DNA of 64,000 bases, taken from Aptenodytes patagonicus. Its lineage: Eukaryota; Chordata; Aves; Sphenisciformes; Spheniscidae. A program made the translations under genes and the position numbers. Shown piece by piece: positions 1-64,000 of this stretch; the stretch's first letter is position 1; each line of letters starts with the position of its first letter. The notes beneath the pieces are model-generated. The model was not told where the DNA came from. It saw nothing but the letters and a program-made list of their open reading frames with translations, and did not search any database. The DNA is taken from NCBI RefSeq assembly GCF_965638725.1, contig NC_134958.1:22103964-22167963 (forward strand), given 5' to 3'.

Positions 1-3000
1 GTGGTACCAGCTCAGGGAGGGACAGCACTCGGCAGGAGCTGGAGACACCAGGGCTCACAGGTGGGGATGGACACAGAGCAGGAAGGGAGTCTGTCACAGC
101 TCCGGTGAGATGAACCAGTTTCCAGGCACCTATTAAATTGCAAACAAATAATAGGCCGAACAGGTTTCTTTCAGCATCCACCCAGGGCAGATAGGATCAT
201 TTGGCTTTGAAACCCCCCCCCGCAAGCTTTAGCCATGCAAATGCAGGGGTTCAACAAATGAGGGACTTTATTCCCAGCCAGGCTTCAGGCCAGCACAGCC
301 AAGCCCTGCACGTGAGACCAGGACCCCCACCCACGCAAGCATCATGTCCCCAGCCTCCAAACTCCTCCGCTGCTGTGGACCACCACAGGCTGCGGGACCT
401 TGTGACAACGTTGTCCACGTTGCTCCTGGGGACAGAGGCACAGCAAGCGCATGAACCCCCTGAGCTCATGCAGGCAGCCCCCCCCCATTTTAGGGAGGCA
501 AAGCACGGTCCCAGGGCTCCTGCCTCCCTATCCCCATCCCAAAACCTCCCTGGCAGCTCTCACCAGCCCCAGGAGATGCTCTGGATTTCGCTGGGAGCCA
601 GGAGGCATGTGCTGGGGTCCCCTCAGGCGGCACAGGTCACGCTCCCTGATGGCAGGCAATGAGAAGAGGTCTCCAGGACACCCTACCCGGGAGGGCAGGA
701 GGATACCTATTCCTCCCAAGGCAGGTGAAGGACCTGATCAGGGGTGGCCAGGTCCTCCTAGGAGCTGCCCCACGTGGGAAACTCAGAGCCAGACCTGGCT
801 GGCTGCTGCGTAATGTGACGAGGCTCAGCACCTCCGCTCAGCTCCGAGCCAAGCCCAGCGGCCCAGGATGCTGGGAGCCCTCCCTCCCTGCTACGTGCCT
901 GCCTGATTTCAGCAGGCAATGCCCACAGCCTGCAGAACAGGTTCAGCTGGCAGCAAGCCTGGCAGGATAAGACAGAGCCTAGGGGGAAGAACAGGCTGCA
1001 GGCACATCACCCTGGGAGCACCTCACAGGAGTTGGGGGCAACAAGCCCATGCAGGGACAGGGCTGTCCCCAGGAGTCTGGCATCCCCCCACCACCTTTCC
1101 CACCTGAGATAAAGTTTCCCAGGCCCTGGCAAGCAGAGGAAAGGATGGAGGGATGAGGACCTGGACACCAGAAAGCATCCCCCACGCAGCTGCTGCCTGC
1201 CATGGCTCTCCAGCCCGGCTGCTGATTTAAATTCAAGCCAGATGGAGGTTAGGCTCAATTTCCACACCCAGCAACTCCAAGGCAGACAGACAATGACAGA
1301 GGGACAACCACATCCCAGAGCCCGGGCTCTCCACCCCTCCTGCAAAAACAACACACCCAGAGACGCAGCTCCCCGGCAGCGCAGGACCTACCTCCCCGGG
1401 CTCAGCACCTTCCTGGGGACCGGAGAGATTATCCGTCCTGGCACAAAAAGCTGGGAGAGGGTCTGCCCCGAGCATCACCCCGGCTCTGGCTGGGGGTGAC
1501 CAGCCCTTTGCAGAGCACCGGGGCTGCAGCGTTCAGCAGCAGGGGAAGAAGGAGGGCTGGCAAACCCCAGCTACGATTAAAGGTGACTCCCAGCTCATTA
1601 CCCTGGCACAGGCACTGCTGACCCCCTCCCCCCCCCATAATTGCCCTGGGCTGGGAGCAGGAGGGAGCATTTATAGCCACAGCCAAGAGAACCAGCTGGT
1701 GCTCATTGCCTAGCCTGGAGGAGCCGAGTCAGGGTCATGCTTCAGAAATATTTGAGAAGTGCAGTGATTAAAAGATTTGAGCTGGCAGTCTGAGCTGTCT
1801 CCCTCTGCCCCTGGTTCATTGCCCCCTCGCGCCAGTGCCCTCCCATGTGCATCTGCCTGGTCTTGCTGCCTCCATGCAGACACACTCTCATCCACCTCCC
1901 AGCACAGCAGGGCTGGGTCTGGATGGGACCTCACAGCCATTTCGGGCAGCAAAATCCCACTCGGCTCCATCCCCTGCGCGCGCAGCCCCGGAGCTGCTGC
2001 CAGCCCTGACGAGCAGGCGTGACTCTGCTCCCTGCTCCTTGCTGGCAGACGTGCCTCTCCAACACGCTTGCTAAACACGCCGGCAGCGTAGCGTGCCCGG
2101 CAGGCCTCATCCTGCCCAGCTGCACTGCCAGGAGCTGCACCCCGCGCTCCCCTTTGCCATGGGGAGGAGCTGGGTCAGGCCACTGGGCTGCTTTGGTGTC
2201 TGATCCCGAATTACTGAGCACTTGGGGCTGGTGGGGGTATCCGTGCGGCTGACGAGCCTCTGATCAGCAGCTCCGCTTGTCCCAGCTGCCGGGGCAGGAG
2301 GCACCCAGCACATCCCCAGCCTCCAGCCGCTCGGCTGGTCCCCGCGGGACCCCAACTGCTTCTGCACCCAGGAAGGGGTCCTCCCACCCCAGAGCATCCA
2401 GCCCTAGGCTGGGCTTGGGGGGCACGCTGAGAGGGGGGACGACTTCATGGGGTGGCGAAGGACTGGTTTGGCTGTGGAGGTGGCTCATCCCACCGAGCTG
2501 AGCCCTGCTGGTTTGGGGGATACCTAGGGATGGGTTGGATCCGGGTTGTCCCTACTGCCTGCTGGCCCAGCCCGCATATAAAACCCAGTCTCCCAGAGGT
2601 CAAACCAAGGATGCCGGATTTTCTTGCCACGGCGGGGAGAAGCCCAAAGGGAGGAGGCAAGACAAGATCACCTGGAAGCCTCCTGTCAGAGCAGAGGCAG
2701 CGACGGGCCCTCCCGTGCTGGCTGCGGTGCTCCCCGGGGAGGATGCACCGGCCGCCGCTGCCACCTCCCCACCCGGCCGTCGTGCCGGCGGGGCTTCTGG
2801 CGGTGCCTTGGCCTTGGCTTTCCCACGCGAGAGCAGCCTTGGGAAGTGGGAGGAGGAAGCGGACCTGCCCCTTGTTCCTGGTGTTTCCTCTCGGCCTCGC
2901 GCGCCCTGGGTTTTTTTTTTTTTTTCTTGCCGCGACCCTGAGCAGGAGCAGGGAACAGCCTGTGTCCCAGATCAGGGCAGCAACCGAAACCACTGGGGCA

Positions 3001-5470
3001 CGGGGAGCACTGCCTGCACCCCCAGCCCCCCTCCTCACCGCCACCCTGCACCCCAGGGGTGCCCACACAGCGGCGGGAGCAGTGGGGCAGCCGCCGGGAT
3101 GCCTGGAGCTGGTTCCATCATCCAAACCTCAGAGCTTTCGCAGGATGCCATCGGAGGCGCGGGGGGCAGCAGGAGGATGCTCGAGCCCCCCCGGCCGGCC
3201 AAGGCAGGCCCCGAAATGCCTGCCTGTGGGCAGGGAGGGGCCCAGCCGCCCGCTGCCAGGCGGCGGAGGGAAAAGGCAGGAATGGTAATGGGAAGCAGGT
3301 TTTCCCAGCCGACGGGTTTGCCGTGCGGAGCCAGTCCTGGGAGTGCGATCCAGACATGGGGGTATGCGGGGGTGGGAGGGCCGGTGGAGCAAGGAGACCT
3401 TTGTGGGTGCCAAAGGACTGCAGGGAGCACAGGTCCACACTTGGGGAAACTGAGGCACAGCCTTCAGAGGGGGTGCACGCAGCCCACAGGGACACTGTCC
3501 TGCCCCCGTCCCCATGCCAGGACACCGGAGTGGAGGGTGAGCTCCCAGGGCACTGGGACATCTCCCGGCTCCAGTTGCACACCCTGCAAGCAGAGGCAGC
3601 TCTTCGCAGCGTTCAGCCTCCGTCGAGGGTGTGACCAGCCTGGCTTTGCGGCCCAAATCTGCAAGTGTTTATCAGGGTGGCTCCGAGAAGGATTATCTCC
3701 TTCGCTGGGGCTGCACGCACCCTCCCGACACTGCTATCGCCTCTCCCACCCTCCCAGATACTTGTCCCCTACCCCATGTCCAGACCCTTCAAAATCTGCC
3801 TCCGGCACATCCCAGGGACCGTGCTGCAATGGGGGATCCCAGGCAGGGCATCCCCCCACTGAGCCCGGTCTGGGGGAGCCGGGATGCCACAGCCGGGTGC
3901 CGGCACGGCCCTGGAGGCTGCTCGCGGTGCCGGAGTTTGGCTGCCCGCCCGGGGAACGGCAGTGGCAGGCTCAAACCCAGCGCCCGTTGCGCTGCCGGGG
4001 GAGAGCAGGCGGCAGTGGGGCTGGCGGGGGGGAAGGGACGCGCCGTCCTGCGCAGAATCTGGCCTCAACGTGGGGCCGAGGCAACCGTGGTCAGCCAGTG
4101 CACCGCCAGCGGGGCCGGGGATGAGGCCTTAATCCCTGCGGGGTTAGCACGGGGGTTAGCCACCCTATTCCCGTGGCTGCTGCTGCTGGAGGGGCTGGGG
4201 CGGGGATGGGGCCAGGGTGGGATGGGGCTGGGGTGGGGTGGGAAGGGGGTGGGATGGTGCCAAGGTAGGATGGGGCTGGGGTGGGATGGGGCTGGGTGGG
4301 ATGGGATGGGGCCAGGGTGGGATGGGGCCGGGGTGGGATGGGATGGGGCCAGGGTGGGATGGGGCCGGGGTGGGATGGGGCTGGGTGGGATGGGATGGGG
4401 CCAGGGTGGGATGGGGCCGGGGTGGGATGGGTTTGGGATGAGATGGGGCCAGGGTGGGATGGGGCCGGGGTGGGATGGGATGGGGCCAGGGTGGGATGGG
4501 GCTGGGATGGGGCTGGGGTGGGATGAGGCTGGGGTGGGATGAGGCTGGGTGGGATGGGATGGGGTCAGGGTGGGATGGGGCTGGGGTGGGATGGGTTTGG
4601 GATGGGATGGGGCCGGGGTGGGATGAGACCAAGGTAGGATGCAGCCAGGGTAGGATGGGGCTGGGGTGGGATGGGGTTGGGATGGGATGGGGCTGCTGTG
4701 GGATGGAGCCAGGGTGGGATAGGGCCGGGGTAGGATGGGGCTAGGATAGGATGGGAATGGCGTGGGTCTGTGCCAAGGTAGGATGCAGCCAGGGTAGGAT
4801 GGGGCTGGGGTAGGATGGGGCTAAGATAGGATGGGGCCGGGTGGGATGGGGTTGGGATGGGGCCAGAGTGGGATGGGGCCACGGTGAAGGGGACCACCCC
4901 GGCTGCGGGATGCAGCAGGAAACGCGTCCTGCCTGGACGGAGGCTGCGCGATGCCTCCGGGTGTATTTCGGCGTGCTTGTCCCCGCGGGCTAGGGCCGGG
5001 GAGGGCTCTGGGAGGACGGAGCGCAGCCCGTCGCATTCCCAGCGCCGCTGTTATTTTAACAATACCCCGCTGGCCTGCATGCCGGGGCTAATTTTAACCC
5101 TGGAGCCACGCCAAGCCGGCCCTAACTTTCCTTGCTGTGATTTATCCCAGCCGTTTCCCTTCGAAAACAAGGCCCCCGTGCCAGCCCCGCTGTCTCCCCA
5201 GGCAGCGGCACGCTGCCATGGGTCCTGCCCCACCGGGCAGGGCAAAGCGGGGCAGGATTTGCCCCTCGGCGGGTTATTCGGAGAGCGGGAGGGCGGCCGG
5301 TGCCGGGCCCCCCTGGGCGCTCAGCCCCCCGCCGCCCACAGCATGGGGATTTTCGGAAGCTGGCTGGAAGCCGGGGGATGCTCGAATGCAGAGACTTCCC
5401 CGGGATCCTGGAGCGGCTCCGTTTTCCACAGACATCTCTGGGAAGGAGGTGGGTGTTTTTTTCTACTGAC
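1..5470. other. Intergenic region downstream of SNX33, no gene recognised
   Basis: GC-rich DNA with many open frames on both strands. All look like composition-driven shadows: none shows a known domain, conserved motif or convincing exon borders. In the human order the next gene on this side is CSPG4, arranged tail-to-tail with SNX33; no CSPG4 coding sequence is visible, so this is probably the spacer between the two 3' ends. A TATA-like ATATAAAA at about 2576 has no recognisable gene behind it. The AT-richer stretch at about 1735-1790 could be a conserved non-coding element, but that cannot be judged from one sequence. Confidence 0.6.
4188..4885. repeat. G-rich minisatellite, about 16-bp unit
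   Basis: A tandem array of a unit close to GGTGGGATGGGGCTGG. It is interrupted by repeated 5-base GGGAT insertions and by CCAG/CCGG/CTGG variants of the last four bases. One strand is almost entirely G plus A/T, with runs of three or four G every few bases, so many G-quadruplexes are possible. Order decays toward the right end, where AGGTAGGATG variants appear. The array produces long low-complexity open frames on both strands that are not genes. Confidence 0.93.
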
Positions 5471-5473
5471 ATT

Positions 5474-5503
5474 TTTATTGAAAACGCTGTGGGGCGCTTT
5501 ATT
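5474..5503 (-). terminator. Candidate SNX33 poly(A) signals
   Basis: Read on the minus strand there are two AATAAA hexamers, at 5503-5498 and 5479-5474, about 630-660 bases past the SNX33 stop codon. They are the first canonical hexamers seen downstream and would give a short 3'UTR. No strong GU-rich element follows, so cleavage here is only likely. Confidence 0.5.
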
Positions 5504-6132
5504 TTTTGCCTTTTTTTTTTCTCCCTTTTCCCAGTCAACAGCCATGCTCGAGAAAGAGATTTCCCTTCGCCTCTGTGCATCTATTTAAAAACTGATTGGT
5601 AAAAATGCTGCAGAAACGTTTGCGAAAAATGGAAAATATTGAAAATATCTGGTGACAAAAAAAAAGAAATCATTCTCTTCCAAATAAAGATCTTTCTCTT
5701 CTCTTTTTTCCATCAGAAAAGCTTTTAGTGTGCAAAATGTCGACAGCTTTGATTTCTTCTCCCAGCGGGCTGGGATGCACCCACCTCTCTGCTCCAGGAG
5801 GATGGGTTTTCAGAAAGCTAAAAATCACTGGGCAGAGATACCAGCACCGTTACCTCCACGTCCGTCTCTCTTGTGACCCCCCCCTGCGTCCCCGCCAGAC
5901 CCGCGGCAGGGTGGGAGGTCCCCAGGGAAAGAGGTGGCACGGCCAGCCCGCAGGCGAGCCCTTCCCCGCAGGACCGCAGCCTGCCCGCCCGGGAAGGGGG
6001 AAGAAAGCCCAAAGGTATTTGGTCACTAGCATCATGAGTTCCCGTTCGTTCTCAGCCCATCACAAACAGAGGAGGTCTGCAAGGCCGCGGATAGAGAAGT
6101 GCGTGATTTCGGCAGGGCAGCAAGCGGAGGCG

Positions 6133-6386
6133 TTAGAGGTTGTCGTACATGCGTAACGTCTTCTCCAGCTGCTGGCTGACGCGCTGGTAGAAGACGATCT
6201 GCTGCTTTAAGTAGGACTGCATCATCCTCTTGAAGTCGGCCACGCGCCGCTCGTGGAAGTGGTTCATCTCAGCTTGCAGGGCGAAGCCCACCACGCGGCA
6301 GCGCTTGCGGATCCCGTCTGCCTCCTCCTGGTCCATCCGGCCCTCGTCGCTCATCCGCTGGCTCTCCTTCACCTTCGCGAAGGCGC
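6133..6386 (-). CDS. SNX33: SNX33 coding exon 2 (C-terminal BAR helix)
   Basis: A minus-strand acceptor CCTCGCCAG precedes GCGCCTTCGCG. The exon encodes GAFAKVKESQRMSDEGRM and continues to the stop after MYDNL. It supplies the last BAR helix. The intron (6387-8519) is 2.1 kb and holds a short (CATCCCCGTCCT)-like tandem repeat at about 8353-8402. Confidence 0.96.
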
Positions 6387-9300
6387 CTGGCGAGGCAGGG
6401 GGAAGGGTGAGAGGCTGATGGATCTGTGCGTCCCTCCGTCCCCCTTCCCCTGGCACAGGCATCCCCGGGCAGCACCGTTGGGTCCCATCGTCCTCCATCC
6501 CGGGGCACCAGCCTGGCCCCACGGCCGGAGGTGCAGTGCTGCCCCACGTTAGTAAGGGAGGGATCTGCGCGCTCCCGGGCTGTCATCTCCCTGTGCCCAT
6601 CAATCCCCATCCCTCTCCTCCAGGCAGGGGAAGACCAGGAGCCTTTTCCCTCTGGACTCTGACCTCCCCAAGTCCTTTTCCGCCCCATCCCTGGGCAGTC
6701 AGCCTCATATTTAGAGGGATGTTTGGGGGACTGGGCTGCTGGAGGGGTGTGACTCAAGGCTCGGGGTGCGTAGCTAACGTGGGGCAGCCAAGCGTCCCGG
6801 CCAAGCCTGCCCTGCAAATGTTCGATGTCACCCCATGGATGGGGGTCAGAGCAGCCCTGGGAGATCCGAGACCGGGAGGCGGTGAATCAGGGTGCGGGAG
6901 GGGCATGCGGTGCCGGCTGGAGCTCGGCTGGGAAAGCATCTCCCTCTCCCAGAGGCGGCTGATGCTCTGACACCAGTTTTTCCCCCTCCTTCCACTTATT
7001 TTTACAGCTCGGTTTCGAAAGAATCCTGCCTGGCTCCAGCCCTGCATTCCTCCCCCCTCATTAGCACAGAGGCTGTTTGCCTGAAAACAGGATCTGGCCC
7101 GCAGCTCGCCGGGCTTTTTTCCCTTCTCCCTGACCCTTGCCGGGAGCGCCGGACCCGGGGTTATGGTGCTCCCGCTGCGCCAGCCCTGCTCTCAGCGGAG
7201 AGGAGGAGGAGGAAGAAGCAAAGGTTGGAGGCCAAATCCTGCCTTCCGCTCTGCCCACGCGGCCTCGCTTCCGGACGGGATCCAGCCCCTCTTCACCCGC
7301 CGCTGTAAACAACGCGGGGAGGGAAAGGCAAGGAAGCGGCCAGGGCTGGATCGCATCCTCCCCTTCCCCTTTTGCCTTCCCAGCCTCCCCCAGGGATGCG
7401 GAGCGATGCACGGACACCCCTGGATGCTCAGACACAGACAGCCCTGGCTTCACCCCGGGGAAAACTCCCTGCCCACCAAAATCCGAGGACGCCGGCGCAG
7501 GCGTCCCCTCCCCGCTGCAGGCAGCCGGGCCGGGAGGAGTGCGTGGACTTTGGCCCCGCTCCCACACCTGGCTCCCCGTCTGCGTCACACCCCGCTGCCT
7601 GGGTGCAAAGGGACACCGAGCCCTGCCTGCCCCCTGCCCTCCCCAGAAAGGGCAAGGCAGACACCTCTCGGCCCCTCCCCTCCTTCCTGACCCCCCCCCC
7701 AAATACCCAGGGGACCTGCAAGCACAAGGAGATGAGGGGATGCAGGGAGCCCCGATGCCCTGGGGGTGCTAAACCCACCCGTCCTGGGCTCGGAGGGGCA
7801 GGGACGTACTCTTGAAGAGTTTGACCCTGGTTGTCCCCAGAAGGTCCAGCGTGTCCCCCCTGGCCAGAGGAGTGCAGCGAGACTGGTGGGAAGAAGGGAC
7901 ATGTCCATATCCCACCTGCCCTGCACAGCCCCCCCAGCCCCTTGTGACCGACCCAAGGCCGTGTCCCAGCCGTGTCCCAACCCCGGGGGGGGAGCAAGCT
8001 CGAGCATCCCTGCTGGCCACCCAACCGCTGCCTCAGCCGAGGAGGGAGGATGAGGAGGGACAAGCAGTGGTGGGTGGGGATGCGACGCAGCCCCACGCTC
8101 ACAAGGTGCTGGGCAGGCCATCCTGGAGCCAACAGCAACGGTGTCGGCTCCTGCTCGCGGCACGGGGGGAGCGACGCCTGCGCTGACCCCCCCGGCCAGG
8201 GCTTTGGGCAGCAGTTATGGAGTCCACGGCATCACTTGAGGCAAAACCTGATCCTGGGCCCAACAGCCCCAGCAGCCTCTCCTGGGGTTGGGGTGACTGG
8301 GGAGCCGTGCCAGCAGGGACCATGCTGCCTCCCTGGGAGCCACAGGCAATGGTCCCCATCCTCATCCCCGTCCTCGTCCCCATCCCCGTCCTCATCCCCA
8401 TCACTGCACAGCACAGGATTTCCTCATTGCATCCCCATCCCGCTCCCCGTGCTGCTCCCACCCATGTGGGGCCATCACGCAGGAGAGGTCATCACCAGGG
8501 GAGAAGAAGCCACCCTTACCTTTCTGGAGGTGGATGATGTCTGGGAAGTTGGAGAGGAGCCCTTGGTACAAAGAGAGAGTGTCCAGCATGAGGAACAGGT
8601 CGTTCTTGGGCTGCTCGGCGAACATCTCCCCCACGGTCTCGTATGTCTTGCCCGTGTGGGAGATGGCGTTGTTGAGGGCATCCGAGCTGTAGGGGGGGTC
8701 CATGTGGAAGGAGTGGCTGATGGCTTGGAAAGCATTGCCCAGCTTCTGGAACTCCTTCCGGAAGCCCCCCACGTGCTTGCGCACCAGCTCCGAGGCCACG
8801 TTGGTCAGCTGCAGGACGCTGTCGTCCATCTTCTTGCTGAAAGCCTTGAAGGCGTCCACGCGGTCCTCCACGTCCTGCAGGTCCTGGTGCTCCGTGGGGA
8901 TCTGGATGGTGAGGAGGAAGCTGGCGCCCACCATCTCGTCCTTCTCTGCCCGGCGTTTGCCCAGCTTCCACTGCTTCTCGTCGCGGCAGCAGAGGAAGTG
9001 CTGGAAGCCCTCATACTGGGAGAGGACGGGGTGGCTGGTCATATGGTCCATCCAGAGGATCAGCCGCCGCTTGCGCTTCTCGATGAAGTCCTCCTCGAAG
9101 CGCCCGGTGGCCTGCTTCTCGGGCAGATGGGGCACCGAGATGACCGTGAACTTGTGCAGGAGGCGGTTGTAGAGCCAGTCAAAGTGCTTGTACCGCCGGT
9201 AGACGGGTGAGTTGATGTTGCTGGGGGTCAGCTTGTAGGAGATGTAGCTCTTGATGCCCTTGAACTTGGTTTGCTTGGTCGGGTCCTCCACGGAGCAGAT

Positions 9301-9960
9301 GAAGGGGTGGGGATTCGCCCTCCACTGGGGACCTTTGGAGCCCATCTCGATGCAGTACGCCTCGGCGATCTTGGACATCAGGGGCACGTCGCCCAGGATG
9401 AAGGCTTCCACCCCCGAGCGGACGAAGCAGGAGAAGCGGTTGAGGTTCCTCCCCACCACGCTGCCCCTCTTGGAGGAGCTCATGCTGTCCTGCCTCTCCA
9501 GCGCCGGCTTGGGACGGTAACCGGCGTGCTCATGGTGGCCGTACGCTGCCGGGTACTGCAGGTTGGGCGAAGGGTGCCCGTTGGTGCCCGGCGCGCTCCG
9601 GGGCTCCTCCACCACCGTGCAAGCATCGTCCCAGTCGTCCCAGTCGTCATCGTCGTCGTCCTCAAAACTGCCCTGGTAGGAGATGCTGGGGTTGGCGGGG
9701 GTTGTGTAGAAGGGGGAGTCGTGCCCGGGAGAGCCGGCCGGGCTGCCGGAGTAGTCCGTGTAGTTGGAGCTCGACCGGGAGCGGAGGATTTCGACGTAGG
9801 AGGCAGGGAAGAGGCCGGTCTCCCCGCGGCTGTTTTGGCCCTGTAACCACCCGTCCAGGGAGTTCTCGCTGAAGATGACGAGCTCCTCGTTCTCCTGGAT
9901 GCTGATCTCCTCTTTGTTTTCGCTCTGGAAGTTGTAAAGCGCTCTGGCTTTCAACGCCAT
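6133..9960 (-). CDS. SNX33: SNX33, sorting nexin 33 (SH3-PX-BAR), two coding exons
   Basis: SNX33 belongs to the SNX9/SNX18/SNX33 family. These proteins bind phosphoinositides, bend membrane through a BAR dimer and recruit dynamin and WASP via SH3 in endocytosis and cytokinesis. Coding exons are 9960-8520 and 6386-6133; the join splits a Gly codon (phase 1) and uses a GT donor and AG acceptor. The 564-residue product compares with about 574 in human. Visible parts: SH3 at residues 1-58 (ALYNF near the start, FPASYVEIL at the end), an acidic stretch at 101-112 with two DDW repeats, PX at about 215-330 with the RRYKHF core at 255-260, and BAR from about 350 to the C-terminal MYDNL. The start was chosen because MALKARALYNF is the family N-terminus and its ATG lies in CCGGCCATGG, a strong Kozak context; the frame stays open upstream without another ATG. 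It is transcribed divergently from SNUPN. Confidence 0.97.
8353..8402. repeat. Short tandem repeat in the SNX33 intron
   Basis: About four imperfect copies of a 12-base unit, CATCCCCGTCCT or CATCCTCATCCC. No function is evident. Confidence 0.75.
8520..9960 (-). CDS. SNX33: SNX33 coding exon 1 (SH3, acidic linker, PX, most of BAR)
   Basis: This 1441-base exon encodes residues 1-480 plus one base. It ends in CTCCAGAAAG followed by GTAAGGG on the minus strand. Nearly the whole protein lies in this one exon, as in human SNX33. The exon probably begins in 5'UTR at 10071, where the minus strand reads CCCTTTTCCCACAG, a good acceptor; that would imply a separate non-coding first exon farther upstream. 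Confidence 0.96.
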
Positions 9961-11006
9961 GGCCGGTCCCGGGAGGGGGGGACACGGCGTAACGCAATCC
10001 CCGCCGCCAAAAAAAAAACAACAACCCCCCAGCGATACCGCAAGCTCGCTCGGCACCGGGGCCGCCCCGCACTGTGGGAAAAGGGTTGGCCGGTTTCTCA
10101 GGGAAATAAAAAAAAAGGTGGAGAAGAAATCCTCTACGAGGTGACGCCGAGGTCCGTATGTCCAAGTAACCCCCCCGATCCCGGCGCCCCGGTTAAAAAC
10201 AACATTCCCCAGTCAAGCGAGCGGCATTTCCTTCGCTCCTACGGGATATAAACGCCGGCCGGACCAAGAGCCGGGCTCTGCCATGTCCACGCAGGTTTTA
10301 TCTCGCTGGGACGCCGATCCCGCGGTTTCACTTTCCGTGAGGAAAAGATCCGGCTGCCAGCGAGGAAATAAATCCCAAACGACTTTTCTCGGGGTTCCTC
10401 TGGATAAAACGCCCCGGTTTCCTCCCGCCAGCGGCTGCCAGTTGGTGGGTGCCGGGAAAGCGCCGGGAACCGACCCCAAACCCAGCCCAACCTCCCCGGT
10501 GATCCCGGCCCGGGGATTTTGCAATTCCTTTCCGGGCCGACCTTCCCGGGATTCGGTGGTTTGTTGTTGTTGTTTTGGTTTTTTCCCCCCTGAAATCCGC
10601 AAATCTCACGCAGGACGGAGGGGAAGGGCCCCGCAGGCAGGGCAGCACCGGGGCCGGTACCGGGGGCAGCCCCCGCCGCAACGGCGGGGGCCGGCGGCTC
10701 CCGGTGCCGGTTGCGGGCGGCGGAGGGAGGAGGGAGCCCGGCCCGCCGCGCCGCCGCTACCGGCGCCGGGGAACCGAGCGCAGCCGCGGCCCGGCCGGGA
10801 CGGCGCCTCCCGTCCCTCCGCGGACCCCGCGGGCCGCCCTCACCGCATGGCCGGGCAGGGGACCGGGGGGGGAGCCGCCGCTCGCCGCCGCCGCCCGGGC
10901 CCGGGGCCCCGGGGCCGCTCTCGGTACCGCCGTCCGGTTCCGGTGTCGGCGCCCGCTGCCGCTGCGCGATGTCGGTGCTGCTCGCCTGGTGCCGGCGGTG
11001 CTACCC

Positions 11007-11009
<3 letters not shown>

Positions 11010-11038
<29 letters not shown>
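11010..11038. repeat. (GGC)n trinucleotide repeat, about 9.7 units
   Basis: An uninterrupted GGC run inside the CpG island. It lies within a 30-codon plus-strand frame (10969-11061) that would encode polyalanine. That frame has no recognisable relative and is not called as a gene. Confidence 0.9.
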
Positions 11039-11225
11039 GGCTGGCCGCCAGCCTCCCGTGACGCGCGGCAGCGCCGAGCTCCCCGGTTCGCAGCTGGGGA
11101 GCCGCGGGGAGCGGCGCGGCAGGTCGCACGCTGCCCTCTGCAGGCAGCCGGCCCGGGGGACACGGATCCCGCCCACGGCCGCGGCCGCGGCCCGGCCCGC
11201 CGGGGCACGGCTCCGGGCGCCGGTT

Positions 11226-11770
11226 GCTCCCGCGTCCCTGCCCGGGAACCGTCCCGGCTATCCCTGCCCGGGGTATCCTCTGCGTCCCTGCCCGGGGTGT
11301 CCCCCTACACCCCTCCCCGCCCGCGGTGTCCCCTGCGTCCCCGCCCGCAGTCTCCCCTCCATCCCTGCCTTGGATGTCCCCCCCCACCCCTGCTCGGCAT
11401 GGTCCCCGGCGTCCCTGCCCGCCGTTGGCCCCCCCACCCCTGCCCCGCATGTCCCTTCCAGCCCCGCCCGGGGTGTCCCCTCCATCCCTGTCCACCACGT
11501 CCCCCCCAGCCCCGCCCGGGGTGTCGTGTGTGTGTGTGTGTGTCCCCGGCCCTGTATGTCCCCCCCAGCCCCGCCCGGGGTGTCGTGTGTGTGTGTGTGT
11601 GTGTGTGTCCCCGGCCCTGTATGTCCCCCCCAGCCCCGCCCGGGGTGTCGTGTGTGTGTGTGTGTGTGTGTGTGTCCCCGGCCCTGTATGTCCCCTCCAG
11701 CCCCGCCCGGGGTGTCCCCTCCATCCCTGCCCGCGGTGGTCCCCGCGACCCTGCCCGGGATGTCCCCCAC
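11226..11770. repeat. C-rich minisatellite with embedded GT microsatellites
   Basis: Degenerate roughly 24-base units of the form TGTCCCCTCCATCCCTGCCCG fill the region. Within it, three longer units start at 11521, 11580 and 11645. Each carries GTGTC plus a GT run, then CCCCGGCCCTGTATGTCCCC. The GT runs have 9, 12 and 13 repeats, so the higher-order unit was duplicated and each copy then slipped independently. Confidence 0.88.
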
Positions 11771-11855
11771 GTCCGTGCCCCGAGTGTCCCCGCCCGCTTC
11801 CCGGTCCCCGCCCCACTCCCGGCGGGAGGGGAAACTGAGTCACGGGGGGGGGGGG

Positions 11856-11887
11856 ACACGACACGACACGACACGACACACACACGA
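11856..11887. repeat. (ACACG)n / (AC)n microsatellite
   Basis: About five ACACG pentamers running into a short ACACAC tract, directly after a 14-base G run. It is about 130 bases upstream of the SNUPN start codon. Confidence 0.85.
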
Positions 11888-11922
11888 CTGCCGCCGGCCG
11901 GGAGGGCACGGGAGCCTCCGCG

Positions 11923-11938
11923 CCACCAGGGGGCGCTG
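11923..11938 (+). promoter_or_regulatory. Strong CTCF-type motif upstream of SNUPN
   Basis: The bases CCACCAGGGGGCGCTG match the core CTCF consensus at essentially every informative position. The site is 79 bases upstream of the SNUPN ATG, between two divergent promoters, where an insulator or promoter-anchored loop would be plausible. Binding is inferred from the motif only. Confidence 0.7.
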
Positions 11939-11973
11939 CGGGGCGCCCCGCGGCGCCACCCCCTCCCCGTCGG

Positions 11974-11982
11974 GCGGAAGTG
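11974..11982 (+). promoter_or_regulatory. ETS/GABP-type site at the SNUPN start
   Basis: GCGGAAGTG is a standard ETS-family core typical of TATA-less housekeeping promoters. It lies 35 bases upstream of the conserved ATG and five bases before an upstream in-frame ATG. Confidence 0.55.
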
Positions 11983-12016
11983 CGTCATGGCGCGCGGCCG
12001 TCGGGCGGGCGTTGCC

Positions 12017-12168
12017 ATGGAGGAACTGAGCGCGGCGCTGGCGGCCGGCGTGGCCCTGGCGGCGCCCAACAGCCCGGCGGCCCCGCACCCTCGCCTGGCC
12101 GCGTACAAGGCCCGCGGCGGCCCGGGGCAGGCCGAGCGCCGCCAGCGCCTCCTCCGCCTCCAGAGAGA
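12017..12168 (+). CDS. SNUPN: SNUPN coding exon 1
   Basis: Encodes residues 1-50 plus two bases: the hydrophobic export-signal-like start and the first half of the IBB. The donor is CAGAGAGA followed by GTGAGCG. APHPRL matches human. The Ala-rich insertion reflects the local GC bias. Confidence 0.93.
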
Positions 12169-15100
12169 GTGAGCGAGCTCCGCTGGGGCTGGGGCCCCGG
12201 GAAAGGGAGGCCCGGCCGGGGCGGGGGGGGGGGCGCCGCCGCCGGGGGAGGGTAGGCCCGTGGTGGGCCCGCCGGGCGGCCTGGGCTGTGGGGAGCCGGG
12301 GGGTGGCGGCCTGCCTCCCGCAGAGGGCGAGCCGGGCTGTTTCTTCCCCCCTCACCCCCCGCAGGAGGCGGCTGGACTACGTGAACCATGCCAGGAGGCT
12401 GGCAGAGGACGACTGGGCAGGGGTGGAGAGCGAGGGCGAGGAGAAGGAGGGGGAAGATGCGGAGGAAGAGGAGATGGACGTGGATCCTGGCAAGAAGCTG
12501 CCCAAGCGCTACGCCAATCAGGTGAGGAGCTGCCTGCCTCTGCCTGCCTCCCCGCGACGGGGGTGCGGGTGCGAAGGCCGGGCAGGGTGAGGGGTGCGGG
12601 GTGGTTGAGGCTGGGCCGGGCGGGGTGAGCGGCCGTGGTGATGGCTGCGTCGGGGCTGAGAATAACGTGTCCTGCCTGGCTCGGTGCTCAGCGAGGAACC
12701 GTGCCTCAGTTCTGCCCCCGAGACACGCTGCGTTCAAACGGAGGACAGGCGGAGCTGGGTTGCCTGTGTGCTTTGGGAGATTTCAGCTCGGCTAGCAGCG
12801 TTTGTATCCCGTTGCGCAGCAGTCGGTTAAAGACTTCCATCTCTCCCCGTGTCTGGGACACCAGAAAGGAAGGGAATCCTCAGCTGATGGTTTTATCAGC
12901 CTTGGCTGCCATATTGGTCCTAAATGACATAGAGCCTTTCAGGTGATCACAGCCAGACGGTCTCTGAAGGCGTCAACTTGTCTGGGCTCTTTACTCCTAG
13001 TATTTAGGAATCTCTAAGCTCTGCCATGTGTTTATAAATAAATTTAAAGTGATGGAGTGGGGACCGAGGTACAGAGGTGCCCAAGCGAGGACTATGAGCC
13101 CCGTGCTGTAGTCTGAAGCTTAGTCAGCAGCTGGGAAGCAAGAGAAAGACTTGGGGGAGAGTCTGTTACGCAAGTCGGTCAGAGAAGGGAGGGAGCCCCT
13201 CTGGTGCTGTAATGCAGGCTGACAAGCAATGCAAGTTGCCTCTGAAGCACCCGGTGTAGCTGTGGAAGCCAAGTCAAAACCTTCTTGCTGTGAGTTTTCC
13301 CTAACTTCAGGAGAGTTGTTGCTAACCGCTTTTTTTTTTTTTTCCTTCTTCTTCTGTTTTTCCCCCCCTGGATTTCGCCGTAGCTGATGCTGTCTGAATG
13401 GCTGGTCGATGTCCCCTTGGATCTGGAGCAGGAGTGGGTTGTGGTGGTGTGTCCCGTCGGGAAAAGGGCGCTAGTCGTGGCGTCCAGGGTAAGCGGCAGC
13501 AGTGGTGATGTCTCGCCGTTTGGTAAAGGACCTGTACCTGTTTCCCAGCCGACATAAGACCGGCCCGTGTGTCTCGCTTGACTTTTTTGTTTGTTTCTCT
13601 CCCATTTCCTCACAGGGCACAACAGCAGCTTACACCAAGAGCGGCTTCTGCGTCAACAGGTTCCCATCCCTGCTGCCGGGGGGGAACCGGCACAATTCAA
13701 CGAGCGAGAAAGGTAACGGCCCGAGGAGGCTTTTGGGATAGAGAGAGGGGAACCGCCTGCTTCTCCCCTTGAGTGTGCGCGCTGGCAGGCTCGGTGCTGC
13801 TCCGCCAGCTCCCCGGGTCGTGAAGCTGTGCCCTTTTCTGGTGCCGGGGGGAACTTAGCTTTGGGCCTGTTCGTGCATCTCTGGGGATAACTAGACATGG
13901 ACAATCTCGGATACTTTTGTGCTAGATAAGAACGTATTTTAATTAGCTGCCTGGTTAACTGACGCTCTTAAGAGAAGAAGACACTGTCTTCCGACAGAGA
14001 GCTGCGTACAGTGCCGCCTTTCTTAATACCTCTTGCAGTTGCTTTGCTTGTCCAGAGGAGGGGTTACTGTTGAGTAAATGCCTTTTTCTGAAACATGCCT
14101 TTGCTTGAAGTGCCTCCGGCTGGTACCTTTGTAGCCTTGTTGGATTCCAAGCTAAAGGCTTTCTGTGGTCGCAGCTTCTGTTAGCAGAAGGGGATCCCTC
14201 TGCACCTCTCGGCCTTACGTCAGGGCAGGCTTAATGCAGGAGAGATTTGACCTGGCGTTTGCCTGTTGGGTCGGGCAGTCTCTGGAGCGTGTCTGGACCT
14301 CCCTGTGTTTGTGCACGCAGTGTACTGCATCTTGGACTGCATCTACAATGAGGCAAAGCAGACGTACTATATCCTCGATGTGATGTGCTGGAGAGGACAC
14401 CCTGTTTATGACTGCCAGGTACTGAATCTGCCCCCTCTGCCCTGCCCTCCCCTCCCTTTTGTTCCCTGTTCTGTGAGCTGCTTTGCGGCCAGCACTGGAC
14501 ATAGCCCACTATGCAGTAGGATGGATATTTCATCTAAGCGCCAGCATCCTTACAGCTTGTGGGCTGCTGGCTACCGGAATAATTGGGTACATCTTTTGGG
14601 GGTATCGGGGGAAATAGCAGAGTCCAGGGTGTTGGCTGGTTCTGCAGGTGAAGCTGAGTTTGTAAATCTCCCAGGCAAGTGCAGAGGAATGGAGACGCTC
14701 GGCAGGTGCTGATCGGTGATGTGTGGTGGATAGTCGTTAAAGCCTCTGCCTCCTTTCACAGACCGACTTCAGATTCTTCTGGCTTTTCTCAAAGATCCAA
14801 GAGGAGGAAGGGCTGGGAGAGAAAAGCAGGATTAATCCAGTAAGTTCTTTTGTACTGGGAGGAGAAGGAGGATGGAGGGTAAGCTCTCCTGTTCAGCAGG
14901 CTTCAGCACTTTCTTTCACAAGCGGAAGCTTTTTTCTTTTCTTTTTTTTTTTCCCCCCTCACAGCTCAGGCTTCAAAATGTACTTCTGACGACATGGGAT
15001 GCCATGCTCAGGAAATAGTAAATAGAACCACTGGGTATTGTAAATGAGTGTGGGTTGGTTGGGTTTTTTTTTCCCCCCCAGCCAAAGTGCTGAGGAGAGA

Positions 15101-18100
15101 TCAGACTGCAGGGTATCGGCTAACGCCCATGCCGTTTTTAGCTTTCCCTTGAAACGGAATGGAAAACCAGTGTGGTTTCTACAGGGGCAGCGTTGGTCGG
15201 CAGCCTGACTACAATGGGATTTATTCTTGTGTAGTCTTGTGAGCTCGCAAGGCAAGGGGAAAGGCTCGTAAAGCTTTGGCCTTCCCTCCCTAGCCTGAGT
15301 AATCATTGAAGTTGTCGGGCTAGATGCTGGATTGCCACCCGGGGCAATCCTTCCCCTGCTGAGGAAGGATACAAAGTCTTCCTTTGAAGACTTACACATG
15401 GAGGTCAGACCTAGGACCCACAGCAGCTTGGAAAGAGAGTTTTGGGGACAGACATAAGAGATTTGGCAGCCTGGCTTACGGAGCACGGTTTGCAAAGCGG
15501 GACCCGATTGCTGTGCGGCCCCCCTGCGTGCTCAGGCACAGGTAAGCAGAGCAGCTCCTGTGGGTTGAGCGGATCGGTCGTAAACGGGGATGACCGCTCC
15601 TCTGCCAGCGGCGAAGGTATCTGTATTTGAAGAACATCCTGTTCTGACTCCAGCAGGAATATCCAGAAGACAGCTACCTAACGAAGCGGGGGGTCGTTTC
15701 AGCTTTCATTTCCCGGGTGGAAGGATTTGCTTGGCTTGGCTGAGCCAGCAGCCTGGAGCAGACGTCTGTCTGCTTTGCATCCTGCCCAGAGGTCATCATT
15801 TTCTATTTTGGTTAAAAGAGCATCTCGGGGCCAGCTCGCCTGAAAAGTCCTTCCTGAAGCCTTAGATGCTTGGAAAAAAGGTATCGGGAGCACGTGGGAG
15901 CTGTGTGCTGAATCTCCGCCACCCGCATCTCTCATTAAATGCCAGAGAGCGGGTCATTTGGAACTGGGACGATAAAATACCTGAAATAGATCTTTCTGGG
16001 CACTCTAGATTTCGTGCTGTCTGGACATCGTGGTGGCAATCCCCCGGTCTTCTTTTAAAGGTCGTCTTCTGTTACTGCAATGAGATTTGTAAAGTTGCAG
16101 CGATGTACGTGCTTTATCCAGCACTGTTGGAGGGATGGCGGGGACCATCTCTAAGGATTTTTCCCACCCCGTCCTCTCTGGTGCCTAGGGTGATTTTTGT
16201 AGGTTTTCATGCAGGCACTCCCGGTTACTTTAGTGGGATGTGATCGGCACCGACGGACAGCTCGGTCCTGTCGTTTTGTCTCTAGATCTGGGGTTTGCTT
16301 ACGAATTGCTGTTCTGAATCGCATCGGAGGTCTGTCTGTCCCAATAACCCCTAGTGATCACAGAGAGCAGTCGCTATGGAAAGAGTAAGGAATTGGGGAT
16401 ACCTGTCATGCTCCCTCTGACTTCATCAGCCAGCGGTTGTACCTAGACCACAGAGTTAATGGCCTCCAGGGCACCTGCCTTTCAGGAGCTGGCCTAATCC
16501 TCTTCTCAGCCTATTTTTGCTTTTGGGCCCCCGATACCCTGCGGCAGGAAGGCCAGCAGTTTAATGATGCGGTCCCTGATTGAGATCTCTTCTCTGGTTA
16601 CTTCACCTGACGCCTGTCCCTCACCCCGTCTCTATCATGCTGGATCTTGCGCTGGGGGAAATCCTTCTTTCTTAGCTACCTCCACACCAGTGCTCGATTC
16701 GGTGACTTGTTCTGCTTCAGGCCATGCAGTTGTCTCTTCTAACCTTCTTTTACTCTTCCAGTTCAAATTTGTGGGCCTGCAGAACTTCCCCTGCTCCTCG
16801 GACAGCCTGTGTAAGGTGCTGGCTATGGACTTCCCCTTCGAGGTGAGAACACGCAGGCGGGGGCCCGGACCTCAGCCTTAGAGACAGCCCCGCTGCGCAT
16901 CTGCCAGTGCTTGGAGGGAGGTGCAGCCCCTTCGTTTGGGAACTGTGCTCTCCTGAGGCCTGCGGGAAGCTTGCTGAGCTGCGCTGTCGTTTCTGGGGGG
17001 GGGGGGGTGGCTGCCTTTTATGCACGTGGCTGATCTGTTACCCTGTCACCGGGTACAGGCTGCGTCCAACCAAACTCACTAGCGAGAGTTAAACCGTAGC
17101 GTTCCCTGTGTTTGGGCTGCCTTTACTGCTGTTGACTCCTGTCTGAAAGAGCCCTTGGGGAAGAGAGGGTCGATGCGGACACCCGGACCGCCTCCAGAAG
17201 CGGCATAGCTCACGTTCACGTGGCTCAGCGTGGACAGCTGACCGTTCTAGGGCCAAAGCTGGTACTGCCTCCTGCCCCGGGGAGGGGGTTGCCTGGGTAC
17301 AGGCGTGAAGATCTCTGCAGTGTGCTCCCTTACGTGGTGGCGTTTCTCCAGAGGTCTGCAAGGTGGGCAGGGTGGTGCCTTTCTCTGACCTCTGTCACGG
17401 GCTCTGTGTTTCCTTAGTCTAGCTACTTCCGTCTGTCTATGTGCGAGGCACCCAGCTACCCTGTGTCTTCTGGGGAGGAAAGAGAAGGGTGCTGGTAAGC
17501 TCCTGACGGTTTCTGAGGGGTTCGGGTGTTAGTGATGGGCGCCTGAGGCGTACCGGAGCTGGGGGCGGATGGCTGTAGCGGAAATGGCTGGGAGGGGTTC
17601 AGATGAGTCTGTCCTCCTGCTGCCACTGGATCTTGTGGAGGGGATAGTGCGAGCTCTGCTTTTTGCTTTGGTACAGAACCAGCAGCTTCCTCCCTTTGGC
17701 TCCTGCTGCTCCTGGGTCTCCGAGGTGGCTGTTCTCCCAGCGAGAGTGGCTGAACAGGACACCTGCATTTGCTTCAGCAGCTTTAGAAGTAGGTGCTGTT
17801 CAGGCCTCTCTGCTGACCTGTGGGAGAAAGGCAGGACAGGGGACTCGACGTGCCACCCACCCAGCTCAGCTCTCTGTGGTTGTGAGCAGCAAGTCAGAGG
17901 CCCTTGTGAAAACAGCTCAGGCTGCCTTCGGTGGCTATCCTGGCTGACTTGGCACTGAAGTGGAAGAGGATGGTGGTGGCATTCTGGCACAGCGTCGGTG
18001 ACAAACATCTGGGAGCCAGAAGCTCTTCCAGTGGCCGCAGCAGTTCCTGCGGAGTGCTCAGTCTCAGCCCTAGACCAGGAACAGCCTCTACAGAGGTCGC

Positions 18101-21100
18101 TTGTCCCACTAAGCCAAAAGCCACCTTGGTTTGACTGTGCCCCTTGTGCTCTCTCGGCCCAAGCTGGCGATTAACGTAAGCGCAGGCTTAAGTTTAAGGG
18201 ACGCTAATTTGGCTGTGAGACTTTGTCTTCTGCTCGTCAAAGCCAGGATAGTCATTAGAGAGAGTCGGAAAGTCCCAGCCCCTTGCTAGTCAGTGCCAGA
18301 CCACGCTCCGAACACAGATCGGGGGGCGTTGAGAAAGCATCCCAGGTTTCCTACGGCTGACTTGCTCAATCACAAATGCTCCGAGTGCCTCTGTAGAAAC
18401 AGTCATTCCCGCCTCTGCTGAAGAAAGCTTCATTCTTTCCTGAGGCATCTGCTCCCACGAGAAAAGGCTGAGGAGTATTGCCCTACTGCGGTCAGAGCAG
18501 AAATGTTTCGGCCTGCGAAGGAGACCGTTGCGAAAGGCCGGGGGAGGGAGATGGAGTTGATCAGACTCTCCCTTGTAATCCAGCTGTGATTTGCCCCCCG
18601 GGGTTCTCTGGTCGATACATCAGGGTGCGACCCCGACAAGTGAAACGTGGTGTGATTTGGCTCAAAGCGGCCAGTGACCCCGCAGAAACGGTGGTGCCGC
18701 TTCCAGGAATGAAGGGGACAGGGGGTCTCTTCGTGATGTGCCACAAGAGGGAGCCCAAGAAATCCCCGTAAATAGCTTCCACCAACAGCACATAAAGAAA
18801 GAAACTTTGCAGATGGCAAAACGCAGCCTTGCTATAGATCGTGCAGTGCAACAGAGGTCTCCCTATGCCTGGGCCCAGCGTCTTGTGATCCTTACGAGGA
18901 TCTCGTGTGCGTGTGGTGGCAAGAGATGTGGTCAGTGCTTTCAGATCTGGGTCTTCAGAGTTAATCTGTAACCTTAGAGTTAGGACCCGATCCGCTATAT
19001 TCAGCGGAAATTTTTTCCACTGAATTCAGTGGACTTTGGATCAGTTGACTGGCACTGAATTTGAAGTGTGTTTTGGAGTGGATCTTAGGAGCTACTGTCC
19101 TACTCGCAGATGTGAGTAAAACAGCGTTCAGGTTTCCACGAAGGCAGGGGGAGCCAAAGTCTCTGAGAAGCCCCGGTGTGAAGGAGTGGGCGTACTGTTA
19201 AGCACCTAAAATCTGAAAGGCATGGCCGTGGAACGTGAAATCCAGCCGGGCCGGTTTCTCGTCAGGTTCGGTCGTTTAGGGACAGTGTCAGCCCTTACTC
19301 TGATGCGGCTGGTGTCAGCGCGGTGACTCGGGGTAGGGACCTGGCCAACAAACTAAATAAACGGGAGTTGCAGTAACTTAAGAGAAATCAGGGGAAGGAA
19401 GAACGTGACCTAACTCTCCACCAGGCTGAACTCCTTTGAATTCTCCAGCTCGGGGGAGATCTTTGGGGCGGTCTGGAAGGCAGAAGCCTTTCCAGGCTCT
19501 GATCTTTACCAAAACATTCCTGTGGGTGCCGGGGAATCCCCGTTGCTCACCAAGCGCCGCACACCCGCAGGAATGGGCTGGATGTGCAGGCGTGGTGCCG
19601 GGGTGCCGCAGAATCTGGCTCTTCCCAAGTCTTCCCGGGAGGCAGGGGGAGGGAGAAGCTTTGCACTTTAGATATCCAGAGGGTTACACAAGCTCATCGT
19701 GATGTTTACTGTTCTGGTTTTATGTTTTCCTAGCACAGGAATCCCCCTTTTTCTGGGATTGTTTTGCAAAATCTTAACAGTGACTGAAAATTATGGACGG
19801 AGTAGTGCAAGAAGCTCTACCCTCTCTGCTGGAGGCTAGCATCCGTGGAGCGGAGACGGACGTAGGCTGCTCTTTGCTCAGCCTGGCTCGCAGTCCAGCA
19901 CGGTAGCAGATACCACCTCGATCTGCTTGGCTCACCCGTGCCTCGGCTCACTGCCGATATAGGTGCCGTTCTGCCCTATATATTCTGGGGGCTGAAGGCT
20001 CGGGGAGGGGCCTGGGAGCAACTCGGCCCGAGGTGGGCTCTTTCTCTCATCCCTTCTGCCCACTCAGCCGCTCTTACTCGTAGGCAAATGGCTTTTTAAG
20101 AGCTTGCGAGGCTGAGCTAAGAGGAGCACCACCTCCGGCGTTAGTCAGCCTGACGGCGGGATCTAACCGTGCAGAGTACACCCCTGGGAAGCGCAGGAAG
20201 AGGGGGGTGAAAATCCCTCAGCGTGGCGGGGAAGCGGGGAAAACGTCAGCCAGCTGCAATACTGCAGAGTGTGGAAATAGTAGCGCAAGAGTTGGGGCCT
20301 AAACCTTCGAAGTCCTGAGTGCCCTTAACTGCCATTGATTGCCGGAGAAGTTCTCTCTTGGGAAACATGAAGAATTTATTTTGCATAAGCCGGCTGAAAG
20401 AGCTGTCGCAGCGTTACGAATCGGGGCTCCTTGGCGTCGTGCGCTCTGACTAATTACTCTCCCAATGTATTATTTAAAATAACCTTAATCCGGTAAAGCG
20501 GCCTTTCTGTGCGCTGCCTTATTCGGAAACCCGATGGCTCTTCTGCAGAATGGGATCACAGCAACTAGAGGAAAAGCGCTGGTCCGTGCCGACACCAGGC
20601 TGAAATTGTTTGCCTTTGACGATTTAAAGCCATCCGGCAGTTGCTGGGCTTGCACTGATCTTTCAGGACAGGAGCTCTGCAGGCTGCTTCTTTCCCTTCC
20701 GCTATTTATTGCGCTGCTTGAGGGGAAAAATGATCCAGCTGGTAGTTTTGGCCTGTAAATGGAGAGCGGCGCTGTCGCCTGGCGCTCTGTCATCCACCTG
20801 CAAAAGCCTCCAGCTCCGGCCTTTCGTTCGCTCCTCTCTCCTTTTTTTAACAGGTCGACGGACTTCTCTTCTATCACAAGCAAACCCACTATACCCCCGG
20901 CAGCACCCCGCTGGTGGGCTGGCTCCGGCCCTACATGGTACCCGAAATCCTCGGGCTCGCCGTGCCCGCTACCGTGCTCACGGCCAAACCAGACTATGCT
21001 GGGCGTCAGCTCCAGCAGATCATTGAGAGCAAGAAGAGTAAAAAGCTGGCAGCGGAAAAGGGTCACCCGGGCAGCGCGGCGGCTGCGAGGAACGGACATT

Positions 21101-21183
21101 ACGAGCTGGAACACTTGTCTACCCCTCAGCCAGCAAACTCTCCGGAGGGCCGGGACGAAGCAGTGAGCCAGATGGAGAATTAG
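12017..21183 (+). CDS. SNUPN: SNUPN, snurportin-1, eight coding exons
   Basis: Snurportin-1 is the adaptor that recognises the m3G (trimethylguanosine) cap of U snRNPs and links them to importin beta for nuclear import; CRM1 returns it to the cytoplasm. Coding exons are 12017-12168, 12365-12521, 13384-13488, 13616-13712, 14321-14418, 14762-14839, 16762-16842 and 20854-21183. They join in frame to 365 residues (human 360). Visible parts: the N-terminal export/IBB region with MEELS at the start and [17 protein letters not shown] at about 52-68, an acidic linker at 72-91, and the cap-binding domain from about 95 to 300. The two residues that sandwich the cap in human (Leu104, Trp276) correspond to Leu106 and Trp279. 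The C-terminus ends in QMEN, like the human LMEN. An in-frame ATG at 11987 would add ten residues; 12017 was chosen because MEELS is the family start. Confidence 0.97.
12365..12521 (+). CDS. SNUPN: SNUPN coding exon 2 (IBB and acidic linker)
   Basis: The acceptor CCCCCCGCAG precedes GAGGCGGCTGG. The exon encodes [17 protein letters not shown], the best-conserved IBB stretch, then an Asp/Glu-rich linker and [10 protein letters not shown]. It ends in phase 0 at CAG followed by GTGAGG. Confidence 0.96.
13384..13488 (+). CDS. SNUPN: SNUPN coding exon 3 (start of cap-binding domain)
   Basis: The acceptor CGCCGTAG follows a long T/C tract. The exon encodes [18 protein letters not shown], including Leu106, equivalent to the human cap-stacking Leu104, and ends in KRALVVASR. 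Length is 35 codons, phase 0 at both ends. Confidence 0.96.
13616..13712 (+). CDS. SNUPN: SNUPN coding exon 4
   Basis: Encodes [20 protein letters not shown], then PGGNRHNST, between acceptor TCCTCACAG and donor AAAG followed by GTAACG (phase 1). It matches the human segment around TKSGYCVNRFSSLLPGGN. Confidence 0.96.
14321..14418 (+). CDS. SNUPN: SNUPN coding exon 5
   Basis: The acceptor GTGCACGCAG precedes TGTACTGCATC. The exon encodes [19 protein letters not shown] and then [13 protein letters not shown], part of the cap-binding core, and ends in phase 0 before GTACTG. Confidence 0.96.
14762..14839 (+). CDS. SNUPN: SNUPN coding exon 6
   Basis: A 26-codon exon encoding [17 protein letters not shown], then LGEKSRINP. 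The acceptor is TTTCACAG and the donor GTAAGT; phase 0 at both ends. Confidence 0.95.
16762..16842 (+). CDS. SNUPN: SNUPN coding exon 7
   Basis: A 27-codon exon encoding [20 protein letters not shown], then AMDFPFE, between acceptor CTCTTCCAG and donor GTGAGA. Phase 0 at both ends. Very close to the human segment. Confidence 0.96.
16843..20853 (+). other. SNUPN: SNUPN intron 7, longest intron of the gene
   Basis: About 4 kb separating coding exons 7 and 8. No extra exon is recognised. It contains an old, unnamed interspersed-repeat-like stretch with a 16-base palindrome near 19017 and otherwise mixed-composition DNA. Confidence 0.8.
18983..19090. repeat. Probable ancient interspersed-repeat relic with paired palindromes
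   Basis: The segment holds an imperfect palindrome (CCGCTATATTCAGCGG, 18992-19007) followed ten bases later by a related perfect 16-base palindrome (CCACTGAATTCAGTGG, 19017-19032), then GACTTTGGATCAG and a further CACTGAA. Combinations of TCAATGG/TCAGTGG with TTTGGATCAG recur, as I recall, in old amniote interspersed repeats. I cannot assign a family. Confidence 0.4.
20854..21183 (+). CDS. SNUPN: SNUPN coding exon 8 (terminal)
   Basis: The acceptor TTTTTTTAACAG precedes GTCGACGGACTTC. The exon encodes [18 protein letters not shown], then the [10 protein letters not shown] stretch that carries Trp279 (human cap-stacking Trp276), KPDYAG, and the conserved [12 protein letters not shown]. It ends at TAG 21181-21183. 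The Lys/Ala-rich spacer after [11 protein letters not shown] differs from human. Confidence 0.97.
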
Positions 21184-21892
21184 GCTGCTGGGACGGACCG
21201 GTTGGGTAAGGAGAAAGCAAAAGGTTCCCTGCTTCTCGCTGTCACTCGCGCTCCCTGAAAGGGGGGCAAAGGTGATGATAGGATGGTTTTGTTTAAAGGG
21301 CACGAAAGCGGAATATCTTGCTCCAAGTGCCGCTGGATTTTTTTTTTTAACCCCCCCCCCGCCCCCCAGGGCTTCTGTGAGGCCTTAACAGGATTGTCTG
21401 GTTCTTTGCTAAAGGCAGTCGTGCGTTGGGAAACGAGATGATCTGTCCCCACGCTGCGGGGTTCCCGGTTCAGCTCCTGACCCTGCTTCCGTGAAAGCCT
21501 CTGGCAAAGCTCCAGCATAGGAACGGTGCTCAGACCTCCGAGGTGCAGCTGCTGCTCGTAACCCCGGCCCCGACGGCAGCCCCGGCCCCGGAAATCGGGG
21601 CATTTTAGCCTTTGATCCGGCTGTTTACCGAGGCCTTCTCAATGAAAGTTTTGTGGTCAGTCCGCTTCTGGTAACAAAAAGTTTGCAGCAGGCTGCTGTG
21701 AATCCAGAGGCTGGGCTTTCCACACCCACGTGTTACTCAGAAGAACTAAATTTCCTTGCATCGCGGCGGGCCCTGCCTCCGAGCGCAGCTTTGTGCGGCG
21801 CGAGCGCGGCAGAAGCCTGTACTCGAGGCTTTTCTCAGTAGGGGGAGGAAGGAATGGTTTCGCTCTGAAAAACGCTAGCATTGATTGTGCCA

Positions 21893-21898
21893 AATAAA
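21893..21898 (+). terminator. SNUPN: SNUPN poly(A) signal AATAAA
   Basis: The canonical hexamer lies 710 bases after the SNUPN stop, with a GT-rich stretch (GTGGATGCGTGCTGTG) about 50 bases downstream. The implied 3'UTR is 21184 to about 21915. Confidence 0.75.
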
Positions 21899-21915
21899 AG
21901 GTTTCTCAGAAAGAC

Positions 21916-24199
21916 AAATTCTTGAGCGTCTTCCTGCTACCTAAGGGTGGATGCGTGCTGTGCCTCCCAAATAGGGATTGGAAAATCGGTTACGGCACTA
22001 ACTGGAGCGGAGGAAATGCTTGTAGGGGTTTGATTCTCCTCTGCGCGCCGAGGTGCTTCAGTCCCTCCCCTCTTACCCAGCCCAAGCCCGCTCTGCGAGC
22101 ACCGGCTGCTGCCTTTCCCCGCTTCTAGCGGGGATGAAACGATTGTACTCACCGTCCCCGGGTTGTTTTCCAAAGGGAGATTAAAAGGCCAGAGCGGGAC
22201 CGCTCTCGCCGTGGAGGGGGGGAGATGAAATATCGGGCTGAACACGGCGCTGGGGAGTCTCCTCCCGGCCGTCCCCCCAGAGGAGGGCCCGTATCCAGGA
22301 GGAGATACCGAGAGCGGGGATGGCTGCCCGCAGATAGTGGGGGCACTTCTATCCTGTCCTCGCACCCCCCGTTTTTCCCAGAAAAACGCTTGTTTCTGTG
22401 CCAAGCGCGTGGGCTGCGTGCGATCATCTGGCCGTGCAGCCGCTATCGATTATACCAGCGGGCAGCAGGAACTGTCCTAGCTGCGGCCCGAGCTGGCTGT
22501 GGGAGGGGGCTGGCCTCGGCTCCCCCTCCCCGGGAGGGGAGGAAACGGCACCCCGGCTCCGCAGCATTCGGATGTGGCCGAGCGTGCCGCGGGCTTTTTC
22601 AAACGGCTGCTTATTTTATTATTTTTATTTGTCGGTTTGTCGGTTGTTTTTTCTTTCAGCATGTGAAGCAACTGGCCCAGGGGAAGAGGACAGACGCCTG
22701 GACTGCCCTGTCCTCCCCGTCCCTCGAAGGCTCTGGGCTGCTCCGGCTGCGGGTTCCCCTTACGCTTCGGCCTCACCGGCTGGCGAAGGACCGCAGGGAG
22801 AGCCCCGGCCGGGAGACCGCATCCAGCCTCCTATCAGCGTAGTTTTCCTTCCGTCAGGCAATTAAACCCGGAGGTGGGCAGCTGGATGTAAGATTTGTGC
22901 ATCCCTCAGGGCAGAGAAAGCTGCAGCTCAGGTTACCGCCTTCCTGCTGCCCTACAGCAACCTCCCAAGGTCCTCCAGCCAAGGGAAGGGAGTGGGCAGG
23001 AGAGAAAATACAGCTGAAGGGGGGCTGCCTTCAGCTGCTTGCTCTGATCGATGGAGGAGCCCGGGAGGGAAGCGACTGCAGCTTCTGCCGGCTCCAGATG
23101 ATGCCGCATAGTTTCCCTTTTAAAAGCGTGAGCTGGGCTGGAGAAATAAATATTTGCGTTACAATTCCTGTTGGAAACGAAAGGCTGTGTTTGGAGAGAG
23201 GGTGTCAAACGGAAGTCACCGGGGCCAGCGCAGTTTGTTGCTGTGACTGTTTTATTTGCTGGGTGCGATCCGGCTCCCAGCTGTTCCCTGCCCTGCTCCC
23301 GACTGGAACAGTCGGCAGCTTCGGCAGTGACCGAGGAGGGGTCACCCCCCCCCCCCCCCCCCCCGCCCCCCCCTCAGGGGTCTCAATTTTAGTCCGGGGC
23401 AGGGGAGCTGAGCGGGCAGCTCAACCCGTGGAGGGGGCCTGGGGCTCTGGGGGACAGCCAGCCAGCCCTCGAGCCCGCATCCAGCGCGGGGCCCAGCCGC
23501 TTCCCTCTGCCCTTTCTTCCATTTTCTCCGAGTTAGGTGCAAAGGCTCCGGCTGCGGGCACGGTGCCAACGCAGTCCTCCTCGGCTGAACAAAATGTCCC
23601 CCCGTCCCGGGGCCTGGCTTTGCGGTGGGGCCGCCGCTTTGCGGCACAGGGCCCTGCTCTCCGGGGTCCCCGTTCCTTCCCGGCGGCCCCTCCGGAGGAG
23701 CACGGGGGCTCTCCATCCGGGCGCTGACACCTGTGCCCAGCTGGGGAACGCTCTCCGGGGAATTGCAGAGGAGGGAGAGCAAAGAAACGGCTGGAAATCC
23801 CGGGCTCCCGTTTGCGCAGCGGGAGGCCGCACGCCTGCCCCTCCTGCCCGCGGGGGAAGGCTGGGAGGCAGAGGCTGAAGTACCGGCAAGGGAGGACGCC
23901 GCTGCCACGAGCTGCCGGGAAGGGCTGGCGGGAGAGGCGAGGCCGCGTGCTGCGGCAGCGGGGCTGCTCCGGGGAGCCGATCCTCGGGGCAGGCTGACTG
24001 CTCCCGTCCCGGGGTCGCTGCTCACGCGGTTTGGAGGTACCAGCACACGTCCAGAATAAAAAAAAAAAAAGGCTGATTTGGGGCCCCGGGGAGCTTTGCT
24101 GGGTGGTGGGCTCGCACAAATACACAGCACGGCCTCTGGGTTTCCTTGAAGGTCCCTCGTAAGCCTGGGCGCAAAGGTGTCCCGGGCTGGAAGGCAGAG
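21916..24199. other. SNUPN-PTPN9 intergenic region
   Basis: GC-rich spacer between tandem genes. It includes a nearly unbroken C run at 23345-23372. A good-looking acceptor at 22651-22659 is followed by a frame open to 22842 and an ATTAAA at 22861-22866, which could be an alternative terminal exon or a non-coding transcript. No recognised protein is encoded. Confidence 0.55.
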
Positions 24200-24638
24200 C
24201 CCCGGGGGTCTTCAGGCGCCCTTTTCCAGCGCTGCTGCCCCTCCCTCGCCTCCCGGCTTGCCCTTCTCCCCTCGGCGGGCAGCGCCGGTGGACGGCGGGC
24301 AGGGCTGCCTGCCACCATTTTAGCGGCGGCAGCGGTGCTACCGCCTGCCGAGGCTGTAACCGAAGCTGGGGGGATGCCGGGGAACGCGACGCCCTCCCGG
24401 GCAGAGCCGAGCCAGCCCGGGGAGGGGAGGGGAGGGGAGGGGAGGGGAGAGGCAGGGCTCCGCCGGCTCCTCCGTCTCCATCCCGGCAGCTGCCAGGGCC
24501 GCTGCCCTCGCTGCTGCCGGCCCGAGAAGCGGCGGCGCCCCCCGCTCCCCCCCCTTCCCCCCGCGCCGGGGAGGGCTTCCTGTCCCCCGCCTTCCCCTGG
24601 CCGCCTGCCCGCCTCCCTCCCGCCGCCCGGCGGGGCCG

Positions 24639-24706
24639 GCCGAGCCGAGCCGAGCCGAGCCGAGCCGAGCCGAGGGGAGGGGAGGGGAGGGGAGGGGAGG
24701 GGAGGG
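24639..24706. repeat. Adjacent (GCCGA)n and (GGGGA)n pentanucleotide arrays
   Basis: About seven GCCGA units pass directly into about six GGGGA units. A second GGGGA array lies at 24419-24450. The two motifs differ by two substitutions, so one may derive from the other. Confidence 0.85.
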
Positions 24707-25008
24707 GGCTGCGGGCGCTTCCTGCCGCCGCCCCCGCCGGGGCAGAGCGGAGCGGAGCGGAGCGGGGCGGGGAGCTCAGCCCAGCCCGGCCCGGCCCGGC
24801 CCAGCCCAGCCGAGCGGCGCTTCCCCGGGGCGAGCGAAACTTCCCGGGGGGGCTGCGAGAGAGAGAGATTTGATTACTATTATTATTATTTTAAAATTTA
24901 TTTTAAATTTTTCGGTACTTTCGGCGGGGACCCCGGGGCGGAGCCGCTCTCGCCGAGCCTGCGGCGGCCGGGAGGGGCCGGTGCCCGCAGAGCCGCCGGT
25001 CCCCGGGG

Positions 25009-25038
25009 ATGGGCTCCGGCGGGGCGCCCGCCGCCTAG
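25009..25038 (+). promoter_or_regulatory. PTPN9: Candidate uORF in the PTPN9 5' leader
   Basis: A nine-codon frame (MGSGGAPAA, stop TAG) ends 64 bases before the PTPN9 ATG in a different frame. It matters only if transcription starts upstream of 25009, which is likely but not shown. Confidence 0.4.
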
Positions 25039-25102
25039 CCCGCCTCGGTCCGGCTCGGCCCCGGCACGGCCCGCCGGGGGCAGCGGGGCCGCGCCGAGCA
25101 GC

Positions 25103-25135
25103 ATGGCCGCGGAGCTCAGCGCCGAGGAGGAGCAG
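25103..25135 (+). CDS. PTPN9: PTPN9 coding exon 1
   Basis: Eleven codons, [11 protein letters not shown], ending at the donor CAG followed by GTAGGT. They align with human MAPELTPEEEQ. The next exon starts [12 protein letters not shown], exactly as in human, so the join is secure. Confidence 0.9.
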
Positions 25136-28100
25136 GTAGGTCCCCGCCGGGCTCCCCTTCCCCGCGGCCGGGCCGGGCCGGGCCGGGCTGGGCTGGGCAG
25201 GGCGGGACCCCGTGCGCTGCCCCCCTCCCCGTTTTTTGGCTACCCCCGGTTGCGGCGCTGTTTTTCGCCAGCGGGGCGGTTCTCCCCAAGAAAAGCCCCA
25301 TCTGCAAAGTCGTCCTCCTCCCCCCCCCCCCCCCCCCCCCCAAATCTGGGCAGCTCCTCATCCGCGTAGCCCCCCCATCTGCAAAGCCCCCCCACCCGCA
25401 CAGCCCCCCGTGTCGACAGAGCTGGCCGCGCAGCGCGCACCCCAAAGGCCTTTGCAGGGCCTGCGCCGTGGGTGCCAGGGTAAAGCAGGGGTGCTGCAGT
25501 GTGGGGTTGGGGTCATGCTCCCCCAAACTGGCGTGTCCCCCCGGGCGCCGGCGGCCTCTCCTCGCAGGCCTCCCCCCCGTGGGCAGGCTGGCGTGGGGAT
25601 GCGTGTGCACGCGCTTCCCACGCCCCAGGCCTCCCGTGACGTCCCGGCTTCCTCCGCCGGCCTTGCGTCACCGCGGGAGGATGTTGCTCAGCTCGGGGAG
25701 TGGGGCCGATAACCCAGCCGGGGCGCGTCGGATGGCGAGAGCAACCTCTGGCTCTCCCCTCCTTTGTCCTCATCCCCGGGGATGCCCACCCGGCTCTGCA
25801 TCTGCGCCCTGAGCCACGTCCGCCGGGCTCCCCGCCGGACGGGGAAGCGGAGCCCGGGAGCCGGGGCTGGGCACGCTGCCGGAGGCTGCCTCGAAGCCAG
25901 GCTCCCCTCAGCCCCGCGGTGATGCTCGGGCTGGCCGAGGGCACGGCGTCGCATCCGCCGCCTTGCTGGCCTCGGGGGCCGCAATGCGAAGGCGGAAGGG
26001 AGCGGATGGTCAGTTTTCTGTTTGGTTGTTGGGTTTTCTTTTTTGAAACATCCTTCATTTCTACCGGAGGGTTTTAGGAGGGTTGGTACGGAGACCTCGG
26101 CTTCCCAAAACCCCCATGCCCCCGCAGGGAGTGCTCGCCCAGAGCTGGAAGAGTCCCTCCTGCAGCCCGCGCTGGTGCTCGGGAAATGCAGTGCTCCCAG
26201 GCTTTTCTCCTCCACCACACCTCCCTCTTATCAGCGCCGCTCCCGGGAGCGGTACTGCTATCTCCAGGGTAATAAAATCTCAAGGAGTGGGAGGTGTTCG
26301 TGCCCCATGTCCCCGCCGGTGCCTGTGATTTGCGTTTCCCCTGCGTCGTGGAGGGGGCAAAGCTTCCGGCAAACGCGGCTTTAGAAGACCCTGCTCTGGC
26401 AGGGAGCTTGGTTTGCAGCGAGAGCCGTGGCTGGGCTCCCCCAGCCGGCGTCCTGGGAGAGGGATCCGAGATGTTTGGTTTGTGGGGGAATATTGGATGG
26501 AGAAGATGAAGGGATATTTGCAGTAACGGCTCCAGGTTTGGACCATCAGACTGGGGGGTGGGAAGGCTGCCCTCCGTGCTGCCCCTCGATGTCTTGGAAG
26601 CCAAAACAGTGGAAGTTTCTCTCTTTTCACGGGTAAGTGCTGGTTGGGGCTGGGACATCCCCTTCCTGCCATCCCTTCATCCTCTTCGGGACCATCAGGA
26701 TTTCCTCCGCGCGCTCCGCTCTCCCCCATTACCAACAGCAAGCCGGGGGGGGGGGAATTCACCCCTCCCCGCTCCCTGCCAGCCTTGGGACATCTCCTGC
26801 TCCGTAGGATCTCCACAGTTCCCTCCCCAGCCTATTCCAGAGGGACCAGAGGAGCCAAACCGATTTTCCTTGGGGGTTTTCAGCCCAGCTGCAATTTTTG
26901 CAGGACTTATTTCCCCCCGCCGGGCTGAAGGAGGAGGACAGATTTGCTGCCTGCGCAGCCCGGGGGAGGAGGGCTTGAAGAGCCCCCGTGTTCCTGCAGC
27001 GGTGGCTTTGTCACCACCCTGCCCCGGCACAGCAAAGCGGGGACTTCGATGACGCCAGCGCTCCAAAGACCAGCATTGTTCCAAACGCCCGGCCGCGGAC
27101 CATTTTGCTCGCAGCGCTGCCGTCGCTTGCAGAAACGGGGCTTCTTGCTGCGGCTCTGGGTCACAGGCTTCGTTTTCGGCACGTGGAGCGATCGCTGCCG
27201 CGCTCGGCTCAACACCTGTATAAATCCGTGTAGGAGCGGGGCCAGAAACGATGGTGAGACCCGGTGGAGTGTGCAAGGGGGGGCAGAGCTACGGCTGATA
27301 TTGATGCTCAGCTCAGTAACTCCTAGCTCGCCTGCCGTTGAACGCCGGCACTGGTAAGTTTTGGGATTTAGTTTTGCTCCCGAAGAAAGCAGGGGAAAGC
27401 TGGAATTCCTGGCTAAGCCGCCCTGCAAAGCCAGCGCTTGTTCTCCCGGGTCTTCCCCCTTGCGAAAAAACCCCAGCATCCCTTGTGATGGGTGCTGGAA
27501 GTGGGATCGCGTGAAGTGTGATGGGTTAGACGTTGAGGAAGGAGACGTGAGCCACACGTTGCATCCTCTCCCCGCTGCCACCGTGCCCCTCGGGGCGTCC
27601 TTCCCATCATCTCGGGGCATCTTTCCCATCTCAGAGCGGCGTCGGCTCCGGGCTCCGTCCGAGGGTGGTGGCTGTGTGCCTGGCGCTCGTCCCTGTGCCA
27701 TCCCGCACGTGCTGGGGAAGGAACGGCTCTGCTGTTATTTCGGGTTTGCATCTCCAGCCCAGCCCGAGCATTTGGGCGGCCAGGGGCTCCGGGGGACTCC
27801 CTGGCGAAGGGGGAGTACGGCCGGTGAGGTTCCCCATCTTAGCTTATGGATAGGATATATTTCTGTATACGTACACGTGGATGTGTGTGCTGTGTTAAGG
27901 CTGAAGATGGTTTCTGTGTTGCCCCATTTGTTTTCCTGTCCCTCTTCAACGGAGGAGAAATCGTTAGATATTTGGGCCATGAAAGAGTTGCTTTTGTTTT
28001 GGCGAAGTGGAGGCTGTTTGGAGATGAAGCCGTGGGGATAAAGGTGTCCCGTAAGTACAGCTCCCAGGAAAAGCTCCCGCTGGCTGCTGCCTGGGAATTA

Positions 28101-31100
28101 GGAATGTGAGGCAGGGGGGTGTATAACGCCCTGTCTCCTTTGCTCCCCCCTTTGCCCGCTCCCCTCCAGTCCCTTGCCCCCAGCAATTGCAGAGGTGGGG
28201 GGACCGATGCGGCTTGCCAAACCGTAGCCGGTTGACCGTGGCACATCGCCGCGCCGGGAGGGCTCGCGACGTTTAAAGGGGATTTTTGCAAGGGCTTGGA
28301 GCTGGGCTATCGAAATCCGCTTTCACATTCCTCCCAGCGCTGTTGGCGGCAGATCCAGCCCAATGCTGTGAGTTCCCTCCCGGCTGGTGCTCGCCCGGCC
28401 GCTCTGCGGGACTCCGATACCAAGTTAGGGAGCTTCTGGCTGCGACGTGCTGGGGGTCTGGGCTGGCCCTTAGCGGCTTCCAGCAGCTGGGCGAGCTGGT
28501 ACCCCTTCCAGAAACGCCTGCTGCGATGCCAGGCGGGCTGCGGGGAGACCCCTCGGATAAGCCGGGCTCCTTCGGCTTGTCCCATGAGAGGTGCTTGCTG
28601 CCCCTGCCGAGCCTCGCGCTGCCGATAAACCCCGGCCCTTCGCTTCCTCCCGTCGGAAGTCATTAATGCCAACGAGCTTTTCTGGCTGAATAGTTCCCAG
28701 TTACTCCGCCGTGACATCCAACACCGCTGCCTTCCCGCGCTCCCTGCTCGAGAGCCGGCCTTCAGTGCTCACCGTCCCTCCTCCTCTTCCTCGCGCTGTC
28801 ATCGTCATCCTCCACTCTTGCGAGGATGGAAACTCCTCCGTTTTGGGGTGCGCCCGGGTGGGAGCGCGGAGCGTTTCGGGGACCCCCTCCATCCTGCCCG
28901 CATCCTTTGAGCGGTACGTGGTGGGAGGCTGGGCCGTGCTGCCCCGTCTCTCTCGGGGTGCCTGTGTGGGACAAGGGGGTCAATATGCGGCAGAAAGCAA
29001 AGCTGCTTTCATTAGCACAGGCGTTCAGAAACCCCGAGCCCACACAGCTTGTAAAAGTAATACGTTTTGGGGTTTTTTTCCGCTTGCCTTCGAGGCTTTA
29101 AGCCTGCCGGGAGGTTGCAGGTTGGGTTTTGAAACTCTGCTCTGTCAGCGCTTGGATTGGAAAAGTGTCTTTCTCGGTGTCTCATGGTTTCGGGTGCGTG
29201 CGGTGCCAGTGCTCTGGGAGGGGAGCGCGCTCGTGGGGATGTCCCTGGCGTGTTATGGGACCGTGGGCTGTGGGGAGCAGTGGGAGCGTCCTGGGACCCC
29301 CCTGGACTGAACCCTTCTCGTCTGGTCTTCTTCGGCTGTGTGAAACTGGCCTTACTGGGTGAGCTGGCCCATGTCCTGTAGCACGTTGAAGCATCAGCCC
29401 TCGATGCCCGTCTTGCTCATTACCCGTGTTCACACGGCCGGGTTCGCTGCTCTGTGGCAGAGCTGCAGCCCCGGGAGGCCGCTGCCGGCTGATGGGTTCC
29501 CGCTGCACCCGGGCTGCTGTGTCTGAACGAGAGTTTGCTGCCTGTAAAGTCCTCCTTTTGCTCCCCCTCTCCCTTCCACGAGTCCCCCCCAGCCCCAAGG
29601 CCGTTTTTCCAATGCCAGCACTCCTACCACTTGCTTCCCTCCCTGCGCTGGTGTTGCCTCCATCTCCATCCCCACTGCCCTTACCCTCTTTCCCGGTACC
29701 TGCTGTAGAGCTCCCTGCTTTAGCCCGAGGAGCTGCTGGGTTTGCCGAGCCGTGCTCAGCCCCTGCCTGCGCACCGAGGACTGTGTAGCTCCCACGGTGA
29801 CCAGGGATGCTCCTCGGGTGTTCCTCCTCCTCCCATCTCACCCGTCGCCCCTCATCTCTCCCGCAGGCGACCAAGCAGTTCCTGGAGGAGATCAACAAGT
29901 GGACGGGCCAGTACAATGTGTCCCCGCTGTCCTGGAACGTGGCCGTCAAGTTCCTTATGGCCCGCAAGTTCGACGTCCTGCGGGCCATCGAGCTCTTTCA
30001 CTCCTACCGGGTAAGCGAGCGGGGCCGGGTCCCCCCCGGCCAAGGGCTTTCCACGCTGTGAGAGATCTCTGGTCCCAAGAAGACCCTCCCCTTGCTTTTT
30101 TTCTTTCCCAACCCTCCCTTATGGGTTTTAGCCGGCTGGAAAATCCTTTCTCAGCCAAGGCGAGTCACCATGGAGATCTCGCCGACCCCAATCTCCTCCC
30201 CTCCGCTGAGAGCAGCGTGCGTGCTCACAGGGTGCCCTCCCGGCTGGCCTGCAGAGCATCCCCCCAAATATAAAGGGTATATATGCATATATACCTTTCC
30301 CATCCCGGTTTTGCAAAGCTGCTTTTCCCCGTGCTGGGAGTTGTGGTGCTGCAGCCGGTTGCAATCCCCTGCTGGAAAATGGGGCTGTGGAGCGGAGGTT
30401 TCCCTGCTGGGGCTTCCCTCGGAGGGCTGGGTGCCCCACGGGGACATGATGGTGGGTGGAGGGCTGGGGTGCCCGTGCCAGCCGTCACGCCAGCTCCCTG
30501 CCCGCAGGAGACGCGGCTGAAGGAAGGCATCGTGAAGCTGAAGCCTCACGAGGAGCCGCTGCGCTCGGAGCTACTCAGCGGCAAGTTCACCATTCTGGTA
30601 GGTGGAGGTGTCGCCCCCGAATTACCCCACCTGGGTGGCTCGTCCCGGCTCCGCTCCGCGCGGGCGTCCTCGGGTGCCGTGGGAGCCTGACCTTGTTTCT
30701 TCGCCAGAGCGTGCGGGACCCCTCGGGAGCCTCCATCGCCCTCTTCACGGCCAAGCTGCACCACCCCAGCAAGAGTGTGCAGCACGTGGTGCTCCAGGCG
30801 CTCTTCTACCTGCTGGACCGAGCGGTGGAGAGGTGAGCCGGGGTACCATGTCTTACGGTGGTGGGTCCCCGGGGAGCCCCTTCCCTCCCAGGGGTGAGGG
30901 GAGATGCTCCTGCTTGCTGAGATTTTGATGAAATCCCTCCGAAAGGCTTCGCAGGGAAAAGATGTGCCGTCTCTCCCATGAATGTGAATTCCTGAAGGTG
31001 AAATTGTGGCTGAGTCTGTCTGCGTGCCTCCGGGTGTCCCATCTCTGGTTACGGAAGAGAAGGGGGTCACGGCTCCCCATGGCTTGAAATTCCCTGTCTT

Positions 31101-34100
31101 CCTCTGGTTTGAATTCAAGCCAGTCATCCCCATGGAGGCATTCAGCAAAATCCCCCGAGCCCTGAACCAGGCTCTTCGCAGCCTTTCCCTGCCCATGTCC
31201 AGGTTTCAGTTTAGCAAAGCCCCTGATTCCTGCAGGCTTCGGCCGGGGAGGAGGCAGCCCCGCCGCCGGCGAGACGTAACATGAGCCCTGCCAAAAATAT
31301 AAAGCCGGGATGTCCCATTCATCCTGCTGGGCTCTTTCCATTTCTGAACTTGCCCATCATGGGCGGTGCAGCTGAGACAGGCTTAAGACATGAGCCAGGC
31401 TTAAATAAGGGTTGTAGGAAGAGGAGTTGGAGCAGCTGGGAAATGCAGAAACAAGCTTTGGGTCTGTGAGTCCTTCTGGAAGCACAGAAGGGGATTTTTT
31501 GGGGGTCAGCAAGCTGAAGATGAGGTTAGCGTGGGGCAGATCTGCTCATGCAGGAGCCGAGCAGTTGGTTGTTGCAGGGTTGACGTTGCTCTTTCCCCCC
31601 TCTCAGCTTTGAAACCCAGAGGAACGGGCTGGTGTTCATCTACGACATGGCGGGCTCGCAGTACACCAACTTCGAGCTGGACCTCAGCAAGAAGATCCTC
31701 AACCTGCTGAAGGTAACGGCTGGGGGTGACCCAGTGTCCGGGGATGTCACGCGGGCCAGTCGCTCAACGAGTACGTGAAGTCCTGTGGTTTTGGCATAAA
31801 TTCTCGTGCCAGACCACGCTGACCACGTCTGGGATGAGGAGCACCGGCTCCAGCCCCGTAGGACCTCAGGAAGGCGTTGGGAGCCTGCCAGGCTGGACCC
31901 GGCCGGGGCTGCGTTGTCCTGTGGGTGGGAGGGGATCAGCTGTCCCCGTGCCGGATTCCTCTCGCAGCTGCTGGCAGCGCTTTTGGGAAAACAGATGCAA
32001 ATTATTTTTTAATCGTGCTGGCATTTTGTGCCTCCTCCCTTCTCCGGAAAAAAGAAATAACAGTAAATATTGGCCAGGGTGTGTTCTCCATACAAATCCC
32101 AGCTCCCAGGCTTCACCTCTCCCCGGTTGAGCCAAACCCTCTGCCTACCTAATCCCAAGGAAATAATTTGTTTCCGTATCAGAGCATAAAAATAAGCGCG
32201 GCCGTGGGCTGCCGGCTCTGTGCGAGGCACGCTTCGGATGCGGCATTGCCACCTCGGGGTTCCTTTGCTGGTCGTCACCTCTACTGGGACGTGTGTGTGT
32301 GTCCCCCCCCACCCTGGCAGAGCGCGGAGAGGGACTGGTTCCTTCCCGGCGGCATGGATCTGACCCCCTCCTGCCCGCAGGGTGCCTTCCCGGCTCGGCT
32401 CAAGAAGGTTTTCATCGTGGGAGCACCCATGTGGTTTCGCGTGCCCTACTCCATCATCAGCCTGCTGCTGAAGGAGAAGCTGCGGGAGCGGGTGAGCGTG
32501 CCCACCCCCCACCCCCCCCCCAGCACGGGACCCTCGGCAGGGAGGGCTGAGGCTGTTTTCCCTTTGGGACAGGCTGCACCCCTCAGCCCCGTCCGCTGGA
32601 AGCTGCTGAGCCTAAATCCGTGGGAAACGGAGGCTTTCTCAGCCTGTTTCGTAGGGGCTAAGCTGTTTCAGTATTTTCAGCAAATATCTGAGCCCCTTTT
32701 GAAATCGCCTTCGATTTCTTCCTCTGCGGCGAGGCTGCCAGCAGCAGCAAGTGGAGGCAATGGTAAATGATTAAAGGGAAGGGAAACCTCTGCTGAGCAC
32801 GCAGGAGAAGAGGGGAACTTACATACCTGCGCTCAGGCCCTATCTGGCAAAGCCAAAAATACCTAAAGCAGTATCCTCAGCGGTGCTGCTGATAGAGCCC
32901 GTTTCCAGCCCGATGTCTCCCTGGGCTGGACTTTGCCCCTCTGCTTTTGGGAGGAGCTCGGAGCCACTTGCAAATTAGGAGCTGGGTGTCGGTGTGGGCT
33001 CCTGTGGGGTACGAGGGAGGGCCAGGCCCTGACCCACCGCTGGTGTTCCCCTGGGTGCCCTCCCGGGACAGGGGAGGAAGGGGGAAGACCCCGATGCTGT
33101 TGGGGGGAAATCTCCGGGCTCCATCGGGACCGCGCCAGACCGTTGGCATCCCTGTCCCCGTCCCCAGCGAACAGTCTCCATCTTTCTGGGAGTCACCCCT
33201 GCTCCTCCTCTTCCTCCCGCAGGTGCAGATGGTGAAGATGTCGGAGCTGAAGGAGCACCTGCCCCGGGAGTGCCTCCCCGAGTACCTCGGGGGGTCCCTC
33301 AAACTGGACCCTCTGAGCTGGAACTGCCGGTTCCTGCCCCAGCAGAACGGGCACCCCGACCCCCTGGACGAGCTCATCCTGGTGCCGCTGGTGGCCCCCA
33401 AAGATAACGGCTCCGTCCACGTTCCTGGGCCCAAGTCCATCACCCTCCAGGAGCTGCTGGATCACGTCAGCCACAAGCAGAAGCGGGGCATCTACGAAGA
33501 GTATGAAGATATTCGGCGCAGGAGCCCAGCCGGCACCTTTGTCTGCTCTTTGTGAGTCGGGGGGAAGGAGCCGGGTACGGGCCAGCATGGGGGCCCCCCT
33601 CTCTCGCTCCAAAAAAGCTGGGTCCCCCCTCCTCCCCGCGCTTCTGCTGCTCGCTGGTGGCCCATCTGCCTCTTTGGGGTGCGGTGCTTTGGGTTAGCAA
33701 TGGAGACCCCTGGCCTAGTGATGCTGCGAACCCCCTTTGCGGCTCCCGCAGCTGCTGTGGGTAGGAGGGAGCTGCGCAGGGGACAGCGGGGACGAGGACC
33801 TGGCCGGGACTTCGCTTCCCGAGGCTTTGGCCAGGTGATGGCAGCAGAGCCCAGGCTACGGACGCCGGAGGCTTGTGCAGAGGGAGGGATGCTGCCTTTC
33901 CTTTCCAGCCTGGAAAACATTCCTGCTTCTCTTTCCCCCTCTCCCCTGCCTCCCAGGGCACCCTACAACCAGGAGAAGAACCGGTACGGGGACGTGCCCT
34001 GCCTGGACCAAACCCGTGTCAAGCTGGCGAAGCCGTACAGCCGCCCGGAGGTGAGCCAGCCCGGGATGGAAGCTCGAGGTCCCGCCTGGAGCCGCTGCAG

Positions 34101-36145
34101 CTGTCCTGGCCATGGGGCTCCGGAGGGCTCATGCGGTGCCTGCTTTTCTCTTCCCAGCTGACCGACTACATCAACGCGAGCTTCATGGATGGCTACAAGC
34201 AGAGGAACGCTTACATCGGGACTCAGGGTACGGCCCTGAGCTGCCAAGGGGTTATTTTGCTCTTGATGCACACGTGGGCTTCACCTCCCTGCCCAGCATC
34301 AGCCACTGGCTGCTGGGGGGGGATGACCCGGGAGGAGGGCACTGCCTGGCAAGTCCCCCTCCCCGCTGGGTGTATTTACGCCCCTCTGGGTGCATTTACT
34401 CCCCTCCCAGTCCCCAGCTGGGAGAGAGCAGAGTTTCTCCTTCAGCCGCCTCCCACAGGTCGGGTCCTGGGCTGAGCAGACCCCTGCTAGCAGCGGTGAT
34501 GGCAGCCCCCTTCTCCTGCCCCTAAACCCAGCCCCACAAGCTGGCTTTGCCCCACAAGCATCTGCCCGGGGATGAAGCAGCACAGAGCAGAGAGGGGGGA
34601 TCGGTGCTGAACCGTAGGGATTCGGTGCTGGGGGGGCCAAACCGGTGGCAGCTCCAGGCAGGGCTGGTGGATGTGCACCGAGGTCGGTCTCCCCGGGAGG
34701 GGGCTGCGGTCCCCTGGGGTGGGGAGGGTGAGGGGGGCTGGCGGAGGCTGCTGGGCAAAGGGGCTTGCCCAAACCCATCAGGTTTTGGGCTGATGTGCGG
34801 ACTGTCCCCCCAGGGCCTCTGGAAAACACCTACGGTGACTTCTGGCGCATGGTGTGGGAGCAAAATGTCCTGGTGATCGTGATGACGACCCGGTGAGTGC
34901 CCCGGGCAGAGCACGGCCCTGGTTTTCTTTGCAAAATGTTGGATGAGCAGCGCTGCGCTCTCTGCAGTGACCCTGCAGCCGTGGCGCCAGCCAGAGCCCC
35001 GCAGGGTGGGGACACCGCATCAGGGATGGACTGCTAGGTCCCTGTGCGATCCCCAAGGGGATGAGGCCGGGGGGCACGGGGCATGTCCCTGGTGGGGCGA
35101 GGAGGACATCGCCAGCTTGTCCTTCTGCTCCCAGGCTGGAGGAGGGAGGCAGGAGAAAGTGCGGCCAGTACTGGCCCCTGGAGAAGGATTTCCAGGTGTG
35201 CTTCGGGGCCCTGACCATCACCAACCTGGGCGTGGAGAACCTCAACCATTACAAGAAAACCATCCTGGAGATCCACAGCTCAGAGGTGTGTGGCCGCAGC
35301 TGCCTGGTGGGGGATGGCACGGGGGCACCAGGAGTCCTCCGTGGCCAGGGTCAGAGGAGGGGGAGAGGGTCTAACCCCCCTGCTTTCCCCCAGACCAGGG
35401 AGCGGCGGCTGGTGTCCCACTTCCAGTACCTGAGCTGGCCGGATTACGGCGTCCCCTCCTCCGCGGCCACTCTCATCGACTTTTTGGGGGCCGTGAAGCA
35501 GCAGCAGAGGGTGGCGGTCAGCGCCCTGGGACCTCGCTTCAAGGGTCACCCCGGGGGCCCCCCGGTCGTGGTGCACTGCAGCGCCGGCATCGGCAGGACA
35601 GGTAACGGGGTAACCCCGCTGCTGGGGCGGAGGTCTTGGTCGGGGGGGGGGGGAGGGTGTCAAGTCCAGCCTTCCCCGGGGGCATTTCCATCCCCCGGAC
35701 CGGTGGTGCGTTTGCAAGCCGGTTGACCAGGGATGCGTGTCCCCAGGACTTTCTGCAGCCATCGGACCTGGGAGAAGTCTGCCCCACTTCTCCCGATGCC
35801 CGTGGTCTCGTGCGGGAGGTTGGTGGGGGGCCGAGGACCACCACTGTCCCGCTCTGGTTCTCGCAAGGGGCAGTGACGGCTCTTTGGTGGCCAACGCCGT
35901 CCCCATCGTTGTCCCCAGGTACCTTCTGCGCGCTGGACATCTGCCTGTCCCAGCTGCAGGACGTGGGCACGCTGAACATCTACCAGACGGTGCTGCGCAT
36001 GCGGACCCAGCGCGCCTTCAGCATCCAGACCCCCGAGCAGTATTATTTCTGCTACACCGCCATCCTCGAGCACGCCCAGCGCGAGGGCCTGCTGCTCGCC
36101 AACCACAGCCGGGCCGGCCAGGAGAAGAGCTCGCCGGGACACTGA
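25103..36145 (+). CDS. PTPN9: PTPN9 (PTP-MEG2), tyrosine phosphatase with Sec14/CRAL-TRIO domain, 13 coding exons
   Basis: A cytosolic, vesicle-associated protein tyrosine phosphatase. Its Sec14-like domain binds phosphoinositides and phosphatidylserine, and it controls secretory-vesicle fusion by dephosphorylating NSF. Coding exons are 25103-25135, 29867-30010, 30508-30597, 30708-30832, 31607-31712, 32381-32491, 33223-33551, 33957-34050, 34158-34227, 34814-34892, 35135-35285, 35394-35601 and 35919-36145. They sum to 588 residues (human 593). Visible parts: CRAL-TRIO N-terminal helices at 12-75, the lipid-binding domain at about 84-243, and the PTP domain from about 295 to 570. The WPD loop has Asp461 and the signature [11 protein letters not shown] has Cys506 and Arg512, matching human Asp470 and Cys515. 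The catalytic machinery is intact. The start [11 protein letters not shown] replaces the longer human N-terminus; the frame is open upstream but has no nearby ATG. Confidence 0.97.
25136..29866 (+). other. PTPN9: PTPN9 intron 1
   Basis: 4.7 kb of GC-rich DNA, the longest intron of the gene. It contains a C run near 25321-25340 and a CRE-like TGACGTC at about 25638-25644. No additional exon is recognised. Confidence 0.8.
29867..30010 (+). CDS. PTPN9: PTPN9 coding exon 2 (CRAL-TRIO N-terminal helices)
   Basis: 48 codons from [12 protein letters not shown] through [20 protein letters not shown] to LFHSYR. Almost identical to human. Acceptor CTCCCGCAG, donor CGG followed by GTAAGC, phase 0. Confidence 0.97.
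30508..30597 (+). CDS. PTPN9: PTPN9 coding exon 3
   Basis: 30 codons, [20 protein letters not shown] then [10 protein letters not shown]. Acceptor CTGCCCGCAG, donor GTAGGT, phase 0 at both ends. Confidence 0.97.
30708..30832 (+). CDS. PTPN9: PTPN9 coding exon 4 (Sec14 domain)
   Basis: Encodes [20 protein letters not shown], then [21 protein letters not shown], ending in phase 2. Acceptor TTCGCCAG, donor GTGAGC. Confidence 0.97.
31607..31712 (+). CDS. PTPN9: PTPN9 coding exon 5 (Sec14 domain)
   Basis: Encodes [20 protein letters not shown], then [15 protein letters not shown], closing the split Ser codon from exon 4. Acceptor CCTCTCAG, donor GTAACG. Confidence 0.97.
32381..32491 (+). CDS. 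PTPN9: PTPN9 coding exon 6 (Sec14 domain)
   Basis: 37 codons, [20 protein letters not shown] then [17 protein letters not shown]. Acceptor CTGCCCGCAG, donor GTGAGC. Highly conserved lipid-pocket region. Confidence 0.97.
33223..33551 (+). CDS. PTPN9: PTPN9 coding exon 7 (end of Sec14, linker, start of PTP)
   Basis: Encodes the [13 protein letters not shown] end of the lipid domain, a variable linker around [20 protein letters not shown], and [11 protein letters not shown] at the start of the PTP domain. It ends in phase 2 before GTGAGT. Most differences from human fall in this linker. Confidence 0.96.
33957..34050 (+). CDS. PTPN9: PTPN9 coding exon 8 (phosphotyrosine-recognition region)
   Basis: Encodes [20 protein letters not shown] and [11 protein letters not shown]. 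The KNRYGDVP segment is the pTyr-loop motif. Acceptor CCTCCCAG, donor GTGAGC. Confidence 0.96.
34158..34227 (+). CDS. PTPN9: PTPN9 coding exon 9
   Basis: Encodes [20 protein letters not shown] and GTQ, the DYINASF core motif of classical PTPs. Acceptor CTTCCCAG, donor GTACGG, phase 1. Confidence 0.97.
34814..34892 (+). CDS. PTPN9: PTPN9 coding exon 10
   Basis: Encodes [20 protein letters not shown] then IVMTT, the FWRMVWEQ motif of classical PTPs. Acceptor CCCCCCAG, donor GTGAGT, phase 2. Confidence 0.97.
35135..35285 (+). CDS. PTPN9: PTPN9 coding exon 11
   Basis: Encodes [40 protein letters not shown] and [10 protein letters not shown], including the KCGQYWP motif. Acceptor CTGCTCCCAG, donor GAG followed by GTGTGT. 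Confidence 0.96.
35394..35601 (+). CDS. PTPN9: PTPN9 coding exon 12 (WPD loop and catalytic Cys)
   Basis: Starts [20 protein letters not shown]. It holds the WPD general acid Asp461 and, at its end, [11 protein letters not shown] with Cys506 and Arg512. Acceptor TTCCCCCAG, donor ACAG followed by GTAACG, phase 1. Confidence 0.97.
35919..36145 (+). CDS. PTPN9: PTPN9 coding exon 13 (terminal)
   Basis: Encodes [20 protein letters not shown], then [20 protein letters not shown] with the Q-loop, and [14 protein letters not shown] divergent tail ends SSPGH and TGA. Acceptor GTCCCCAG. Confidence 0.97.
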
Positions 36146-37635
36146 GACCCGCCACCTCCCCGCAGACCCCCGCTTCCCATCCTCCCGGGGCTGCCAGAGC
36201 CGCCTCCGCGCCCGCCAGGACTCGGCAGAGCCGTCGGGACGGCGGTGCCGGGGCGCGGAGGCGGCTGCCCGTCCTCGACTCTTAGCACTGCTATCGAACT
36301 GTGCCTTATTCAAACCAAACGGTGGCTGCCGCTCGCCGGGGAGGGGGGAGGACGGCGCGGGAAGAGGCGCTCGCTCCTCTCCGCCGTATTTCCGTTGGGG
36401 GGTTTGGTTGTTTGGGGAGGTGGTTTTTCTTCTCTTCGAGTTGTTTGGTTGGTTTTTTTTTGTTGTTGTTTTTTTTTGTCGGGACCACCTAAAATGTATC
36501 TAGAGAAGGGGCTTTGCAAAGCCCTAGGAAATGTATTTCCAGTCCTGCCCTGGCCTGGGGCTTAGGAAGAGGCACGTACTTCAGTCTTACCTGCCACTAC
36601 GTCTGTGTGTCTGTATGTATGTGTGTATATAATATACCCTCGCTGTGCCCAACCCCGGCTATTATATAGATACATATATACAAGCACCCGTTTTAGCAGC
36701 TCCTGTGGGTCCCCGCTGTCCTGCCGTCTCACCGCTGTGATCTCTGGAGCGGTGAATTTGGTCCTGGCTCTGTCTTGTCTTCCCCCCGCCTCTTTTTTCC
36801 CCCCTTTCCTGTCCCCCCTGCTCCTCGTGGGCAGCGCTGGGACCCGGTACCCGCTCCTGTGCCCATCCCGCGGGAGGCACGGGGATGCGCGGCGGTATCC
36901 CCCCCCCCCTTTCCTTGTCTCATCTTCCTCATCCTCGTCTCCTGCTGGGAGAGGGCAGCTCTGCTCCCGGGAGGAGGATCTGGAGGATTTTGGCCGCGGC
37001 AGGCGGGTTGGCCGAGGGGCTGAGGAGCTGCCCCTGCCCCTCGGGGCGCAGCCACGTGAGTCACTAGGTACGAGGTGATGGGGACGGATGGGGATCGACC
37101 GGCTCTCCGGGTTGCTCGGCTTTCCCAAGCCGGCAGTGGGAACCCGCCGGCCCAGCCCTTCCGTGAGTCACGGGTTGGAAAAGCGTTGAGCAAAAAAAAG
37201 AAAAAAAAAAAAAAAAAAAAAAAAAGCTAAAACCCTCGGGAGGCGGCGAGCTGCCCTCTGGGGCAGCAGCACCCACCGGGGACGGCTGCCCCAGCCCCTG
37301 CCACCACCCTGGCCACCCGCCCCTCCGCGCTGCCCGGCAGCAGCCGGGCCTCAGTAACTTTATACTGTAATAAGCTCTTTGAATGTGTATATTCTTATTT
37401 TTTTATAATCTGGGGGTGGGGGGTGGGGGTTGGTTTTTTGTTTTGGTTTTTGTTTGTGGTTTTTTTTTTTTTTTGTATTTAACATTAACTTGATCCAAGC
37501 CAGAGCCAGAAGTATTTGTAAATGTTCCTATTTTGCTCTCGTTCAGAGAAACATTTTTGTTGTTGTTACTTTTTGGGTTTGGTTTTGTTTTGATTTGTAT
37601 CGACATATAAATATACTACCAGTGAGCAGTCAGTC
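36146..37635 (+). other. PTPN9: Probable PTPN9 3'UTR
   Basis: T-rich and repeat-bearing DNA after the stop, with an A run at about 37193-37225 and a T run at about 37461-37474. No canonical AATAAA lies in the first 2 kb. The variant AATATA at 37611-37616, followed by T/G-rich sequence, is the best candidate signal. The true 3' end is uncertain. Confidence 0.45.
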
Positions 37636-40600
37636 CTCTTAGCTCTCGTGGTGGAGTTGGTCAGGGGCAGGAGAGAAGGGGGGGAGTTTAGGGCTTTGCA
37701 CACCCCGCGGTCCCCAAAGGCAAGCTGGCCCCATCCCTGGGGACACACTGACCTGCCGCAGCCCCCCAAGCGCTTTGGGGGCGGAGGGCTGCGTTCAGGA
37801 CTGTGCCGGGGGGCACGGGGTAGGAGTTGCACGGGGCTGAGGGCAGCAGCCCTAAGAGCCGGCCAGCCCGCTCCTGGGTGAGGCCCTGCGAGAGATAACC
37901 AGGCTGCAGGCAGCTTTCCTGGGCGGGCAGGATAATGGCAGGAGGGAAGGCAGCAAGAGGGGCCGTGCCGTACGCAGCCCCGTTAGCTGCGGGGGGGACA
38001 AGCCACCCCCCTCCGAGCTCCTGCCTCTTTTCCCAGGGCCTCGCTGAGCCCCAAAGCATCAATCTCCTGTCCCGCTCCGAGCAGCGGGTTCTTCAGAGCC
38101 TCTTCTTCTTTGCATAGTCCCTTTCTCCATCCGTCACCTTCCTCCTATCTATTTTTGTTAATAATTATTTAGAAAGCGCCCAGGGTGCGTTGACCACCCT
38201 GATGACCAGGCCGGGAAACCAAACCTCTGCCTGCAAGGAGCCTCTGGGTCCCGGCTGGAGAGGCAGCGCCGTGCCCTGGATGGGGAGGCCGAGCAAGCGG
38301 GGCTGGCCGTGGGATCTGCCTGCTGCCACCCGCACCTCAGGAGGCACGGTGATTTCGGGGCGGCTGGGAGGGTTTGCCTCTAATGCAATGCTGTCAACAG
38401 CAAAAGGATGGGCGGCTGCTAATTTGAACAAGACACACTTGATCCCATTGCTGCTACATGTAACGCTCAAGGGATGGAAGCGGAGATTAAAGGAATGGAG
38501 TTGTTGGGCACTTCTGGTGTTATTTCCCTGGCAGGTACAGCCGTGGTTTGGGGAGCGTCCGCTGTCTTCCCGTGTTTGGGAGCTTTCTGCAAAACTGCCC
38601 CTGTGAAACGATGGCAGCGTTGGGGAAAGGCATCTGGGGGTGAGGGCATCGCTTCTGTGCTGCCGGACCTGCTCTGAGCAGGCGTGTAGGGCACAAAAAC
38701 ACACAGGCACGGCTGGGGGGAGCATGGCTGAGCTGCTCCTGGGCTGACAGCCAGCCCCAGCGCCTTCGGGTGCAAGCGATGCCAGTCCCAGAGCGGCAGC
38801 TGCAGCCTGAGGCTTCTGGGCGAGGGAAGAAGAGAGGTGGCTGGTGCAAATCAAGCCCTAGAGCCAGCGGGAAAGCACGTGCCCTAGAGCAGAGCAGCCG
38901 TCCCCAGCGAGGCTCCCGGGTGAGAGGAAGCGTCGGCGGGTGGGAAGAGCAGCACCTGTGTTTGCTCAGCTGGAGTCTGAAAAAGCCAAGGAGGCCAGCG
39001 CCTTTCTGGGACTGGCAGAGGGGGGAAGCTTTCCCCTGCGCTCGAGGCGTGGACAGGCTTGGCCATGCCGAACCGAGGCCAAACGCGTGGGCTGGATGGC
39101 TGGAAAAGAACCGGAGGCAGCGGGGCATCCGTCTTTAGGGGATGCATGCCCCAGCGCCTGTGGCTGTGTGAGAGGTGGGCGTTTTGAGTATACCTGGAGC
39201 CGTGCGCGTCCTGCCTGTGGAGTGGTTTTGTTTCAGCTGGAGCGTCCCGTTCTTCTAGGTACCATCTTCTGCCCCGCTGTGCTCCTCGAGCAGCGTCAGC
39301 CCACGCAGTCTGACCTGCAGAGCGGCTCCTCCGGCTCAGGCTGGCCTCGAGTTTCCCTCCCAGCACCCGCTGCAGGGTGGCTCCAGCATCCGAGGGATCC
39401 CCTTGTCCTCGGGAGGAAGGATCCTGGGGCCCTCCCTCCCTCCTCGCTGCCAAACTCGTTCTTCACCCCAGCTGGCCTTTCTTGTTGGCACACGTGCAGA
39501 AAAGGGGGTGTTTGCAGCTTGTTTTCAAGCCTGTGCTGTCAGCAGTGGCCCTCCCTGGCCCAGCGGGGCTTTCAGCAAGGTGTCGGGTCCGGACCCGAAA
39601 GCTGCAGGTGGTGCCAAGTGTCCCGCGTGGCCCCACGGGTGTGCCGGGCCCCTGTCTCCCTTCCGCAGGCTGCGAAATCCCAACCAAGCCCGTACTGTGG
39701 GCGTGGGTAAAGGCGGCTGCACCTTTTAGCTTAATTCCATACGATGTGGGCACAGAGAACCGAAACATTTCCGAGGAGACCCACGTCCTGGGTGTCTGTC
39801 AGCGTCAGGGCAGGAGTACCAGGCAGCGTGGTTCTGGAGGGTGTTTAATCAAAAGGCACTTCAGGTTCACATTGAATATGTGTATTTTTTTTAAGCTTAA
39901 TTTTTCTTTTTTGACTTTTAAAATGTTTCCCTTTCCAACTCTTCTTGTGATAAGATCAGCGGTCAGTGGTTTTGGACTTTAAACTTGAGGATTAGGGATT
40001 TTTAACCAGTTTGGTGGCCTTCGACAGACAAATGACAGCAGAAGTTGGGGCAGAGGATTCCTTCGGCTGCCTCCACCCATCGGGCTCACCCCAGGGGGGG
40101 GAAGCACAGGGGGAGGATTAACCTGGAGGAAACTGTGCTCAGGTGAAGATGAGAGGGAGGGAGATCACCGACACCGGCTCTGAATGGGAACTGCTCGGAT
40201 ACGCCGCTGCCGTAGACCTCGGCAGCTGCCTTCGAGGAGGGATGAAGATTCCCATCTGCGCCGGTGGCGGAGGAAAGAGTTGTAAGCATTTTCCATGGGG
40301 AAAAAAAAAAACCCCAACCGCTCACCCCCCACGACTATTTCCAGGGCTGCGCTTCTTGTCAAAGCCAGCATTTTCAGTCCTCTTGCACAACGCAAGGTTT
40401 TGATCCATCCATTCCTCCTCCCCATGCCAGCAGGTCCCGCTCGGCAGCAGAAATACGGATTTCTGTGGAAATGTCCGCTTCACACGGAGAGCCAAGTGTT
40501 ACTGGAAAGTAAAACTTTGCGTTGTTTGGAGAGCGGTGGGAGAAACGGGCCGCTGAGAACCGGCAGCAGGTTTGCCTTGCCCTGCCTGCAGCATCTCCCC

Positions 40601-41500
40601 TTCCCCGGAGTGCCCCAGGGCAGGGGAAGGGCTTGGAGGGATGGGTGTCAATCACCACGAGCAAAATTCACAGCAGGGCCATCCTAAAAGGAAACAAGCC
40701 CACAGACGAAATCCAAAGCGCTGGTCGAGGCTGGAAACAGGATTTAAAGCCGTTGCAGGGAAACCCCAAAGTGGCGATGCCATCCCTGTGCCCACCTGTC
40801 TCATTTGGCTTTCTGGGTTTCTTGGCTGCATGCACGCCGCCTTGCTAATTACGATGACTTTAGTGCTTGTAATTTGCCCAGTGCGTGTTGAGCCCTGGGA
40901 ATTTGGAAACAGCCTGGCTCCGGAGCACTTCATTTCTCAGCCCGCCTGCTTCCTTGCCACCAGCTTCCTAGACTCGGTCTCGATCCCCAGCAGCACAGCA
41001 GCCCGTGCAGGTTCAAACACCCCTGGCCAGAGACCTTTCAGCAGCTAAACCGAGCTGCAGCTCCAAGCTGAAGAGGCGAGAGAGATCCTCCTCTGCTGTG
41101 TCTTGCATGTGCTGGCCTCATGGCAGTGCCCGGGGGCCGCCTGCTCCCTGCCCTGGCTGGGGGTTAGAGCTGAGAAAGGGAAAAAGCAGCTGGAAAGAAA
41201 AAAAAACCACAAGAGGTTTAGACCTTGTTTGAGCGAAGATGCGCGAAATACGTATTTTAATATTCGTTTAGAGCGGGTGCGTTTTTATTTTTCCCCCTCC
41301 TGAGCGTGCTCTGGGTGACCAGGCGAGCAGCAGGCCTGGCGTCAGCTAATCCGAGGCCAGGCCTGGCTCCTCCAGCCTTGATCTCGGGCAGGCAGGGGGC
41401 CGGTGCCTGCAGCGGAGGGGAAGCCAGCAACTCCCTCCACAACTTTGTAAACCCCGGGAGAAGGGGGGGGGGGGGGATAAAAATCAAAGAAAATCAAAAC
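37636..41500. other. PTPN9-SIN3A intergenic region
   Basis: No gene, RNA or repeat family recognised. Open frames are short and unlike known proteins. The sequence becomes GC-rich toward the SIN3A island on the right. Confidence 0.55.
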
Positions 41501-42209
41501 CCGCAGCCGCTGCCCCGTCTGCAGCTCGTGTTTTATCGGCGGGGAGCGGGGAGGGCTCGCCCGCCCCCGCGGGGGCAGGGTTTGCCGCAGGGCCGGGGGG
41601 TCAGTCTCCCTCCCGCCCTCCACGCTGAGGCCTCTCCCTCAGCCCCCCGCTCCCCCTCCCTCCCCCCGCCGGTGGGCGGTCCGGCCGTGACGATCGGCGT
41701 CGCGGGGCCAATCCGCCCCGGGGGGAGTTCCCCTCCATTCAGGGCTCCTCGCCTGCGCGTTGAGGGTATGTAACAGCTGCTTTCCACCCCCCCTCCCCGC
41801 GCCACCACCACCGCCCCCCCCCCCCGCCCCCCGCCTCACGACAGACCGGGATTTGCTTCCCCGGGGGCGGGAGGAGGCCCGGCGCCGTCGCCGCCGTCGG
41901 GCTGAGGGAAGGAGCGACCCGCGCGCTCCAACGGCCGCCGGCGGGAAGCGCGCGGCGGGAAGCGCGCGACGCCGGGGGGGGGGGGGGGGAGTGGGGGGGG
42001 GGGGGGGGAGTGAGTGAGTGAGTGTGTGTGAGGAGGCGGGGGGGGGGGGGGAGCGGCCGCCGCGCCGGCCCCGCCCCCCGCCCCCATTGGCCGCGGGGCG
42101 GCGGGCACGCCCCCGCGGCGCGCGGGCCTCTCCCCCCCCCCCCCTCCCCGCTCAGTGCGTGCGTGCGTGTGTGTGAGTGTGTCTCCCCCCGCCCCCCCCC
42201 CCCCCCCCC

Positions 42210-42410
42210 CACGTGTAACCGACCCGCCCCACGTGGGGTGCTGCCATCCCGGAAGTGAAGGGGTCGGGGACAAAAGGCAGCGCCGCGCCCCCCGTCCGCC
42301 CCCCTCCGGGCCCCGCCGCCAACACCCCCCCCCCGCCGCCAACCGGCGGCGGGGGGGGGGTGTTGGCGGCGGGGCCCGGAGGGGGGCGGACGGGGGGCGG
42401 TGAGCACGTG
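42210..42410. promoter_or_regulatory. SIN3A: Three CACGTG E-boxes flanking the palindrome
   Basis: CACGTG occurs at 42210-42215, 42230-42235 (inside the 12-base palindrome CCCCACGTGGGG, 42227-42238) and 42405-42410. These are canonical MYC/MAX/MXD/USF sites. SIN3A is the corepressor recruited by MXD-MAX, so self-regulation is conceivable; this is inference. Confidence 0.6.
42286..42399. repeat. Perfect inverted repeat, 55-base arms, 4-base loop
   Basis: Left arm 42286-42340 and right arm 42345-42399 are exact reverse complements, separated by AACC. The arms contain a ten-base C run and its matching G run, GCCGCC blocks and CCCGGAGGGG-type sequence. No mismatch was found when the arms were compared base by base. 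It could form a cruciform or hairpin, or be an assembly fold-back artefact. Confidence 0.93.
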
Positions 42411-42889
42411 CGCGCGCGCGCCGTGAGGGGGAGGGGGCCGCGCGCGCGCGGGCCGCGGCCGATGTAAACATTCCACAAAAGGGCTCCCCAGAGAGGGGGC
42501 GGGGCCTCGCCGGTCGGAGGCGGGGCCAGTGCCGCCGCGTGGGCGGGGTCCCCGCCGTGACGGTCGCGCTGCCCGCTCGCCGGTTGGCTGGTGCTTTTCG
42601 TTCGCCGCCAATGGGGCGGCGGAGGAGGCGGGACGGGGGCGGGGCGCGCTGCTTATACGGACATTTTTCTTCGGCGGTCGCTCCCCCCCTCCCCTCTTCC
42701 CTCCCTTCCTCTCCACATCCCCTTCCTGGGGGTCGCGGCCAATAGGGGCGGGCGAGGTGGGCGGGACCAGGGCGGCGATTGGGCGCGAGGCTGACGGGCG
42801 TGCGGCGTACGCAATGGGCGTTCGGGGCTCCCCCCCTGCGCGGGGAGGGGCGGGATTTCCCGGGGAACAGAGAAGCGGGCAGCGCTCCG

Positions 42890-43137
42890 CCGCGGCGGCC
42901 GAGAGACGGTTACTCCATCTTACCCCCCCGCCCGCCGAGCCCCCCCCCCCCTCCCGCCCGGGACCCCGGCGCCGCCCCCGCCCGCCCCCCCCCTCCGGGA
43001 GGAGGGGCGCGGGGACCCCCCCACCTCGCCGCACCGGGGACAGCCCGCCCCCGCCGCCCGCCCGGGAGGGGCCCGCAGCGGCCCCGCCGCCCCCTGACCC
43101 TGAGGGAGACTCGGCCGCTGCCAGGGCCCGCTTCGAG
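42890..43137 (+). other. SIN3A: Probable SIN3A non-coding exon 1
   Basis: The end is defined by a strong donor, GAG followed by GTAAGGGG, at 43138. The 5' end is a guess from the CCAAT cluster and the CCATCTT (YY1-like, inverted) at about 42915. Splicing to the acceptor at 51181-51182 would give a leader joined 32 bases before the SIN3A ATG. Confidence 0.5.
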
Positions 43138-46100
43138 GTAAGGGGGAGGGGGGGGGGCGCGGGAGGGAAGGGGGGTCGCCAGGCCCGGTGCCGGCCCCCT
43201 CTGGCGATCCGTAGGGGGCGGGGCCTGGCGCCGGTGCCGCGCGCGCGCTGGCGGCGGGGGGGGCGGGAAGAGGGGGGGGGGGCGGCGGCGGCGGTGGGGG
43301 GGGCCGGTGCCCGCGGCGCGGCTCCCCGGGGAGCCCCGGCCCGCGCGGGCGATCGCGCGTCCTCCCGCCCCGCCCCGCCCCGCCGGGCGCGAGGGGGTGT
43401 CCCGGCCCCGGCATGGCGGGAGCGGCGGGCGGAGCGTGCGGCGGCCGCTGGGCGCGCTGCGAGGCGGGCGCCTCCCTCCGCCCCTCCTCCCGCCCTCCGC
43501 CCGGTGCCGCTCCCGGGCTGCGGCGGGACCGCCCCCCGCGAGCTCTCTCCCGCATTGCACGCCCCCGGTACCGGCCGCATTGCGCGCTGGGTCCTCCGCC
43601 GGGGCTTCCCCCCGCGGAGCTCCTCCCCGCGCCGCCCGGCCGACGGGGGGTCCCGAGAGTCGGCTGGAGCCCGGGGGGGGGGGGGGGGCCGCGGGGCTCC
43701 CCCGGCTCCGGTGTCCGTCCCCGCCCGCCCCGACTTTCCGGAGAAGTTGCCGCTAGGAAGCGTTTTGCCGCTCAGTAGCCGCCCGGCGGGGTCCTGCTCC
43801 GCCGCCCCTTGTACCTCTCCACCGGCTCGGACCCCGTCCAGCGCCTCCCGCCTGGCACGGGACCGATCCCCGCCGCCCGTGCCTCCTCCGAAAACGGCAG
43901 CCGGGGTCGCCGAGAGTTCCCCCGTCGCTTCTCGGAGCCCCTGTCGTTGCAGTTTTTCGGCTCGATACCGCAGCGATCCGTAAGGACCCGCTGGAGCGAT
44001 GTACGGATACATGGAAACCGGAGAGCTCCTCTTGCACGCATTAATTTTTAAGCGTTCTTAATAGCAAGCTGGCATCCTTTTTTACGCGTCCGCTCCGCGC
44101 GGTGTCGTGCCTTGAACTTGTCGGAGACTTGCACTTGATATTTCAGCCCGGGTTTTTAATTCTTGGGACGGCTGTACCTCCAGAGAAACTACGTTAGGTT
44201 GTTTCCTGGGATTGCAGGAGGCCGGCCGTGGGCTTCAGATAGCTTTAAAAATACGAGCGTGCTTGGTGTCTACTTAGCTAAATACTGTCTTTTCTGTGTT
44301 TTCCTGGCCCAGGTTTAGGATGAGTTTCTGTTGTCGTTATTTGTGCAAATAACACGTGTATTCAGTGCACTGATGGAAAGGGTACGTCCCTGAAAAAATG
44401 CATTTATTTGCACCACTAAAACGATACGAAACTAAAAAATAATTTGTTTAAAATAGCGCTGGAACTAGTGATCGAAGGCGTCTCGAGCTGTGCGTGGATT
44501 TTTAAGCTCCCGCGCTGTCCAGAGGAATCAAAACCTGGTTCGTGCGCTGAAGTGTAGCTTAAGGATGACCTAACGCCTTACGTTTCTTTTCTAACTCGTT
44601 GCTTTTATATTCATCGGTCGTGCTAAAAGGTGTGGGGTCAGTAAACAAGTGGGAAATGCCCGACTTAATTTCAGTATGGCTCTACCTGCACTTCATCTTC
44701 CGGTCCGAACTTGTAATTTTTTTTTTAAATACACTTTCAAGGAGGTACACGTTGTTCTAAAACGTTGTGCCGTTAATACTGTATGATAAAATGGCACCTT
44801 ATGTTAATGTACTAATTTTAAAGCACATGTAAGCTTCCTTCATCACATAAAAGTGCCCTGGCAGCCTAGCGTCAGCCCGTGCTGGATCTCTGGGAACAGA
44901 AAACCACTTTTTAGGGTCTTTTCTTCCCTGCCCGGCTGAAGGTAGCAGTTTTTCAGGCCGGTGCGCTCTTTGCAAAAGGAAGCCACGCTTTCTCACCCCG
45001 AAGTATCTCGTCCTCGCCCCTCCCACTCACCGCTTCTGGTTAAGGTACATGGTCTCGGCGTCAACTTGTTTGAAAAGCTTCAACGTGGTAGTTCACCCAA
45101 TAAAACGGCAGTAACTTGCTAAAGTTTGGGGAAACTCCGGGTGACTTCAACTGCTTTTGGAAGCAGGGTGGGAAGGGAGATGTTCTCCCGCCCCCGCCCC
45201 AGCCCGGATTGCCGGGGGAACTCTCCGCGCAGGCTCCTGGCACGTGTGGGTCTTGGAGCCGGGAGCATCGCGTTGGAATTGGCAGGCGGATCATTTACGT
45301 TTCCAGGATTTATGAATCGTTTTCTGTCCAGATTGCTGTTCTGGTCTTCTCCAGCGTTGGAAAGCTTTTATGGCTGTTAAAGCTGGAACAGAAAAGAGAG
45401 TCCCGCAATAGCTGTCATTTCAGCCTGTTAGGCGGGTTGCGCGCTTTTGGGGACGTGCTGCTTTTTTCCAGCTCCTGTGGGGTCTTGTCTCTTATTAAAA
45501 AAAAAAAAAGAATAAATAAAAATATTCTGATAATTCCCTCTGCGCGTGGGGAAAGTGTACTCAGGAAACTGGGCAAAACGATGCTAACCTCTGTATTGAG
45601 TGTAAAGCTCGATTTGGATCGTCTCTTTGCGGTGGAGTTTAATGTCCAGGCCGTTTGCCGCTTTGGCAAAGCGCGGATCAGTGCCGTACCAACTTGTTAC
45701 CCGTCTGGACAGAGGCGAGCGGGGTTTACTCGTGTCCCGCCTGCCTCGTGGTGGGTTCTGGCATGTAACCCGCAGGCTGTCACCGGGTCACCTTGCAGAA
45801 AACTCTCCTAACTGCACTGAAAGCTTCGCGTAATGCTTTTCCAGCACCTTTTTCTTTCGGAGACTTCTCATTTCGTTTTGGAATGACTCTCCGGTCACGG
45901 ATGTGCCTCTCTGCACAGCACCCCTCTGCAGCGGGGCCGGGGGCTTATTCCCATGTTACAGGCGAGGGATCCGGGCTGTGTGGCACCACGCAAAAAATAT
46001 ACCAGCGATTGCTGAACAAGCTGGGTCATGTTCTGGAAGTCGTGCGGCTGGGTTAGTGCACTGACAGCAGCAGCGCTGCCGGAACCTGAGCCGGCTGCTT

Positions 46101-49100
46101 TCTAGCAGGCGCCGTGGTATACGGCGTTGAAATCCTACGGGGGACTTGTCCCGCAGGACATCCGCGACAGCTCCGGGGTCGGAGCCGCCCCTCCAGGGTC
46201 CGGAGCTGTAGCAGAGACTTAGATTTACTGCTCCCGAGTTTTGAGTCCTTTCTCCCTCGAAAGGAAACCTTTTAAAAAGCCCCCGCACTCATTAAACACG
46301 TCGTCTGCAGCTATGTGCTTTCCCTGCCCTTTTTCAGAAGGGTCCTCGGTCTGCAGGGACCGAAATCCTCTCTAGTGGCGCTTTCACAGCTTGTTCGTGA
46401 AGACGGTGTTTATCCACAGGCGTGTTGTGGTTCCAACAGGTGCCGAGGCAGCAGACCTTCCCGATTTGCTTTCTTCCTATTCTCTATTTGCCTTTTTCTT
46501 TTTGCTTCGGATTCTGACACCTATTTAACGGCTGATCTCTAATGCCAGAAGACCCTGCTTATCTGATCGGAAAACCTGAAATAAAAAAATGCAGATTTTT
46601 GAGATCTTATTTGGTAAAAAGCTGAGGAGTGGAGCTGCCAGAGGAGAGGCAGTTCTGCGAGGGAAGAGGAGGGTACCCGGGCTCTGTTGCTCCCGTGGAG
46701 GAGTGAGCAGGCAGGAGGGGAGCCGGGCGTGAGGAGGGAGCCGTGCGGTGTTCCGCCAGCTGAATCAAGCCTTGTCCCTGCTTTGTTCCTTCTCTTTCTG
46801 TGTCAGCGCTGCTGCTCCGCTCCTCTCTGCGATACCAGAGGGGAAGGGATGCGCTCCACTTAGTTTATCGGTCCCACTGGCTTACACGAGGCAGATGGAT
46901 GGGGAAATCCTCTGATGAGGTTGGCGGGGTAGAATTTCATAATTCTGGTGGCGTTACTGAGATGCAACGTACCTTTTTTAAATTTTTTTTTTTCTTGCTT
47001 TACCAGCCGAGGATCCTGTGTGCGTTTGTGGTATGTCTGCCTGATGCACCCTACCTGTAGCGCTAAGCAAAGCTGGTGAGCTGGGAGGTGGCATGGGTGG
47101 AAAGATCAGAGGTGTGTTCCTACGCGGCGTCCTTTCCCTGAGAAGGGGAACACTAAAAACCTCGGAAAAGAAAAAAAATAAAATAAATAGAGCATGTAGT
47201 TTTCATCCTCCTGTAGGCAGAACGTAGCGTACTCTAACTGAAGTTAAAAGATAGTTTGGGTAGAAATGATGCTGGGGAAAGGGGATGCAATTCTCCGTGG
47301 ACTGCACGGAGTCCTGAGGGAACTCAGTCTGTTCAGTTATTGCTGAGCTCTCCTCCGTGCCTCGGGTTAATGCTTTTAACGAAGGAAAGTACCTGAAGTC
47401 TGTGACTTGCTTTCAGTCTTGTGCAGTCCTTGCTGTATTTTTGGGGCTTTTTTTTTTTTTTTTTTTCCTCCCCACCCCCAAATTAAGATTACGGATGATG
47501 CAGTTTGAATCGGGGCTTTCTAAATCTTAGAGTCAAAGTCCGTAAGGGGATGCCAGAGGCGTGTGCTACATTTCTGAGAAGACAACATAAAATAAGCTTT
47601 GTACTGTTTGTAGTGTCGCCCCGGTGGAGGGCGGCTAGCTGATACAAGTCTTTTGACGCTACTGATTGCGATTGTGTATTTATCCTCGAACCAGCTTTCC
47701 ATGTTAGCTGGGCTTTGCCATCAGCGAGGATGCTGAGAGAAATCAGTTGTCACTGGGGGTGGAAGTGGGTGGAACTGCCCCTTTGAGCAGCAGGCTTCAG
47801 CTAAATCAGTTTAAAATGCCATGTTTAGTCTTGGGTTTCATTGCAGCCTTTCTTCCTTATCGGCCGCCTGGCGTGCTGTAGGAGGGGTCGGACTTGCTGC
47901 ACAACAGATTGCTCCAGCTTTTCAGTGAGGAAGATCCTTGGAAGATGCCAGGTGAAGATCAGCAGGACCTCAGTGAGGAAACGAATGCAGTCTTTGGTGC
48001 ATTCAGCATCATGTTTTCTTCTGCAAGATGCAGCCCAGTTTCTGCTCTGGTGCTGGTTTGCTCGCCCCTCAGTGCTTTTCCCTCTCTGTAGAGTTTTGGT
48101 GGTGGTGGATGCACAGAGTTAACGTCACTAGTCTTCATCTAGGTACAGCAGAGTATCGATATCATCTCTCTGCTAGGATTAAAAAAGCCTGTGAATTAGT
48201 AATCTTCGTTAAGTGGTGGTCTGCTGCAAGCCACTCTTACACAGCGGATGCACACCCTAAGTAGGAGTTTAGCAAGGTGTTATCTAGGAAGATTGGCTAA
48301 TGCTATTGACTATTGCCTAGAATATTGACTCTCTCTCTCTATATATATATACAGACTATAATATGAAATTTTAAAGTTGAAGCAGGTACAGTGTTTGGAT
48401 AGAAGCAGAGTCCAAGCTCAGTTAGCGAAGGCGAGGAGAATTCAGAGGAAAGAAGAACCTACAGGAGCTTTAATTTTCAGTAAACAGAAGCTTTAATGTC
48501 GACCATACAGCAATCTAGGTTTCTGGAAGATCACTCACTTGGTCTGCGAGAATCAGAAGCTTCAAAAACTGATGTTCATGCTGCTGGTGTGTGTGTGGTA
48601 ACGTATCCTCGGTGCTACCATGATTCCCATGGCCTCACAGGCCTGAGATGTTTGGTGGCTCCTCGGGGAAGGGGCTTCTCGGGCAGCCTAAGGTGGCATT
48701 TTAGTCCTCATAAGGGCACATGCGTCTTACAGCCATTTTCTGTCCTCGAACAGCCTCTGCTTTAAAGGTTGGTGAGTCTATCCAAAGCGACAAGTGTGGA
48801 GTGTTGATTTGGGAAGTGAGACACAAGGGTGGGACACTCACCAGCCGCCACACCGCATATACACCATGTATACATATATATACACACACACACACGCACC
48901 GTATCGCAGACAGTGTGTTAAGTCTGCTGGAACCGTTTCACTTCTTTATAGCAAATCACATGTGAATTTTTTTTTTTAGAATGTTCCTGCTTTGTGGATA
49001 TTGCGTGTATGTGTTTGCAAACCAGCAGCTCTTGGTTGCTCCTGTAGAGAAGGAAAGCTGTTGCACCACTGAGGGGGTAAGGGGCGAACCAGCCTGGGAG

Positions 49101-51182
49101 ATCAAAAGAAAGTGGAAGGACTGGCTGGGGTACCAGCGTTCAGAGCAGAAGGGTATCCGCGGTGGTGAGCGGGTTATAAATAGATGCTACCAAAGCTTTG
49201 CCCAGACTTTACTCATGCAGTCAGCCATTGTCATGCAAAATCCCGGCTAGCTCTGCTCGTGGGATGATGGTGCGTGGCCAGATTTGCCGGCATTGCTCAG
49301 TTTAGTCCCAGCCCTATTAGCATAAAACCGTACGTTTTTACAAAGCTAAATGCGGGCTGTGCTGGAAGGGAGTAGCTCGAAGTTAACCTGCCTAGCTCTT
49401 TATTTGTCAGCAGAGACCAGCTGAACGAAAAGACAACCAACGCAGACACCATTAGCAAAATGAGCTCCTGAAGTGTGCTCCTCTGCTTTCTGAGTGTATG
49501 CTGGAGGTCAGACCTATTTAGGAACTGTAACTTGTAAATAAGATCCAGTTAGCAAGCTTTCTCCTTTATTTGGGTTGAGGAGTCCTCCTCTGCCTCTGCC
49601 AGCTGTCTTCTACCTGCCGGGTGCTTTGGGGACCTGGTAAGGGACTCTATTCCGAGAGGTTAAACTCGAAGAGCAACTCCAAAAAGAAACGAAGTCATCT
49701 TCCTTCTTGTCCTACCCCCTCCAAGTGAAAGGAGAGACTAGTAAAGAGGGACACGGAGGGGAAAGCACTTTGTTGCACAAAGCCTGTGTTTTCAAGCCCA
49801 CGTTGACCTATTCTGAACCTCTGTGCTGCTGGTTCCCGTTTACATATTTGACGCGCGCTGAGATATTGGTGAATGATCTTTGGGTTCTTTGGTTAATGAT
49901 GGGTTTAGACTGTGAAGAGCTGTCCTGACTTGGTAGATGAGAATTGGCTTAGTTGGCTGTTGTACCATTATTCTGGGGGAACTTCGTTCCCTCTTGTTTA
50001 TCCGTGTGTCCACGTTAGCAATGGATGTGTTTAACTGCACTGGAACTGAAAAGGACTTGCTTTGGAGATGTCCTGATGAATTAGAGGCCGAAGAGGGTGG
50101 ATTTCACTCTGTTCTCTGTCCATCAAACACCTTAACAGGCCGCACATGCTTTTGAGCACCCCGTGGTTTGAGGAACCAGCAGATAACATCTCAAGGATGG
50201 CAATAACTATCGATGCATAGAAAACAGCACTGGAATTTGCTTGCAGAAAAGAGTAGGTGAGTAGTTCAATCAAACAGAGCGAAGAATTCATGGCACTTCT
50301 AGGAGCGGGACAGTGGCAAAATGACCTGTCAGGTTTGAAGTGAAATGAAGTTGCATAAAGACAACTTACGGTAGGGCAGGAACATGCCTGCGTGTTGGAG
50401 AAGAAAAATACCGGAGAGTAAGTGGGAGAGCTGCTGATCAGTGCTCGCCGGCATCCCTGGCCGGCACGCGGGATGCCAGCCACGGTGCCTGCTGGCACTG
50501 CTCCGCTTTGCACTCTTCGGCTTGGTGCTGGCGAGTGGGGCCAGGATGCTGGGAGGACCACGGCTGTGTGGCATACGGTATCCAAAATACTCCTGGTCTG
50601 TGGGTTTCACTGAGGTTACACGTCCTATGTGTATTAAACGGAAAACCCTTTAGTTTGGGGCTTTGTAAGTGATTTCAAAATCTGACTACGCATCCTGCTT
50701 TTTGCCTTCCCCCTTCCTCCCACATGCTTAAAGCATCTCTCACAGCTGGCTGTCATCCTACCTGGACTGTCCAGGGTTGTTTTTTTTTTTCTGCTTTCAG
50801 TGTAGGCAACTTTGTCCAGGCTGTGTGTAGGTAACGCACCCTCCCCCAGTCTGTTGTGTTCAAATACTGCATTCAATGAACTTTGCGTTGCTCAGATGCC
50901 CATGCTAGCAACGTCCTTTAAGTGAGATTGAAGAAATCATTGACTTTTAAGCAGAGTAATTTATTTCCAACAATAAGGCTGTATTTTTTGTGATAAAACA
51001 CGATTGATTGCATATTTTATGCAGAAAGCTGGATCTTAATTCCACTTCCCTATCTCGAGATATTGGTAACCTAAATGCATAGGCAGAAACTTGCCCTACC
51101 AGCTCTTGGTGAACTTAGCATCCATGGCGCTGGCAGGGAGCGATGAATCAATCGCGTTTGTTAATTGGTCTGTTTTTAACAG
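43138..51182 (+). other. SIN3A: SIN3A intron 1 (8 kb)
   Basis: GC-rich at its left end, then ordinary AT-richer DNA. It contains microsatellites CT/TA near 48331-48351 and TA/CA near 48871-48896. No other coding exon is recognised; an alternative leader exon cannot be excluded. Confidence 0.6.
48331..48351. repeat. (CT)n(TA)n microsatellite
   Basis: About five CT units running into six TA units in SIN3A intron 1. A separate (TA)n(CA)n tract lies at about 48871-48896. Confidence 0.85.
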
Positions 51183-51203
51183 GTTTTGTAGCGCTTCCCG
51201 AGC

Positions 51204-51214
51204 ATGAGTTCAGA

Positions 51215-51218
<4 letters not shown>
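51204..51218 (+). promoter_or_regulatory. SIN3A: Four-codon uORF overlapping the SIN3A start codon
   Basis: ATG AGT TCA GAA TGA starts 11 bases before the SIN3A ATG. Its TGA (51216-51218) overlaps that ATG (51215-51217). It is in the same exon as the start, so every transcript using this exon carries it. The arrangement resembles stop-restart overlaps. Confidence 0.7.

Positions 51219-64000
<12,782 letters not shown>

Follow-up and report, generated by a model that had tools for sequence, protein, structure and literature searches.

In rad27-deletion yeast, a nascent strand has been reported to fold on a 15-bp palindrome, copy 55 bp in total and rejoin, leaving a 66-bp insertion (PMC5677150). 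Copies made by template switching in apes are generally shorter, their median length being 12 bases and the longest reaching 128, and the events described there lie in more AT-rich surroundings (PMC7954356). Among instantaneous compensatory changes in rRNA hairpins, loops of four bases are over-represented (56.0% versus 42.1%), and the enriched loop motifs named are GNRA and CTTG (PMC8794818). The arms of eukaryotic inverted repeats are usually AT-rich, and the longest perfect human arm with a spacer of at most 8 is given as 140 (PMC13155455). According to a review, the human genome contains ~180,000 near-perfect, spacer-free palindromes of more than 40 bp (PMC7999016), and long palindromes as such are therefore not unknown in vertebrates.

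The 64-kb window studied here, meaning the whole stretch of Aptenodytes patagonicus DNA that was analysed (C10:22103964-22167963 in the assembly), contains a palindrome of 114 bp in total (Table 1). The initial annotation had described it as having 55-bp arms and an AACC loop at 42286..42399, and both the coordinates and the pairing of the arms (55/55 bases) proved exact; the matched C10 and G10 runs that it had noted in the arms are likewise present, at 42325-42334 and 42351-42360. Perfect pairing ends at the flanking G 42285 and G 42400, which are unpaired, and from there the palindrome exits into different unique DNA on either side. A 301-base query identified a single place in the assembly, besides its own reverse complement and two weak matches on contigs C29 and C1 (77% and 76%). 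Both weak matches are different GC-rich stretches that likewise carry runs of G or C, and a scan of them gave no perfect inverted repeat at the thresholds used here (arms of 12 bases or more, loop of 30 or less). As a check for vector or contaminant sequence, exact left-arm words of 27 and 32 bases were searched for in viral and genome contig collections without vertebrates and were absent from them, a result that says little, since by their own descriptions these collections contain no vertebrates.

Table 1. Positions within the window of the palindrome, its component parts and the neighbouring motifs and coding sequence.
Feature	Position	Strand	Remark
Left arm, 55 bp	42286..42340	+	C-rich on the + strand; putatively the original DNA (modest basis for the polarity)
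Loop AACC	42341..42344	+	Between the two arms
Right arm, 55 bp	42345..42399	+	Exact reverse complement of the left arm; putatively the copy
C10 run	42325..42334	+	Exact match to the G10 run at 42351-42360
GCCGCCAAC, copy 1 of direct repeat	42315..42323	+	Within the left arm
GCCGCCAAC, copy 2	42335..42343	+	Crosses from the left arm into the loop
GGCGG	42345..42349	+	Entry point of the copied arm
GGCGG	42396..42400	+	Exit point, with its last base just beyond the perfect palindrome; proposed site of realignment
SIN3A residues 1-67 match (coding start)	51215..51415	+	89.6% match to the human SIN3A query
CACGTG	42210..42215, more copies at 42230 and 42405	.	Outside the arms
CCGGAAGT, ETS-like motif	42249..42256	+	Outside the arms

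The scan for inverted repeats with perfect arms of at least 12 bases and loops of at most 30 returned 16 rows for the 64-kb window, all of them nested inside the palindrome. Two samples of the assembly gave only short arms. The first, of 206,169 bases (20 stretches of 10 kb along contig C10 together with loci L003 and L004; 202 bases N), contained 2 inverted repeats, each with 12-base arms. The second, of 52,068 bases with GC between 0.43 and 0.64 (four stretches of contig C29 and four loci with GC-box-like repeats, with L032, L034 and L036-L039 omitted as overlapping), gave 9 rows, all at one site in L029 and with arms of at most 13 bases. No arm longer than 13 was thus seen in 258,237 sampled bases, which represent ~0.02% of the 1,352,360,349-base assembly and so bound the rate of palindromes only loosely. 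The earlier description of the palindrome as rare is upheld for a perfect, G/C-rich palindrome but not for long palindromes as such, given the ~180,000 human examples (PMC7999016); it is the perfection and the G/C-richness that are unusual. Elsewhere in the window, at 37193-37480, A-rich and T-rich runs (A25 and T15) form an imperfect inverted repeat whose arms are 206 bp apart.

When set beside the described systems, the palindrome shares with the yeast event a small pre-existing hairpin as primer, ~50-55 bases copied, a return to the template and tens of bases inserted, although that event was recorded in a mutant with a known parent sequence, whereas the penguin pre-event sequence is a reconstruction (PMC5677150). 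Like the great-ape switches of the four-point model, it is a perfect inverted copy of its neighbour across a short spacer, one event would account for it, and its length stays under 128; unlike them, it is far above the median of 12, very GC-rich and available here without an ancestor sequence for comparison (PMC7954356). Being long and GC-rich, in contrast to the AT-rich ape events and eukaryotic arms, it departs from the typical switch pattern (PMC7954356, PMC13155455), and its AACC loop is not among the loop motifs (GNRA, CTTG) enriched in rRNA hairpins (PMC8794818). Human palindromic AT-rich repeats similarly have perfect or near-perfect arms and are capable of forming cruciforms, but they span several hundred bases and are >90% AT, whereas the penguin palindrome spans 114 bases and is G/C-rich (PMC7999016). 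In fold-back and inverted-chimera artefacts, too, a short loop or an inverted repeat links a sequence to its inverted copy; these artefacts, however, are features of single reads, whereas here both junctions are found in an assembled consensus with unique DNA on either side (PMC12870357, PMC10908179).

The palindrome lies in a CpG island, where the 1-kb bins of 42001-44000 have a GC content of 0.789 and 0.812, ~8.8 kb upstream of the SIN3A start codon. SIN3A is located on the + strand, with 9 matches to the N-terminal part of the human protein and coding exons from 51215. Further upstream in the window are a snurportin at ~12.1 kb, PTP-domain pieces at ~34.2-36.1 kb and, on the - strand within 8.4-10.2 kb, a sorting-nexin protein with SH3, PX and WASP-binding domains; the last two fit PTPN9 and SNX33, respectively, in a gene order that matches the one in man. 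Downstream of the palindrome, a donor-like GAG/GTAAGG would place the end of a possible first exon at 43137. The initial annotation had placed the palindrome in a SIN3A promoter island, of which SIN3A and the CpG island are borne out, while the island together with this donor-like site would make the region a putative promoter. Another donor-like site, G/GTGAGC (42399-42405, with GTGAGC from 42400), is situated directly where the right arm stops, and an alternative first exon may end there. The CACGTG E-boxes (42210, 42230 and 42405) and the ETS-like motif CCGGAAGT (42249) are present around the palindrome as originally reported. A total of 13 runs of at least 10 G or C start in 41.4-43.7 kb, the C10 and G10 of the palindrome included. 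The same island harbors an exact 14-bp tandem duplication of CGGCGGGAAGCGCG at 41939-41968 (2.1 copies, 100%), and at 41974-42012 there is an exact 19-bp tandem unit (G16 followed by AGT; 2.1 copies), after which come GTGA repeats; together with a C19 run at 42192, this second tandem should make the stretch hard to sequence. At 4001-5000, the GC skew of the 1-kb bin is +0.56, a value well apart from those of the remaining window, and no chicken-type CR1 tails were found anywhere in the window.

The arms are exact reverse complements to an extent beyond chance, as would be expected from a template switch, and two further features bear on how the copy was made. The second copy of GCCGCCAAC runs from the left arm into the loop, so that the loop is continuous with the repeat of the left arm and not with that of the right arm. 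This word occurs at none of the 5172 island positions outside the palindrome on either strand, and none of the 21 other GCCGCC in the island is followed by AAC. Simulated recurrence of a 6+3 word in the arm was, however, only ~3.7 times more common for contiguous DNA (799/20000) than for an unrelated loop (216/20000), and the support that loop continuity lends to copying of the left arm is therefore modest. In addition, GGCGG is common to the entry and exit points of the copied arm, and sharing of at least 5 bases has a chance probability of P = 0.043 under random placements. If the polarity were reversed, with the left arm as the copy, the shared microhomology would be 4 bases, for which the null probability of at least 4 is P = 0.094. 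The right arm is less likely to be the original, both because the microhomology is then 4 rather than 5 and because the loop lacks continuity with the repeat of the right arm. The asymmetry of the loop and the 5-base microhomology thus modestly support a fold-back switch. Deletion of the 51 bp between the GGCGG copies yields left arm - AACC - GGCGG - TGAGCACGTG, a proposed precursor that folds into a 5-bp hairpin, CCGCC/AACC/GGCGG (-6.3 kcal/mol, z -1.38), although 18 of 200 shuffles of it fold equally well or better. A search for a palindrome-free allele found its junction word, GCCGCCAACCGGCGGTGAG, to be absent from the assembly, as is expected if the assembly carries only one haplotype, and this provides the precursor with no support.

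On balance, we consider it probable, with only moderate assurance, that a single short-range fold-back template switch gave rise to the palindrome in the germ line of this lineage. Before the event, the locus would have read as the precursor given above, with its small hairpin in place. Replication may then have stalled in the island, rich as it is in G/C runs, and the nascent 3' end, CCGCC-AACC-GGCGG, would have snapped back on its own hairpin. The folded strand would have copied ~50 further bases of the left arm, assuming the direction favoured above, before realigning on the original template via the second GGCGG and resuming synthesis into TGAGCACGTG, for a net insertion of 51 bp, all of this presumably in the animal itself. 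Because the palindrome joins different unique DNA at each end, its formation requires a second switch, or else a mis-join, in addition to the first switch, and a simple one-step fold-back read is insufficient. Under this model, relatives should carry the left arm with GCCGCCAACC, and GGCGGTGAGCACGTG should come immediately after it; a read containing GCCGCCAACCGGCGGTGAGCACGTG would be one that lacks the inserted copy, which would mean that the palindrome is either unreal or heterozygous. The initial annotation had offered a choice between a cruciform-prone element and a fold-back artefact. A fold-back product is indeed supported by the perfect arms and the 4-base loop and, to a modest degree, by the loop continuity and the exit microhomology, but the data demonstrated neither a promoter function nor an artefactual origin. 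A natural template-switch mutation, which was not among the options named, is the best explanation, and a regulatory role is unnecessary to explain the palindrome. It is best read as a known kind of mutation that is longer and more GC-rich than typical.

A coincidental inverted repeat might be thought to be favoured by low-complexity G/C sequence, given the GC content of the two 1-kb bins from 42001 to 44000 and the long runs. However, the longest arms in islands simulated with Markov models of orders 1, 3 and 5 (trained on the island minus the palindrome; 120 each) were 13, 15 and 17 bases, respectively, with 0/360 above 17, and the longest perfect arm in the real island outside the palindrome is 11. 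Gumbel extrapolation to a 55-bp arm gives 1.5e-21, 1.1e-18 and 5.6e-17 for the three orders, figures that are to be read as orders of magnitude at best. With simulated islands never exceeding 17-base arms, a chance origin is untenable and its probability negligible. The alternative that deserves the most serious attention is that the second arm was made in vitro, by snap-back of a polymerase or during end repair, or was introduced by assembly or polishing software where coverage of GC-rich sequence was poor, and is not in the animal. We regard this as rather unlikely, with points to be weighed on both sides. Homopolymer runs are mutable, and the exactly equal C10 and G10 would suit a copy made in vitro or very recently. 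The site is also dense in homopolymers, with the 13 G/C runs counted above, and earlier bird assemblies have lost sequence at GC-rich promoters and first exons (PMC9516821). Inverted chimeric reads are known to arise at inverted repeats during library preparation (PMC10908179), and fold-backs have been reported to make up ~0.55-0.6% of nanopore genomic reads and to recur at the same places, while another study cited in the same paper gives 1-4%, and at times 20-30% in tumour samples (PMC12870357). Such an artefact would nevertheless have to switch into the copied arm and out of it again, with different unique DNA at the two junctions, and then prevail in the consensus. Furthermore, virtually no fold-back reads were reported in HiFi data, albeit from three PacBio samples only (PMC12870357), a point that would apply if the present assembly was built from such data, and no second palindrome of this kind was encountered in the 64-kb window or in the sampled 0.02% of the assembly.

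That the palindrome is a cruciform or hairpin element under selection for control of SIN3A transcription, or a structured RNA in the 5' leader, appears very unlikely, although it does have properties that would suit such a role. It sits among E-boxes and an ETS-like motif within the CpG island, it has several G runs per strand, and its fold is very stable both as DNA (-96.5 kcal/mol against a shuffle mean of -44.6; z -18) and as RNA (z -10.6 for 42186-42499), so that an effect of so extremely stable a hairpin is possible. The E-box and ETS-like motifs, however, lie outside the arms, and motifs of this type are common in CpG-island promoters. Perfect arms without compensatory change would also fit a recent copy better than long selection. 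The strict G-quadruplex pattern with loops of 1-7 had 0 matches on both strands of the palindrome, Rfam returned 0 matches at the gathering threshold for the whole window, and SIN3A was absent among the matches listed for literature on promoter palindromes, cruciforms and hairpins. Marginally less probable still is a combined scenario in which one switch built a GC-rich, cruciform-forming element with matched C10/G10 runs in the promoter island of SIN3A, a co-repressor gene, and in which this element today affects transcription of the gene or has turned the locus into a polymorphic fragile site of this species.

The palindrome is a sequence feature far beyond chance, and one fold-back copying event, of a type already described, is its best reading. 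Should it turn out to be an artefact, it would be a compact example for testing consensus errors in promoters of high GC content. If it is real, it would represent a clean, unusually long and GC-rich fold-back template switch at a CpG-island promoter, at a type of site that suffered sequence loss in earlier bird assemblies, with a pre-event sequence that can be predicted and checked in relatives.
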